From NCBI GenBank assembly GCA_913063435.1, contig CAJXYI010000013.1, forward strand, positions 1-52,661: a DNA stretch of 52,661 bases, read 5' to 3'. Under the pieces are notes generated by a model that was not told where the DNA came from, searched no databases, and saw only the letters and a list, made by a program, of their open reading frames with translations. The stretch is from an uncultured Actinomycetales bacterium (GTDB lineage Bacteria; Actinomycetota; Actinomycetes; S36-B12). The stretch's first letter is position 1, and the number at the start of each line of letters is the position of its first letter. The position numbers and the translations under genes were made by a program. Positions 1 through 52,661 of the stretch are shown piece by piece.

Positions 1-656
1 CTTGCTGCCATCGCGGGCGGGGGATGGCAGGCGAACGACACGAGACCGGATTCGACCCGCGGTGCTGGCCAGAACACGTTCGCCGCCACCGATCCGGCAC
101 GTTGTACCTGCGCGTACCACTGCATCTTCACCGACGGCACCCCGTACACCCGGCTGCCCGGAGCCGCCGCGAGCCGTTCGGCGACCTCGGCCTGCACCAT
201 CACCAGACCGTGTCGCACCGATGGGAACGTCGCGAGCAGATGCAACAGCACCGGGACTGCCACGTTGTAGGGCAGATTCGCCACGATCGCCGAGGGTGGT
301 CGAGGCAGCTCGCTGATGCGCATCGCATCCGCCGCGATCACCTCGAGGCGATCGGCACAATCGGGACGATGCTGCTCGACGGTGAGCGGCAGTTGCTCGG
401 CCAAGCGCGGATCGATCTCCACCGCGATGACGCACTCGGCTCGATCGAGCAGGGCAAGGGTCAGCGACCCCAAACCGGGGCCGACCTCGAGCACGACATC
501 ATCCGCACTCACCCCGCTGCGGTCAGCGATCCGGCGCACGGTGTTGGCGTCGATGACGAAGTTCTGCCCCAGTGTTTTCGTCGGTCGAATATCGAGTCGC
601 GCGGCGAGTTCGCGCACTTCGGCGGGGCCGAGCAGCCCGTCGGTCCGGCTCACCAT
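1..656 (-). CDS. rsmA: 16S rRNA dimethyladenosine transferase RsmA/KsgA (3' end outside window)
   Basis: Dimethylates two adjacent adenines near the 3' end of 16S rRNA with SAM. The first ~218 residues are visible and the C-terminus lies beyond position 1. Motifs read on the minus strand: QNFVID (res. ~31-36), the SAM-binding EVGPGLG loop (~57-63) and the adenine-methylating NLPYNV motif (~127-132). The ATG at 656 overlaps the tatD stop codon (GAATGGTGA context), so the two are translationally coupled; a GTG follows as the next codon. It is the last visible gene of the metG-tatD-rsmA run. Family assignment is secure. Confidence 0.95.
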
Positions 657-1513
657 TCCCCGAATGCGCGCATGGAGTTCTCCCATAACGCGTCGCAGAG
701 TTCGTCGACTTCCTCACCGCGCACCTGCGCCATCGAACGCACCGTCAGCGGCACCAGATAGGACGCGTTGATCCGGCCGCGATAGGGCATCGGGGTCAGA
801 TACGGAGCATCGGTCTCGACCAGCACGCGATCGCGCGGCACGACCACGAGCGCATCGCGCAGTGGCTGTGCGCTGGAGAACGTCACGACACCGGCGAAAG
901 AGCAGTACCACCCGTTGTCAGCACAGATGCGTGCCATATCGGCATCGCCGGAGAAGCAGTGGAACACCACGCGATCGGGGGCGCCTTCGGCGAGCAGCAC
1001 CGAGATCACATCATCGTGGGAATCGCGGTCATGGATCACCAACGTGCGATCGGTGCGCTTGGCCAGGTCGATGTGCCAGCGGAATGACTCGGCCTGCGCG
1101 GGACGCCCCGACTCACCGGTGCGGAAATAATCCAGCCCCGTCTCACCGATCGCGCGTACACCCGGTTCGATCGACAACGCCTCGATCTCGGTGAAGGCCG
1201 CTTCCAGCGCAGCCATTCCTTCGCGTTCGCCGATGCGTGCGGCATCGTTGGGATGCAGCGCGACAGCAGCGATCACCTCGTCGTGATTTTGCGCTGCTTG
1301 CACGGCCCAGCGCGACGACGCGACATCGCAGCCGACCTGGACCACGCGCGTGACGTTGACCGCGCGCGCCCGTGCCAGCGCATCGTCGACTCCGAGGTCC
1401 TCCTCACCGCCCTTGAGGTGCCGGTCCACCACATCGAGGTGGCAGTGCGAATCGACAACCGGTCCGGGCAAGGCCTCGGGAGCATCCGGGCGACCCTCGG
1501 GCTGCTTAGCCAT
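650..1513 (-). CDS. tatD: TatD-family metal-dependent deoxyribonuclease
   Basis: A TIM-barrel metal-dependent hydrolase of the TatD DNase family (287 aa). Metal ligands are visible in order: DSHCHLD near the N-terminus, IGETGLDY (Glu), [11 protein letters not shown] and HCFSG (His), and [10 protein letters not shown] (Asp). The ATG at 1513 is chosen over a longer upstream frame because a GAGGTGG Shine-Dalgarno sequence lies just before it and the conserved domain starts about 20 residues later. It lies 8 nt after the metG stop and overlaps the rsmA start by a few bases, so it sits in one operon with both. Confidence 0.93.
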
Positions 1514-1521
1514 CGACCACC

Positions 1522-3102
1522 TCAGGCATCGGAGTCCTCCAGCCGTGGGAACAGCGCCTCGCCCTTGGTCACCGTGGCACCGGCGGGCAACTGCCCCCAC
1601 CGGGCAACATCGACCACGGACGCTTGACCGATCGGACCAATCGATTGATCAGCACCGAGCTGCTGCCACAGCGAACGCATCGCCGTGGGCATTACCGGGT
1701 GATAGAGCACCGCGATCGCGCGCAGGGATTCAGCGATCGTGTAGAGGACGGTGTTCAATCGCTGCGCATTCGCCTCATCCTTGGCCAGCACCCACGGTTC
1801 GGATTCGGTGACGTAGAGGTTGACCGCGTCGACGAATGATCGGATGTGTCCGATTCCGGTGGAGAAGTCCAGCGCACACATCGCCGTATCGGCCTGGACG
1901 GCAACAGATTCCAGCATCTGCTGCAATGACTCCTCAGCATCGGTCGACTCACCGGGAGCAGGCAGCGAACCGTCGCGGTAGCGCTGCACCATCGCCGTGC
2001 ATCGCGATGCGAGATTGCCCAACCCGTTGGCGAGTTCGGAGTTGTAACGCGCCGACATGTCCTCCCAGGAGAACGACCCATCCTGGCCGAAGTTGATCGC
2101 GTGCATGAAGTAGTAGCGGAACGCATCAGCACCGAAGTGGTCGGTGATCTGTTCCGGTGCGATACCGGTCAACCGGGTCTTGCTCATCTTCTCGCCCCCG
2201 ACCAGCAACCAGCCGTGTGCGAAAACCTTGCGCGGCAGTTCGACTCCCGCCGCCATCAGCATCGCTGGCCAGTACACCGCATGGAAGCGCAGGATGTCCT
2301 TGCCGACGAGGTGCACATCTGCAGGCCACGTGTTCGCGAACATCGCACCTTCGGGTGAATCAGGATCTGCGCCATAGCCCACTGCTGTCGCATAATTCAA
2401 CAGAGCATCGAACCACACATAGACGACCTGCTTTTCGTCCCATGGCAGCCCGATCCCCCACGACACACTCGATCGCGACATCGAGATGTCCACGAGTCCG
2501 GCCTTCAAGAAGCTCATGACCTCGTTGTAGGCGCTGACCGGCTCCACGGCTTTCGGATTCGCCTCATAGTGCGCGATGAGTGCATCGGTGAACGCCGATA
2601 GTTTGAAGAAGTAGTTCGTCTCGCTGAGCATCTCGACCGGTCGGTCGTGCACGGGGCACAATTGGTCGCCGTCGTTACCGGTGATGACATCGCCGGGCAG
2701 TTTGAACTCCTCGCAGCCGACGCAGTACGGGCCCTCGTAGTCGGCTTCGTAGACGTAGCCGTTCTCGCGCACGCGTTCCCAGAATCTGCGCACACCCTCG
2801 CGATGTCGGGTCTCGGTGGTGCGGATGAAGTCGTCATTGGCGGCATCGATCGTTTCGAGCACCGGGCGCCACTCCTGCTCGACAAGGCGGTCGACCCACT
2901 CCTGCGGGCTCACCCCACCTGATTCGGCGGCGCGCTGCACCTTGGTGCCGTGCTCGTCGACCCCGGTGAGATACCAGACCTCCTCACCGCGCTGGCGCCG
3001 CCAGCGGGTGAGCACGTCTCCGGCGGTCGTGGTGTAGGCGTGGCCGATGTGGGGGGCGTCATTGACGTAATAGATCGGTGTCGTGACGTAGTAGGCGGCC
3101 AT
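1522..3102 (-). CDS. metG: Methionyl-tRNA synthetase
   Basis: Class Ia aminoacyl-tRNA synthetase that charges tRNA-Met (526 aa). The class I HIGH signature is present as HIGHAYT near residue 18 and KMSKS as KMSKT. The connective peptide carries CVGC and a later CPVH, so one zinc-knuckle half differs from the fully cysteine pattern. The length fits the short form without the C-terminal EMAP-like dimerisation domain. The start ATG gives the usual YYVTTPIYYVN opening. A TAGGAT box ends 8 nt before the ATG, so the mRNA may have almost no leader. First gene of the metG-tatD-rsmA unit. Confidence 0.97.
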   Translation of the reverse strand: MAAYYVTTPIYYVNDAPHIGHAYTTTAGDVLTRWRRQRGEEVWYLTGVDEHGTKVQRAAESGGVSPQEWVDRLVEQEWRPVLETIDAANDDFIRTTETRHREGVRRFWERVRENGYVYEADYEGPYCVGCEEFKLPGDVITGNDGDQLCPVHDRPVEMLSETNYFFKLSAFTDALIAHYEANPKAVEPVSAYNEVMSFLKAGLVDISMSRSSVSWGIGLPWDEKQVVYVWFDALLNYATAVGYGADPDSPEGAMFANTWPADVHLVGKDILRFHAVYWPAMLMAAGVELPRKVFAHGWLLVGGEKMSKTRLTGIAPEQITDHFGADAFRYYFMHAINFGQDGSFSWEDMSARYNSELANGLGNLASRCTAMVQRYRDGSLPAPGESTDAEESLQQMLESVAVQADTAMCALDFSTGIGHIRSFVDAVNLYVTESEPWVLAKDEANAQRLNTVLYTIAESLRAIAVLYHPVMPTAMRSLWQQLGADQSIGPIGQASVVDVARWGQLPAGATVTKGEALFPRLEDSDA

Positions 3103-3113
3103 GACCGGCGATC

Positions 3114-4082
3114 CTACGGAAGCCCGCGGCGGGCGGCGACCACCGCGTCGTATACCTCGCGTCGCGGCACGCCGACTTCACGGGCCACATCCCCGATCGC
3201 TGCGCGCCGGTCGATGCCGGCAGCTTCGGCCGCCTCGACTCGCGCCACCCATTCACCAGGATCACTCGCCACCGCTTGGTCCTCACCACCGGAGATGACG
3301 ACCGTGATCTCCCCGCGGAGTCCGGCATCGGCTCGCTGGCGCACATAGGCGAGATTCCCCCGAATCACCTCTTCATGCGTTTTGGTTAACTCCCGCGCCA
3401 GCACCGCGGACCGATCCGGTCCGAATACCTCGACCATGTCCGCGAGCGCGGCACTGATGCGATGAGGGGATTCGAAGAACACCATCGTGCGCTGTTCACC
3501 TGCCAATGACTGCAGGTGACGACGACGGTCTCCGGGCTTGCGGGGCAGAAACCCTTCGAAGCAGAAGCGATCCACGGCCAGCCCCGAGACGACCAGTGCC
3601 GCCAGCACCGCACTGGGTCCGGGCAGCACCGCCACCTCGATGCCGGCATCCAGGCACGCGCGCACGACGCGATATCCCGGGTCGCTGACCAGAGGCATTC
3701 CCGCGTCGGAGATGACCAGCACATCGATGCCGTCGCGCAGGCTCGACAGCAACACCTCGACGCGACCCGCTTCGGCGCTGTCGTGCAGCGAGATCACCCG
3801 ACCGGCCAATTCAACGCCGAGATCGCTGGCCAGTCGGCGGGCGCGCCGAGTGTCCTCCGCCGCGATGACGCCGGCGGTGGCCAGAGCATCACGCAGCCGG
3901 CTCGAGGCGTCACCAGGATTTCCCAGCGGGGTCGCCGCGAGGATCAGCCGGCCGAACTCAGCCGGATCGCCTACCCCCGACTGTCGGCGATGATCGGTCC
4001 GGGGCTGATCGGTCCGGGGCTGATCGGTCCTGGTCTGATCGGTCCTGGTCTGATCGGCCCGGTGCACGCCCACGTCACCCAT
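3114..4082 (-). CDS. rsmI: 16S rRNA (cytidine(1402)-2'-O)-methyltransferase RsmI, with N-terminal pentapeptide repeats
   Basis: SAM-dependent 2'-O-methylation of C1402 in 16S rRNA. The tetrapyrrole-methylase fold is recognisable from LILAATPLGNPGDAS (res. ~45), SDAGMPLVSDPGY, VLPGPSAVLAAL and FEGFLPRKPGDR. The C-terminal HTH-like tail ends in VYDAVVAARRGLP. The first ~43 residues are atypical: a run of DQTRT/DQPRT pentapeptides encoded by a 15-bp tandem repeat precedes the domain. No good alternative start after the repeat was seen. It is divergent from pmt, and a 32-bp hairpin lies 30 nt upstream of the ATG. The function is secure; the extension is unusual. Confidence 0.94.
   Translation of the reverse strand: MGDVGVHRADQTRTDQTRTDQPRTDQPRTDHRRQSGVGDPAEFGRLILAATPLGNPGDASSRLRDALATAGVIAAEDTRRARRLASDLGVELAGRVISLHDSAEAGRVEVLLSSLRDGIDVLVISDAGMPLVSDPGYRVVRACLDAGIEVAVLPGPSAVLAALVVSGLAVDRFCFEGFLPRKPGDRRRHLQSLAGEQRTMVFFESPHRISAALADMVEVFGPDRSAVLARELTKTHEEVIRGNLAYVRQRADAGLRGEITVVISGGEDQAVASDPGEWVARVEAAEAAGIDRRAAIGDVAREVGVPRREVYDAVVAARRGLP
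3991..4065. repeat. 15-bp minisatellite, five copies, inside rsmI
   Basis: Five adjacent 15-bp units: two TGATCGGTCCGGGGC, two TGATCGGTCCTGGTC and one TGATCGGCCCGGTGC. The unit length is a multiple of three, so copy-number change would keep rsmI in frame. On the minus strand they encode pentapeptides of the D-Q-(T/P)-R-T type. The paired order of variants suggests duplication of adjacent units. Confidence 0.95.
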
Positions 4083-4111
4083 CCTCCCACTCCCCCAACC
4101 TCCCTGATGTC

Positions 4112-4178
4112 TGCGTCTGAGTTACCTGAATGGTCGCTAACTCGATGAGTTAGCGACCATTCAGGTAACTCAGACGCA
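4112..4178. repeat. Perfect 32-bp inverted repeat (long hairpin)
   Basis: Arms at 4112-4143 and 4147-4178 are perfect reverse complements with a 3-nt loop (GAT). The arm begins TGCGTCTGAGTTACCTGAAT and ends GGTCGCTAACTC. It lies between the 5' ends of the divergent genes rsmI and pmt, so it is not in terminator position, and there is no T tract. It could be a miniature mobile element or a recombination or protein-binding site; the sequence does not decide. Confidence 0.93.
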
Positions 4179-4249
4179 TGACGGGGTGACCGGGTGGTGA
4201 TCTGTCGGAAAGGCGGCGCGGCAGACCATCGCCGGCCCGGGCACCTACC

Positions 4250-5857
4250 ATGGCCCGCGTGAGCGCGACGGCGGAGGCACCACGGGCAGCCAAGCCCCGT
4301 CACGCCCGCTCCGCATCCGCATCGAGCGGCTCTCCCCGCCGCCCCCAAACCGGCTACCGCCCCCTTCCAGGCAACCGCTGGGTCGGCTGGGCCGGACCGC
4401 TCGCGGTCACCGCCGTCGCCGGAATCCTTCGCTTCACCGACCTCGGCCGCCCTGATGCGGTGGTGTTCGACGAGACGTACTACGCCAAGGACGCCCTCGC
4501 GCTGCTGCGTTTCGGTTCCGAACAGGCGTTCCTCGAAGGCGCCGACGACACGATCTTGGCCAGTGACGGCAACTGGCGCACCCTCGATGTGTTCTCCGGC
4601 GACCCCGGGTTCGTGGTGCACCCCCCCTTCGGCAAGTGGACCATCGCCGCTGGTGAGTGGCTGTTCGGAATGACGCCCTTCGGGTGGCGATTCGCCGTCG
4701 CTTTGCTGGGCACCCTGTCGGTGCTGCTCGTCGCCCGCATCGCTCGCCGACTCACCCGCTCGAACCTCATCGGTGTCACCGCAGGCCTGCTGCTCGCCCT
4801 CGACGGCATCCACCTGGTGATGAGCCGCACCGCGATCTTGGACATGGTCATCTCGTTCTGGGTGCTCGCGGCTTTCGGTTTCTTGCTGCTCGACCGCGAC
4901 CAGGTCCGAAAACGATGGTTGAGCAACGATGCGCTCTCCCCCGCGATGTGGGGTCCCCGCCTGGGTCCGCGCCCGTGGCGCTGGGCAGCTGGCATCAGCC
5001 TGGGCCTGGCGTGCGGGGTGAAGTGGTCGGGGCTGTGGTTCGTCGCGGTATTCGGCCTGATGACCGTGATCTGGGATGTCGGCCTACGTCGACGCCTCGG
5101 CGTCGAGAACCCCTGGTCGGCCACCCTAGTGCGCAGTGCTCCGCCCGCATTCGTGGCGATCGTCGGCAGTGCGCTAGTGGTCTATCTGCTCACCTGGACC
5201 GGCTGGATCGTCACCGATGCCGGCTGGGGTCGACAGTGGGCCGCCGGGCAGGAGCCTTCGATCATGCCCGACTGGTTGCGCTCACTATGGCACTACCACG
5301 CCCAAGCCTGGTCATTCCACGTCTCACTCGAATCCGACCACTCGTACCAGTCGAATCCGCTCAGTTGGTTCCTGCAGACACGACCAACGTCGTTCTTCTA
5401 CCGTGGCGGAGAGGAAGCCGCGGGAACCTGCGGCGGCGAGAACTGCTCGATCGCCATCAACGCGATCGGCAATCCCGTCGTGTGGTGGGCCGGTGCGATC
5501 GCACTTATCCATCAGGTGTGGCGTTATGTTGCGCATCGCGATTGGCGTTCGGGTGCAGTGCTCGCGGGTGTCCTTGCCGGGTGGGCGCCGTGGCTGCTGT
5601 ACCTGGACCGCACGATCTTCACGTTCTACACCGTCGTCTTCGTGCCGTTCATCGCCATCGCGCTCGCAATGAGTCTCGGTGCCCTGCTCGGTCCCGCCGA
5701 TGCACCACTGGATCGACGCCGCTGGGGTGCGATCGGTGCGGGTGCGATCGTGCTGGCCGCCGTTGCCGCAGCATGGTGGTTCTATCCGGTGTGGACCGCG
5801 CAACCATTGACGTATCTGGAATGGACATGGCGGATGTGGATGCCGTCGTGGGTGTAG
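4250..5857 (+). CDS. pmt: Pmt-type dolichyl-phosphate-mannose--protein mannosyltransferase (GT39)
   Basis: Polytopic membrane glycosyltransferase that transfers mannose from polyprenyl-phosphate-mannose to Ser/Thr of exported proteins; it resembles mycobacterial Rv1002c. After a basic N-terminal tail come the GT39 motifs: VVFDETYYAKDA with the acidic catalytic pair, HPPFGKW in the first extracytoplasmic loop and SRTAILDM, followed by many hydrophobic helices. The synteny of rsmI divergent from pmt matches mycobacteria. The start may be GTG 4259, since TACCAT lies 7 nt before it, instead of ATG 4250. 535 aa. Confidence 0.93.
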   Translation: MARVSATAEAPRAAKPRHARSASASSGSPRRPQTGYRPLPGNRWVGWAGPLAVTAVAGILRFTDLGRPDAVVFDETYYAKDALALLRFGSEQAFLEGADDTILASDGNWRTLDVFSGDPGFVVHPPFGKWTIAAGEWLFGMTPFGWRFAVALLGTLSVLLVARIARRLTRSNLIGVTAGLLLALDGIHLVMSRTAILDMVISFWVLAAFGFLLLDRDQVRKRWLSNDALSPAMWGPRLGPRPWRWAAGISLGLACGVKWSGLWFVAVFGLMTVIWDVGLRRRLGVENPWSATLVRSAPPAFVAIVGSALVVYLLTWTGWIVTDAGWGRQWAAGQEPSIMPDWLRSLWHYHAQAWSFHVSLESDHSYQSNPLSWFLQTRPTSFFYRGGEEAAGTCGGENCSIAINAIGNPVVWWAGAIALIHQVWRYVAHRDWRSGAVLAGVLAGWAPWLLYLDRTIFTFYTVVFVPFIAIALAMSLGALLGPADAPLDRRRWGAIGAGAIVLAAVAAAWWFYPVWTAQPLTYLEWTWRMWMPSWV

Positions 5858-5878
5858 GAACGCACGACGACCGCTGCA

Positions 5879-6412
5879 TCAGCAGGTGCGGTCGCTGTCC
5901 TCGTTCATCATGCACACGTACATGTTCAGTCGCGCCCGCTTGACCTGCACCACCGTGTCGTCGACCTCGACCTCGTGGGCGGGCATCACCAGCCGATAGC
6001 GCTGGATGTCATAGGGCTCGATGCCCTTGGTCGGGATCTTCACCCGGGTCAACCACGGATGGCTATCGGGGCAACTGTCGACCTGGCGGACGAAGACCCG
6101 GATTCCCGTCGCGAACCACTTCGAACCCTTCTTGACGCGGACGAAGGAGTTTCTCGGCGGCTGGTATTTCCAGCAGTCACGATGGATGACCACGGTGGCC
6201 TTCTTACCTGGTCCACGGCACACGGTGGTGTTCTCCCGGTTATCGAGGCCACCGGCCTTGATCCACGAGCAGGCGATGAGGGGGACATCGGCGTTCGCCG
6301 GACCGGCTGCTCCGACTCCTACGGCCACCAATCCCGAGGCCAGCAGCCCTCCGGCTGCCGCCCCGACGGCGACGCGGCGGCCGTGCAAGCGGGCACGTTG
6401 CATCGTCGACAT
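5879..6412 (-). CDS. Secreted cysteine-containing protein of unknown function
   Basis: A 177-residue protein with a basic start, a hydrophobic Gly/Ala/Val core and an ANADVP signal-cleavage-like site near residue 40. The mature part has scattered cysteines (IACSW, TVCRG, RDCWK, DSCPDS, and a C-terminal VCMM...RTC), suggesting disulfides outside the cell. No family is recognised. The first ATG (6412) lies 2 nt beyond the 3' end of tRNA-Ala; ATG 6403 is the alternative. Neither has a Shine-Dalgarno sequence, so it may be translated from the 5' end left after tRNA processing. Convergent with pmt. Confidence 0.75.
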   Translation of the reverse strand: MSTMQRARLHGRRVAVGAAAGGLLASGLVAVGVGAAGPANADVPLIACSWIKAGGLDNRENTTVCRGPGKKATVVIHRDCWKYQPPRNSFVRVKKGSKWFATGIRVFVRQVDSCPDSHPWLTRVKIPTKGIEPYDIQRYRLVMPAHEVEVDDTVVQVKRARLNMYVCMMNEDSDRTC

Positions 6413-6413
6413 G

Positions 6414-6487
6414 TGGAGCTGAGGGGATTTGAACCCCTGACCCCCTCGTTGCGAACGAGGTGCGCTACCGAACTGCGCTACAGCCCC
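6414..6487 (-). tRNA. tRNA-Ala(CGC)
   Basis: A cloverleaf can be folded on the minus strand. The acceptor is GGGGCTG with CAGCTCC, including the G3:U70 wobble that is the alanine identity element. The anticodon arm is CCTCG-TTCGCAA-CGAGG with anticodon CGC, and the T arm has GGTTCAAATCC. Discriminator A; CCA is not encoded. It reads GCG codons. Confidence 0.96.
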
Positions 6488-6550
6488 TGACCAGGCCCTC
6501 TCGGACCCACCAGCGACTGCCGAGGTTAGCAAGCCCGGGTGGGCCGTTGC

Positions 6551-7318
6551 TCAGGCGGTTTGATCGAACACCTGATCCCAGGCTGGTCGACGCCGACCTG
6601 CGGGTCGGGCACGAGCGCTGGCATCGTCAGCGTCAGACTGATCGATACCGGTGCCCTCGAGGGCCACCCGATCACGAGCGGTGCGCGAGGGCGGGGTGGC
6701 GATGACCTCATCGTCGGCAGCGGTCCGGCCGGTTCGGGAATCGCTATAGGGGTATCCGCCCTGCTCGGCCCGCTCGGCGGCGGCGACCCGGTCGCGCCGC
6801 TGGGCCCGGCGCTCCTCACGCTGGCGCATCCGCTCCTGCACGCGTTCGGATTCCCGATCCCGCTCCTGCGCATACGCGGTGTCCACCCCCACCTGCTCGT
6901 CCAGATCCTGGTCGAGGTGCGCCTCAGCGCTGCGGCGAGCACTCGACGTCGTCGCCGAACGAGACGCGGCGCGAGAAGCCTGCGTCCGGGTAGCCCACGC
7001 TGCGCTGGCCACGAACGCCAGCAACGCCAGCCCGGGCACGATGATCACCCAGGCACCGGCAACCTGCAGCACCCACGCGGCCACGCCAGTGACGGTGACA
7101 GCCAGCAACGTGGCCAAGATCGTGCGTCGACGCCGTGCTGCCCGCCTCGCAGGGGTCCAGCCGGCCGTGCCGCCGGTGCGAAAGCGCGCCAGGATGCCCA
7201 TCGCTTCCTGATGACGCTCGAGACGATGAGCCTCCCCATCGTCATAACGGCGCAGCCACATGGGAATCAACACCGCGGCCCACAGGGCCACGATCGCCAC
7301 GTAGATCAGACCCGTCAC
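6551..7318 (-). CDS. sepX: Divisome membrane protein SepX/GlpR (receptor of Glp)
   Basis: 255 aa. The N-terminal transmembrane helix GLIYVAIVALWAAVLIPMWL is followed by RRYDDGEA. A second hydrophobic hairpin lies near residues 75-115, and a long charged Arg/Glu-rich cytoplasmic tail follows. This opening and architecture match the actinobacterial SepX (Streptomyces) / GlpR (Corynebacterium) family, which links the MoeA-like Glp to FtsZ and division. GTG 7318 is chosen because it gives the family N-terminus; a TAACGT box lies 8 nt upstream. Its neighbour glp supports the call. The tail diverges from what I can recall, so the assignment rests on the N-terminus and synteny. Confidence 0.82.
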   Translation of the reverse strand: MTGLIYVAIVALWAAVLIPMWLRRYDDGEAHRLERHQEAMGILARFRTGGTAGWTPARRAARRRRTILATLLAVTVTGVAAWVLQVAGAWVIIVPGLALLAFVASAAWATRTQASRAASRSATTSSARRSAEAHLDQDLDEQVGVDTAYAQERDRESERVQERMRQREERRAQRRDRVAAAERAEQGGYPYSDSRTGRTAADDEVIATPPSRTARDRVALEGTGIDQSDADDASARARPAGRRRPAWDQVFDQTA

Positions 7319-7333
7319 ATGAATGAACGTTAG

Positions 7334-7398
7334 GTGCAACGGCGTGTCAAACCCTGCATTCCACGGTGGTGCATGGTCTCCGCGTGTCGCCGTTGCAC
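7334..7398. repeat. Stem-loop between the acetyltransferase gene and sepX
   Basis: Perfect 11-bp arms GTGCAACGGCG (7334-7344) and CGCCGTTGCAC (7388-7398) enclose a 43-nt loop that itself contains TGCA...TGCA. It lies after the stop of the acetyltransferase gene and before the sepX start on the same strand. It could be a terminator without a T run, or an attenuating leader if sepX is transcribed from further upstream. Confidence 0.7.
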
Positions 7399-7426
7399 TC
7401 GCGGATGCGGATGTAGGACGACTCGA

Positions 7427-8032
7427 TCAGAGGGCGAGACTTCGCCTTGTGCGCCAACGGGTCAGCACACCTTCGGGCACATCATCTCGACACAGGGCGA
7501 ACGTCAGGTGATCACGCCAATCACCATCGATATGCAGATATCTCTCACGTTGCCCTTCGGGCCGGAATCCCAGTTTCTCGACCACGCGCAATGACGCGGC
7601 GTTCTCCGGGCGGATGTTGATCTCCACCCGATGCAGCCCGAGCGCGTCGAAGCAGTGATCGGTCGCCATCGCCACCGCGGTCGGGGTGATTCCCTGACCT
7701 GCGACCCGCGAGTCGATCCAATAGCCGATATAGCCGCTGAGTAGCGAACCGCGGGCGATGCCGCCGACGGTCACCTGCCCCACCAGCGATCCATCGAAGG
7801 TGATGATCCACGGCAGGCTGCGACCTTCGCGGGCTTCGGCGCGCAGTCGACGCACCATGCCGGCGAAACTCATCGGGGCATCGTGTTCGCCCAGCGGGAG
7901 CGTCGCCTCCCATGGCCGCAACCAGTCGACGTTGACCTTGCGCACCTCACGCCATGCCGCAGCGTCCCGCAATCGGATCGGGCGCAATCCGATCCGGCCC
8001 TCGCGCAGGGTTGCCGGCCAGCCGCGCGTCAC
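7427..8032 (-). CDS. RimJ/RimL-type GNAT N-acetyltransferase
   Basis: 201 aa. It is a GNAT acetyltransferase, probably acting on protein N-termini or small amines with acetyl-CoA. It opens with IGLRPIRLRDAAAW and has the acetyl-CoA-binding strand/loop region GYWIDSRVAGQGITPTAV. The C-terminal RVEINIRPENAASLRVVEKL (20 residues) is typical of the RimJ/RimL group. The GTG at 8032 overlaps the moaC stop (GTGA); a longer upstream frame is just the moaC shadow. Such a gene is a constant neighbour of glp and sepX in actinobacteria. The substrate is unknown. Confidence 0.88.
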   Translation of the reverse strand: MTRGWPATLREGRIGLRPIRLRDAAAWREVRKVNVDWLRPWEATLPLGEHDAPMSFAGMVRRLRAEAREGRSLPWIITFDGSLVGQVTVGGIARGSLLSGYIGYWIDSRVAGQGITPTAVAMATDHCFDALGLHRVEINIRPENAASLRVVEKLGFRPEGQRERYLHIDGDWRDHLTFALCRDDVPEGVLTRWRTRRSLAL

Positions 8033-8523
8033 GAGACGGACCCCCGATCGTCTCGTCGCCACACCCCGGTCTTGCCTCCGGTCTTCTCCACCAGCAGCAC
8101 ATCGGTGATCACAGCAGCCGGATCGACAGCCTTGACCATGTCGATGAGAGCAAGCCCGGCGACCGCGACGCACGTGAGCGCTTCCATCTCGATGCCGGTG
8201 CGATCAGCGGTGCGCACAGTCGCGGTTATCGCGACATGATCGTCGTGCACCTCGAGGTCGACGTTCACCCCGTGGATCGCGATCGGATGGCACAGTGGGA
8301 TCAGGTCGGGGGTGCGTTTCGCAGCGGCGATTCCCGCGATGCGCGCGACCGCGATCGCATCACCCTTGGGTACACCGCTTCCGCGCAGCAGTGCGACGAC
8401 CTCGGCTGACACGATCACCCGGCCGGTTGCGGTCGCGGTGCGTGCCGTGACCTCCTTGCCCGACACATCCACCATGCGTGCGGCGCCTGCGGAGTCGAGG
8501 TGGGTGAACTGAGAGTCACTCAT
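8029..8523 (-). CDS. moaC: Cyclic pyranopterin monophosphate synthase MoaC
   Basis: Second step of molybdenum-cofactor synthesis: the rearranged GTP product of MoaA is converted to cPMP. 164 aa, standard length. It carries LIPLCHPIAI with the conserved LCHP, DRTGIEMEAL and the C-terminal VEKTGGKTG motif. The ATG has a GGGAGGG Shine-Dalgarno sequence placed in the tail of glp, 4 nt between genes, and its stop overlaps the acetyltransferase start. No moaA, moaB, moaD or moaE gene is present in the window. Together with glp it supports the molybdoenzyme and fdhD found at 25-28 kb. Confidence 0.96.
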   Translation of the reverse strand: MSDSQFTHLDSAGAARMVDVSGKEVTARTATATGRVIVSAEVVALLRGSGVPKGDAIAVARIAGIAAAKRTPDLIPLCHPIAIHGVNVDLEVHDDHVAITATVRTADRTGIEMEALTCVAVAGLALIDMVKAVDPAAVITDVLLVEKTGGKTGVWRRDDRGSVS

Positions 8524-8527
8524 CTGC

Positions 8528-9751
8528 TCAACCCTCCCGGCCTAGGTCCAGCACGTTCAGCACATCGTCGGCATTCACCCCGGTGATCTCCGGAGGCACG
8601 ACAGCGAGCGCATTCGCGCGTGACAGGCCACCGAGGATATGAGAGCCCTGCGCTCCGGTCGGCCGGATCACATAACGACCTTCGGCGACCGACAGGTCGA
8701 CGCGCGCGAACTGCGTCTTATTCGCCGGTGATGCCCAACCTTCGAGCACGCTCGCCCGAACCTGCGGTCGGGTGATGTTCGCGAAGCCCATCATGCGCCG
8801 GATCAGCGGACGGACGAACACTTCAAAAGACACGTAGGAACTCACGGGGTTGCCCGGCAGTGTCACGATCGGCACGTTCTCCTCCCCAAGCGTGCCGAAC
8901 CCCTGCGGCATTCCCGGTTGCATCGCCACCTTGGTGAACTCCACCGTGCCCAGCCGCGACAGCACAGCCTTGACCGTGTCATAAGCACCCATGCTCACGC
9001 CACCGGAGGTCACGAGCAGGTCGGCGCGCACGAGTTGATCATCGAGGGTGCGCATGAACAGGTCTTCGTCGTCGATCACTGGACCGGCTCTATACGCCGC
9101 AGCCCCAGCCTGTTTCGCAGCGGTGACCAGCATGTAGGAGTTGGAATCCGCGATGAGTCCGTGTTTGAGCGGGGTACCCGGTTCAACGAGTTCATTACCG
9201 GTGGAGATCACAACAACGCGTGGTCGCGGGTGCACCACTGCGCTGCCGTGCCCGGCCGCGGCAAGAATCGCGATCTCACGCGCACTGAGGTACTGCCCGG
9301 CCCGCAGAACCTGTTCACCGGCGTGCACGTCTTCGCCGGCACGACGGATGAACACTCCCGGTTCCGCGCTGCGCATGATCGTCACGATGCCCGTTCCACC
9401 ATCGGTGCCCTCGACCGGAACGATCGCATCTGCACCATCGGGCAGCGGCGCACCGGTCATGATGCGAATTGCGGTGCCGGGGCTCACCCGTTCGGTCGCG
9501 CGATACCCCGCCGGCACATCGTCGACGACGCGCAACTGCACCGGGGTCGCCTCGCTCGCACCGGCAACATCGGCGGCGAGCACCGCATAGCCATCCATCG
9601 ATGTGTTGTCGAACGACGGCAGCGGCCACAATGCTTCAACATCGGCGGCCAGTACGCACCCGTGCGCCTCGAGCAGGGGCAGATCGATCGGCTCGAGCGG
9701 CGCGACGGCCGCCAACCCGATGGCCTGCTGTTCCTCCACGGGGCGCAGCAT
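8528..9751 (-). CDS. glp: Gephyrin-like molybdotransferase Glp (MoeA family)
   Basis: 407-aa MoeA-type molybdopterin molybdenumtransferase. MoeA_N opens with ...SFDNTSMDGYAV, the MoCF-binding domain has SGGVSMGAYD and LPGNPVSSYVSFEVFVRP, and a MoeA_C beta domain ends the protein. In corynebacteria the orthologue Glp binds FtsZ and works with the membrane receptor GlpR. The presence of sepX/glpR three genes downstream makes the Glp identity likelier than a plain cofactor enzyme. The start overlaps the galU stop by one base (TGATG). Confidence 0.92.
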   Translation of the reverse strand: MLRPVEEQQAIGLAAVAPLEPIDLPLLEAHGCVLAADVEALWPLPSFDNTSMDGYAVLAADVAGASEATPVQLRVVDDVPAGYRATERVSPGTAIRIMTGAPLPDGADAIVPVEGTDGGTGIVTIMRSAEPGVFIRRAGEDVHAGEQVLRAGQYLSAREIAILAAAGHGSAVVHPRPRVVVISTGNELVEPGTPLKHGLIADSNSYMLVTAAKQAGAAAYRAGPVIDDEDLFMRTLDDQLVRADLLVTSGGVSMGAYDTVKAVLSRLGTVEFTKVAMQPGMPQGFGTLGEENVPIVTLPGNPVSSYVSFEVFVRPLIRRMMGFANITRPQVRASVLEGWASPANKTQFARVDLSVAEGRYVIRPTGAQGSHILGGLSRANALAVVPPEITGVNADDVLNVLDLGREG

Positions 9752-10641
9752 CAGGTGTCATTCCCGCTATCGAGATAGTCCACGAGCCATTCGCGCAGCG
9801 GCGGTCCGAGATCATCGCGATCGAGTGCGAGCCGGATCACCGCCTGCAGATACGACAGTCGGTCACCGGTGTCGTATCGCCGGCCGGTGAACACCACGCC
9901 GCGCACTCCACCGCCTTGATCTGCGGGCAGTTGCGCGAGGCGCACGAGAGCATCAGTGAGCTGGATCTCCCCGCCACGCCCCGGTGGGGTTTCGCGCAAT
10001 ATGTCGAACACCGCGGGGTCGAGCACATAACGACCGATGATCGCCAGATTGCTCGGTGCATCCTCTTCGGCCGGCTTCTCGATCAGGTCGGTGACGACGA
10101 CATGGTCATCGGCTTCGGTCACGGCTGCGCAGCCATACAGATGAATGTGTTCGCGTGGCACCTCCATCAAGCACAGCACCGATCCGCCATGGCGTTCGCG
10201 CAACGCGATCATCTCGGCGAGCACGGGATCACGGGGATCGATGAGGTCATCGCCGAGCAGCACGGCGAAAGGCTCGTTCCCGACATGCTGGGCGCTCATC
10301 AACACCGCATGCCCGAGGCCGAGCGGGTCACCCTGGCGGACGTAGTGGATGCGTGCGAGGTCGGTGGCGGCGGCAACCTTCGCCAACCGGGTGTGGTCGC
10401 TTTTCGCACGCAGCGCGGCTTCGAGTTCGACATTGCGGTCGAAGTGGTCCTCCAGCGGGCGCTTGCTGCGACCGGTGACGAACAGCACGTCATCGAGCCC
10501 GGCAGCCACGGCTTCCTCGACCACATACTGGATGGCTGGCTTGTCGACGACCGGCAGCATCTCCTTCGGGGTGGCCTTGGTGGCCGGCAGGAACCGGGTG
10601 CCCAGGCCCGCGACCGGAACGACCGCCTTCGTCACAGACAT
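9751..10641 (-). CDS. galU: UTP--glucose-1-phosphate uridylyltransferase
   Basis: Makes UDP-glucose from UTP and glucose-1-phosphate for wall and storage polymers. 296 aa, full length. The nucleotide-binding opening is VAGLGTRFLPATKATPKEML, followed by VDKPAIQYVVEEA, LLGDDLID and a late RRYDTGD loop. It heads the galU-glp-moaC-acetyltransferase run. Upstream, TAGGCT (10648-10653, minus) is exactly 6 nt from the ATG, consistent with a leaderless mRNA. Confidence 0.96.
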   Translation of the reverse strand: MSVTKAVVPVAGLGTRFLPATKATPKEMLPVVDKPAIQYVVEEAVAAGLDDVLFVTGRSKRPLEDHFDRNVELEAALRAKSDHTRLAKVAAATDLARIHYVRQGDPLGLGHAVLMSAQHVGNEPFAVLLGDDLIDPRDPVLAEMIALRERHGGSVLCLMEVPREHIHLYGCAAVTEADDHVVVTDLIEKPAEEDAPSNLAIIGRYVLDPAVFDILRETPPGRGGEIQLTDALVRLAQLPADQGGGVRGVVFTGRRYDTGDRLSYLQAVIRLALDRDDLGPPLREWLVDYLDSGNDT

Positions 10642-10690
10642 GGTCCCAGCCTAGGGGGCCGGAGCAGGCTGGATCATCGGGTTCGGTCGC

Positions 10691-10705
10691 GTCCACGCTG
10701 TGGAC
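10691..10705. promoter_or_regulatory. Short palindrome between divergent galU and 5-FCL genes
   Basis: GTCCAC-GCT-GTGGAC, 6-bp arms with a 3-nt spacer, about 40 bp upstream of the galU -10 box and 34 bp before the cyclo-ligase ATG. The position suits an operator shared by the two divergent genes; no regulator is known. Confidence 0.4.
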
Positions 10706-10738
10706 GGGCTCGACTACCCGTGCGGTTCGAAGGGCAGA

Positions 10739-11356
10739 ATGCCTCGGGTGAGCGATGCCCCGGGGAGCAATGTCTTCCAACTACGCCCCTCCACCAAGGC
10801 CGCCAGCCGCAAAAACGCGCGTGCCAAACGGGCGAGGGTCACCACGAACAGAATGGTGTTCGCGCCGCAGGTATATCGGCTCGCCCGCAAGCTCGGCCGG
10901 CGACGCAAGACCGGTGCGCCCCTGCGGGTCGCGGCCTATGCCTCCTACGGCGACGAGCCGCGTACCGATCACCTCATTGCCGAACTACTCACGGGCGGAC
11001 ACGAGGTTCTGCTGCCGCGCATGGCCGAAAGCGGGCTGGCCTGGGTCGATGTGAGCATCGAAGCCGAACCTGAATACGCGGTCAATTCCCAGGGCATCCG
11101 CGAACCGCAGGGTCCCGACGTCGGATTGGCCGGGGTCCATATCGTGCTCGTGCCCGCTCTCGCGGTGACCCGTGCCGGTGATCGCCTCGGCCAGGGCGGG
11201 GGGTTCTATGACCGGGCGCTCGCTGGGGTACCGCGCTTCGCCGATCGCGGGCCGCTGCTCGCTGCGGTGGTGTACGCGCACGAGGTGCTCGACGAACCCA
11301 CCTGGCCGACCGAACCCCACGACATCCGGATGGACACGATCCTCACCGTCGAGTAG
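10739..11356 (+). CDS. 5-formyltetrahydrofolate cyclo-ligase
   Basis: Converts 5-formyl-THF to 5,10-methenyl-THF with ATP, returning the storage form to the folate pool. 205 aa. The ATP-binding GQGGGFYDRAL motif and LVPALAVTRAGDRLG are clear, and the C-terminal HDIRMDTILT matches the family end. The ATG at 10739 follows a GAAGGG Shine-Dalgarno sequence. The basic N-terminus (KAASRKNARAKRAR) replaces the usual K..LR..L..RR helix in a divergent form. Divergent from galU, as in many actinobacteria. Confidence 0.88.
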   Translation: MPRVSDAPGSNVFQLRPSTKAASRKNARAKRARVTTNRMVFAPQVYRLARKLGRRRKTGAPLRVAAYASYGDEPRTDHLIAELLTGGHEVLLPRMAESGLAWVDVSIEAEPEYAVNSQGIREPQGPDVGLAGVHIVLVPALAVTRAGDRLGQGGGFYDRALAGVPRFADRGPLLAAVVYAHEVLDEPTWPTEPHDIRMDTILTVE

Positions 11357-11408
11357 CAAGAGCATGCCTTCACCGGAACATCACCTGGGCACCACCTGAG
11401 CACCACCT

Positions 11409-11468
11409 GCAAGGCGACGCTAACGTGCGCCTGGGGCCCAGGACCGGCGCACGTTAGGGTCGTCTTGC
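11409..11468. repeat. Long imperfect palindrome; second copy at the window end
   Basis: Arms 11409-11431 and 11446-11468 pair over 23 positions with one mismatch and one G-T. The core is CTAACGTGCGCC / GGCGCACGTTAG, and the loop holds CCTGGG-G-CCCAGG. It lies ~50 bp after the cyclo-ligase gene and before the crcB stop on the other strand, so between convergent genes. A related sequence occurs at 52630-52661, showing that it is a dispersed element and not only a local terminator. Confidence 0.85.
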
Positions 11469-11564
11469 GAGTGGGGTTGCCCGGTAATCAAGATTGCCCG
11501 GTGCCAGGAGTTTCTGCGGAAAGTGATCACCGCGACAGCAGTGGACCCTCCGCGAGGCCCACGC

Positions 11565-11936
11565 TCACGACGACAGCAGGGCGCCGAGTGCGAGTCCGGC
11601 ACTCACGGCAAGCAGACCGGCGATGATCGACACCACGACATTCGTCACCGCAACAGGCATACGCCCGCCCTCGGTGAGGCGCATCGTGTCGTGCGCGAAC
11701 GTCGAATAGGTCGTCAGGGCCCCGCAGTATCCGACGCCCAGCAGAACCAACCACGCACCGGTGACGCTGCCCAGCAGTACCCCGAGCAGGAACGAGCCGA
11801 CGACGTTGGCAACGAGGATTCCATAGGGGAAAGGTGCTGCTATCCGCTGCGCCGCAGCGCGTTCGATCACGTACCGGGTCACCGCACCCGCACCACCGCC
11901 GAGCGCCACGAGGAAGATGTCGAGAAGTGTCTCCAC
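11565..11936 (-). CDS. crcB: CrcB/Fluc fluoride channel subunit (second copy)
   Basis: 123-aa, four-helix Fluc-type protein that exports fluoride passively as a dual-topology dimer. Family signatures are GGGAGAVTRY at the N-terminus, ILVANVVGSFLLG (Asn-containing channel motif) and GYCGALTTYSTF. The GTG at 11936 follows AGGTGG; the long upstream extension of this frame is a shadow of the other copy. Paired genes for two homologues usually make a heterodimer with opposite topologies. The upstream copy lies 79 nt away on the same strand. Confidence 0.9.
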   Translation of the reverse strand: METLLDIFLVALGGGAGAVTRYVIERAAAQRIAAPFPYGILVANVVGSFLLGVLLGSVTGAWLVLLGVGYCGALTTYSTFAHDTMRLTEGGRMPVAVTNVVVSIIAGLLAVSAGLALGALLSS

Positions 11937-12015
11937 TAGACCACCTGCGACTTTGCGAGGGAAACAACGAATTCCACGCCACTGAAAGTTGTCATTTCCC
12001 GCGCGAAATCGACTC

Positions 12016-12423
12016 TCATGCGGAAACTCCCCGCACGCGACCCAACCGCCCGCCGATCCACACTGCGGCCAGGCATAACGCAAGCGTCCCGACCAGATAG
12101 GCACCCGCCACGACCGGCGATGCGTCGCGAGCGAGCACGACCGCATCAGCCGAATATGCCGAGAATGTCGTGAACCCCCCGAGCACGCCGACTCCGAGGA
12201 ACGGGCGAGCAAGCGGCCACCGCAGCGCACCACCGAGTACTCGGGCGACGAGAACGCCGATGAGTAGGCAGCCGACGATGTTGACCAGCAGGGTCGCAAC
12301 GGGCTCGGCATCCAGCAACCCGATCGTGCCTCGCTCGATCAACCAGCGCGCCACCGCACCGATCGCACCCCCGGCCGCAACGGCGAGCACGACCGATGTG
12401 CCTGTCACGGGGCGTTGGTCCAT
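12016..12423 (-). CDS. crcB: CrcB/Fluc fluoride channel subunit (first copy)
   Basis: 135 aa, four predicted helices. Motifs are GGAIGAVARWLIE, LLVNIVGCLLIG and GVLGGFTTFSAYS, the last being the TTFST-like track lining the fluoride pore. It differs from the following copy in charged loop residues, as expected for a heterodimeric pair. I looked for a fluoride riboswitch in the 97 nt upstream and could not form the conserved pattern. The preceding gene on this strand is an ABC permease with no obvious functional link. Confidence 0.9.
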   Translation of the reverse strand: MDQRPVTGTSVVLAVAAGGAIGAVARWLIERGTIGLLDAEPVATLLVNIVGCLLIGVLVARVLGGALRWPLARPFLGVGVLGGFTTFSAYSADAVVLARDASPVVAGAYLVGTLALCLAAVWIGGRLGRVRGVSA

Positions 12424-12520
12424 GAGTCGTTACTGCCGCACAATCGATCCACCATCGAGGTTGCCGGCACCCCGGTGACGAGCGGACGCTGACCGTCGGT
12501 TGATCACTGCACGAACTGCC

Positions 12521-13294
12521 TCAGGCGTCACGTCGGTTGAACAGCACCCACGCCGGGATCAGCACTGCCGCGAGCCAGATCGCTGATACGCCCAGGTGGC
12601 CCCACGCCTCAGCGCCCGTCGTGTTCACTGACGCGATCGCGCCATTGAACGGCAGCACCCAGTCGATCCAGGTCCATTCCTGGAACTGGGCGATCAGCGT
12701 GATGATCGGTTCGACGACTGCTGCACCCACGATCGGGATCAAGATGCCCAGGGGCTGATTTCGGCTCAGGGCGGTGAGCGCCATCGCCACGAGCACGAAG
12801 AAGACCACCACCAGCAAAGCGCGCAGTTGCGCCTGCAATCCGGCGCTGAGCGTCGTCGGATCGGAAGTGCCTCCGATGGCCAGGCCGATGTAGTTTCCCA
12901 GGGCGATCGCAGCGATTGCGATGATCGCCGTTGCCACGGTCACGACGATCACCATGAGCGTCTTCGCCGCGAAGACCGCGTTGCGATGTGGCAGCACCGA
13001 TAGCGTCACCCGGATCAGTCCGTGGCGGTATTCCTGCCCGAACGCCACCGCGCCGATCGTGACGAGCAGCGAACCGAGCAGCAGCACGGTCGCCCCGGAC
13101 AGGCCGAAGGGTGCGAAGTTCTCGCTCCCCGGGCCGCCCGGGCCGGCGGACTGACCGGAGGCGACGAAATCCGATGTGGCCCAGGCGACGAAAAGGGTGA
13201 GGGCCGCCGGCAGGAGGATGCCCAGGGCAACCAGCACCCAGGTGGAGCGCACGGTGATCGTACGCACCCATTCATAGCGAAGTGCGGCGCTCAT
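12521..13294 (-). CDS. ABC-2 type transporter permease
   Basis: 257 aa with about six hydrophobic segments (around residues 20-40, 65-85, 105-130, 145-170, 180-200 and 230-250) and the N-terminal RYEWVRTITVRSTWVL typical of ABC-2 permeases with a cytoplasmic first helix. The ATG overlaps the stop of the ATPase gene (ATGA), so the two form one export system. The substrate is not evident. The C-terminus ends RRDA. Confidence 0.85.
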   Translation of the reverse strand: MSAALRYEWVRTITVRSTWVLVALGILLPAALTLFVAWATSDFVASGQSAGPGGPGSENFAPFGLSGATVLLLGSLLVTIGAVAFGQEYRHGLIRVTLSVLPHRNAVFAAKTLMVIVVTVATAIIAIAAIALGNYIGLAIGGTSDPTTLSAGLQAQLRALLVVVFFVLVAMALTALSRNQPLGILIPIVGAAVVEPIITLIAQFQEWTWIDWVLPFNGAIASVNTTGAEAWGHLGVSAIWLAAVLIPAWVLFNRRDA

Positions 13295-14211
13295 GACGCG
13301 CCACCTTCCGCCGAATCCACGGATTTGAAGGCGAACTGCTGCCCCTCGCCGGTGAGTTCGAAGAACGTGTCCTCCAGGCTCGCGGTGCGCTTGGTCAACT
13401 CATACACCGCGATGCCGTTATCGAAGGCGATCCGCCCGACCGCATCGGTAGTCAGACCATTGATCGCTACACCATCAATGCCCTCCCGCCGCACGGGAAC
13501 CTCGCCGAGCAGACCGGCGAGTCGGTCGGCGTCATCGCAACGCACCAGCACATCGCCGCGCAGCGAAGTCAGTTCGTCGACCGTCCCATCAGCGACGAGT
13601 TTGCCGGCGGCGATCACCACGATGTGATCGGCCATCAGCTGCATCTCACTGAGCAGGTGGCTCGAGACCAGCACGGCCTTGCCCTGAGACGCGTAATGCT
13701 TCAGGAACTGCCGTAACCACTGGATGGATTGCGGATCCAGGCCGTTAGCCGGCTCGTCGAGCATGAGTGCATCGGGATCGGCGAGGATCGCACCGGCTAA
13801 TCCGAGCCGCTGTGCCATGCCGAGGCTGAAACCCTTGGGTCGCTTCTTGGCCACCTCGGCCAATCCCACGATGTCGAGAACCTCGTCGATGCGTGACCCG
13901 GGCAACTTCGCGTCGGTCGCGAGCATGCGCAGGTGATCGCGAGCCGACCGACCGGGCAGGAATGGCCGGGCGTCGAGATGCGTGCCCACAACCTGGCTCG
14001 CGTGGGGATAGGCCTTGAGCGTCTTGCCGTTGTAGAGGGTGGCGCCCTCCCCGCGGTCGAGGCCGAGCATGAGGCGCATCGCGGTGGACTTGCCGGCGCC
14101 GTTGGGTCCGAGGAATCCGGTGACGACCCCGTCGGGAACGTGGAAGGACAGGTCATCCACCGCGCGGGTGGAGCCGAAAGATTTGCCGATGCCCTGAACG
14201 TCGATGGCCAT
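13291..14211 (-). CDS. ABC transporter ATP-binding protein (export, DrrA/CcmA-like)
   Basis: 306-aa ATPase with Walker A GPNGAGKST (~res. 37), a signature loop FSLGMAQRLGLAGAIL in place of canonical LSGGQ, Walker B LMLDEPANGLD and the switch His in VSSHLLSEM. The DrrA-like C-terminal region follows. Pairs with the overlapping permease gene. TAGGGT lies 6 nt before the ATG (minus, 14218-14223), indicating a leaderless transcript start. Similar actinobacterial systems export peptides or lipids; no substrate is inferred. Confidence 0.9.
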   Translation of the reverse strand: MAIDVQGIGKSFGSTRAVDDLSFHVPDGVVTGFLGPNGAGKSTAMRLMLGLDRGEGATLYNGKTLKAYPHASQVVGTHLDARPFLPGRSARDHLRMLATDAKLPGSRIDEVLDIVGLAEVAKKRPKGFSLGMAQRLGLAGAILADPDALMLDEPANGLDPQSIQWLRQFLKHYASQGKAVLVSSHLLSEMQLMADHIVVIAAGKLVADGTVDELTSLRGDVLVRCDDADRLAGLLGEVPVRREGIDGVAINGLTTDAVGRIAFDNGIAVYELTKRTASLEDTFFELTGEGQQFAFKSVDSAEGGAS

Positions 14212-14348
14212 GCCCCGACCCTAGACCCGCTCCGGCCCGTGTTGCCGGATTCGTCCACAGCGGACGACCGATCTCGCTCTTGGGGAGCAGGCGTTCCGTG
14301 GTCGCGTGACGAGCCCTGATGGACGATCCTCACCCCGGTTGCCGTCGA

Positions 14349-14375
14349 TTAGCACTCCCACTCGTCGAGTGCTAA
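14349..14375 (+). promoter_or_regulatory. CIRCE operator (HrcA site) with leaderless -10 for fmdB
   Basis: TTAGCACTC-N9-GAGTGCTAA is a perfect match to the CIRCE consensus bound by the heat-shock repressor HrcA. Its right arm overlaps TAATAT (14373-14378), which is 6 nt before the fmdB GTG. HrcA binding here would block the promoter, and heat stress would release it. Confidence 0.93.
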
Positions 14376-14384
14376 TATTCGCCC

Positions 14385-14777
14385 GTGCCGACCTACTCCT
14401 ACTCCTGCAGGGACTGCGGTGCCCAGCACGACATCGTCCAGTCCATGAGCGACCCCACCTTGACCGAATGCCCCACCTGCGGTGGTGCGATGCGCAAACT
14501 GTTCAACAACGTCGGGGTCGTGTTCAAGGGTTCAGGGTTCTATCGCACCGATTCCCGCGAGAAGTCGGCCACCGCGAGCTCACCGGCTGAGAAGAAGGCC
14601 GACAAGGGCGCGACGACGAGTTCATCGTCCGATTCGGGTTCCTCCAGCAATTCCACGAGCGCCTCGAGCAGTTCGAGCACCTCGAGTAGTTCGAGCAGTT
14701 CTAGCGGTTCGAGTTCGGGCAGCTCAGGTTCGAGTTCGGGCGGCTCGGGTTCGAGCACTCCCGCCAAAACCGCCTGA
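14385..14777 (+). CDS. FmdB-type zinc-ribbon protein with serine-rich tail
   Basis: 130 aa. The first ~55 residues are the FmdB/CxxC_CxxC_SSSS zinc ribbon: PTYSYSCRDCG with one CxxC and TECPTCGGAMRKLF with the second, then GSGFYRTDSR. A ~70-residue low-complexity Ser/Gly tail follows, as in other members. The molecular role of the family is poorly known. The GTG start sits directly after the CIRCE/-10 region, so the mRNA is probably leaderless and under HrcA. In other actinobacteria fmdB neighbours mscL and a SAF gene; here those lie 3.7 kb away. Confidence 0.9.
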   Translation: MPTYSYSCRDCGAQHDIVQSMSDPTLTECPTCGGAMRKLFNNVGVVFKGSGFYRTDSREKSATASSPAEKKADKGATTSSSSDSGSSSNSTSASSSSSTSSSSSSSSGSSSGSSGSSSGGSGSSTPAKTA

Positions 14778-14832
14778 CGCGGCCACCCTTTCCGCGGAAA
14801 CGACCTCCGCGAAGGAGTACTGACCAGTTCGC

Positions 14833-15681
14833 TCAGGCGTTGAGGAACTCCCGGACGTGCCGGTTGAACCGCTCGGGGTTCTCGAAGAACATGAAGTGCG
14901 AGCCGCCGTCCTCAGCCTCGAAAATCACCACGTCAGCATGGGGGTTCTGCGCGGCGATCCAGCGCTGCGATTCGGCAGAGAAAATGCTCGCCTCCGCACC
15001 CACGACAAGCGTCGGGAGGTCGATCTCGGCGATCACATCGCGCCAGTCGTTGAGGCTGTGGTCCCACAGCAGGTCGGCTGCAACGTCACGTGGCATCTTC
15101 AGATTCTCAGAGGCGATCCAGGCCAGATCATCCTCGCTGACGTTCGCGGTGAACATGCCGCGGATGATCTCCTTGTGCCCATCGACAGTGTCGGTGGCCG
15201 ATACGGCGGTGACGAAACCCTCGAGCCCGGCCGCATCAGGGAACAGGCAGCCGTAGGTGACTTTGTCCTCATCGGTCCAGGTCGGCTTGCCGGTCACCAT
15301 CGGTGCCTGGTCGACGAGGATCAACTGCGCAATCCGATGCGGCCCATAGTGATCGAGGTACGCCCAGATCACCGAGACTCCCATCGAATGACCCATGAGG
15401 GTGATGTCATTCAGGTCGAGGTCGTCGAGGAACTCGCGCAGGTCCGCGGCCAACCGTGCGATGCGATATCCGCCCTTCGCGTCGGAGGATTCACCGTGAC
15501 CGCGCAGATCGACGGCATAGACGGTGTGATCGGTCGACAATTCGTCGATCTGATATTTCCATTGCGCCGCGGACTGCGACCATCCCGGCAGCAGCACGAC
15601 CACCGGTCCGGATCCGGCCTTGATGTAGGAAATATGGTCACCATTGGTCAACGTCATGGTGCCGCGCTCGTCGGTGCTCAT
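14833..15681 (-). CDS. Alpha/beta hydrolase
   Basis: 282 aa of the alpha/beta-hydrolase fold. The oxyanion region is VVLLPGWSQSA, DLRGHGES follows, and the nucleophile elbow is GHSMG (Ser ~ residue 99). A late His lies in GGSHFMFFENP. Such proteins cover esterases, lactonases and haloperoxidase-like enzymes, so the substrate is open. The ATG has a GAAGGAG Shine-Dalgarno sequence. It starts 33 nt after the FAD-oxidase stop on the same strand, so the two are probably one operon controlled by the divergent FadR-type regulator. Confidence 0.9.
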   Translation of the reverse strand: MSTDERGTMTLTNGDHISYIKAGSGPVVVLLPGWSQSAAQWKYQIDELSTDHTVYAVDLRGHGESSDAKGGYRIARLAADLREFLDDLDLNDITLMGHSMGVSVIWAYLDHYGPHRIAQLILVDQAPMVTGKPTWTDEDKVTYGCLFPDAAGLEGFVTAVSATDTVDGHKEIIRGMFTANVSEDDLAWIASENLKMPRDVAADLLWDHSLNDWRDVIAEIDLPTLVVGAEASIFSAESQRWIAAQNPHADVVIFEAEDGGSHFMFFENPERFNRHVREFLNA

Positions 15682-15714
15682 GATGCTCCTTCGATCTTCG
15701 AGTGGTTCGGCCGG

Positions 15715-17079
15715 TCACACGACCTTGCCGGGATTGAGGGTGGTGGTCGGGTCGAGGGCAGCCTTGATCGCGAGCATCACGTCGATGCCCTCAGGGTGTT
15801 CGCGTCGCAGGAAGTCGCGCTTGCCGGCCCCGATACCGTGTTCGCCGGTGCAAGTGCCGCCGACAGCGAGCGCGCGTGCGATCATCCGCTCGTAATGCGC
15901 CTCGGCACGCGCGAACTCATCGGCGTCATTCGGATCGATGATGTAACACAGGTGGAAGTTGCCATCACCGACGTGGCCCACCAGCGGGGCGCTGAGATTC
16001 GACTCCTCGAGGTCATACTGTGCTTTGCGGATGGCCTGGGCGAGTTCGCTGATGGGCACGCACACATCTGTCGGCCAGCCCTTGCACCCGGGACGCATCG
16101 CGAGCATCGCCCAGTAGGCGCGGTGGCGGGCGTGCCACAGCCGCGACCGATCCTCAGCTTCGACCGCCCAAGCGAAGGTGCCACCGGCGTCGGTCACTAA
16201 CGCCTGGATCTCATCCGCACACGCATCGACCGCTGCGGTCATCCCGTGGAATTCGAAGAAGAGAGTGGGTGCGACGGTCAGGTCCATATCGTCGAAAGCG
16301 TTGACAGCTTCGATTGCTGCCTCATCGAGTAATTCCATACGCGCGACCGGTAGCGCCATCTGTGTTGCGGCGATGACAACGTCAACTGCGGAGTCGATGG
16401 AATCGAATGCGCAGGTTGCCGCGGCGATCGCTTCGGGGATCGGCCACAATCGCAGCGTCACTTCGGTGATGACTCCAAGCGTGCCCTCCGAACCGACGAA
16501 CAAGCGCGTGAGGTCATAGCCGGCTGATGTCTTGCGGGCGCGCCCGCCTGTGCGCACGATGCGCCCGTCGGCCATGACGACGGTCAACCCGAGCACGTTG
16601 TGGGGCATCGCGCCGTAACGCACGGTAGTGGTGCCACTTGCTCCCGTCGCTGCCATCCCGCCGATGGTCGCGTTGGCACCGGGATCGACCGGGAACATCA
16701 GGCCCCGCGGATTGATATCGGCATTGAGTTGCTCCCGCGTCACACCGGCTTGCACCGTGACGTCGAGGTCATCGATCGACAGTCGCAGGATGCGATCCAT
16801 CCGGGTCAGGTCCAAGCACACCCCGCCCTTCTCGGCACCGATGCCACCCTCCAGCGAGGTGCCGACACCGAAGGGCACGACAGGCAGGGCCGCCGCATGA
16901 CACATCGCCACGATCGAAGCGACTTCCTCGGTGGTTTCGGGATAGGCGACCAGATCTGGCGGGAGCGGTAGATGCCAGGACTCGTCTTGGCCATGGCGGG
17001 CGAGTTCATCAGCCGATGTGGTCCAACGATCACCCACCACCGCGGTGATCTCATCGACAAGCTGCCCGGATAGGCCCAC
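15715..17079 (-). CDS. FAD-linked oxidase, D-lactate/glycolate dehydrogenase type
   Basis: 454 aa, GlcD/Dld family: oxidises a 2-hydroxy acid and passes electrons to the respiratory chain or another acceptor. FAD_binding_4 motifs are PFGVGTSLEGG and DPGANATIGGMAATGASG; the FAD-oxidase C-domain ends with GTCTGEHGIGAGKR, which carries the catalytic His. GTG 17079 is chosen because AAGGAG lies 6 nt upstream and it yields the family N-terminus; the longer frame runs through the operator. The adjacent FadR/LldR-type regulator fits lactate or glycolate use. Confidence 0.9.
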   Translation of the reverse strand: MGLSGQLVDEITAVVGDRWTTSADELARHGQDESWHLPLPPDLVAYPETTEEVASIVAMCHAAALPVVPFGVGTSLEGGIGAEKGGVCLDLTRMDRILRLSIDDLDVTVQAGVTREQLNADINPRGLMFPVDPGANATIGGMAATGASGTTTVRYGAMPHNVLGLTVVMADGRIVRTGGRARKTSAGYDLTRLFVGSEGTLGVITEVTLRLWPIPEAIAAATCAFDSIDSAVDVVIAATQMALPVARMELLDEAAIEAVNAFDDMDLTVAPTLFFEFHGMTAAVDACADEIQALVTDAGGTFAWAVEAEDRSRLWHARHRAYWAMLAMRPGCKGWPTDVCVPISELAQAIRKAQYDLEESNLSAPLVGHVGDGNFHLCYIIDPNDADEFARAEAHYERMIARALAVGGTCTGEHGIGAGKRDFLRREHPEGIDVMLAIKAALDPTTTLNPGKVV

Positions 17080-17103
17080 CTGAGTCTCCTTCACGCCTGC
17101 TCG

Positions 17104-17122
17104 AGTGTGGTCAGACCACACT
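17104..17122. promoter_or_regulatory. Perfect 19-bp palindromic operator for the FadR-type regulator
   Basis: AGTGTGGTC-A-GACCACACT: 9-bp arms around one central base. The TGGTCnGACCA core is the classic site of FadR/LldR-type GntR regulators. It lies 25 bp upstream of the oxidase start and 110 bp from the regulator start, so it should control the oxidase-hydrolase operon. Confidence 0.85.
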
Positions 17123-17231
17123 GCGGCAACACGCTAGGAGTCGTGCCCGCAACCGTCAAGGGATTCGCCACCATTCATCGCAGATCCACGATGGGTCCGG
17201 CTTCCCTGCGGACGTCGGGCAGACTGGCGGC

Positions 17232-17927
17232 ATGACCGCCGACCCCGTGATGCGCACCTACGAGGGCGTGATCGACTCGATCCGCCACATGCTGCTGACC
17301 GGAGAGGTCTCCCCCGGGGATCGCCTCCCCAGCGAGCGCGAACTCGCCGATGCGCTCGGGGTTTCGCGTCCGATGGTGCGTGAGGCACTTCGCACGCTGG
17401 AGGTACTCGGCGTGGTCGCGGCTCGCCGCGGTCAGGGGCCGGCCGCCGGGACGTTCATCCTCACCGAACCGTCGCCCGCGCTGGCCACCTTGCTCGATAT
17501 GGAATTCACGCTCGAGCGCTTCGATCTCGCCGATGTCATCGACACGCGCGTGATGCTCGAGCGTTGGGCGATCCTCAGCATGCCCGCCGATGCAGATTTG
17601 TCGGCTGCAGCGCACGCACTCAGCATGATGAGCGAGCCACTCACACGCGAAGAACTCATGGAGTGGGATTTGAGTTTCCACCAGGCGATCGTGGATTGCG
17701 CAACGAACCGGCTGGCGGCGCACCTGTATCGGTCGTTGCGCGGCGCTATGCACCAGCGACTCGCCGACAGTCTCGCCTCGATCGACGCCGAGGCCTGGGA
17801 ATCGTTCTGGCGCAGGGTGATGCGTGAGCATCGGATGATCTACGCCGCACTAGATTCCGGTGACCGCGAACGCGCAGCGGACCTGTCGGAGAAGCATGTG
17901 ACCCGACACTACCTCCGTCGCCCCTGA
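17232..17927 (+). CDS. FadR-subfamily GntR transcriptional regulator
   Basis: 231 aa. The N-terminal winged HTH has the GntR pattern LPSERELADALGVSRPMVRE, followed by an FCD ligand domain. The metal-site residues appear in VIDTRVMLE, DLSFHQAIVDCATN (His) and MREHRMIYAAL (His), with a final His in KHVTRHYLR. It is divergent from the 2-hydroxy-acid oxidase gene, with a perfect TGGTCnGACCA palindrome between them. An LldR-like role, responding to lactate or glycolate, is an inference from context. Confidence 0.9.
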   Translation: MTADPVMRTYEGVIDSIRHMLLTGEVSPGDRLPSERELADALGVSRPMVREALRTLEVLGVVAARRGQGPAAGTFILTEPSPALATLLDMEFTLERFDLADVIDTRVMLERWAILSMPADADLSAAAHALSMMSEPLTREELMEWDLSFHQAIVDCATNRLAAHLYRSLRGAMHQRLADSLASIDAEAWESFWRRVMREHRMIYAALDSGDRERAADLSEKHVTRHYLRRP

Positions 17928-17931
17928 TGGA

Positions 17932-18003
17932 GCGTTAGTCGCTCAGTTGGCCGCCCTTTCGGAGACTTGTCGCCAAGTTGGCCGCCAACCCAGCGACCAA
18001 CGC
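17932..18003. repeat. Imperfect stem-loop after the FadR-type gene
   Basis: GCGTTAGTCGCTCAGTTGGC (17932-17951) pairs with GCCAACCCAGCGACCAACGC (17984-18003), 17 of 20 positions. The segment also has a direct repeat, GTCGC-TC/CA-AGTTGGCCGCC (17938-17955 and 17970-17987). It starts 5 nt after the regulator stop. A terminator role is likely, but no T run follows. Confidence 0.6.
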
Positions 18004-18047
18004 GCCTCTCCCCAGGCGCGTCCTTCACACAGCGACATCACGCTTCG

Positions 18048-18254
18048 TCAACGAGGCAGGCGTCGGCTCGGCACATTAACGATGTCGTCACGGATGCTGA
18101 GCTCAGGATCATCGAGGAAGTCCCTGATCGCCGCATGGGCAAGACTTACGACAGCGTCAAGGTCCCTGTCACCGGCAACTAGTTCGGGAACCTCGGAGCA
18201 TTCAGCGTGCCAATACCCCTCACGGCTGTAGTACCTGACCGTAACCGTCGTCAT
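18048..18254 (-). CDS. HicB-like antitoxin-type protein
   Basis: 68 aa with the HicB/UPF0150 partial RNase-H-like fold: VTVRYYSREGYWHAECSEVP then ELVAGDRDLDAVVSLAHAAI. It lacks the C-terminal HTH or RHH DNA-binding domain seen in long HicB proteins. Its ATG overlaps the stop of a 41-codon ORF upstream on the same strand (ATGA). That partner is not a HicA-type dsRBD toxin, so a conventional HicAB system is not present. The basic tail ends SRRLPR. Confidence 0.75.
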   Translation of the reverse strand: MTTVTVRYYSREGYWHAECSEVPELVAGDRDLDAVVSLAHAAIRDFLDDPELSIRDDIVNVPSRRLPR

Positions 18255-18376
18255 GATCGACCCTTCGTAAGCACTGCCCTCGCTTCAGCATCGGTGAGTC
18301 CGACCTGCTTCGTCAAGATGGACCACACCAGCCACCCGGGAATCGATCGTCCGCTGTGAAAGTCGAAGACCAGCAT
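18251..18376 (-). CDS. 41-aa ORF overlapping the HicB-like gene, unknown function
   Basis: Reading back from 18376 gives a 41-residue peptide that opens MLVFDFHSGRSIPGW. A Trp/Leu-rich middle (WLVWSIL) and a helix-like LTDAEARAVLTKG end follow. A GGAGG Shine-Dalgarno sequence sits 8 nt before the ATG, and its TGA overlaps the ATG of the HicB-like gene by 4 nt. This strong SD and the coupling argue that it is real despite its size. No family is recognised; it may be the partner of the HicB-like protein. Confidence 0.6.
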   Translation of the reverse strand: MLVFDFHSGRSIPGWLVWSILTKQVGLTDAEARAVLTKGRS

Positions 18377-18450
18377 GGGTTTTGCCTCCACAGCCAGCGC
18401 CTGTGGATAGCCGACGCCGCCGTCGAGCGATCCGCATTAGCGTCACCGCT

Positions 18451-19071
18451 GTGAATAGGCAGCGCTTCCCCACGGCATGGAATCCCTGGCGTCGACGTAT
18501 CCGCCGTCACCGCCGACCGATCGCTGCTGCCCTTGCAGGACTATGCGTCCTCGCCATCATCGGTACTGTCTCCGAAGACGGCGGAGCAACCACTACCGTC
18601 GTGATCGCCGCAACCGACATCCCGGCCGGCACGACGCTCTCGCCAGACGATCTCACCACCGCCGAGTACCCCAGCGACCTCGCACCTCGCGGCATCTCTG
18701 GTGATCCCGCGACCCTTACCGGTGAGGTAGTCACCGCAGGTGTGACCACAGGCGAGGTCATCACGGCCTCGCGCCTGCTCGGCAGTCGACCTGAAGCCGG
18801 TCGCGGGCTCGTCGCTGCTCCGGTCCGTCTCGCGGACGCCGGGGTAGCCGGACTTCTCGCCCCCGGTGATGTCGTCGATGTCATTGCCGCTTCCACGGAC
18901 GGTTCGGCGAAAGTCGTCGCCCGTAAGGCCCGGGTCATCACCCGCCCGATTCCGCCGGCGACCTTCGGCACCCAAACCGGCTCGCTCGTGCTGCTCGCCG
19001 TCACGCCGGACGAAGCGACCACGATCGCCGGTGTGGCGACGACGCGTCAACTCTCCGCAGTCCTACAGTGA
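18451..19071 (+). CDS. SAF-domain membrane protein (CpaB/RcpC-like)
   Basis: 206 aa from GTG 18451. A basic N-terminus (RRRIRRHRRPIAAALAGLC) leads into one transmembrane helix, then the SAF domain with VVIAATDIPAGTTLSPDDL, GEVVTAGVTTGEVIT and the DVVDVIAAS strand. SAF proteins include CpaB of Flp/Tad pili; stand-alone actinobacterial copies next to mscL and fmdB have no proven role. The mscL promoter lies inside its last codons. A longer in-frame extension upstream starts at TTG and looks non-coding. Confidence 0.82.
   Translation: MNRQRFPTAWNPWRRRIRRHRRPIAAALAGLCVLAIIGTVSEDGGATTTVVIAATDIPAGTTLSPDDLTTAEYPSDLAPRGISGDPATLTGEVVTAGVTTGEVITASRLLGSRPEAGRGLVAAPVRLADAGVAGLLAPGDVVDVIAASTDGSAKVVARKARVITRPIPPATFGTQTGSLVLLAVTPDEATTIAGVATTRQLSAVLQ
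19064..19069 (+). promoter_or_regulatory. Leaderless -10 box of mscL inside the SAF gene
   Basis: TACAGT ends 6 nt before the mscL ATG at 19076, the spacing expected when transcription starts at the A of ATG. It overlaps the last codons of the SAF gene. No Shine-Dalgarno sequence is seen for mscL. Confidence 0.65.
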
Positions 19072-19075
19072 TGAC

Positions 19076-19471
19076 ATGGTCAAGGGATTCCGCGAATTCA
19101 TCATGCGCGGCAACGTCGTCGACCTCGCTGTCGCCGTCGTCGTCGGCGCCGCATTCTCCGCACTCATCGCTGCTTTTACCGAGGCGTTCATCACTCCACT
19201 CATCAACCTCGCCCTCGGCGGCGGGGTCGAAGCCGGTCAGTGGGAGATCAACGGCCAGGTCATCAACTTCTCGCTCATGGTGAACGCGATCATCACGTTC
19301 CTCATTACCCTCGCGGTCATCTACTTCGTATTCGTTATACCGATGAACAAGTATCGCGAGCGCATCGAGGCCCGCAAGGCCGCCGAACCCGAGGCTGAAC
19401 CTGAGCCCACCCGCGAAGAGCAGTTGCTCGTCGAGATCCGCGACCTGCTCGCCGCCCAGCAGCGGTCCTGA
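19076..19471 (+). CDS. mscL: Large-conductance mechanosensitive channel MscL
   Basis: 131 aa. Pentameric channel that opens at high membrane tension to release solutes on hypo-osmotic shock. The N-terminal amphipathic helix is KGFREFIMRGNVVDLAVAVV, TM1 continues with VVGAAFSALI, the periplasmic loop is short, TM2 is IITFLITLAVIYFVFVIP, and an acidic helix-bundle tail ends LLVEIRDLLAAQQ. The ATG at 19076 is preferred over the upstream in-frame start, which runs through the SAF gene. Confidence 0.96.
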   Translation: MVKGFREFIMRGNVVDLAVAVVVGAAFSALIAAFTEAFITPLINLALGGGVEAGQWEINGQVINFSLMVNAIITFLITLAVIYFVFVIPMNKYRERIEARKAAEPEAEPEPTREEQLLVEIRDLLAAQQRS

Positions 19472-19710
19472 TCCCACGACGATTGCCTACAACGATTTCG
19501 TCGCAGCCGTGAAGCAGTCGGGTGCTGAGGTCCCCGGGATTCCGACGCCGTGTCCGGGGGCCGACGATGAAGCGACCAGCGCACTCGCCAGCATTGGCTT
19601 CGCAGGCGCAGCGCAGCCAGAAGGCGACCGAGTCTGCGGTTGTTCTCAGTGTCAACACCACCGGGTGGAACTCGCCTCTGCTTCAGCTCCGATCAGGCTT
19701 TCGGCACTTC
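19472..19710. other. Region without a recognisable gene
   Basis: Between mscL and the amine-oxidase-like gene (239 bp). Several frames are open on both strands but none shows a start with ribosome-binding site or a known motif. The plus frame reading YNDFVAAVKQSGAEVPG after mscL looks protein-like for a short stretch and may be a gene remnant. Confidence 0.4.
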
Positions 19711-20736
19711 TCACCTATGGATGAGCAATTGTTGCCCCACCCGTCCGGCAGCGGCGAGAGCTCCTTGCACATGGCCGGGGGAATCCACTGAAGTTTCGGT
19801 TGAACTGTAGAACAACCGGTCGTCCCAGTACCCGGCGCGTAGAGCTTTGGAGCCAAATAGTTGATAGTCGTTGAGTTGCCGTACTCCTGGCGGTGACGTG
19901 AAAGGCTGTCGGCTCCAGTCTTCGACGATGACCGATCGTGCATGTCGAGCCTGTTCGCCGAAGAGCTCACCAAGTTGGGCCAGTGCTGTTTGAGCCGAGA
20001 CTGCCTCGCGACTGAACCCGAACAGTGCCCCAAAGGTGGCATGTTCGTCGCTGATGTCGTGGATCTCGCGTAATGGGCCGACGTGACTCATGGCGCTACC
20101 GGCGAGGCCGCGATCACGCCAAAAGGGTGTGTCATAGATCGCGACCACTTTGGTGACTCCTCCCATCCACACCGGCGTTTGTCGCGCGATACCCACGAAG
20201 CCATCGGGTAGGTGAGGGGTGAACGCAATGTTGGCGAGCGCTGTGGCCGGAGGCAGGGCAATGACGGCGCGCTGCGCCCGCACAGGTCCTTCGGATGTGT
20301 GGATATTGACGACACCATCGGAATAGTCAAGTGACACCACCCTGGTGTTCAGCATGATCGCTCCGGACGGTAGTTGATCGGCGAGGCCACGAGCAAGCGA
20401 TTGCATGCCGTCGGTGAGCCGATAACTATTCGCGTTTAGGGGATTGCCAGCGAGGACCTGGCGTGATCCAGGGATCTGAAACACCATGTTGCCGGTGCTG
20501 TATTGGGCGAAGGAAGTGAGACCGCATTCGGAGATGACCTCGACAACGTCGGTTTCCTGGGCCCAGAACCAGGTGGCACCAAGATCCACCCCGGGATCGA
20601 CCGTGAGTAAGCGACCTCCGATTCGGTCGCGTGCTTCGAATACGACACAGTCAACACCGGCGCGGTGCAGTTGAGTGGCCAGGCGCAGTCCGCTTGCTCC
20701 CGCGCCAATAATGGCGACCTCGGTATCTGGGAGCAC
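19711..20736 (-). CDS. Flavin-dependent amine oxidase family protein
   Basis: 341 aa, an FAD oxidoreductase of the monoamine-oxidase/phytoene-desaturase fold. The dinucleotide motif is VAIIGAGASGLRLATQL with E at the end of strand 2 (FEARDRIGGRLLT). The second FAD contact near the C-terminus is SPGHVQGALAAAGRVG. It is ~100 residues shorter than typical MAOs but has both ends, so it is a short family member and not a fragment. TATGGT lies 6 nt before the GTG start (leaderless). Divergent from an HMG-CoA reductase gene; the substrate is unknown. Confidence 0.85.
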   Translation of the reverse strand: MLPDTEVAIIGAGASGLRLATQLHRAGVDCVVFEARDRIGGRLLTVDPGVDLGATWFWAQETDVVEVISECGLTSFAQYSTGNMVFQIPGSRQVLAGNPLNANSYRLTDGMQSLARGLADQLPSGAIMLNTRVVSLDYSDGVVNIHTSEGPVRAQRAVIALPPATALANIAFTPHLPDGFVGIARQTPVWMGGVTKVVAIYDTPFWRDRGLAGSAMSHVGPLREIHDISDEHATFGALFGFSREAVSAQTALAQLGELFGEQARHARSVIVEDWSRQPFTSPPGVRQLNDYQLFGSKALRAGYWDDRLFYSSTETSVDSPGHVQGALAAAGRVGQQLLIHR

Positions 20737-20794
20737 GCCCCCACCATAGCGAGATCGTGACTTGCTATCCGCCGCCGAGATCTATGCTGACCCG

Positions 20795-20830
20795 ATGCCC
20801 ACCCCATGATGAATGCCCACCACATGACAA
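20795..20830. repeat. 18-bp tandem duplication in the HMG-CoA reductase leader
   Basis: Two adjacent 18-nt units beginning ATGCCCACC (20795 and 20813), 15 of 18 identical. Each contains ATG triplets, but the real start with its AAAGGA ribosome-binding site is at 20841. TATGCT at 20783-20788 with TTGCTA 15 bp before it is a possible promoter. Confidence 0.5.
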
Positions 20831-20840
20831 AGGAATCCAC

Positions 20841-22010
20841 ATGAGCCGAGCATCAATTCCCCGCGACCGTGACGATGATCATGGTGCGCCGGCTGCGGCT
20901 GCGCGTCGTGAATTCTTGATGCAGCAGGGGGCACAGTCCCTAGACCACGTGGGCAGTTTCAGTTTCGATCCCCAAACCACGAAGGGCAATATCGAGAACT
21001 TCATTGGAGCAGCCCAGGTGCCCATCGGCATTGCCGGGCCACTTCTCGTGCATGGTGAGTACGCATCCGGAGACTTCTATGTACCCCTGGCCACCACCGA
21101 GGGTGCGCTCGTGGCCAGTTACAACCGGGGCATGCGGGTGATCCATGAGTCGGGCGGGGCGAGAGTCACGATCAGCCAGGATCACATGCAGCGTTCCCCA
21201 GCTTTTCTTTTCCGTAGTGCTCGCGAGGCACGTGATTTCGGGCTCTGGGTGGATGACAACACCACGAAGATCGCCGAGGTAGCCGAAGCCACAACTCGGA
21301 TCGGCCGACTGGAAAGCATCACTCCATTTGCGGTGGGGCCGAATATGTATCTGCGCTTCGACTACTCCACAGGAGATGCCGCCGGGCAGAACATGACAAG
21401 CAAAGCGACCCTTGCCGCGTGTCAGTGGATGAGTGCGAATTATCCGCCCGGCGCTGACTTCATTCTATCCGGCAATATCGATACCGATAAGAAGCATTCA
21501 CACATCAATACGCTCTTCTCGCGGGGTAAGCGGGTGATTGCTGAAGTGACCACAAGCGAGCAAACCCTGCGTGACCTGGTGGGGGTGGGACCGAAGGAGC
21601 TTTTTCGTGCCCGTCAGATCTCGCAGGCGGGTGCCTTCATGTCGGGCTCGGCAAATAACGGCGCTCATGCAGCGAACGGGCTCACCGCACTGTTCATCGC
21701 AACGGGACAGGACGTGGCCAATGTGGCCGAGTCGCACGCGGGACTGCTGTATACCCAACTGCTGGACAGTGGGGACTACTACTGGTCGATCACGCTGCCG
21801 TCATTGATTGTGGCAACCCATGGTGGCGGCACAGGTCTCGCCACACAGCGAGAATGCCTGGAGCTGTTGGGATGCCAGGGTGAGGGTTCGGCGAAGAAAC
21901 TCGCTGAGATCACCGCAGCCACCGTGTTGGCAGGTGAGATTTCATTGGCATCGGCCGTTCTTGCCGGTGACTGGGTCACCGGACACGAAAAGCTCGGACG
22001 CAATCGGTAG
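20841..22010 (+). CDS. Class I hydroxymethylglutaryl-CoA reductase
   Basis: 389 aa. Reduces HMG-CoA to mevalonate with NADPH. Class I signatures are NFIGAAQVPIGIAGPL, TTEGALVASYNRG (catalytic Glu ~88), GDAAGQNMTSKA, DTDKKHSHIN (catalytic Lys), ATGQDVANVAESHA (catalytic Asp), GGTGLATQRECLELLG and a final His in GHEKLGRN, so the active site is complete. No membrane anchor. ATG 20841 has AAAGGA upstream; a longer frame starts inside the leader repeat. No other mevalonate-pathway gene is in the window. Codon third positions look slightly richer in A/T than in neighbouring housekeeping genes. Confidence 0.92.
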   Translation: MSRASIPRDRDDDHGAPAAAARREFLMQQGAQSLDHVGSFSFDPQTTKGNIENFIGAAQVPIGIAGPLLVHGEYASGDFYVPLATTEGALVASYNRGMRVIHESGGARVTISQDHMQRSPAFLFRSAREARDFGLWVDDNTTKIAEVAEATTRIGRLESITPFAVGPNMYLRFDYSTGDAAGQNMTSKATLAACQWMSANYPPGADFILSGNIDTDKKHSHINTLFSRGKRVIAEVTTSEQTLRDLVGVGPKELFRARQISQAGAFMSGSANNGAHAANGLTALFIATGQDVANVAESHAGLLYTQLLDSGDYYWSITLPSLIVATHGGGTGLATQRECLELLGCQGEGSAKKLAEITAATVLAGEISLASAVLAGDWVTGHEKLGRNR

Positions 22011-22123
22011 CGCCCACGACACATCCACCACCGAAAGCGCTCCCGAACCCCACCGGTAGACTCCAAACCGGCTTCAGCGCGGGTCATGCAAACGCACACG
22101 AAAACGGATGCACACACGCGCCG

Positions 22124-22196
22124 GCCCCCGTAGCTCAGGGGATAGAGCAAAGGTTTCCTAAACCTTGTGCCGCAGGTTCGAATCCTGCCGGGGGCA
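22124..22196 (+). tRNA. tRNA-Arg(CCT)
   Basis: Acceptor GCCCCCG pairs with CGGGGGC and discriminator A follows. The D arm is AGCTCAGGGGATAGAGC. The anticodon arm is AAGGT-TTCCTAA-ACCTT with anticodon CCT, and the T arm GCAGGTTCGAATCCTGC. It reads AGG. CCA is not encoded. tRNA genes are common integration sites, but no flanking copy of its 3' end was seen in this window. Confidence 0.97.
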
Positions 22197-22197
22197 C

Positions 22198-22227
22198 TGC
22201 CTGACCCGGAGACCTGCGGGTCAGGCA
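22198..22227 (+). terminator. Terminator-like hairpin after tRNA-Arg
   Basis: TGCCTGACCCG (22198-22208) and CGGGTCAGGCA (22217-22227) form a perfect 11-bp stem with an 8-nt loop, one base after the tRNA. No T run follows, as is common in high-GC actinobacteria. Confidence 0.7.
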
Positions 22228-22343
22228 TCCAAGCCCTCCAACTCGCGAAGCAGCCCAAGACGCGCGCCTGCCGCATCCAGATTGCGGGGCGGCGATGCCG
22301 AGCATTGCCGGGCGGCTCTTCGATCGCAGCGAGGCATCGAGGG

Positions 22344-22826
22344 CTAGATACTGGTCACCACCGCGGCGAAGCTGCCCAGCAGCAGGAACGGACCGAAGGG
22401 AATCGCCGTTCGACGCTGCACTCGTTTCGTGATCAGCAGCGCGACACTGACGACACCGCCGAGGATGAACGACATCGCGAGACCCAAGAGAGCAGTTTCG
22501 AGGCTCAGCCAGCCTAAGGTCGCACCCAGTGAGGGACTGAGCTTCACATCACCAAGCCCCATCCCTGCGCCGCGTGAGGCGAACCAGATCGAACCTAGCG
22601 CTATCAGCCACACCAGCGCACCGAGAGCAGCGCCCGACCACCCGGTCCACGCTGTTGCCGCACGGCCATCGATCACGTCTGCGAGAACGAGACCGACGGG
22701 GGTCACCGCGAGCATCGGCACAGTGATGGCGTTGGGAAGCCGATGCTCCCGCAGATCGATGATCGTCAAGACCGTGCCCACGACAAGCCATATCAGCAGC
22801 AGCGGCAGGAGCGGCAGCAGGTTCAC
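22344..22826 (-). CDS. Type IV prepilin peptidase (A24 family)
   Basis: 160 aa from a GTG at 22826. This is the short, TadV/CpaA-like form without the N-terminal methylase cysteines. The two catalytic aspartates sit in TIIDLREHRLPN and in GMGLGDVKLSPSLG, the GxGDVKL motif of the family. About six hydrophobic helices. It cleaves prepilin leader peptides at the membrane. No pilin or secretion ATPase gene is in the window, though a CpaB-like SAF protein lies 3 kb away. The long upstream frame is a shadow of the preceding membrane-protein gene. Confidence 0.88.
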   Translation of the reverse strand: MNLLPLLPLLLIWLVVGTVLTIIDLREHRLPNAITVPMLAVTPVGLVLADVIDGRAATAWTGWSGAALGALVWLIALGSIWFASRGAGMGLGDVKLSPSLGATLGWLSLETALLGLAMSFILGGVVSVALLITKRVQRRTAIPFGPFLLLGSFAAVVTSI

Positions 22827-22891
22827 CCGTGGAACGCTAGCGAGCAACGGGGCACGATCCCAGCCGAACGAGTCGGGATGTGGATGATCGA

Positions 22892-23227
22892 CTAGTCCCG
22901 CATTTCCCGCGGCTTTCGTGCAGCGAAGGGCACCATGATCACCATCGCGGAAATCACGAGCAGCCAGGACACCAGGTCGACCGTCGGGAGCTCGACCAGG
23001 AGCGTGCTGGTGACGAGTCGGATCACGATGATGGTGGCGATCCATGCGGCTACTACCCAGATGCCCGAGCCGGCGAACCAGGCGGAGATCCAGGCTCGAC
23101 CCATGAGCCGGTTGCGCCAGCGCCGCGCCTCGACCCCGGCTCGCACGAGCATCACCAGGATCGGCCAGGTGAGGACGACCACCGATCCCACGATGGCGAG
23201 GATCGCCTGGGCGACAGGGGTCTCCAT
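22892..23227 (-). CDS. Small membrane protein, unknown
   Basis: 111 aa from ATG 23227 with three hydrophobic helices: AILAIVGSVVVLTWPILVML, GIWVVAAWIATIIVIRLV and WLLVISAMVIMVPFAA. A basic stretch (RRWRNRLMGRAW) lies between the first two. No family is recognised. It precedes the prepilin peptidase on the same strand by 65 nt and could be co-transcribed. Confidence 0.6.
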   Translation of the reverse strand: METPVAQAILAIVGSVVVLTWPILVMLVRAGVEARRWRNRLMGRAWISAWFAGSGIWVVAAWIATIIVIRLVTSTLLVELPTVDLVSWLLVISAMVIMVPFAARKPREMRD

Positions 23228-23311
23228 CGGCCATACCCTGCCCTGAATCGGGTGGATTAGCACTTTCGCGTATTCACCTTCCGGTCACTTTCCTCTGGGC
23301 ACAATGTGCGC

Positions 23312-24679
23312 ATGGCCGCACCCGAGGTGACCTTCGCCCCACCGGGACCACTCGCCGATCATCGGGCCCGTCGCAAAGAGCAGCGCGGCTGGTCGTTCTA
23401 CGACTGGGCAGCATCGGCGTTCTCCACGACCGTCACCACGGTGTTCCTCGGGCCGTATCTGACCAATGTCGCCCAGAACGCTGAAGCAGCCGGTGAACGC
23501 ATCACCCTGCTCGGCATCGTGCCGGTGACTGCGGAGTCGTACTACCCCTACATGGTCACCCTGTCGGTGATCCTGCAGGTGTTGTTCGTGCCCCTCGTGG
23601 GAGCGGTGGCAGACATCGTGCGATCGCGCAAGGTCGTCATGGCGATCTTCGCCTACCTCGGCGCACTCGCCACGATGGGACTGTACTTCCTGCAGGGCAC
23701 CAACTATCAACTCGGCGGCATCCTGTTCCTCATCGCGAACGTGGCCTTCGGTGCCGCAGTCGTGGTCTACAACTCCTATCTGCCTGAGATCGCCGGGCCC
23801 GATGAGCGAGATCGCCTTTCGGCGCGCGCTTGGGCGCTGGGATACGTCGGTGGTGGGTTGCTGCTCGTGCTCAATCTCGGCCTGTACCTAGGCCATTCCT
23901 CACTAGGGATCGCCGAAGACTTCGCGGTGCGCATCTCACTGCTGTCCGCCGGTGCCTGGTGGGCACTTTTCGCACTCATTCCCCTGACCCACCTACGCAC
24001 CCGCCAGCGGGAAAATCGCGTAACGCACGGTCTTGTGGTCGGTGGCTTCCGTCAACTCGGCCACACACTGCGCGAGTTGCGCAACTACCCGCAAGCACTG
24101 TTGTTCCTGGTCGCGTTCTTCTTCTTCAACGACGGCATCCAGACCGTTATCGCGCTCTCGGCGACCTTCGCCGATCAGGAACTCGGCCTGGGAACCACGA
24201 CGATCATCGCCGCCGTTCTGGTCGTTCAGGTCGTGGGCATCGTCGGTGCACTAGTGATGGCACGGGCCGCGCGGCGATATGGCGCCAAGCAGGTCGTGCT
24301 CGCCAGTCTGGTGCTGTGGTCGGTCGTGCTGTTCCTCGCGTTCATCATGCCCGCGGGTTCCTCCGCGCTGTTCCTCGTACTTGGAGCTTTCATCGGGTTC
24401 GTCCTCGGCGGCAGCCAGGCGCTGTCGCGGTCATTGTTCGCCCAACTCGTCCCGAGAGACAAACAGGCGGAATTTTTCTCACTCTATGAAGTCAGCAACG
24501 GAGCGAGTTCGATCCTCGGGCCGCTGCTATTCGCGCTGACCCTGCAGTTCCTCGACTCCTATCGCATCGCGATTATCGCGCTTGTGGTGTTCTTCATCAT
24601 CGGTGGCGCACTTCTCGCCCGAGTCGATATGCGCAAAGGAATCGCCGACGTCGGCAATGCCCAGCCCAGCGTTGTTTGA
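23312..24679 (+). CDS. UMF1/Atg22-type MFS transporter
   Basis: 455 aa, 12 transmembrane helices. It opens with the UMF1 signature GWSFYDWAASAFSTTV and has YNSYLPEIAG in the first half, ALGYVGGGLLL, FFFNDGIQTV and GSQALSRSLFAQLVP in the second. Bacterial members are thought to export amino acids or small metabolites, by analogy with yeast Atg22. ATG 23312 is preferred; CACAAT lies 6 nt upstream, a weak leaderless -10. It ends 6 nt before the convergent acidic-protein gene. Confidence 0.88.
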   Translation: MAAPEVTFAPPGPLADHRARRKEQRGWSFYDWAASAFSTTVTTVFLGPYLTNVAQNAEAAGERITLLGIVPVTAESYYPYMVTLSVILQVLFVPLVGAVADIVRSRKVVMAIFAYLGALATMGLYFLQGTNYQLGGILFLIANVAFGAAVVVYNSYLPEIAGPDERDRLSARAWALGYVGGGLLLVLNLGLYLGHSSLGIAEDFAVRISLLSAGAWWALFALIPLTHLRTRQRENRVTHGLVVGGFRQLGHTLRELRNYPQALLFLVAFFFFNDGIQTVIALSATFADQELGLGTTTIIAAVLVVQVVGIVGALVMARAARRYGAKQVVLASLVLWSVVLFLAFIMPAGSSALFLVLGAFIGFVLGGSQALSRSLFAQLVPRDKQAEFFSLYEVSNGASSILGPLLFALTLQFLDSYRIAIIALVVFFIIGGALLARVDMRKGIADVGNAQPSVV

Positions 24680-24685
24680 ACTCCG

Positions 24686-24949
24686 TCAGTCTTCGGTAAC
24701 GATCAACAAGTCATCGGTTTCGCTGACCAGATGATCATCGCCGTCGTAGACATCGATGATCTCTTCCTCACTCACGAGGTTGCCGTCTGCATCGAAAACG
24801 TCGATTGTTTCGTCCACGATGGAACCGCCCTCGGATGTCACCACCACGACGTCATCGACCAGCGTGCCTATCACCTGACCGTCATCGTCGAGGATCTCGC
24901 TGACCTCGATCGATTCGCCAGCTTCCACCTCGTCGAATTCCTCAGCCAT
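24686..24949 (-). CDS. Small highly acidic repeat protein
   Basis: 87 aa, nearly one third Asp/Glu and almost no basic residues. Three related segments, DDDGQVIGTLVDD, DADGNLVSEEEIID and YDGDDHLVSETDD, alternate with Val/Ile-rich strands, suggesting a repeated beta-hairpin. The ATG at 24949 has GAAGGAAG upstream; the GTG three codons earlier is less likely. The repeats resemble calcium-binding DxDG loops only superficially. No family is recognised. The gene lies downstream of the molybdoenzyme gene on the same strand (36 nt), so co-expression is plausible. Confidence 0.7.
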   Translation of the reverse strand: MAEEFDEVEAGESIEVSEILDDDGQVIGTLVDDVVVVTSEGGSIVDETIDVFDADGNLVSEEEIIDVYDGDDHLVSETDDLLIVTED

Positions 24950-24985
24950 GACACGCACTTCCTTCCCTCATCGGACCCGTGGACG

Positions 24986-27286
24986 CTATCTCACACCCGA
25001 GCGGGCTCCCGTGTCTATGGCTTCCAGGCGAATAATGATCGACTTCGAGGCGGGGGTGTTGCTTTCGGCCGCGGTCGCGTCGAGCGGCACGAGCACGTTG
25101 GCCTCGGGAAAGTACGCAGCAACACATCCGCGCGGGGTTGGATATGCCAGCACGGTCACATTGTGCATCCATCGCTGCCCATCGTCGGCGATGCTCACCA
25201 CGTCGACCCGGGAGCCATCGCGAAGTCCACGATCCTCCAAATCCAGCGGGTTGACGAACACGACATCGCGGGCACCGGACACCCCGCGATACCGGTCGTC
25301 CATGCCATAGACGGTCGTATTGAACTGGTCATGCGAGCGCACCGTCTGCAGCAGCAGGTGGCCCTCAGGAATCTCCAGTTCGGTCTGCTCATTGACCGTG
25401 AAGTTAGCCCGAGCAGAAACCGTGGCGAATCGACGGCCATCGCGCGGTGGATTAGGCAACACGAAACCATTCGGCTCACGCACCCGGGTGTTGAAATCCT
25501 CGAAACCCGCCACCACGGATTCGATGTGATCGCGCACTCGGTCGTAGTCCTCGGTGATGTCCGCCCACGCCAACGGGTGATCACCCAGCACTCGGCTCGC
25601 GATCTCCGCGATGATCACCGGCTCGCTGCGTAGGTTGTCCGATACCGGTGCAAGCCGGCCCTGCGACGCATGGACGACACTCATCGAATCCTCGACGGTG
25701 ACGAACTGCTCGCCGGCTTCCTGGCGATCCCGCTCGGTGCGACCCAGACATGGCAAGATCAGTGACTCTCGATCCGCGACCACATGGGACCGGTTGAGTT
25801 TGGTCGACACGTGGACGGTGAAATCAACCGCACCGAGTGCCCTCTCGGTCAATTGGGTGTCGGGTGTAGCAGCAGCGAAATTGCCGCCCATCGCCATGAA
25901 GAACCTGACCCGACCATCGCGCATCGCTCGAATGGAATCCACCACATCAAGACCCGACTCCCTGGGCATCGGGGTCTGGAAATGTGACTCGAGTGCATCG
26001 AGGAATTCCGGCGTCGGTCGCTCATGGATACCCATGGTGCGATCCCCCTGCACATTGCTGTGCCCGCGAACCGGGCAGGCGCCGGCCCCGGGGCGGCCGA
26101 TGTTGCCGCGCAGCAGCAGATAGTTGATGATCTCGCGGATCGTCGAGACGGCATTGCGATGCTGGGTCAACCCCATTGCCCAGCACACGATGATCGACTT
26201 CGCACGCGTCGTCTCACCCACGAACTCGCGAATCTGGTCGTCGGTGAGCCCGGTCGCTGCGGCGATGCGGGCCGCGTCGAGGCTGCGCCAGTGCTCGACC
26301 GCCTTATCGAAGTCGGCGCAATAGGTGTTGACGAAGAGCTGATCGATGGCATTCTGCTCGACTAGCCGACGGTTCACCTCAGCGAATAGCGCGAGGTCAC
26401 CGTTGACCCGGATCGGGAGGTGCAGGTCACTCAAGGCGGTTCCCCTACCCACGACTCCTGAGGGCCGCTGCGGATTCTTGAACCGCATCAACCCGGCCTC
26501 GGGCAGTGGATTGATGCTGACGATGCGCCCGCCCCGCTTCTTGAGATGTTCCAACGCGCTGAGCATCCGCGGATGGTTCGTGCCGGGATTCTGCCCGACG
26601 ATCACCACCAGATCGGCGTGGTCGCTGATGTCCTCCAGCGACACCGTGCCCTTGCCGATTCCGATGGTCTGCGTCAAGGCGATACCGCTGGATTCGTGGC
26701 ACATGTTCGAGCAGTCCGGCAGGTTATTCGTGCCAAGCGTGCGGGCCAGCAACTGATAGAGGAACGCAGCCTCATTGCTCGTGCGACCGCTGGTGTAGAA
26801 CACCGCATCGTCAGGATCGGAGAGTGTTCGCAGCCGTTCAGCGACGAGGTCGAAGGCTGCCGACCACCCGATCGGGCGGTAGTGCGTGTCACCGGGGGAC
26901 AGATGCATCGGTTGCACGAGTCGACCCTGGGATTCCAGCCAGTGCCCGGTCTGTCGACGCAGATCGTCGACGGAATGCTCGGCGAAGAACTTCTCATCGA
27001 CCCTGCGGCGCGTGGCTTCCCACGCCACAGCCTTCGCACCGTTCTCGCAGAACTCCGCGTGATGGCGATCCTTCGGATCCGGCCAGGCGCAACTCGGGCA
27101 GTCGAACCCCTCGGCCTGGTTCACCTGGGACAGGGCTCGCACGCCCCGCACCGGGCCCATCTGCTCCACCGCGATTCCCACCGCTGCGAGCACGCCGCGC
27201 GGCCCGGCGGCAACCTGCTCAGCGCGCCCGGTTTCGAAGCGCTTGCCCTCGGTGCGCTCACCGTCGGAACGAGTGTTATCGACCAT
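24986..27286 (-). CDS. FdhF/YdeP-family molybdopterin oxidoreductase
   Basis: 766 aa, formate-dehydrogenase-alpha-like bis-MGD enzyme of the YdeP group. The N-terminal FDCPSCAWPDP...FCENGAKAVAWE replaces the four-Cys cluster motif of classic FdhF. Mo-bis-MGD features follow: YTSGRTSNEAA, NMCHESSG, GQNPGTNHPR and, late, a molydopterin-binding C-domain with TVRSHDQFNTTVYG. The physiological substrate of YdeP enzymes is uncertain; some are tied to acid resistance. Divergent from fdhD by 38 bp; TACGAT lies 7 nt before the ATG (leaderless). The cofactor genes moaC and glp are elsewhere in the window. Confidence 0.93.
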   Translation of the reverse strand: MVDNTRSDGERTEGKRFETGRAEQVAAGPRGVLAAVGIAVEQMGPVRGVRALSQVNQAEGFDCPSCAWPDPKDRHHAEFCENGAKAVAWEATRRRVDEKFFAEHSVDDLRRQTGHWLESQGRLVQPMHLSPGDTHYRPIGWSAAFDLVAERLRTLSDPDDAVFYTSGRTSNEAAFLYQLLARTLGTNNLPDCSNMCHESSGIALTQTIGIGKGTVSLEDISDHADLVVIVGQNPGTNHPRMLSALEHLKKRGGRIVSINPLPEAGLMRFKNPQRPSGVVGRGTALSDLHLPIRVNGDLALFAEVNRRLVEQNAIDQLFVNTYCADFDKAVEHWRSLDAARIAAATGLTDDQIREFVGETTRAKSIIVCWAMGLTQHRNAVSTIREIINYLLLRGNIGRPGAGACPVRGHSNVQGDRTMGIHERPTPEFLDALESHFQTPMPRESGLDVVDSIRAMRDGRVRFFMAMGGNFAAATPDTQLTERALGAVDFTVHVSTKLNRSHVVADRESLILPCLGRTERDRQEAGEQFVTVEDSMSVVHASQGRLAPVSDNLRSEPVIIAEIASRVLGDHPLAWADITEDYDRVRDHIESVVAGFEDFNTRVREPNGFVLPNPPRDGRRFATVSARANFTVNEQTELEIPEGHLLLQTVRSHDQFNTTVYGMDDRYRGVSGARDVVFVNPLDLEDRGLRDGSRVDVVSIADDGQRWMHNVTVLAYPTPRGCVAAYFPEANVLVPLDATAAESNTPASKSIIIRLEAIDTGARSGVR

Positions 27287-27312
27287 CGACTCGATCGTAG
27301 GGGTAGAGCACC

Positions 27313-27318
27313 TAGTCT
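27313..27318 (+). promoter_or_regulatory. Leaderless -10 box of fdhD, facing the fdhF-like promoter
   Basis: TAGTCT ends 6 nt before the fdhD GTG at 27325. On the other strand TACGAT (27294-27299) serves the oxidoreductase gene. The two -10 boxes are 13 bp apart, so the divergent promoters overlap. Confidence 0.65.
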
Positions 27319-27324
27319 GGGCGC

Positions 27325-28191
27325 GTGAGTTCGACTAATCGTCGCCGCATCGTGCGGGTCGCAGGTGGCGAACGGGTCGATGCCCGCGGCGACCACATCG
27401 CGGTCGAGGAACCCCTGGAGATCCTCGTCGATAGCGTCGTCGTATCAACCACAATGCGCACCCCCGGCAATGACGTCGACCTCGCCCTGGGCTGGTGTGT
27501 CTCCGAAGGGATCATCACCGGAAACGACGATCTGGCGACCGCGAAGTCCTGCTTCACCAAATCCCTGTCACTGGAGGAGTTGGTGGACGAGGACGAGGTG
27601 GTCAAGCGGGTCGTCGAGGTGTCCACCACCCATCGCCGACCCGTCACCCCTCGGCTGCACGGCACATCGAGCGCCTGCGGGATCTGCGGCAGCGACATGA
27701 TCGAGAAGACTCTGGCACTGCGACCCGATCGTGGAGAGGTAGACGCCACGACCTTCTCGGCACCCGTCATCGTGTCGATGCCTGGAGCGATGCGTGATGC
27801 ACAGCGACATTTCGATACCAGTGGCGGGATGCACGCCGCTGCGCTTTTCGATCCCAACGGCTCCGTAATCTGCGTCCGCGAGGACGTCGGCCGGCACAAT
27901 GCGGTCGACAAGGTGATCGGCTGGGCATTGCAGCAGCAGGGTTTGCCGCTGGCTGGACTGGGCCTGCAGGTCAGCGGCCGGGCCTCGGCTGAGCTCGTGC
28001 ATAAGGCGATCATCGCCGGGATCCCGCTGCTGGCGGCCGTTTCCGCCCCCACCACATTGGCGATCGATCTGGCCCGGGAGGCCGACCTCACGCTCGTCGG
28101 TTTCGTCCGCGGCGACACCTTCAATATCTATTCCGGCGAACACCGGATCGCCACCGATGCGGTTCGCGGAAACGGAGGATCAGACCAGTGA
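27325..28191 (+). CDS. fdhD: Formate dehydrogenase accessory sulfurtransferase FdhD
   Basis: 288 aa. Delivers sulfur from IscS to the molybdenum cofactor of formate-dehydrogenase-type enzymes. The conserved SSACGICG cysteine loop is at about residue 115, followed by SGGMHAAALFD, REDVGRHNAVDKVIGWA and SGRASAELVHKA, all family hallmarks. It pairs with the divergent YdeP-type enzyme, its probable client. Leaderless GTG start. Its stop overlaps the GTG of the next gene (GTGA). Confidence 0.96.
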   Translation: MSSTNRRRIVRVAGGERVDARGDHIAVEEPLEILVDSVVVSTTMRTPGNDVDLALGWCVSEGIITGNDDLATAKSCFTKSLSLEELVDEDEVVKRVVEVSTTHRRPVTPRLHGTSSACGICGSDMIEKTLALRPDRGEVDATTFSAPVIVSMPGAMRDAQRHFDTSGGMHAAALFDPNGSVICVREDVGRHNAVDKVIGWALQQQGLPLAGLGLQVSGRASAELVHKAIIAGIPLLAAVSAPTTLAIDLAREADLTLVGFVRGDTFNIYSGEHRIATDAVRGNGGSDQ

Positions 28192-29480
28192 CCGAGCACG
28201 ATCACACCGCGATCGACCTCGTCGTGCACCCCGATAACCGCATCGGTCGCCTCGACGGGTTCTTCCACTTCATCATCGGATACCTCGCACCGACGCTCTA
28301 TGCCCTGCGGGAGACGCAGGTGAACGGCTCGATCGGCGTCGAAGCCTGCGGACCCTTCGACCGCTTCTGGGGTGAGGTGCGTCAGCATCGCATCAAGGTC
28401 GCCGAGCCGCAGGCCGAGATCATGACCACCGCGCCCGTGCACCTCAAGCCGCGCGGCTTCGACGCCCCCACGGGCCACGCCCGAACTCCCTGGATGCCGG
28501 TGCGGCGCAGTGTGCTGAACGCCTTCGAGATCGACACGACCGACGATAAGGAATCGTACGATGCGACGCCTCGCATCCTGGTGATCGACAGGGCGCACGT
28601 TGCCGCCGTGGCCGGCGCCCAGGCACGTGGGCGGGCCCGGCGTTCCGTGCCGAACCTACCCGAGATCATCGAGGACCTGCGCGCTATCGGCCCTGTCGAT
28701 GTGGTGACCTTCGAGGACTTGAGTCTTCGCGAACAGATCCTGGCCACACGCAACGCCGACATCATCGTCGCCCAACATGGAGCGGTGATGGCGAACCTGC
28801 TGTGGTCACGTCGACGCACCCATGTCATCGAGATCGTGACGCCGGAGAAAGAGAAGATCTTCACGAGCTACTTCGAAGGACTCGGCGTCCCCGTAACTCA
28901 GATTTCCCAGTCGGACGTGCACGACCCCGTCGACGCGGATCTGGTCATCCAAGCGGCCAGGAATCATCCCGGGGAGGTCCAGGCGCGCAATCGACAGCGC
29001 TCACGCAGCGAGAAGCAGCACATCCGCTGGTCAGCACGCGCATGGAAACGGCATGAGAGCAAGGGAATCGACGAACACGACACTCAGCGGTGGCTGCGAG
29101 CCCTCGATCGCTGGCCCACCCCGACGTTCGCCACCAACGACGATCCCGTGTTCCTGCTCTCCTCGATCTGGCGATCGGGCAGCACCCTGCTGCAGCGCCT
29201 CATGATGTCGGATCCGCAGTTGCTCATCTGGGGCGAGCCATTCGCACAGCGCGATCCGGTGCGCCAACTGGGGGATATGTTCCTGCCCTTCGACGACCGC
29301 TACCCGACACCGGGGCATTTCATCTCCGAACGTCTCGAGGGCGCCGACTTCAGCCTGACCGACTCGTGGGTGGCGAACATGTATCCATCGGTCGAGGACC
29401 TGCAACGGTCGCACCGTGCGCTGCTGGACACCCTGTTGGCCGAACCCGCGCGCAGACACGGCTTCGCCCGCTGGGGGTGA
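28188..29480 (+). CDS. GT61-like glycosyltransferase fused to N-terminal half of a sulfotransferase (frameshifted)
   Basis: 430 aa. Residues ~1-270 resemble GT61 (DUF563) glycosyltransferases: after a variable N-domain comes VVTFEDLSLREQILAT, then ADIIVAQHGAVMANLLWS and HVIEI, the region equivalent to HGAGLTN. Residues ~320-430 start a sulfotransferase with FLLSSIWRSGSTLLQRLM, the PAPS 5'-phosphosulfate loop, and GEPFAQRD. The frame ends at TGA 29478-29480 right after a G5 run, while the rest of the domain continues in another frame. GTG 28188 overlaps the fdhD stop. A sixth G would restore one long protein. Confidence 0.75.
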   Translation: MTEHDHTAIDLVVHPDNRIGRLDGFFHFIIGYLAPTLYALRETQVNGSIGVEACGPFDRFWGEVRQHRIKVAEPQAEIMTTAPVHLKPRGFDAPTGHARTPWMPVRRSVLNAFEIDTTDDKESYDATPRILVIDRAHVAAVAGAQARGRARRSVPNLPEIIEDLRAIGPVDVVTFEDLSLREQILATRNADIIVAQHGAVMANLLWSRRRTHVIEIVTPEKEKIFTSYFEGLGVPVTQISQSDVHDPVDADLVIQAARNHPGEVQARNRQRSRSEKQHIRWSARAWKRHESKGIDEHDTQRWLRALDRWPTPTFATNDDPVFLLSSIWRSGSTLLQRLMMSDPQLLIWGEPFAQRDPVRQLGDMFLPFDDRYPTPGHFISERLEGADFSLTDSWVANMYPSVEDLQRSHRALLDTLLAEPARRHGFARWG

Positions 29481-29938
29481 AGGAGATCCGACTCGATGCC
29501 TATCACGGCGAATACCTGCAGCGGTTGTATCCGAACTGCCGACTGGTGTTCTTGATTCGCAACCCGTATTCGGCGTTCAAGTCCTATATCGCACGCGCTG
29601 GCTGGTATGAACGCTTCCCCGACCGACCGGTGTTCGATGCGCAGTCCTTCGCGCGGCAGTGGCGGCGGGTCACCGAGTCGTTCCTGGAACGAGGCCCGGC
29701 TATCGGGGCCTTCACCCTGACCTTCGAGGAGATGACATCGAATCCTGAGGTGCTCGCCCGATTATCGGCGCATACCGGCACCGTCGTCGATGCATCGGTC
29801 CTGCAGGTCAAACGACGGGGCGAGGAGTCGGCGATTCCCGCTGAGATCCATCCCAAGGAAATGCGGGTGCTGGTCAACGAACTCGGGGAACTTGCATCAT
29901 CACTGGGGTACGCAACCCCCGATCTTCCTACGCGGTAG
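29477..29938 (+). pseudogene. C-terminal half of the frameshifted sulfotransferase
   Basis: The reading frame continues with GVKEIRLDAYHGEYLQRLYP (20 residues), then LVFLIRNPYSAFKSYIAR, the 3'-phosphate-binding motif of sulfotransferases, and ends at TAG 29938. The two PAPS-binding motifs are thus split between frames. A GTG at 29477 overlaps the upstream TGA and could restart translation, but half a fold is unlikely to work alone. Adding one G at 29473-29477 joins the frames at ARWGVKEIR. It is either a real inactivation, a slippage site, or an assembly error in the homopolymer. Confidence 0.7.
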
Positions 29939-29956
29939 GGAATCGGCCGCTGGAAC

Positions 29957-31213
29957 TCAATCCAGGTCGGCTTCATCGGGCACGATCGCGGGAACGAATT
30001 TGCCGAAGGCACTCGCGATGATCATGCCGATGGTGATCGCGAGGATGCTCGCCCCCGTCACGAACAGAACATCCCCGCCGTTATCCAACGTCGTCCACGA
30101 CGACGACCCCGCGATGGTCTCGGTGAGGGCAACCAAACCCAAGGATCCCGGCACAAGCAACCAGAAGACCGGTTCGAACAGGGCGAATGCTGGCATGCCC
30201 AGGCGAGATCTGCGCTGATAGACGATGGCGAGGAACAGGGCTGCTGCAGCACCGGCGCCGGCGCCCAGGATCGGATCGATCGTGGTGGAGATCAGGGTCT
30301 GCACGCCGTAGGCGACCAGCAACAACCCGATGACGACACGGATGCCACCACGGGCTTCATTCGACACCACCGATTGGCCGACGGCGAACACCAGCACGCC
30401 CAACCATGCCGCCCACCATGGCAGCAGCACCTCGGTGAGATCACCGAACTGGTAGTTGTCGATCGGCGCGAGTTGTGCGCCGACGATCACGCCGAAGGTC
30501 AAGACGAAGATCTGCACCACCGAATTCATCAGTCGCGCCGAACCCGACATGATCTGGCCATTCGCCAGTTCCTGCGTTCCGCGGGTGAGACCGACGCCGG
30601 GGATGAGCGTGATGATGGGCGCGGCTACTGCACGAATCGGCTGGATCTCCTCGTCGAAGAACGAACCGATGGTGAAGACGACATATGCGGCAACAGCAGC
30701 CGCGAAGAACGGCACCAGCGAGTTGAGGGCCGGACGCTTGCGAGAGAGCACGAGGGCAACGGCGACGAACATGCCCAGCACGAACGAGATCAGTACCCCC
30801 CAGAGGCTGATGCGGAACACCAGCGCGAATCCCGCGGCAGCGACTCCATTCGCGATGATCGTCACCCACGTGGGGAAACGAGCCGGTAGTTCGGCGACCG
30901 ACCTCAGTCGACGCGTGGCGTCAAGAGCCGGTAGATGAGCGGACACCGCCTGCCGGGCGATGCGATGCACCACGGCTGCCTGATCCAAGCGATACGAGCC
31001 CATGTTCGTGGACACGATCCGCGCCCGTCCGCCCTGCGCCTCATCGACGAAGACCGCGTTGGGCAGGACATAGATCTGTAGATCGGCTCGACCGTAAGCG
31101 GATGCGACAGCCTTCAAGGTGTCATCGACCTCGTTCACAGGATAGCCGGCGGCGAGCTGCGCCTGGCCGAGCGTCGCAATGAGCTCCTCGATGTCGTCGG
31201 TCTTGTGCGTCAC
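29957..31213 (-). CDS. ThrE-family threonine/serine exporter
   Basis: 418 aa from GTG 31213. An N-terminal hydrophilic ThrE (DUF1212) domain with AAGYPVNEVDDTLKAVASAY and a conserved IYVLPNAVFVD stretch is followed by about ten helices, including the PIITLIPGVGLTRGTQEL signature and a C-terminal ThrE_2-like set. It exports threonine or serine (corynebacterial ThrE) or related metabolites. The frame upstream of 31213 lacks family residues; CACAGT lies 7 nt before the GTG. Convergent with the frameshifted sulfotransferase gene, only 18 nt away. Confidence 0.9.
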   Translation of the reverse strand: MTHKTDDIEELIATLGQAQLAAGYPVNEVDDTLKAVASAYGRADLQIYVLPNAVFVDEAQGGRARIVSTNMGSYRLDQAAVVHRIARQAVSAHLPALDATRRLRSVAELPARFPTWVTIIANGVAAAGFALVFRISLWGVLISFVLGMFVAVALVLSRKRPALNSLVPFFAAAVAAYVVFTIGSFFDEEIQPIRAVAAPIITLIPGVGLTRGTQELANGQIMSGSARLMNSVVQIFVLTFGVIVGAQLAPIDNYQFGDLTEVLLPWWAAWLGVLVFAVGQSVVSNEARGGIRVVIGLLLVAYGVQTLISTTIDPILGAGAGAAAALFLAIVYQRRSRLGMPAFALFEPVFWLLVPGSLGLVALTETIAGSSSWTTLDNGGDVLFVTGASILAITIGMIIASAFGKFVPAIVPDEADLD

Positions 31214-31268
31214 GGGGTCTACTGTGCCGCACCGGCAGGATCGGCGGTGAGATGACAGACTGGAACGC

Positions 31269-31592
31269 ATGGGATTGTTCAACCGACGCAAGCGCCACGC
31301 CGCCTGGGACCGCGGCTCCACGCGGGAGGACATCAACCACCTCAAGCAGTTCGTCGACTCCCGACGAGGCGTCGAGGCCTACGTCGAGCCGGTCACCATG
31401 GCGACCGAGACGACGGTCGTGCTGGTGGCCCACGATGGCGAATGGACCCGTCGGCGTGTCGAGAGCCCGGGTGAGGCACGCGACCTCGCCACCAAGTGGG
31501 GGATCCCGATCTATGACGCGGCCGTCGTGGGCTACCCGCCCCGGATGCGGGAGTGGACCCGTGCGAACAAGGACCAGCGAGGCACGCTGTGA
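31269..31592 (+). CDS. Conserved actinobacterial protein of unknown function
   Basis: 107 aa. It starts MGLFNRRKRH and contains INHLKQFVDSRRGVEAYVEP, TTVVLVAHDGEWTRRRV and YDAAVVGYPPRMREWTR, a composition I recognise as a small soluble protein family spread in actinobacteria without assigned role. Divergent from the ThrE-type exporter gene (55 bp). A CAGACT box lies 7 nt before the ATG and could serve a leaderless mRNA. Confidence 0.78.
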   Translation: MGLFNRRKRHAAWDRGSTREDINHLKQFVDSRRGVEAYVEPVTMATETTVVLVAHDGEWTRRRVESPGEARDLATKWGIPIYDAAVVGYPPRMREWTRANKDQRGTL

Positions 31593-31635
31593 ACAGCCGC
31601 TACATCGTGGATCACCGACACATCCTGGATCGCCG

Positions 31636-31736
31636 ACAAACGCTGGCTAAAGGGTCGGTATAAGGCCAAACGCTGGGCAAAGGGCGGCCCATTGGCCAGC
31701 GTTTGCGATGTCAGCGACCGACTAGCCAGCGTTTGT
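31636..31736. repeat. Nested palindrome with four CAAACGCTGG copies
   Basis: Outer arms ACAAACGCTGGCTA (31636-31649) and TAGCCAGCGTTTGT (31723-31736) are perfect, and GTCGGT/ACCGAC extends the stem inward. Inner arms CAAACGCTGG (31667-31676) and CCAGCGTTTG (31696-31705) make a second hairpin in the loop. It fills the gap between two convergent genes, so a bidirectional terminator or a repeat element is likely. Confidence 0.88.
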
Positions 31737-31747
31737 AGCGGAGCAGG

Positions 31748-32071
31748 TCAGGACGTGCCGGCGGCGAGGGTCACGACGATGCCGATGGCGACCAGGGCGA
31801 GGACTCCCCCCACGACGAACAGTCGCACCGCCGTCGTGCTGCGCACCGGGGCATGCCGGGCGAGGAATGTGAAGCGAAGCAGTCCCGTGAGGGCCACCAG
31901 CACCGTCACCGCGGCCGCGAGATAGGCCAGGTATCGCGGTGCATCGATCACGATCACCCCACGCACCAGCAGGAACCCGAGAACGATCACCGCGAGCACG
32001 GTGCGCACCCAGGCCATACGGGTCCGGGCGATGGGATCGTCGAACAATTGCGGTCCGGGAGCGAACGCCAT
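31748..32071 (-). CDS. DUF202 membrane protein
   Basis: 107 aa with three helices. The DUF202 opening is DDPIARTRMAWVRTVLAVIV, followed by YLAYLAAAVTVLVALTGLL and a last helix near the C-terminus. The family has no established function (YidG/YidH-like). The ATG lies 2 nt after the stop of a second DUF202 gene, forming a tandem pair as in E. coli yidH-yidG. Last gene of the acyltransferase operon. Confidence 0.82.
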   Translation of the reverse strand: MAFAPGPQLFDDPIARTRMAWVRTVLAVIVLGFLLVRGVIVIDAPRYLAYLAAAVTVLVALTGLLRFTFLARHAPVRSTTAVRLFVVGGVLALVAIGIVVTLAAGTS

Positions 32072-32073
32072 GG

Positions 32074-32445
32074 TCAGGTACCGGTGCTCTCTGCGATCAG
32101 GGCAGCAGCGATGGCCACTGCAACGATGATCAACCCGATTCCCAGGAAAGGCACGATCCTGGTGCGTCGCATCGGCCGACCTTCGTACATCGCAGCATCC
32201 GCTCGATGCCACTGCACCACCCCGATGGTCGCCACCGCAGCTCCGAGTGCGATGACGACGAAGGCGATCACTCGAACAAGGGTGTCCTGCGAACCCGTCG
32301 CGACGAATTGATCGAGGGCGACACCACCGGCGATGAGCCCCAGGCTCGTGCGCATCCAGGCGAGGAACGTCCGCTCATTCGCGAGGATGAAGCGATAGTC
32401 GACTTCGCGTGGCTGCTCAGCCAACGGGTTCGCCCTCACCGACAT
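32074..32445 (-). CDS. DUF202 (YidH-type) membrane protein
   Basis: 123 aa from ATG 32445. It carries the DUF202 signature FILANERTFLAWMRTSLGL, then two further helices, VIAFVVIALGAAVATIGVV and a C-terminal LGIGLIIVAVAIAAALI, joined by a basic loop (RRTRI). The start lies inside the end of the acyltransferase gene (29-nt overlap), so translation is probably coupled. Function unknown. Confidence 0.85.
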   Translation of the reverse strand: MSVRANPLAEQPREVDYRFILANERTFLAWMRTSLGLIAGGVALDQFVATGSQDTLVRVIAFVVIALGAAVATIGVVQWHRADAAMYEGRPMRRTRIVPFLGIGLIIVAVAIAAALIAESTGT

Positions 32446-33133
32446 CTGCCGGTTTCGGCGCACCTCCGCCGAGACGGGCCGGCAGGTACCAGGCGTTGCG
32501 GTCCCCTGGATATCGGGCCACGGTCTCATCGAGCAGCAACCGCATCCTGTCGCGCAACTCGCGCGTCACAGCATCGACGTCTTCCCCGGGCACCGGATAC
32601 ATCGGCTCACCCACGGTGATCGCGATCGTCTTGCCGCGCGAAAGATCCCTGTGGCCGTACGAATAAACGCGCGCACCCCCGAGAACGCACATCGGGATGA
32701 TCGGCACATGGGCCTGCATCGCCATACGCACCGCGCCGGATTTGATCGGTTTGATGTCCATTGAACGACTCATGGTGGCCTCAGGGAACACCCCGACCAG
32801 TTCACCGGCGCGCAGTACTCGTACCGCCTCGTCGAAGGCATGCGATCCAGCATTGCGATCGACGGGGATGTGCTTCATCGCCCGCATCAGCGGACCCGAA
32901 ATCCGATGACGGAACACCGACTCCTTCGCCATGAAACGCACCAGTCGCTTTCCTCGACGATCGGCTGGGATCCCGCCGAGGGCGAAGTCGAGGTAACTGG
33001 TGTGGTTGAGCGCAAGGACCGCTCCACCGGTCAGCGGGAGGTTCTCGATTCCTGCGATATCGAAGCGCAGGCCGAGGGAGCGGAAGACGCCCTTGAAACC
33101 CGTCACGATCGAGCGATATACCGGTTCGGCCAC
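32417..33133 (-). CDS. 1-acyl-sn-glycerol-3-phosphate acyltransferase (PlsC-like)
   Basis: 238 aa from GTG 33133. It transfers an acyl chain to lysophosphatidate or a related acceptor at the membrane. Acyltransferase motif I is NHTSYLDF (HX4D), followed by RFMAKESVFRH, VFPEATMSRS (motif III) and PIIPMCVLGG (motif IV). The longer upstream frame crosses into the divergent MFS gene. TACCGT lies 6 nt before the GTG, so the mRNA is probably leaderless. First gene of a three-gene unit with two DUF202 proteins. Confidence 0.88.
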   Translation of the reverse strand: MAEPVYRSIVTGFKGVFRSLGLRFDIAGIENLPLTGGAVLALNHTSYLDFALGGIPADRRGKRLVRFMAKESVFRHRISGPLMRAMKHIPVDRNAGSHAFDEAVRVLRAGELVGVFPEATMSRSMDIKPIKSGAVRMAMQAHVPIIPMCVLGGARVYSYGHRDLSRGKTIAITVGEPMYPVPGEDVDAVTRELRDRMRLLLDETVARYPGDRNAWYLPARLGGGAPKPADVGEGEPVG

Positions 33134-33139
33134 GCCCCG

Positions 33140-33157
33140 ACGGTATCGCGCTAGGTT
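33140..33157. promoter_or_regulatory. Overlapping divergent leaderless promoters (acyltransferase / MFS)
   Basis: On the minus strand TACCGT (33140-33145) is 6 nt from the acyltransferase GTG; on the plus strand TAGGTT (33152-33157) is 7 nt from the MFS GTG. The start codons are only 31 bp apart and the -10 boxes 6 bp apart, so each -35 region must lie in the opposite gene and firing is probably mutually exclusive. Confidence 0.6.
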
Positions 33158-33164
33158 GACCGCT

Positions 33165-34733
33165 GTGACCCGTACGCCCTCGAAGGGCTTGCTCCTGACG
33201 ACGTTGATCCTCGGTGCCGGGGTCGCCAATATCAACCTGTCACTGGCCAATGTCGCACTGCCGGATATCAGCCGCGATCTGCAGGCCAGTCAGGTCGGCA
33301 CCAATCTCGTCGGCATCGGATTCACCCTCGGCCTCGCCACCAGCGTGCTGTACCTGGGCGCATTAGGTGACCGTTACGGTCGGCGTCGCTTGCTGCTGCT
33401 GGGCTTGAGCCTGTCGATTCCTTTCGCGCTACTCGCCGCCTGGGCACCGAACGTGGAGATCCTCGCTGTTGCACGCATTCTCGGGGGTATCACCGCCGGA
33501 ATGACCTACCCGACAACGCTGACCTTCATCGTTGCGCTGTTCGAGGGAAAGGAACGAACGAGCGCCATCGCGCTGTGGTCGGGGGTGGGTGCGGCGTTCT
33601 CCGCCATCGGCCCACCACTCGTCGGTTGGCTCCTCACCTTCGCGTGGTGGGGTGCAGGCTTCTTGATCCCGATCCCCCTAGCCGTGATCGCACTGGTGCT
33701 GGCCTGGCGCCTTCCCCGCACCAGCGGTGAGGGTGCCGAGAAACTGGACAATCTCAGCGGCATCGTGTCCGTCGTCATGGTGACCAGCCTGGTGCTGGCC
33801 ATCACACTTGCCCCCCTTCCCGGTGCCGGCCCGGTGGCACTGTCCCTGGGAGTCCTCACGATCGGGTTGGTCACCTGGTTCCTACTGCGCCAACGGCGCT
33901 TGGACAACCCGCTGTATGACCTATCGATCGCGAAACGTCGCATCTTCTGGGTCGCAGCTGTTGCCGGGATCATCGTGTTCGGTGCCTTGATGGGAGCGTT
34001 CTTCATCGGCCAGCAGTACCTGCAAGACGTCCTGGGCTACTCCAGCCTTTCCGCCGGCTTGTCGATCATCCCCACCTCGATCATGCTCGTCGCTGCCGCA
34101 CCAATTGCTGCGAAACTCATCAACGCTCACGGTTCCCGAATCACCTTGCTCATCGGCTTCGCGATCCTCGCTGCTGGATTCCTCACGATGCTGGCGTGGC
34201 GACCAGACTCGTCGTGGGCGCTTGTCGGCCTCGCATACGCGCTTCTGGGAACCGGAGTCTCGATCGCCGCCGCCCCGGCATCGCGCTCGATCATGTCGGC
34301 GGTGCCTCAGGCGAAACTCGGTATGGGTTCTGCGACCAATGACCTCCAGCGCGATCTCGGCGGGGCGATCATGCAATCCGTGATGGGGTCGCTGCTCGTC
34401 GTGCGATATGCCAGTTCCCTGCGGGAGTCGCTGTCGGGCATCCCTGAGGAGCAGCGCCAGCAGGTCACCGATCAGACCGTGACCTTGATGACCTCGTCCT
34501 TCGCCGGCGCCGAACAGGTTGCGTCGTCGCTGCCGCAGGCGCAGGCGGCGACCTTGACGCAGTGGGCCGCCGATGCGTTCGCCCGCGGATCGGGACTGGC
34601 CTTCGCCGCAGCCCTCATCGCGGTGGCTATGGGGATGGCGATTGTGGCTTTCCTATTCCCCAACAAGGCGGCCGAATTCGCCATCGAGGAGCAGTACGCG
34701 AAAGCCGACGCGACTCAGAACAACGCGGAATAG
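33165..34733 (+). CDS. DHA2-family MFS drug transporter (14 helices)
   Basis: 522 aa from GTG 33165. An EmrB/QacA-type proton antiporter: [19 protein letters not shown] in helix 1, motif [15 protein letters not shown], and motif C-like ISWs replaced by [12 protein letters not shown]. About 14 helices are visible, and the C-terminal half has the large extracytoplasmic loop before the last pair ([12 protein letters not shown]). It ends with a 19-nt convergent overlap with acdS. The frame upstream of GTG 33165 is a shadow of the acyltransferase gene. Confidence 0.88.
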
Positions 34734-35722
34734 CCGTTGAGGGCAGGTTGCCCGCCGAGGTGGGCATAGAGCACCGTCGAGGTGCGTTCGATCTCCCCGC
34801 GCGCGACCAGATCGATCAACCCGGCCATCGACTTCCCCTCATAGACCGGATCGGTGATCATGCCCTCGGTGCGTGCTGCAGTCTTCATCGCATCGAGCGT
34901 CTGCTCGTCAGGAATGCCGTAGATCCCGGCGTGATAGTCGGGATTGAGCTCGATGTCCTCGTCGGTCACGCTGACGCCGATAAGTGCACCGGTCGACTTT
35001 GCAATGCGCGTCACCGCAGCGTGAGTTTCGGCAACCTTCGCCGACGCATCGATACCCAGCACGCGTCGACGTCGATCGCGCTGTGCGAATCCGGCAACCA
35101 TGCCGGCCTGGGTCGATCCGGTGACAGAGCACACGATGATGGTGTCGAAGAACACCCCGAGTTCGGCCTCCTGCTGCTCCACCTCGCGCGCCCAGCGAGC
35201 GAAACCCAGACCACCCAGCGGGTGATCACTCGCACCGGCGGGAATCGCATAGGGCGTTCCGCCTGACTCACGGACCTCGGCCAGCGCGTTCTCCCACGAC
35301 TCCTTGAACCCGATACCGAATTCGGCTTTCACCAGGCGGACATCGGCTCCCGCCAGGCGGGACAGCAGGATGTTGCCCACCTTGTCGTACACCGCATCGG
35401 GCCAATCGACCCACGACTCCTGAACGAGAACGCATTTCATGCCTACATGCGCAGCAACAGCAGCGACCTGGCGGGTGTGATTGGACTGCACACCACCGAT
35501 GGACACCAGGGTGTCCGCGCCCTGAGCGATCGCATCGGCGACCAGATATTCCAATTTCCGAGTCTTGTTTCCGCCGTATGCAATGCCGGAGTTGCAGTCC
35601 TCCCGCTTGGCCCAGATCTGCGCACCCCCAAGAAGAGCGGTTAACCGATCGAGTCGATGCACCGGTGACGGCCCGAACAACAACTCCCGGCGCGGATAGT
35701 CATCGAGGGTGGTGGAACTCAC
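34715..35722 (-). CDS. acdS: 1-aminocyclopropane-1-carboxylate deaminase
   Basis: 335 aa, a PLP enzyme that splits ACC, the plant ethylene precursor, to 2-oxobutyrate and ammonia. Diagnostic segments are [11 protein letters not shown] with the PLP lysine, [51 protein letters not shown] and the closing [15 protein letters not shown]. These match AcdS more closely than D-cysteine desulfhydrase, although that activity is a known relative. GTG 35722 has CAGGAG 6 nt upstream and follows the GntR stop by 12 nt, forming an operon with it. Confidence 0.9.
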
Positions 35723-35734
35723 GTATCGCTCCTG

Positions 35735-36364
35735 TCAGTGGGAATTATTAGCTGGGAATTCGTCATGCAGTGAACCGAATAGCGCGCTGGTGATGCGCAT
35801 AGCGCGTGCAACATCTCCAATCGTCAACGCATCGATGAGGTCGAGATGCCGGTGGATGGATGCCTCGGCGTGCTCACCGAGGAATCGCCGCGCCTCGAGT
35901 CGACGGATCTGCGGTGACCAGCGTTCGATTGTCTCAGCCAGTGGCAGATTGTCGGCACGTTCGACGATGACACCGTGGAAATCATCATCGGCGGCAAGCG
36001 CCGTGCGCACATCGCGGGCTCGGATCGCCGCGATGAACCGATCATTGGCCGCCCGCATCCGGGTGATGTCTCGCGCATGCAACCGCGCCACGCTCACGGC
36101 CTCGGTATGCAGCAGCTGGATGAGCGACACCGCGTCGCGGGTGATGCGGGTGTCCAACTCGGTGACGCGCGTGTGCGACTGGGCCTTGCGTTCCACGAGA
36201 CCCTCGGAACTCAACCGGGCCAATGCTTCGCGGATGGGGGCCTTGGAGACCCCGATCTCCTCCGCGAGATCGGCCTCACGCAACAGCGTGCCCGGAGGAT
36301 CCTCACCGAACACGATGCGGTCGCGCAGGTGCTCGTAGGCCACATCGCGCAACAGCCGCCGCAT
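35735..36364 (-). CDS. GntR/FCD transcriptional regulator upstream of acdS
   Basis: 209 aa. The winged HTH has the GntR sequence LLREADLAEEIGVSKAPIRE, and the FCD domain shows the His/Asp pattern in LHTEAVSVARLHA and DDDFHGVIVERA and a late His in HRHLDLIDAL. TAATGT (36371-36376, minus) is 6 nt before the ATG, so the mRNA is leaderless. Two TGACATGTCA-type palindromes overlap this promoter, so the protein probably represses itself and acdS. ACC or a related amino acid is the likely ligand, by inference. Confidence 0.9.
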   Translation of the reverse strand: MRRLLRDVAYEHLRDRIVFGEDPPGTLLREADLAEEIGVSKAPIREALARLSSEGLVERKAQSHTRVTELDTRITRDAVSLIQLLHTEAVSVARLHARDITRMRAANDRFIAAIRARDVRTALAADDDFHGVIVERADNLPLAETIERWSPQIRRLEARRFLGEHAEASIHRHLDLIDALTIGDVARAMRITSALFGSLHDEFPANNSH

Positions 36365-36370
36365 AGCCGG

Positions 36371-36404
36371 ACATTAACATGTCAGACCCCCCATTGACAT
36401 GTCA
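36371..36404. promoter_or_regulatory. Promoter with two GntR operators for gntR-acdS
   Basis: TAACATGTCA (36375-36384) and TGACATGTCA (36395-36404) are near-perfect and perfect 10-bp palindromes whose centres are 20 bp apart, two helical turns. The first overlaps the -10 box ACATTA (TAATGT on the minus strand). A weaker TCATGTCG follows at 36410. Confidence 0.75.
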
Positions 36405-36546
36405 GTTCGTCATGTCGTAGGGTTTTCCACAGCAGCCCGGCTGCGCTGTTGTCCCCCCCGTCGACGGCGCCCGGGCTGCCCTGTTTTTCCAACGGTGTCC
36501 CCCGCAACCCACACCACTACTCCCACCCCTAGGGCACAATCAGGCC

Positions 36547-38607
36547 ATGCCTTTGCTGCGTCGCCCCGGCTGGCTGACCCGTTGGGCCACTGATACCCCC
36601 GCTCAGGCCGGGGTCATCGGGGCGGCATGGAGCGTGGCTGGCAGCCTGTCGCGCGGTCTGCTCCCACGATCCCCTCTCGATCAGGCCCTGGCCACCAGCG
36701 TGATCGCCACGATCAACTACCAGCTCACAGCCACCGGCTGGGCCAGTCTCGAAGCCGCCGCAGCCGTTCCCGGTCGCCGACCCGGCACCCTCGCGCGCAT
36801 CTCGGTCGCCACCGTAGCGATCACCGGCGGTTATGCCACCGCCTTCGCCACCTCGCGCCGATCGGCCGACTCCCCCATTGCAGCAGCGGCCTATGCCCTG
36901 GGTCGGCAGACCGCCTTCGCCGGCATCGCCGGGGGCGCGGCATCACTGTGGGATGAACTGCTGCACAAGCGCCTCGGGCTGCGCCCGGGCCTGGACACCA
37001 CGGTCGTGCCCAACCTCATCACCGGCGCCGCGATCGCCGCGGGCAACGTGTATTTCGCTGTTCGGCGGGCACACAGATACGGCACGACGACCAGCGAGCA
37101 TCGCTTCGCCGGGGTCAACGCCCGCTCCGTCAGCGTTGCCGCGGCCGCCGGAGCAGGAGCCGCGGTGGGACTGGGCACCCTGGTGGTGACCGAGCAGCTG
37201 GCGGCGCGAGGAATCGAAGCGGGTATCCGCACCGTCATCCGCCGTGATCCCGGAGCACTCGGCAGCCTCGTCGCACACGGGATTCTGCTCGGCGGCCTGA
37301 CCGTGGCGTCGGGCGTTGCCCTGCGCCGCATCACACTTCGCCTGCAATCACGCGACGACATCGTGGAGCCGGCATATCCCGAACCGCCTACATCCGTGCA
37401 CGTATCCGCCGGGCCTGCCAGCACGATGTCATTCGAATCCATCGGCAAAGAGGGTCGCCGATTCGTCCTGATGACCTTGACACCCGAGGAGATCACCGCG
37501 GTCATGGGCGAGCCGGCCATCGAGCCGGTGCGCGTGGTCGGTGGCTTCGAATCGACCTCCGACATCGCCGAACGCGCGAAACTCACCCTCGCTGATCTGG
37601 AATCCTGCGGCGGTTTCGATCGTGGCCTGATCTGCGTGGCCTCGCCCACCGGGGTCGGATACGTGAACTACACGATCATCGAGGCGTTGGAATACCTGAC
37701 GCGCGGCGATTGCGCGACGGTTGTTCCGCAATATGCGCTTGTGCCCAGCGCCCTGGCGATGCCACGCACTGCCGAGGGGGTGCATCTGACCCGGTTGGTG
37801 CTCGAAGGCATCCGCGATCGGATCTCTGCCATGCCCGCCGATCAGCGACCGCGCGTGGTGCTCATGGGCGAAAGCCTCGGAGCGAATGTCGCCCTCGATG
37901 TGTCCACGGTGCCCGGCCCCTACACCGGCATCCCCGCACTCGACCACCTCGGCGTCGACGGCGGCGTGTATTTCGGAGTGCCGTTCCGCAGCGAGTTCTG
38001 GCAACGGTGGCGAGTGAACCCCGAAGCCATGGATCCCGATCACCGGTTGCTGTGTGTCGCTCAGCCTGACCAAGCACCACCCCTATCCCCAGGATCGATG
38101 CGCCATCTGATGCTGGTGCACAACGACGACCCGGTGAACAAGTTCGGCTACTCGATGGTGCTGCAACCACCGTGGTGGATGGGCCCACCGGCGACACGGC
38201 CTCCGGGGGTGCCGCGCGAGACACGGTTCCGGCCGGTCTCGACGTTCGCAATCGCCACGATCGATCTGCTCAACGGGATGAACTCCAAGCCTGGGCAGTT
38301 CAAGCGCCAAGGGCACGACTACCGGATCGAGGCTCGCATGGGATTGCAGCGGTCCTATGGCCTGAAGTGCACTCCCGCGCAGGCAGATGCCATCGAGCAC
38401 GCGTTGCGCGAGCGTGAAACCGAATGGGCAGCGCGACGGATGATCGCGCGCAAACTCGATCGCGCGCGCCGCAGCATCGCCGATACTTTGAGTTCCTGGG
38501 GGGACGTCAACGTCGATGTCGCTGATCTCGATCCAGCGTTAGCCGAACACGCGCCCGCTTCCCCGCTGCAGCGCCTCGGGCGCATCTCTGCACCTCCCGG
38601 CGCCTGA
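36547..38607 (+). CDS. Membrane alpha/beta-hydrolase (Abhydrolase_9 type)
   Basis: 686 aa. The N-terminal ~300 residues are a multi-helix membrane domain rich in Gly/Ala; the C-terminal half is a hydrolase with a nucleophile elbow GESLG, the preceding VASPTGVGYVNY and a late His in RHLMLVHNDDPVNKFGY. The layout matches the actinobacterial Abhydrolase_9 family, of unknown substrate and probably acting on envelope lipids. CACAAT lies 6 nt before the ATG (leaderless pattern). A GHKL-type fragment follows after 4 nt and may be coupled. Confidence 0.82.
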   Translation: MPLLRRPGWLTRWATDTPAQAGVIGAAWSVAGSLSRGLLPRSPLDQALATSVIATINYQLTATGWASLEAAAAVPGRRPGTLARISVATVAITGGYATAFATSRRSADSPIAAAAYALGRQTAFAGIAGGAASLWDELLHKRLGLRPGLDTTVVPNLITGAAIAAGNVYFAVRRAHRYGTTTSEHRFAGVNARSVSVAAAAGAGAAVGLGTLVVTEQLAARGIEAGIRTVIRRDPGALGSLVAHGILLGGLTVASGVALRRITLRLQSRDDIVEPAYPEPPTSVHVSAGPASTMSFESIGKEGRRFVLMTLTPEEITAVMGEPAIEPVRVVGGFESTSDIAERAKLTLADLESCGGFDRGLICVASPTGVGYVNYTIIEALEYLTRGDCATVVPQYALVPSALAMPRTAEGVHLTRLVLEGIRDRISAMPADQRPRVVLMGESLGANVALDVSTVPGPYTGIPALDHLGVDGGVYFGVPFRSEFWQRWRVNPEAMDPDHRLLCVAQPDQAPPLSPGSMRHLMLVHNDDPVNKFGYSMVLQPPWWMGPPATRPPGVPRETRFRPVSTFAIATIDLLNGMNSKPGQFKRQGHDYRIEARMGLQRSYGLKCTPAQADAIEHALRERETEWAARRMIARKLDRARRSIADTLSSWGDVNVDVADLDPALAEHAPASPLQRLGRISAPPGA

Positions 38608-38611
38608 CACC

Positions 38612-38896
38612 ATGCGATGGCAGGTGCTCGTCGTCGATGAGGCGATCACCAATGCCGTTCGCCATGGTCGAGCCCGGCACATCGAGGCGTTCATCACAGT
38701 GTCCGCCGAGCATGTCGATGTCGTGGTCGTCGACGACGGCTCCTGGAATCCTTCTGCCGACGGAGCGGGCACGGGGTCAGGAGCGGGGTCGGCAACGGGA
38801 TTGGGAACAACGTGGCTGGGCACCCAGGGAGTGTGGAGCAGGGAGCACGGCCCGCAGGGAACCCGACTCACCGTGCGCTGGCCGTGCTTGCCCTAG
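38612..38896 (+). CDS. Stand-alone GHKL (histidine-kinase-like ATPase) fragment
   Basis: 94 aa. VVDEAITNAVRHG is the N box of HATPase_c domains; ITVSAEHVDVVVVDDGSW is the strand plus the G1-like DxG; GLGTTWLGTQG stands for the G2 box; GTRLTVRWP ends the sheet. Compared with an intact ~130-residue domain, the ATP-lid region is shortened and no dimerisation helices exist. It could be an anti-sigma-like or broken kinase. It starts 4 nt after the hydrolase gene with no Shine-Dalgarno sequence. Confidence 0.6.
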   Translation: MRWQVLVVDEAITNAVRHGRARHIEAFITVSAEHVDVVVVDDGSWNPSADGAGTGSGAGSATGLGTTWLGTQGVWSREHGPQGTRLTVRWPCLP

Positions 38897-38975
38897 CCTC
38901 GCCGGTCTGCCACGCTAGGTCCGTGATGAGTGGAATGTCCGATTCATGCACGTGTGCGAGGGGGATGGCCCGATC

Positions 38976-39200
38976 ATGACTCCGGCACCAGAACCCGAGG
39001 CGCTGCTGACTCCCGCAGAAGTAGCTGCCCTGTTCCGCGTCGATCCCAAGACCGTGACCCGCTGGGCCAAGGCCGGCAAACTGTCCAGCATCCGCACCCT
39101 CGGCGGCCACCGGCGCTATCGGGCGAGCGAGGTGACCGCACTGCTATCCGAGGTATCTCCCGGTTCGGTGGCACCGAGCAGCCCTTACGGCGTCAACTGA
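38976..39200 (+). CDS. BldC-type MerR-family DNA-binding protein
   Basis: 74 aa, almost only a winged HTH: LLTPAEVAALFRVDPKTVTR, then WAKAGKLSSIRTLGGHRRYR, the hallmark of BldC, followed by a short tail. Streptomyces BldC binds head-to-tail repeats and controls developmental timing. ATG 38976 gives the standard N-terminus; a longer frame starting 30 nt earlier is possible. Separated from the GHKL fragment by 79 bp, with a TAGGTC-containing region that may hold its promoter. Confidence 0.9.
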   Translation: MTPAPEPEALLTPAEVAALFRVDPKTVTRWAKAGKLSSIRTLGGHRRYRASEVTALLSEVSPGSVAPSSPYGVN

Positions 39201-39232
39201 TCAGAACGTGCATCGATCAGAACGTGCACTGA

Positions 39233-40168
39233 TCAGGCTGCAGCGACAGCGAGTGCGACCGCGCCGGCTACGCTGAGCACCAGCACCCCCTGCAGCACCC
39301 CCACGGAACCGCGCACACTCAAGCCTCGAGCCATCAGCACGTGGGACAGATGATCACGCCCCGGGGTGAACGGGTGTCGACCCTCGAAGATCCGCCGTAC
39401 GACCACGAATGCCGTATCGGCGACCGGGAGCAGCACGAGCAGCAGCGGAATCAGTGCACTCCACGGCAGGTTGATGCCGACCGGGCGCAACCTCAAGGTG
39501 ACGATCGCCAGGAGGAAGCCCAGGAAGTAGGCGCCCGCATCGCCGAGATACACCGTGGCTGGCGCCCAGTTGTGCCACAGGAACCCCAGGGCGATTCCGG
39601 CGAGGGCGAAGGCGAGTCCCGCGACGAAGAACTGGCCGTACAGCGCAGCGATGATGCCGGTGCCGACCGCAGCAACCAGGGTCGTCGATGCGGCTAATCC
39701 GTCGGAATTGTCCAGCAGGTTCATCGCATTCGTCAGACCGACGATCCACAGCAGGGTGATCAGCAGGTCGAGCCATTCCACTCGCGTGAAGGACACCTGC
39801 GTGCCCGCCCACCACACGATGAACGCGAACAGGGTCTGCGCGAGCAGTCGAACCCACGGGTTGAGCGCTCGCACATCGTCGACGAAACCGAGGGCGGCGA
39901 CTCCCAACGCCGGCAGGATCACGCTCGCGAGAAGTTCGAGTTCGGTGGCATCACCGCTGACTGCGACGGCAACGAGAAACGCGATCGTGAAGGCCAGCGC
40001 AACGGCGATACCGCCGATCTTCGGGATCGGCCGCTGCTGCTGTTTGCGACCTCCATCGGGGGAATCGACCATGCCGGTGCGATGAGCGATCCGGATGGAC
40101 ACCCACACCAGCAGAATCGAGAGGACTGCCGAGCCGACGAACGCGGCTAGGTACACCCAGGGGCTCAC
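39233..40168 (-). CDS. Undecaprenyl-phosphate sugar-1-phosphate transferase (WecA/TagO type)
   Basis: 311 aa, ~10 helices. Transfers a HexNAc-1-phosphate from the UDP-sugar to undecaprenyl phosphate, the first step of wall-polymer synthesis. Motifs are PIPKIGGIAV, LGFVDDVRALNP (aspartate pair), GLTNAMNLLDNSDGLA, VYLGDAGAYFLG and FTPGRDHLSH with the C-terminal HxxH. GTG 40168 follows the epimerase stop by 2 nt, making a two-gene operon. Compared with MraY, the HLSH loop places it in the WecA/TagO branch. Confidence 0.9.
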   Translation of the reverse strand: MSPWVYLAAFVGSAVLSILLVWVSIRIAHRTGMVDSPDGGRKQQQRPIPKIGGIAVALAFTIAFLVAVAVSGDATELELLASVILPALGVAALGFVDDVRALNPWVRLLAQTLFAFIVWWAGTQVSFTRVEWLDLLITLLWIVGLTNAMNLLDNSDGLAASTTLVAAVGTGIIAALYGQFFVAGLAFALAGIALGFLWHNWAPATVYLGDAGAYFLGFLLAIVTLRLRPVGINLPWSALIPLLLVLLPVADTAFVVVRRIFEGRHPFTPGRDHLSHVLMARGLSVRGSVGVLQGVLVLSVAGAVALAVAAA

Positions 40169-40170
40169 CG

Positions 40171-41139
40171 TCAGCTCGAGCGGGCGTTGATGTCCGCGGC
40201 GACGTCGTCGATGATGTCGGACAGGTCCCGCTGGGGTGCCCAGCCGAGCAGCCCACGCACCTTGGCGGTGTTGGGCACGCGACGCGGCATGTCCTCGAAG
40301 CCTTCTTCGTAGGCATCGTCATAGGACACCTTGACGATGGAGGAGTCGGAGTCCAACTGCTCGATGACGCGTTCACCGAGACCCGCGATGGAGATCTCCT
40401 CATTCGCTCCGACGTTGAACACCTGACCCTCGGCCTCACGTGAGTCGACCAGGCCGATGAGCGCGGACACCACGTCGGCGACATGGCAGAAGCAGCGGCG
40501 CTGCGTGCCGTCGCCATAGACCGTGATCGGAGCACCCTTGAGTGCCTGCTCGACGAACCGGGGCACGACCATGCCGTAGTGCCCGACCTGGCGTGGGCCG
40601 ACGGTGTTGAACAGACGCACGATGACGACCGGAAGGCCTTTCTCGCGCCAATACGAATAGGCCAACACTTCCTCGATCGCCTTCGCCTCGCTGTAGGACC
40701 AGCGGGTCTTCAATGGCGAACCCAGAATCCGATCGTCATCCTCGCTGAGCAGATCCGAATCGTTCTTGCCATAGATCTCGCTGGTGGAGGTGACCAACAC
40801 CTTGCGGCCGTACTTGTGGCACTTCTCGAGCACGATCTCGCTGCCGCGGATATTCGTCGCCAGGCTCTCCAACGGTCGGCCCACGATCAACTCCACACCC
40901 ACGGCGGCGGCCAGATGCATCACGACATCGGCCCGACGCACCACATCGTCGACGACGGCATCATTGAGGATCGAACCGAGCACGAACTCGAAGTTCGGGT
41001 CCCCCAGGTGGTCACGGATGTTGTCGTGCCGACCGGTCGACAGGTCATCCAGAACCGTCACCTGGTCGCCTCGCTCCAGGAGCGCATCGACGAGGTGCGA
41101 TCCCACGAAACCGGCCCCGCCGGTGATCAAAACCCGCAT
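40171..41139 (-). CDS. NAD-dependent sugar-nucleotide epimerase/dehydratase
   Basis: 322 aa, extended short-chain dehydrogenase. The Rossmann motif is LITGGAGFVGSHLVDAL and D at the end of strand 2 (VLDDLSTG). The catalytic set is STSEIYG with Ser/Thr and YSEAKAIEE (Tyr/Lys), followed by VIVRLFNTVGPRQVGHYG. The sequence resembles GalE- and dTDP-glucose-dehydratase-like enzymes; the exact UDP-sugar is undetermined. TACGAT lies 8 nt before the ATG. It precedes the WecA/TagO gene by 2 nt and could supply its substrate. Confidence 0.88.
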   Translation of the reverse strand: MRVLITGGAGFVGSHLVDALLERGDQVTVLDDLSTGRHDNIRDHLGDPNFEFVLGSILNDAVVDDVVRRADVVMHLAAAVGVELIVGRPLESLATNIRGSEIVLEKCHKYGRKVLVTSTSEIYGKNDSDLLSEDDDRILGSPLKTRWSYSEAKAIEEVLAYSYWREKGLPVVIVRLFNTVGPRQVGHYGMVVPRFVEQALKGAPITVYGDGTQRRCFCHVADVVSALIGLVDSREAEGQVFNVGANEEISIAGLGERVIEQLDSDSSIVKVSYDDAYEEGFEDMPRRVPNTAKVRGLLGWAPQRDLSDIIDDVAADINARSS

Positions 41140-41199
41140 GGCCCTAGATCGTAGGGGGTCGGGGTGGGTCTGGGGGCACGACCATCAGGTTCTGAAGAA

Positions 41200-42345
41200 T
41201 CAATAGCTGAACGGCCAGGCCTTGAAGTAGTTGCGAACCCTCAGCCACAGGCCATAGAGCCCTCGTGGTTCAACGATCAAGAACACGACGATGAGCACGC
41301 CGAAGATGATCGACTGCAACTCGAACACGTTCAGCAAGCCACCACCGCCGACGCCGGGATCGATGGGGAGGTACCGGGTCAGTGCGTTGACGAGTTGCGG
41401 CAACATCACCACGAAGATCGCACCCATGATGGAACCGGTGATGGTGGCCAGGCCGCCGATGAAGATCACGGCGAGGAAGTCCACCGACAGGAAGAAGTTC
41501 CAGGTCTCCGGCGAGATCCGGCCGATGACGATCGAGAACAGAGCCCCGGCGATGCCGGCATAGAAGGCCGAGATGGCGAAGGCGAGGGTCTTGGTGCGCA
41601 GCAGCGACACACCCATCACCTCGGCTGCGATGTCCCGATCACGCACGGCGGCGAAGGAACGGCCGAAGCGCGAGCGCGTGAAGTTGCGCGCGAGCAGCGC
41701 CATGACGACGAAGATCACCAGGCAGGTGAAGAACAGCATCGTGTAGCGGTCGATCTCGATACCGAACACCTCGTAGTTGGCAAACAGATCGAAGCCGAGG
41801 AACACCGGTTCCGCAGGTGCGCGACCGACACCGGCACCACCCGTGATCGGCTTGGCCTCCTTGAAGATGTGTTCACCGATGAACACCAGGCCCAGGGTGA
41901 GGATCGCCAGGTACAAACCTCGTACGCGAGCGGCCAAAGGTGCGATCACTGCGGCGACGATCGCGGGGACCAAGCCCGCCAGTGGCAACCAGATCGCCAT
42001 GTCCCAACCCAGGCCGATCACGCCGCCTCGGGCTTCGCCTCCGAGCACCGCAGCGGTATACGCACCGATACCGAGGAAGAAGGCATGCGCCAGCGACACC
42101 TGTCCGGCATAACCGGTGAGCAGGTTCAATCCAATGCCGCCGATGGCGAAGATGAGAACCTTCGCACCCAGCGAGACCATGTCGCGGTCGAGCAGGAACG
42201 GCAGGATCACCAGCGCAAAGAAGCCGATGAGAATCCACAGTCGTTTCGCCCCGGTGTTGAAGATCGCCATCTCGGAGGCGTAGTTGGTGTACAGCCGTGG
42301 CCGGCCACGCGTGGTGTGGCGGGACTTGCTGGTCGCAGAGCTCAT
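41200..42345 (-). CDS. livM: Branched-chain amino-acid-type ABC permease LivM
   Basis: 381 aa, inner-membrane permease of a HAAT-family importer. LivM hallmarks are GIGLNLLTGYAGQVSLAHAF, the central ILTLGLVFIGEHIF, the coupling sequence RSFAAVRDRDIAAEVMGV and FLSVDFLAVIFIGGL. ATG 42345 has GGAGGT nine nt upstream and overlaps the livH stop (ATGA), so the longer frame is rejected. Works with LivH, LivG, LivF and the binding protein encoded nearby. Confidence 0.92.
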   Translation of the reverse strand: MSSATSKSRHTTRGRPRLYTNYASEMAIFNTGAKRLWILIGFFALVILPFLLDRDMVSLGAKVLIFAIGGIGLNLLTGYAGQVSLAHAFFLGIGAYTAAVLGGEARGGVIGLGWDMAIWLPLAGLVPAIVAAVIAPLAARVRGLYLAILTLGLVFIGEHIFKEAKPITGGAGVGRAPAEPVFLGFDLFANYEVFGIEIDRYTMLFFTCLVIFVVMALLARNFTRSRFGRSFAAVRDRDIAAEVMGVSLLRTKTLAFAISAFYAGIAGALFSIVIGRISPETWNFFLSVDFLAVIFIGGLATITGSIMGAIFVVMLPQLVNALTRYLPIDPGVGGGGLLNVFELQSIIFGVLIVVFLIVEPRGLYGLWLRVRNYFKAWPFSY

Positions 42346-43238
42346 ACCCGGACCACCTCCTTCGTGCCGTAGAGACCGTAGGGACGGACCATCAAGACGA
42401 TGATCATGATGAGGTAGGGCACGATCACGTCGAAGTTGGCGCCGAGCCACGGGGCGAACTGCGGCTGGTAGGTGCGGGTCAAGGATTCGGCGATACCGAT
42501 GATGATGCCGGCGACGACCGAGCCCTTGATCGAGTCCAGTCCGCCGAGGATGATCACCGGCAGCGCCTTGAGGGCCACGAGTGCGAAGGTCGTTTCCACA
42601 CCGGAACTACCCGCGACGAGCATGGCACCAGCGAGAGCAGCCATCGCTGCCGCGATACCCCAGGACAGGCCGAACATCCGCCCCACGTTGATGCCCTGGG
42701 CGAGGCTCGTTTCCTGGTCGAAGGCGGTCGCGCGCATCGCCAGGCCGGTGCGCGACCGGGTGAGGAACAGCCCCACCAGGCCGATAGCGACCAGACCCAC
42801 GATCAACCGGGCGATGTCGACGGTGAAGATCCGCGCCCCGAGCACATCGAGGGTGTTCAGGCCGAACGGATCGTTGACGACCAGCAACTCCGAACCGAGC
42901 AGCCGACCGGCGAGGACGAGGAACACGATGAACAGACCCACGGTCACGGTGGCCGCCGAGAACGCCGGTCTGCCGACCATAGGCCGAAGCGCGATCCGCT
43001 CGGACGCCAAACCGATGGCGGCGAGAACGATCATCGCGAGGATCACCGACACGATGAATGGAAGCCCGATGCTCACCCCGAAGTATCCGGTGAAGAACGC
43101 GCCGAGAATCATCAATGCCGGAGTTGCGAAGTTCACCACTCCGGTCGCGCGATAGATGATGACGAAACTGACACCGAGCATGGCGTAGACGCCGCCGGTG
43201 CCCAGACCTCGCATCAGCGAGGCGAGCAATTCACCCAC
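42342..43238 (-). CDS. livH: Branched-chain amino-acid-type ABC permease LivH
   Basis: 298 aa. LivH signatures are GGVYAMLGVSFVIIYRATGV, NFATPALMILGAF, an EAA-like coupling loop LAMRATAFDQETSLAQGINV and ALPVIILGGLDSIKGSVV. The GTG start lies 3 nt after the stop of the acyl-CoA synthetase gene. It pairs with LivM in the membrane. The Liv family also takes amides, urea and aromatic acids, so leucine is not assured as substrate. Confidence 0.92.
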   Translation of the reverse strand: MGELLASLMRGLGTGGVYAMLGVSFVIIYRATGVVNFATPALMILGAFFTGYFGVSIGLPFIVSVILAMIVLAAIGLASERIALRPMVGRPAFSAATVTVGLFIVFLVLAGRLLGSELLVVNDPFGLNTLDVLGARIFTVDIARLIVGLVAIGLVGLFLTRSRTGLAMRATAFDQETSLAQGINVGRMFGLSWGIAAAMAALAGAMLVAGSSGVETTFALVALKALPVIILGGLDSIKGSVVAGIIIGIAESLTRTYQPQFAPWLGANFDVIVPYLIMIIVLMVRPYGLYGTKEVVRV

Positions 43239-43241
43239 GGA

Positions 43242-45152
43242 TCACTCCTCGCCTCGCGACACCACGATGACATCGCTCTGGTCACCACCGGGCAGCGCAT
43301 CCGCACCGGAATACATGTCGTCGATTAACGGACCGAAGGTCTTGGTGAGTGCTGATCGCTTGACCTTCTGGGTCGCCGTCAGGTCGCCGTCCTCGTGGTC
43401 GAGGGCCTTGGTGATCATGCGGAACTTGCGCAGGTTCTCCACTCGGGCGGTCGCCTCATTCGTCTTGGCGATGATGCCCTGTACGAGGCGTAGCACCTCC
43501 TCGCGTTCGGAGAGATCGCGATAGGTGGTGTACGGAATCCGCCTCGCTCGCGCCCATTCACCGACGGTGTCCTCTTCGATGCCGATGAGCACCGTGAGAT
43601 AGGGCCGCTGATCGCCGATGACGATGGCCTCGCGGATGAACGGCGATGCTTTGAGCGAGTTCTCCAGTTCCGACGGGGAGATGTTCTTGCCGCCGGCGGT
43701 GATGATGATGTCCTTGATCCGGTCGATGATCTTCAGGTGCGTGCCATCAACCCATTCGCCGACATCACCGGTGTGCAGCCAACCGTCCGCATCGAGGGTG
43801 TCGGCGGTTGCTTCGGGTTTATTCCAGTAGCCCATGAAGTTGCCCGGATGTCGGGTGAGGATCTCACCCGTACCCTCGGCGAGGACGACCTCGACCCCGG
43901 GGTGCGGCTCGCCGACGGTGCCGAGTTTGATGCGGCCGCGCTTATTGCTCGTGGCAACGGCGCTGTTCTCGGTCATGCCGTACAACTCGTTGATGCGCAC
44001 ACCCATCATGAAGAAGAAGTACAGAACCTCCGGCGAGATGGGGGCTGCGGCCGAAGCAGCTGCCCGCACCTTACCCAGACCCACACGCTCGCGTAGTGCG
44101 CGATAGAGGAACACGTATCCGAACGCGTACCGGATACGACTCCACAGGGTGTGCTCTCCGCCATTGGCGAGCATCGAGTCCGCGATACCGCGCCCCACCC
44201 GCATCCACAGCCCGTAGTTGGCCTTCTTGATCCATGAGGCCGCACCCATGCGCACCTCGACGCCGGCCTTGAGTTTCTCCCAGATACGCGGAACGGCGAA
44301 GAACAGCGTGGGCTGCACTTCGCGAAGGTCCGTCGTCACCGTGTCGATCGATTCCGCGAAGTGCACGACAGCCCCGGACACTGCATTCGTCCAGGTCGTC
44401 ACCGCACGCTCGGCGACGTGGCACAGCGGGAGGTAGGACAGGATCACATCGCCGGGATTGGGTGGCGGCTCGTAGAGCCCGCCACCGTTGACGATGACAC
44501 TGCTGGCGAACTCCACATTCGCATTGCTGAGCATCGCGCCTTTGGGTGGCCCGGTCGTTCCCGATGTGTACACCAGGGTCACGATGTCCTCGGGTTGGGC
44601 GTCGTGGGCGATGCGGTTGAGGGCGTCGGGATATGCCTCGCGGTGAGCGCGGCCCTTGTCGATGAACTCCTGCCAACCGAGCAACTTGGGGTGGTCGAGG
44701 GAGGCGACTCCGCGCGGCTCGAGATAGACGATCCACTCCAGGTTGGGGCACTGGTCTTCTACCGCGAGCGCCTTGTCGACCTGCTCCTGGTCTTCGGCGA
44801 TGAGAACGCGAGTGCCGGAATCGGCGAGCAGGTACGCGACCTCGGGCGCAGGGTTGGTGGGATACAGCCCGACGGTGATGCCACGGATCGCATTGATACC
44901 CAGATCACCGAACAGCCATTCGGGCCTGTTCTCGGAGTGGATCGCGACGCGGTCACCGGTGTCGAGTCCGAGGGCGAGCAGCGCATGGCCCACCAGACTC
45001 ACTTGATCGACGTACTCATTCCAGGTGATGTCCTGCCAGATGCCCAGCCGCTTGGCACGCATGGCGACCCCGTCGCCTTCGATGGCGGCTCGCTGCTGGA
45101 CCTCCTTGAGCAGAGTCCATGTCGTGGTCGTGGAGTCGGCAACCGCGGTCAT
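43242..45152 (-). CDS. Long-chain-type acyl-CoA synthetase embedded in the liv operon
   Basis: 636 aa, AMP-forming acyl-CoA ligase (FadD15-like). ANL motifs: A3 YTSGTTGPPKGAM, A5 INELYGMTEN, A7 GWLHTGDVGEW with its Asp, and A8 DRIKDIIITAGGKNISP; the late Lys sits in TATQKVKRSALTK. It activates a carboxylic acid with ATP and CoA. It is placed between livG and livH, nearly touching livH, so imported substrate is probably activated on entry. This makes a carboxylic acid a likelier transport substrate than a branched-chain amino acid. Confidence 0.92.
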   Translation of the reverse strand: MTAVADSTTTTWTLLKEVQQRAAIEGDGVAMRAKRLGIWQDITWNEYVDQVSLVGHALLALGLDTGDRVAIHSENRPEWLFGDLGINAIRGITVGLYPTNPAPEVAYLLADSGTRVLIAEDQEQVDKALAVEDQCPNLEWIVYLEPRGVASLDHPKLLGWQEFIDKGRAHREAYPDALNRIAHDAQPEDIVTLVYTSGTTGPPKGAMLSNANVEFASSVIVNGGGLYEPPPNPGDVILSYLPLCHVAERAVTTWTNAVSGAVVHFAESIDTVTTDLREVQPTLFFAVPRIWEKLKAGVEVRMGAASWIKKANYGLWMRVGRGIADSMLANGGEHTLWSRIRYAFGYVFLYRALRERVGLGKVRAAASAAAPISPEVLYFFFMMGVRINELYGMTENSAVATSNKRGRIKLGTVGEPHPGVEVVLAEGTGEILTRHPGNFMGYWNKPEATADTLDADGWLHTGDVGEWVDGTHLKIIDRIKDIIITAGGKNISPSELENSLKASPFIREAIVIGDQRPYLTVLIGIEEDTVGEWARARRIPYTTYRDLSEREEVLRLVQGIIAKTNEATARVENLRKFRMITKALDHEDGDLTATQKVKRSALTKTFGPLIDDMYSGADALPGGDQSDVIVVSRGEE

Positions 45153-45223
45153 CGCTCACCCCTTGTCAGTCTCGTCGGGAAAATCATCGGGCGCGAACAT
45201 CGTTGACGTGAACATCGCTTTTC

Positions 45224-46003
45224 TCACAGCATCTCCTCGCCGAGGTAGGCCCGGATGACGTTCGGGTCGGCCTGCACGACGTCGGGGGTGCCCAGTGCGA
45301 TCTGCTCACCGAAGTCCAGTACCAGAACCCGATCGGCGAGGTCCATCACCAAGCCCATGTCGTGCTCGACCAGGATCATGGAGATCCCCATCTCGGCGCG
45401 TACGTCGAGGATGAAACGCGCCATGTCCTCGGTCTCCTCGACGTTCATGCCGGCAACCGGTTCGTCGAGCAGCAGCAATTTCGGCTGCATCGCCAGAGCA
45501 CGTCCGAGCTCCACTCGCTTCTTCACGCCATAGGGCAGCATGCCAACGGGATAGGCGCGGTAGTTCTCGATGTCGAGGAAATCGATGATGTCCTCGACCA
45601 CGGCACGGTTGGCAACCTCCTGACGGCGCGCTTTGGGAGTGAACAGGAACGCCGAGAGCACCGAGTAATCCATGTGACTACCACGACCGAGCATGAGGTT
45701 GTCGAGCACGGTGAGGTTGTCGAACAGCTCGATGTTCTGGAACATCCGCGCGATGCCCATGTGGGCAACATCCTCGGGCGCTTTGCCGACGATTTCCTCA
45801 CCCTGCATGGTGACGTTGCCCTCCTGGGGGCGATACACCCCGGAGATGCAGTTGAAGATCGACGTCTTCCCGGCGCCATTGGGCCCGATGACAGCGAAGA
45901 GTTCGCCCTCCTCAACCGAGAAACTCACTCCGCGAAGGGCCTTGGTGCCACCGAAGGACAGTGCGAGTTCATTCGCCTGAAGGATCGGTGTCAACTCAAC
46001 CAC
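45224..46003 (-). CDS. livG: ABC transporter ATP-binding protein LivG
   Basis: 259 aa. Walker A GPNGAGKTS, Q-loop MFQNIELFDNLTV, the LivG form of the signature motif MLPYGVKKRVELGRALAM, Walker B LLLLDEPVAGMN and VEHDMGLVM with the switch His. GTG 46003 overlaps livF by 13 nt; a TTG at 45994 with GAGGTGG before it is an alternative start closer to the family N-terminus. Confidence 0.92.
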   Translation of the reverse strand: MVELTPILQANELALSFGGTKALRGVSFSVEEGELFAVIGPNGAGKTSIFNCISGVYRPQEGNVTMQGEEIVGKAPEDVAHMGIARMFQNIELFDNLTVLDNLMLGRGSHMDYSVLSAFLFTPKARRQEVANRAVVEDIIDFLDIENYRAYPVGMLPYGVKKRVELGRALAMQPKLLLLDEPVAGMNVEETEDMARFILDVRAEMGISMILVEHDMGLVMDLADRVLVLDFGEQIALGTPDVVQADPNVIRAYLGEEML

Positions 46004-46776
46004 CTCTTGCGTCGCCGATACTGCTTGACATCGCGCAGTGAGCCGCGTTCGTCTCCGCGCAGGCCGAGATAGAACTCCTTGACATCGTCATCCTCGCGCA
46101 GTTGCGCGGCCGGCTTGTCCATCACGATGCGACCGGTCTCCAGCACGTATCCGTGTGTCGCAATGGATAGTGCCATGTTGGCGTTCTGCTCGACCAACAG
46201 CACGGAGGTGCCGGATTCGTTGATCTGCACGATGAGGTCGCGCAGCTGCTGGATGATCTTGGGCGCGACACCCAGCGATGGCTCATCGAGGAGCAGGTAT
46301 TTGGGCTGCGACATGAGCGCGCGCCCGATGGCGAGCATCTGCTGCTCGCCGCCTGAGAGATAACCGGCGGTGGCCTTGCGACGTTCGGCGAGCAGCGGGA
46401 ACATCGCATAGGCGCGCTCGAGTCCCTCGGCGATCTGCGCGCGGGTCGCCGTATGGCCTCCGGCACGCAGATTCTCATCGACGGTGAATTCCCGGAAGAT
46501 CCGGCGACCCTCCATCACCTGCCCGATACCGGCAGCGACGATCTCGGGTGCGGACTTCCCGTTGATATCGACGCCGTCGAGGCTGACCCGCCCCTTCGAG
46601 ATCTTGCCCCGATGCACATCGAGCAGTCCGGTGATGGCACGCAACACGGTGGTCTTGCCGGCTCCATTGGGTCCGAGCAGGGCCACGATGGAGCCTTCGG
46701 GCACTTGCAGGCTGACGCCCTTGAGGACGAGAATCACGTCCTCATAGACGACCTCGAGGTTCTCGACCGCGAGCAC
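45991..46776 (-). CDS. livF: ABC transporter ATP-binding protein LivF
   Basis: 261 aa. Walker A GPNGAGKTT, the LivF signature YLSGGEQQMLAIGRALM, Walker B LLLDEPSLGVAP and the switch His replaced in VEQNANMAL. The C-terminus is extended by ~20 basic residues (KQYRRRKRW) that overlap livG. First gene of the minus-strand liv operon; the 377 bp before it hold two palindromes and the divergent binding-protein gene. Confidence 0.93.
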   Translation of the reverse strand: MLAVENLEVVYEDVILVLKGVSLQVPEGSIVALLGPNGAGKTTVLRAITGLLDVHRGKISKGRVSLDGVDINGKSAPEIVAAGIGQVMEGRRIFREFTVDENLRAGGHTATRAQIAEGLERAYAMFPLLAERRKATAGYLSGGEQQMLAIGRALMSQPKYLLLDEPSLGVAPKIIQQLRDLIVQINESGTSVLLVEQNANMALSIATHGYVLETGRIVMDKPAAQLREDDDVKEFYLGLRGDERGSLRDVKQYRRRKRWLS

Positions 46777-47153
46777 CTAGCCGCCTCCTTCGCTAACGTC
46801 GTCTGAGAAAACTGACAGGACACATGATCGGGACGTACCGGACGCACTCTCAACCTTCCACTTTTCGCAGTCCGCCCCTACCCACGGGTAGGAATCGATG
46901 GTTCGTTACCGTTTCGATATCTTCACGGCCCGCTCCACGCTGAGGCCCGGTTACTCACCGGTCAACTTGATGACGATTCGTTCACGAATCGGTGATTTGG
47001 GGCCGGATTGCTCGCCAGCGGGGGCGTCGTTTGACACAGTGATGACAGATCCTCGGGCCATCGCCGTTACAGGCGGCGATACGTCAAAGATCCGCTTGAC
47101 CGGTGATCGACGGCCAGTTGGGGACGGGGACCACACCAAGTTCAGGAGGACAC
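46777..47153. promoter_or_regulatory. Divergent control region of the liv cluster with two palindromes
   Basis: 377 bp without a gene. CCTACCC-AC-GGGTAGG (46877-46892) and CGATTCG-TTCA-CGAATCG (46974-46991) are perfect 7-bp inverted repeats, candidate operators. Further on, TTTGACACAGTGATGACAG is -35-like, but no clear -10 follows it. The binding-protein start has AGGAGG, so its mRNA has a leader. Confidence 0.55.
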
Positions 47154-48512
47154 GTGAGAAAAGGACGTAAAGCTTCGTCCATCGCGGCCCTCGCGGCAGC
47201 GAGTGCGCTCGTGCTCGTCGCCTGCGGTGGCGGCAGTGATGACGGATCGACCGGTGATGCGACCAGCCCGGAGGCCAGCCCGACCGGCGGTTCGTCGGTC
47301 AATTTCGATGTCGGCGTCACCGAGGAGGCGTGCCCCGAGGCGATCAATCCCGATAACGGGTGCATCTACCTCGGTGTACTGTCCGACCTCACCGAGGGCC
47401 CGTTCGCTCCGCTGGCCGTCCAGGTCACCCAGGGTCAGACGGACTTCTGGAAGGCGGTCAACGAAGCCGGCGGCATCGGTGGCTTCGACATCAACATCTC
47501 CCAGAACACCCGGGACAACAAGTACGACCCCGCGGTGCACAGCCAGGAATACCGTGCGATCGAGCCGAACATCCTCGCGCTCGCCCAGACACTCGGCACC
47601 CCGCAGACCCAGGCGATCCTGCCGGACATGGAAGCCGACAACATCATCGGCGCTCCGGCATCGTGGTGGTCGGGATGGCAGTTCCCCGCTGAGGACGGCG
47701 ACCTGATCCTCGAGTCTGGTGCCTCCTACTGCATCCAGGCCATGAGCGGCATGGACTGGTGGGTGGAGAACAACGGCGCGATCTCCAAGATCATCGCCGT
47801 CGGCCCGCCCGGAGACTTCGGTGGCGACTTCGCCGCCGGCGCCCAGGCGTGGGCGCAGGCCAACGACGTGGAATTCGGCGGCTTCATCGAGTCGCTGCCG
47901 AACGCGATCGCCGGCAACCAGGATGCTGCCGTTGCGCAGATCGTCGCCTCCGAGGCTGATGTCGTGGCCCTGGGCACCGGCCCGGGCGAGGTTGCCGAGA
48001 TCGTCGGCAAGGCCGTCGCCAGCGGCTTCGCCGGTCAGTTCGTCGGTGCAGCTCCGACCTGGAACCCGCTGCTGCTGCAGTCCGCCGCGGCACCGGCCCT
48101 GCTGGCCACCTTCACCAACTTCGGCACCGCTCCATCGTTCGGCTCGGTGGATATCCCCGCCATGGCGGCGATGGAGGCCCAGCTCGGTGAGGGCGTCTTC
48201 CCGGACAACGACGGCTACACCTACGGATGGGTGTGGCAGTACCCGCTGAAGGCTGCCATCGAGCAGGCCACCGCAGCCGGCGACATCACTCGCGAGGGTC
48301 TGCGCGCCGTGGTCACCGGCGGCATCGAGGTCGACTACGAGGGCGCCCAGCCCAATGCCCTCGTGGGTGGCCCGCCGGACACGGTCGACCGCTCGGTGAC
48401 GATCAACGTGCCTAGTGAGGAGTCCCCGCTGGGGATCCAGACGATCGAGATCGGCTATGTCGGTCCGACGGCTGAGGCCTTCGACTACTCCGCGCCGTGT
48501 GCTGGAGCCTGA
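47154..48512 (+). CDS. livJ: Substrate-binding lipoprotein of the liv-type transporter
   Basis: 452 aa from GTG 47154, with AGGAGG 4 nt upstream. A lipoprotein signal ends in the lipobox LVAC (Cys ~24) followed by a Gly/Ser/Asp-rich linker, so it is anchored outside the membrane. The mature part is a type 1 periplasmic-binding fold: IYLGVLSDLTEGPFAPLAVQ, GDFAAGAQAWAQANDVEFGG and GKAVASGFAGQFVGAAPTWN. It is the only liv gene on this strand, divergent from livFG. The ligand is not determinable. Confidence 0.9.
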   Translation: MRKGRKASSIAALAAASALVLVACGGGSDDGSTGDATSPEASPTGGSSVNFDVGVTEEACPEAINPDNGCIYLGVLSDLTEGPFAPLAVQVTQGQTDFWKAVNEAGGIGGFDINISQNTRDNKYDPAVHSQEYRAIEPNILALAQTLGTPQTQAILPDMEADNIIGAPASWWSGWQFPAEDGDLILESGASYCIQAMSGMDWWVENNGAISKIIAVGPPGDFGGDFAAGAQAWAQANDVEFGGFIESLPNAIAGNQDAAVAQIVASEADVVALGTGPGEVAEIVGKAVASGFAGQFVGAAPTWNPLLLQSAAAPALLATFTNFGTAPSFGSVDIPAMAAMEAQLGEGVFPDNDGYTYGWVWQYPLKAAIEQATAAGDITREGLRAVVTGGIEVDYEGAQPNALVGGPPDTVDRSVTINVPSEESPLGIQTIEIGYVGPTAEAFDYSAPCAGA

Positions 48513-48559
48513 TCGAGGTCTGAGGTCGGCGTAGTTCGACCCGTAAGAGTTCGGCCCGT

Positions 48560-48604
48560 GGTGGGGTCTCGAAGCCTTCGGGCTTCGGGGCCCCACCCGT
48601 TTTT
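48560..48604 (+). terminator. Intrinsic terminator after livJ
   Basis: GGTGGGGTCTCGAAGCC (48560-48576), loop TTCG, GGCTTCGGGGCCCCACC (48581-48597): a 17-bp stem broken by a 3-nt internal bubble, followed by CG and a T5 run. This is the only textbook rho-independent terminator seen in the window. Confidence 0.93.
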
Positions 48605-48643
48605 GTGTCGAAAGGGCATCGCATTTCGAAGCAGGCGGCGGAT

Positions 48644-50359
48644 CTACCGAGGCAGGATGATGATGCGCTTAGACTGTTCGCCCGTCTCCGCACGGAAGTA
48701 CACGTAGACCTTCTTGCCGGTACGTCGCTGCCAGGTGAACTCACCGGTGGTGCCGGAGGTGATCTGCACCTCGCGCACGCCGATGCCCTCGGTGTAGGAC
48801 GTCTGGCCGGGGAGCTTCACGAACGGCGTCACGAGTGTTCCCTCAGGGATTCCCACCGTTGCGCCATCGACGATCACGCCGGGACGCCCGCGGACCGTGC
48901 CGCGTTCGCCGGTCAGGGAGATCGAGGCCACCTCATCGACGAGTCGACCAAGGTCGAGAATCCCTGCACCGCAGGTGATGGCGGTGCAGGTCTGGCTGGA
49001 TGACGTGGAGAAGGGCTGAACAGCGGTGATCAGTCGCGTCCGGATCGCATCGGGTGCGCTCACACCGAGTCCGGCCAACATTCCCGCGGCCGCCGACACG
49101 ATCGGGGTGGCCATCGACGTGCCGATCTTATTGCCGAAACTCGGCTGGAGAGGTCCGCGGGTGCCGGTGTTATCGGTGGCGAGGATCGGGTCGAGGTTGC
49201 TGCCACCCGGGGCGGCGATGGTCGCCGGGAACGCATCGGTTCCGGTATTGGAATAACTCGCGCGTGCTCCATTGCGATCCGTGGCGACGACTCGCACGAC
49301 TCCCGGGCAGTTCGCGGGGACGAATTGGTCGATCGTCGAAAACTCATTGCCTGCCGCAACGATCACGACCGCCCCGCGCTTGTTTGCAGTGTCGATGGCG
49401 TCGATCATCGCCGTGGAACAGGCAGCTTCACCACCGAGGGACAGGTTGACCACCTTCGCCGGGGTGGGGTTGATCGGAACCGGTTGTCCGGTGGCGCGAT
49501 CGATGACCGTGTCGCCGACCGACCAGCGCACCGCTGCCGCAACGTCGGACAGGGTCCCGCCACATTTACCGAGCGCGCGAACGTTCAACACGGTCAAACC
49601 GGGGGCAGTACCGCTGATGCCGTAGTCGTTGTCCTGCATCGCCGCGACGATGCCGGCGACATGTGTGCCATGCCAGGATGAGTTCGCCAGCGAGCATGAG
49701 GAGGGGAACTCTCCCGATGCACGATCGACCTCATCGAACCAATCCCCCGGATCAGCAGGATTAGGGTCCCAGCTGTCACCATCATTGGCCGTGGGGATGT
49801 TGAACACGAAGTCATAGCCCGGCACGACAGTGCCGGCCAGGTCCGGGTGAGCAGCCACGCCGGTGTCGATCACCGCGACGACGGTGTCCTGCGCCCCCGT
49901 GGTTGTCGCCCACACGTCAGGAGCGCGGACACTGAAGCCACCGTCGCTGGTGTTCGCATCCCACAGGTACCACTGATCGTCGAACAGCGGATCGTTGGGA
50001 AACACCCGCTGTGCGGGGGTCACCCAGATATCCGGCTCGGCCCACGCGATGCCCGGCCGCCCGGCGATCTCATTCGCGATGCGCTGGGCTTCATCGACCG
50101 GGACGAATTCACCGAGATCGACCACCGTCGTGTCTGTGGTGAGGCGATCAGGTGCTGACGCGTTGGCGTCGGTGGCGCGAAGCGCGGCCCGGGTGGCAGC
50201 GAGTGGGCCGATCTCCGGGTCGACTCCGATGATGATCGCGCGCGCGACAGTCCCGGACGCACCGGAGCCATCGGATGAAGATGCGGTTGCGGTGGGGGTG
50301 GACAGCAGTGCGGCGCCGACAGCGAGCACAGCGACACCGCCGATCACGGACCTGATCAC
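48644..50359 (-). CDS. Secreted subtilisin-like serine protease (S8)
   Basis: 571 aa from GTG 50359, with GGAGGGAG upstream. A signal peptide (res. 1-27), an I9-like propeptide ending GIAWAEPD (~110), then the catalytic domain: Asp165 in VVAVIDTGV, His230 in SSWHGTHVAG, Asn337 in VAAGNEF and Ser415 in GTSMATPIVS. A C-terminal beta-rich extension of ~100 residues (TYTEGIGVREV region to the end) follows. The propeptide chaperones folding; the enzyme is extracellular. The frame before the GTG is not family-like. Confidence 0.93.
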   Translation of the reverse strand: MIRSVIGGVAVLAVGAALLSTPTATASSSDGSGASGTVARAIIIGVDPEIGPLAATRAALRATDANASAPDRLTTDTTVVDLGEFVPVDEAQRIANEIAGRPGIAWAEPDIWVTPAQRVFPNDPLFDDQWYLWDANTSDGGFSVRAPDVWATTTGAQDTVVAVIDTGVAAHPDLAGTVVPGYDFVFNIPTANDGDSWDPNPADPGDWFDEVDRASGEFPSSCSLANSSWHGTHVAGIVAAMQDNDYGISGTAPGLTVLNVRALGKCGGTLSDVAAAVRWSVGDTVIDRATGQPVPINPTPAKVVNLSLGGEAACSTAMIDAIDTANKRGAVVIVAAGNEFSTIDQFVPANCPGVVRVVATDRNGARASYSNTGTDAFPATIAAPGGSNLDPILATDNTGTRGPLQPSFGNKIGTSMATPIVSAAAGMLAGLGVSAPDAIRTRLITAVQPFSTSSSQTCTAITCGAGILDLGRLVDEVASISLTGERGTVRGRPGVIVDGATVGIPEGTLVTPFVKLPGQTSYTEGIGVREVQITSGTTGEFTWQRRTGKKVYVYFRAETGEQSKRIIILPR

Positions 50360-50410
50360 GGTGCTCCCTCCTCTGCACCGACTCGCAGCGTCGGGGCGCC
50401 TTCTAGTCTT

Positions 50411-50434
50411 GCCCATCCCGCATGCGGGATGGGC
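50411..50434. terminator. Perfect 24-bp palindrome between MFS and protease genes
   Basis: GCCCATCCCGCA followed directly by TGCGGGATGGGC, arms of 12 bp without a spacer. It lies 15 nt after the MFS stop and upstream of the protease on the same strand, so it is probably a terminator; an operator for the protease is the alternative. No T run follows. Confidence 0.6.
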
Positions 50435-50449
50435 GGCGGTGACTGGGAA

Positions 50450-51709
50450 TCAGCGGGGAATGGGCTGGGTGTCATCGGGTGCGAAGGTGATGGTGGTCTC
50501 GATGGAAGCACGGTTGCGCGCACGGTGGCGCATCAACCACGCAGTCATGATCGCCACGGTGAGCAGGGCACCGATACCGCCGCCGATGAGCCCGACGCGG
50601 GGGCCGAACAGGTCCGATAGCCAGCCGATGAGCGGTGCCCCGATGGGTGTGCCGGCGAAGAAGAGCATCGCGTAGATCCCCATCACCCGACCGCGCAGAT
50701 GATCGGGCGTGCCGAGTTGGAGATACGACTGGGCAGCCGTGGTGAACGTCATGGCCGTCAATCCGGCGAAGGGCAGGGCGAGACCGAACAATCCCCAGGT
50801 CGGCATCAGGCCGGCGATGAGTGTCGCCGTGGAGAAGGCGAGCGCGGAACCAACCACCAGCCGTAGCCGCACGACGATGCGGCGGGCTGCGAGCAGGGAC
50901 CCGACGAGGGAGCCCAGGGCGAGGAAGGTCGACAGGATGCCCAGCGATGCCGCATCGCCGCCGAATTCCTGCGTGGTCATCAACGCAGTGGTGAGTTGGA
51001 AGTTCAACCCGAACATCGCGACGCCGAAGACCAGGCCCAGAATGAAGATCAGATCGGGTCGGCTGCGCAGGAATGCCCAGCCCTGCGCGAATGTCGGTCG
51101 TGTTTGGCCGGCGCGATGAACGGGGCGGATGACATGCAGACTGGTCAGCGCCCCGAGCGCGATGGCGAACATCGCCGCGATGGCGCCGATCACGACAGGG
51201 ATGCCGGTCCCGGCGATGAGGATTCCGGCGATGGCCGGGCCGGAGATCCGTGCGAGATTGAACGCGACGGCATTGAGGGCAACGGCGTTGACCAGGTGAT
51301 CCTCGCCGACGAGTTCGCCCACCATCGCCTGACGTGCCGGTTGGTCGAGCGCTGCCATCGCTCCGGTGAAGGCCGCGAGTGCGAACAGGACGGGGACCGA
51401 TGCTGTGCCGGTGAGGACAGCGACGAGCAGGGCGAGCGCGGACAGTGTCAGTCCGACGTGCGCGACGATCATCAGCGTACGGCGCGAGAACCGGTCGGCG
51501 AGCACCCCGGCCCACGGTGTGACGATGAGGAACGGGATGAACTGCAACGCGGTGGCGATGCCGACCGCGATGCCCGACCCTCCGGTGAGGTCCAGCACGA
51601 TCCAGTCCTGGGCCAGCCGCATCATCCAGAAGCCGATACCCGTCGACAGTTGTGCGATGAGGTAGCGCCGGTATTGCGGGTGGGACAGAGCCTTGAAGGT
51701 AGGGCTCAT
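50450..51709 (-). CDS. MFS transporter (EntS/MFS_3 type) coupled to marR
   Basis: 419 aa from ATG 51709, 12 helices. MFS_3 features are QLSTGIGFWMMRLAQDWIVL, motif A GVLADRFSRRTLMI, ALDQPARQAMVGELV and DHLRGRVMGIYAM in the second half. This subfamily exports siderophores and drugs. The ATG overlaps the marR stop (ATGA), so regulator and pump form one operon, an arrangement typical of drug-responsive efflux. A longer frame upstream is a shadow of marR. Confidence 0.9.
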   Translation of the reverse strand: MSPTFKALSHPQYRRYLIAQLSTGIGFWMMRLAQDWIVLDLTGGSGIAVGIATALQFIPFLIVTPWAGVLADRFSRRTLMIVAHVGLTLSALALLVAVLTGTASVPVLFALAAFTGAMAALDQPARQAMVGELVGEDHLVNAVALNAVAFNLARISGPAIAGILIAGTGIPVVIGAIAAMFAIALGALTSLHVIRPVHRAGQTRPTFAQGWAFLRSRPDLIFILGLVFGVAMFGLNFQLTTALMTTQEFGGDAASLGILSTFLALGSLVGSLLAARRIVVRLRLVVGSALAFSTATLIAGLMPTWGLFGLALPFAGLTAMTFTTAAQSYLQLGTPDHLRGRVMGIYAMLFFAGTPIGAPLIGWLSDLFGPRVGLIGGGIGALLTVAIMTAWLMRHRARNRASIETTITFAPDDTQPIPR

Positions 51710-52152
51710 GAACCTGCCAACCGATCGAGGATCACGGCTGCACGGGCGAGGGTCTCGCGTTCGTCGGCGGACAGATCGGCGAGGCGCTGGGCCAACCACT
51801 GTTCGCGCTGGGCACGGTCGGTGGCAAGGAGATCGGCGCCCGCATCGGTCAGTGAGACGACGACCTGTCGACCATCGTTCGGATCGGGGGTGCGCTGCAC
51901 GAGGCCGCGTTCGGCGAGCCCGTTGACCGTGCGGGTCATCGACGGAGGCTGCACCTTCTCGTGCGCTGCCAGGTCGCTGGGGGTCATCGCTCCATGGCGG
52001 TGCAGTGTGGCCAGGCAGGCCAACTGGGTGAGGGTCAGGCCGTGATCACCGCGCTCAGCGCGCAACCGGCGGGCCAATCGCATGACCGCGACCTGAAGTT
52101 CATGCGCAACACGAGACTTCGCAGCGACTCGTGGTCCGGCTAGCCTCGTCAT
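51706..52152 (-). CDS. MarR-family transcriptional regulator
   Basis: 148 aa from ATG 52152. The winged HTH is LTLTQLACLATLHRHG, MTPSDLAAHEKVQPPSMTRT as recognition region and LVQRTPDPNDGRQVVVSLT as wing, followed by a C-terminal dimerisation helix. A frame extending 75 codons upstream has no family features and is rejected. The promoter region before the ATG carries a TTACCTC direct repeat and an AACGGA-N3-TCCGTT palindrome, likely autoregulatory sites. Confidence 0.9.
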   Translation of the reverse strand: MTRLAGPRVAAKSRVAHELQVAVMRLARRLRAERGDHGLTLTQLACLATLHRHGAMTPSDLAAHEKVQPPSMTRTVNGLAERGLVQRTPDPNDGRQVVVSLTDAGADLLATDRAQREQWLAQRLADLSADERETLARAAVILDRLAGS

Positions 52153-52163
52153 AGATAGTGAGC

Positions 52164-52197
52164 TTACCTCATTACCTCCGCTAACGGAAAATCCGTT
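52164..52197. promoter_or_regulatory. Candidate marR operator region
   Basis: TTACCTC is repeated at 52164-52170 and 52172-52178 (8-bp period), and AACGGA-AAA-TCCGTT (52183-52197) is a 6-bp inverted repeat. Both lie 12-45 bp upstream of the marR start, in the range of -10/-35 elements. Confidence 0.5.
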
Positions 52198-52235
52198 CAC
52201 TGCCTGGCATGGTGAAGCGCTATGGCCACGAACCC

Positions 52236-52535
52236 CTACGGCGACACTGAGGAGTGGTGCGTCGCGATACGGAACACACCCTTGCGGTTGGCCTTCCACA
52301 CGTATGTGAAACGCGCCGGAACCTCGACGACCTGGCCATCCTCGGTGAAGGAGAAGGTGTAGAGCCCGGTCGCCCACAGGGTGCGTCCCTCGCCACCGGA
52401 CCGGAACAGGGTCGCCTCGACCGACAGGTCCTCAAGGCAGGTCAGTCCGTCGAAGTATTCGATGATGTTGTCGCGGCCCTGCACGATCTCGTCGAAGGTG
52501 GCGAGCATGCGACGCATAGTGGCGATTGCTTTCAT
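52236..52535 (-). CDS. NTF2-like (SnoaL/CaMKII-association-type) protein, probably N-terminally truncated
   Basis: 99 aa from ATG 52535. The C-terminal two thirds match the NTF2-like fold: GRDNIIEYFDG, WATGLYTFSFTEDGQVVE, PARFTYVWKANRKGVFRI and the end THHSSVSP. The N-terminal helices that normally carry W...L...D...V..LYA..AV are missing or degraded; other frames upstream do not supply them. Possible start at ATG 52559 in the same frame. No function can be stated. No ribosome-binding site is clear. Confidence 0.55.
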   Translation of the reverse strand: MKAIATMRRMLATFDEIVQGRDNIIEYFDGLTCLEDLSVEATLFRSGGEGRTLWATGLYTFSFTEDGQVVEVPARFTYVWKANRKGVFRIATHHSSVSP

Positions 52536-52629
52536 CGGGGACACCCCATGCCACCTCATTCGCGATCGAGTGCGCAAACGCGAGGTAGGGGTTTCCCCCC
52601 GACCGTCGCCAACCCGTCACCCCACTCCT

Positions 52630-52661
52630 AAGACGACCGTAACTTGCGCCTGTGGCCAAGC
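52630..52661. repeat. Second copy of the 11.4-kb palindromic element (cut by window edge)
   Basis: AAGACGACCGTAACTTGCGCC (52630-52650) matches the minus-strand arm of the 11409-11468 element at 19 of 21 positions, and the following TGTGGCC matches its loop. The right arm would lie beyond the window. Confidence 0.65.

What the first reader, a model, noticed from the sequence alone, without database searches (positions are those of the whole stretch)
14349..14384. Perfect CIRCE operator on the -10 box of a leaderless fmdB gene
TTAGCACTC-N9-GAGTGCTAA usually precedes groES/groEL or dnaK. Here it controls a lone FmdB-type zinc-ribbon gene, with TAATAT inside the right arm and the GTG 6 nt further. 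This would place an almost uncharacterised family in the heat-shock regulon.
Basis: partly seen in the sequence, partly recalled or inferred. Interest (0 to 1): 0.55.

Follow-up and report, generated by a model that had tools for sequence, protein, structure and literature searches.

The report
Heat-shock operator controlling a small chaperone
A classic heat-shock DNA switch sits right on the start of a small zinc-binding chaperone gene; the same control is already known in the tuberculosis bacterium, so this is a well-conserved, mostly ordinary case with an unusually compact promoter.

Summary
A perfect CIRCE (TTAGCACTC-N9-GAGTGCTAA) lies at 14349-14375; TAATAT (14373-14378) shares its last three bases, and the GTG of a 130-aa FmdB-type zinc-ribbon gene follows after 6 nt. 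It is not chance (0 of 100 shuffles). The genome has hrcA and five more CIRCE places, at groES, groEL2 and hrcA-dnaJ. The claim that this newly places an uncharacterised family in the heat-shock regulon is out of date: Mycobacterium tuberculosis Rv0991c (Ruc), of the same family, is directly repressed by HrcA, heat-induced, and a redox-regulated chaperone (PMC7448276). CIRCE-fmdB is widespread in Actinomycetota (36 of 197 class genomes by a tight pattern). Less ordinary is the promoter: among 49 CIRCE-fmdB promoters of the order, a -10-like hexamer sits either just left of the operator (most genera) or fused to its right arm (this genus and a few others), rarely both. Only the window's genus, 3 of 3 with the gene, has also lost the Shine-Dalgarno leader. 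TSS, HrcA binding and heat response were not measured.

The parts
14349..14375 (.). CIRCE operator (HrcA-binding inverted repeat), perfect arms with 9-base spacer
   Evidence: conserved upstream of fmdB in relatives
14349..14354 (+). possible -35-like hexamer TTAGCA (4 of 6 to TTGACA, 18-bp spacer) inside the left arm; weak
   Evidence: strict sigma-70 scan found none
14373..14378 (+). -10-like hexamer TAATAT; first three bases are the end of the CIRCE right arm
   Evidence: hexamers of this kind peak at this offset in 15 of 49 order promoters
14385..14385 (+). predicted transcription start = first base of the GTG start codon (leaderless)
   Evidence: 6-nt gap in 3 of 3 genus members with the gene; no Shine-Dalgarno; inferred, not measured
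14385..14777 (+). fmdB/ruc-type gene, 130 aa: N-terminal zinc ribbon (C8, C11, C29, C32) and Ser-rich C-terminal tail
   Evidence: PF09723, TIGR02605; Cys positions and tail composition

Best explanation
The site is an HrcA operator that represses the gene of a Ruc/FmdB-family, oxidation-activated chaperone. Under normal conditions HrcA binds the CIRCE, which here contains or overlaps the core promoter (TTAGCA in the left arm as a weak -35, TAATAT at the end of the right arm as -10), and so shuts out RNA polymerase. On heat or other proteotoxic stress HrcA loses activity, together with its repression of groES-groEL, groEL2 and hrcA-dnaJ; transcription then starts at the GTG itself and a leaderless mRNA is translated. 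The protein would hold zinc when reduced and become a holdase that hands clients to DnaK when oxidised. Shown here: the sequence elements, the family match, hrcA, the shared regulon sites and their conservation. Inferred: HrcA binding, transcription start, heat response, chaperone activity (by orthology with M. tuberculosis Rv0991c).
For: Perfect CIRCE, 0 of 100 shuffles. hrcA intact in the genome, with a dnaJ-like ORF beside it (by reading). Six CIRCE places with up to 3 mismatches and none for the reversed control; reading the surroundings puts them at fmdB, groES (two), groEL2 (two) and hrcA-dnaJ, the same operon set that PMC8557902 lists as HrcA targets in M. tuberculosis. CIRCE within 5-35 nt of a fmdB start: 35 of 119 order genomes, 36 of 197 class genomes, 14 of 296 phylum genomes, reversed control 0 in each. 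At up to 150 nt: 49 of 109 order genomes whose FmdB upstream was read, 30 of 38 in the window's family. Cys at 8, 11, 29, 32, as in the C8S,C11S and C29S,C32S mutants of Ruc. 5-FTHF cyclo-ligase gene upstream on the same strand in 56 of 56 named loci where both were found, as in the window (10700-11356). Leaderless: -10 to GTG gap of exactly 6 in G000, G334, G342, no Shine-Dalgarno; in 40 other long ORFs of the window TANNNT before candidate starts peaks at gaps of 6-8 (10 of 15 hits over 25 distances).
Against: No measurement of TSS, HrcA binding or heat response exists here. The strict sigma-70 scan finds no promoter; the -35-like hexamer matches 4 of 6 only. Co-occurrence with hrcA is uninformative because hrcA is nearly universal (190 of 197; 112 of 119); one CIRCE-fmdB genome in each set had no hrcA hit (G438 of 36, G408 of 35; both drafts of 94% completeness). 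CIRCE at fmdB is far from universal: 0 of 35 genomes of family f76 and 0 of 10 of f73, although the 17 f76 and 5 f73 genomes searched have CIRCE-like places elsewhere. In M. tuberculosis ruc is also driven by SigH; no SigH-like site was seen in the window's genus (2 of 49 order promoters; consensus recalled).
Confidence: 0.85

Rival explanations
1. HrcA control is real but the mRNA is not leaderless: transcription starts further upstream and the CIRCE is transcribed as a stem-loop in a leader without a Shine-Dalgarno.
For: In most genera of the order a -10-like hexamer lies just left of the CIRCE and the gene has a leader (35 of 49 at offset -5); the window's -10 assignment is a weak consensus match.
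Against: The window has GTCGAT at the left position, not CACAAT/CATCAT; TAATNT-N6-GTG geometry is kept in 3 of 3 genus members with the gene; no Shine-Dalgarno.
Confidence: 0.2
2. The CIRCE serves the divergent ABC transporter genes (13291-14211, minus) rather than, or as well as, fmdB.
For: It lies in the shared intergenic region, 137 nt from that gene's start.
Against: Of 30 order loci given to the search, the ABC gene was found beside fmdB in 9, with one further partial hit, whereas all 30 have the CIRCE at fmdB (they were brought in by it); the operator keeps a close relation to the fmdB start.
Confidence: 0.04
3. The repeat is a fossil or a chance palindrome without a working repressor.
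For: fmdB lacks a CIRCE in f76 and f73, so the link can be dispensable.
Against: 0 of 100 shuffles; perfect arms with unlike spacers in three genus members; hrcA present.
Confidence: 0.03

Closest known systems
M. tuberculosis Rv0991c (Ruc) and its HrcA-repressed promoter
   Same: FmdB-type zinc-ribbon protein with C8, C11, C29, C32 and a hydrophilic tail; direct HrcA target alongside groES, groEL1 and groEL2.
   Different: M. tuberculosis adds SigH, whose site overlaps the HrcA site, and rv0991c heads an operon with rv0990c; here the gene is alone, no SigH-like site was seen, and the CIRCE arm is part of the -10.
Classical CIRCE/HrcA operons (groESL, hrcA-dnaJ, groEL2)
   Same: Same operator; the genome carries them too.
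   Different: At groES and groEL2 the sites are tandem pairs with mismatches and lie further from the start; fmdB has one perfect site on the -10.
Leaderless actinobacterial promoters (TANNNT-N6/7-RTG), known for mycobacteria (recalled; only the titles of such papers were seen, in reference lists)
   Same: Geometry of -10 and start codon.
   Different: Here the -10 is shared with a repressor operator.

Membership tests
CIRCE / HrcA regulon | TTAGCACTC-N9-GAGTGCTAA in the promoter region | tested here: met
   14349-14375, 0 mismatches
CIRCE / HrcA regulon | hrcA in the same genome | tested here: met
   C40:16153-16809, 187 bits
CIRCE / HrcA regulon | HrcA binds the site and represses the gene | not testable with these tools
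   needs gel shift and hrcA deletion
FmdB / Ruc family | N-terminal zinc ribbon with two CxxC | tested here: met
   PF09723 and TIGR02605 over their cut-offs; C8, C11, C29, C32
FmdB / Ruc family | variable hydrophilic, disordered C-terminal tail (7-61 residues in the paper) | tested here: inconclusive
   78-residue tail after residue 52, 38 Ser; longer than the paper's range; disorder not computed
FmdB / Ruc family | oxidation-activated holdase | not testable with these tools
   shown only for M. tuberculosis Ruc
Leaderless promoter | -10 hexamer 6-7 nt before the start codon and no Shine-Dalgarno | tested here: met
   TAATAT-N6-GTG, none of the Shine-Dalgarno words tried
Leaderless promoter | transcript 5' end at the start codon | not testable with these tools
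   no RNA data

The most novel reading that the evidence does not exclude
In this branch of Actinomycetota the ruc/fmdB promoter has moved across its operator. Most genera place the -10 just left of the CIRCE and keep a Shine-Dalgarno leader; at least two separate lineages of the window's family (g1+g205, g206+g210), and perhaps g232 of another family, use the end of the right arm plus three bases as -10; in the window's genus the leader was also removed, so one 36-bp stretch is operator, core promoter and translation start at once. HrcA would then block closed-complex formation directly, and the chaperone would be made from a leaderless mRNA.
Probability: 0.5. Interest if true: 0.38.

Novelty: new member of a known kind. 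Interest (0 to 1): 0.24.

Why it matters
It extends HrcA control of the Ruc-type chaperone from M. tuberculosis to much of Actinomycetota, which supports a general chaperone role for this family, and it gives a compact natural series in which a core promoter appears on either side of one conserved operator, useful for asking how operator position sets repression.

Tried and rejected
Co-occurrence of CIRCE-fmdB with hrcA as a test: rejected as uninformative, since hrcA is nearly universal. SigH-type promoter in the window's genus: not seen (consensus recalled). Sigma-70 and terminator scan of 14200-14900: nothing at its thresholds. Solved structures of relatives: no convincing match (best 6hiv_BK, E 0.0076, to the low-complexity tail). 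First HrcA tree was discarded because five rows (G302, G311, G299, G324, G352) had very long branches, as from a wrong reading frame; rebuilt with frames chosen by similarity, where the genus g1 itself is not recovered as one clade (G000 joins g205 with support 90/75). AlphaFold was not run: the question is one of regulation. Literature: searches for Rv0991c+HrcA, FmdB+CIRCE+HrcA with two of three needed, CIRCE+leaderless+HrcA, FmdB family+heat shock (41), HrcA regulon+Actinobacteria+CIRCE with two of three needed (42), Rv0991c+CIRCE (43), FmdB+HrcA (55), FmdB+zinc ribbon+chaperone (56). No paper in this open-licence library held FmdB together with HrcA (0) or Rv0991c together with CIRCE (0); subscription papers, including the HrcA study that PMC7448276 cites as reference 26, were not seen. 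PMC4245973 (passages; mycoplasma CIRCE sites) did not bear on the question.

Full report
Observation. The window holds a perfect CIRCE at 14349-14375; allowing three mismatches it is the only match, and none of 100 dinucleotide shuffles has one. TAATAT occupies 14373-14378, so its first half is the end of the right arm; six bases later comes GTG (14385) of a 130-codon ORF that ends at 14777. The TAA of the arm is an in-frame stop and no start codon lies between it and the GTG, so GTG is the first possible start; the next Met is residue 21, beyond the first CxxC. The neighbours are a divergent ABC transporter and a convergent alpha/beta hydrolase, so the gene is alone.

What the gene is. The protein passes the cut-offs of PF09723 and TIGR02605. 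Its four cysteines are at 8, 11, 29 and 32, the positions mutated in M. tuberculosis Ruc as C8S,C11S and C29S,C32S. The primer sequences in PMC7448276, translated and compared by eye, read PTYSYE, RLRKLF and AVGVVFKG, against PTYSYS, AMRKLF and NVGVVFKG here. The tail after residue 52 has 38 Ser in 78 residues. A 5-FTHF cyclo-ligase gene lies upstream on the same strand in the window and in 56 of 56 named loci where both genes were found; 57 of the 119 loci showed the ligase and 118 showed FmdB, many loci being cut at 8 kb.

The regulator and the regulon. hrcA is present, and a dnaJ-like ORF follows it (named by reading). The genome has six CIRCE places at up to three mismatches, none with the reversed pattern. 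By reading the ORFs they lie at fmdB (perfect), groES (two), groEL2 (two) and hrcA. PMC8557902 (passages) lists groEL2, groES-groEL1, rv0991c-rv0990c and hrcA-dnaJ2 as HrcA targets in M. tuberculosis: the same set. PMC7448276 (outline, passages and section 8) reports that HrcA directly represses ruc (Rv0991c), that Ruc rises strongly at 45 C and in an hrcA mutant, that SigH also drives it, that Ruc coordinates zinc, prevents aggregation when oxidised, promotes refolding by DnaKJE and copurifies with DnaK.

Breadth. A combined pattern (CIRCE core, 5-35 nt, FmdB start) hit 14 of 296 phylum genomes, 36 of 197 class genomes and 35 of 119 order genomes, with no reversed-control hit in any. These counts are lower bounds: leaders over 35 nt and imperfect cores are missed. 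For 109 of the 119 order genomes (all in which TIGR02605 was found) I read upstream of one FmdB locus per genome: the CIRCE-bearing or best-scoring copy, and the better-scoring reading where two were in hand. 49 have an exact core within 150 nt; by family f1 (the window's) 30 of 38, f77 14 of 16, f74 3 of 8, f72 1 of 1, f75 1 of 1, f73 0 of 10, f76 0 of 35. hrcA occurs in 112 of 119, and 25 of 25 genomes searched by handle (17 of f76, 5 of f73, 3 of f1 without CIRCE at fmdB) have CIRCE-like places elsewhere (a few reversed-control hits occur at that laxer pattern). So fmdB has left the regulon, or never joined it, in f76 and f73 while the regulon persists.

Promoter architecture. Over the 49 promoters, hexamers with A at 2, T at 6 and at least 3 matches to TATAAT peak at two offsets from the first base of the CIRCE: -5 (35 genomes, 14 of 19 genera) and +24 (15 genomes, 6 genera); no other offset exceeds 5. 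One base of each hexamer's test is fixed by the CIRCE itself (T6 on the left, A2 on the right), so the peaks are partly built in; the telling part is that they avoid each other: left only 33, right only 12, both 3, neither 1 (Fisher p 6e-8, not corrected for kinship; this count asks only for A2 and T6). Among the 17 promoters whose right arm ends in TAA, the 12 with T at position 6 lack CACACT on the left and the 5 without it have CACACT. The right-type genera are g1 (the window's), g205, g206, g210 and, with CAGAAT, g232. A tree of 40 HrcA proteins, in which g232 is not included, puts g1+g205 and g206+g210 in separate supported groups, the first also holding left-type g207 and the second g200, which has no CIRCE at fmdB; so the state arose or was lost more than once (at least 2 changes forced by well-supported branches). 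Only g1 has the GTG 6 nt after the hexamer and no Shine-Dalgarno, in 3 of 3 genomes with the gene; a fourth genus member, 87% complete, had no FmdB hit. Of 119 named loci, 116 have a Shine-Dalgarno-like word; the three without are L083 (which carries the same promoter as G334), L107 (Tsukamurella, TAATAT-N6-GTG further from its CIRCE) and L121. In 40 long ORFs of the window, fmdB being too short to be among them, TANNNT hexamers before candidate starts gather at gaps of 6-8 nt (10 of 15), so leaderless genes seem usual in this genome.

Taxon. L083, titled Candidatus Nanopelagicales bacterium, carries the same promoter sequence as G334 of the window's genus; the order is in class Actinomycetes.

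Limits. Nothing here measures binding, transcription or heat response. Genomes are mostly drafts. Promoter elements are consensus readings, and the strict scan found none. The hrcA test is weak because hrcA is nearly universal: 35 of 36 CIRCE-fmdB class genomes and 34 of 35 order genomes have it, against 190 of 197 and 112 of 119 overall.

Verdict. A real HrcA operator on a Ruc/FmdB chaperone gene: a known kind of control, here with a compact, operator-embedded and probably leaderless promoter limited to a small clade.

Noticed in passing
G000 C3:44633 and 44678; C11:33597 and 33632 (L004, L002): groES and groEL2 promoters carry tandem CIRCE pairs at a pitch of 45 and 35 bp; similar pairs recur in other genomes of the order.
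   Followed up: partly
families f76 and f73 of the order, e.g. L213, L215: fmdB lacks a CIRCE although hrcA and other CIRCEs persist; in genus g215 many fmdB upstream regions share TTGTCCACAGGTACGAT or close variants instead, of unknown meaning.
   Followed up: partly
L107 (Tsukamurella), match 3431-3486: CIRCE-fmdB with TAATAT-N6-GTG and no Shine-Dalgarno, but the hexamer lies beyond the CIRCE rather than in it: a second leaderless-like arrangement.
   Followed up: partly
L002 1501-1562: The groEL2 CIRCE pair lies between groEL2 and a divergent ORF that looks like a glycosyltransferase (1521-2573; named by reading only), which might share the operator.
   Followed up: no
window, 40 long ORFs: TANNNT hexamers cluster 6-8 nt before candidate start codons, pointing to many leaderless genes in this genome.
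   Followed up: partly
window 11565-12423 (-): Two neighbouring ORFs that look like a pair of CrcB-type fluoride channel subunits (recalled from sequence, not tested).
   Followed up: no
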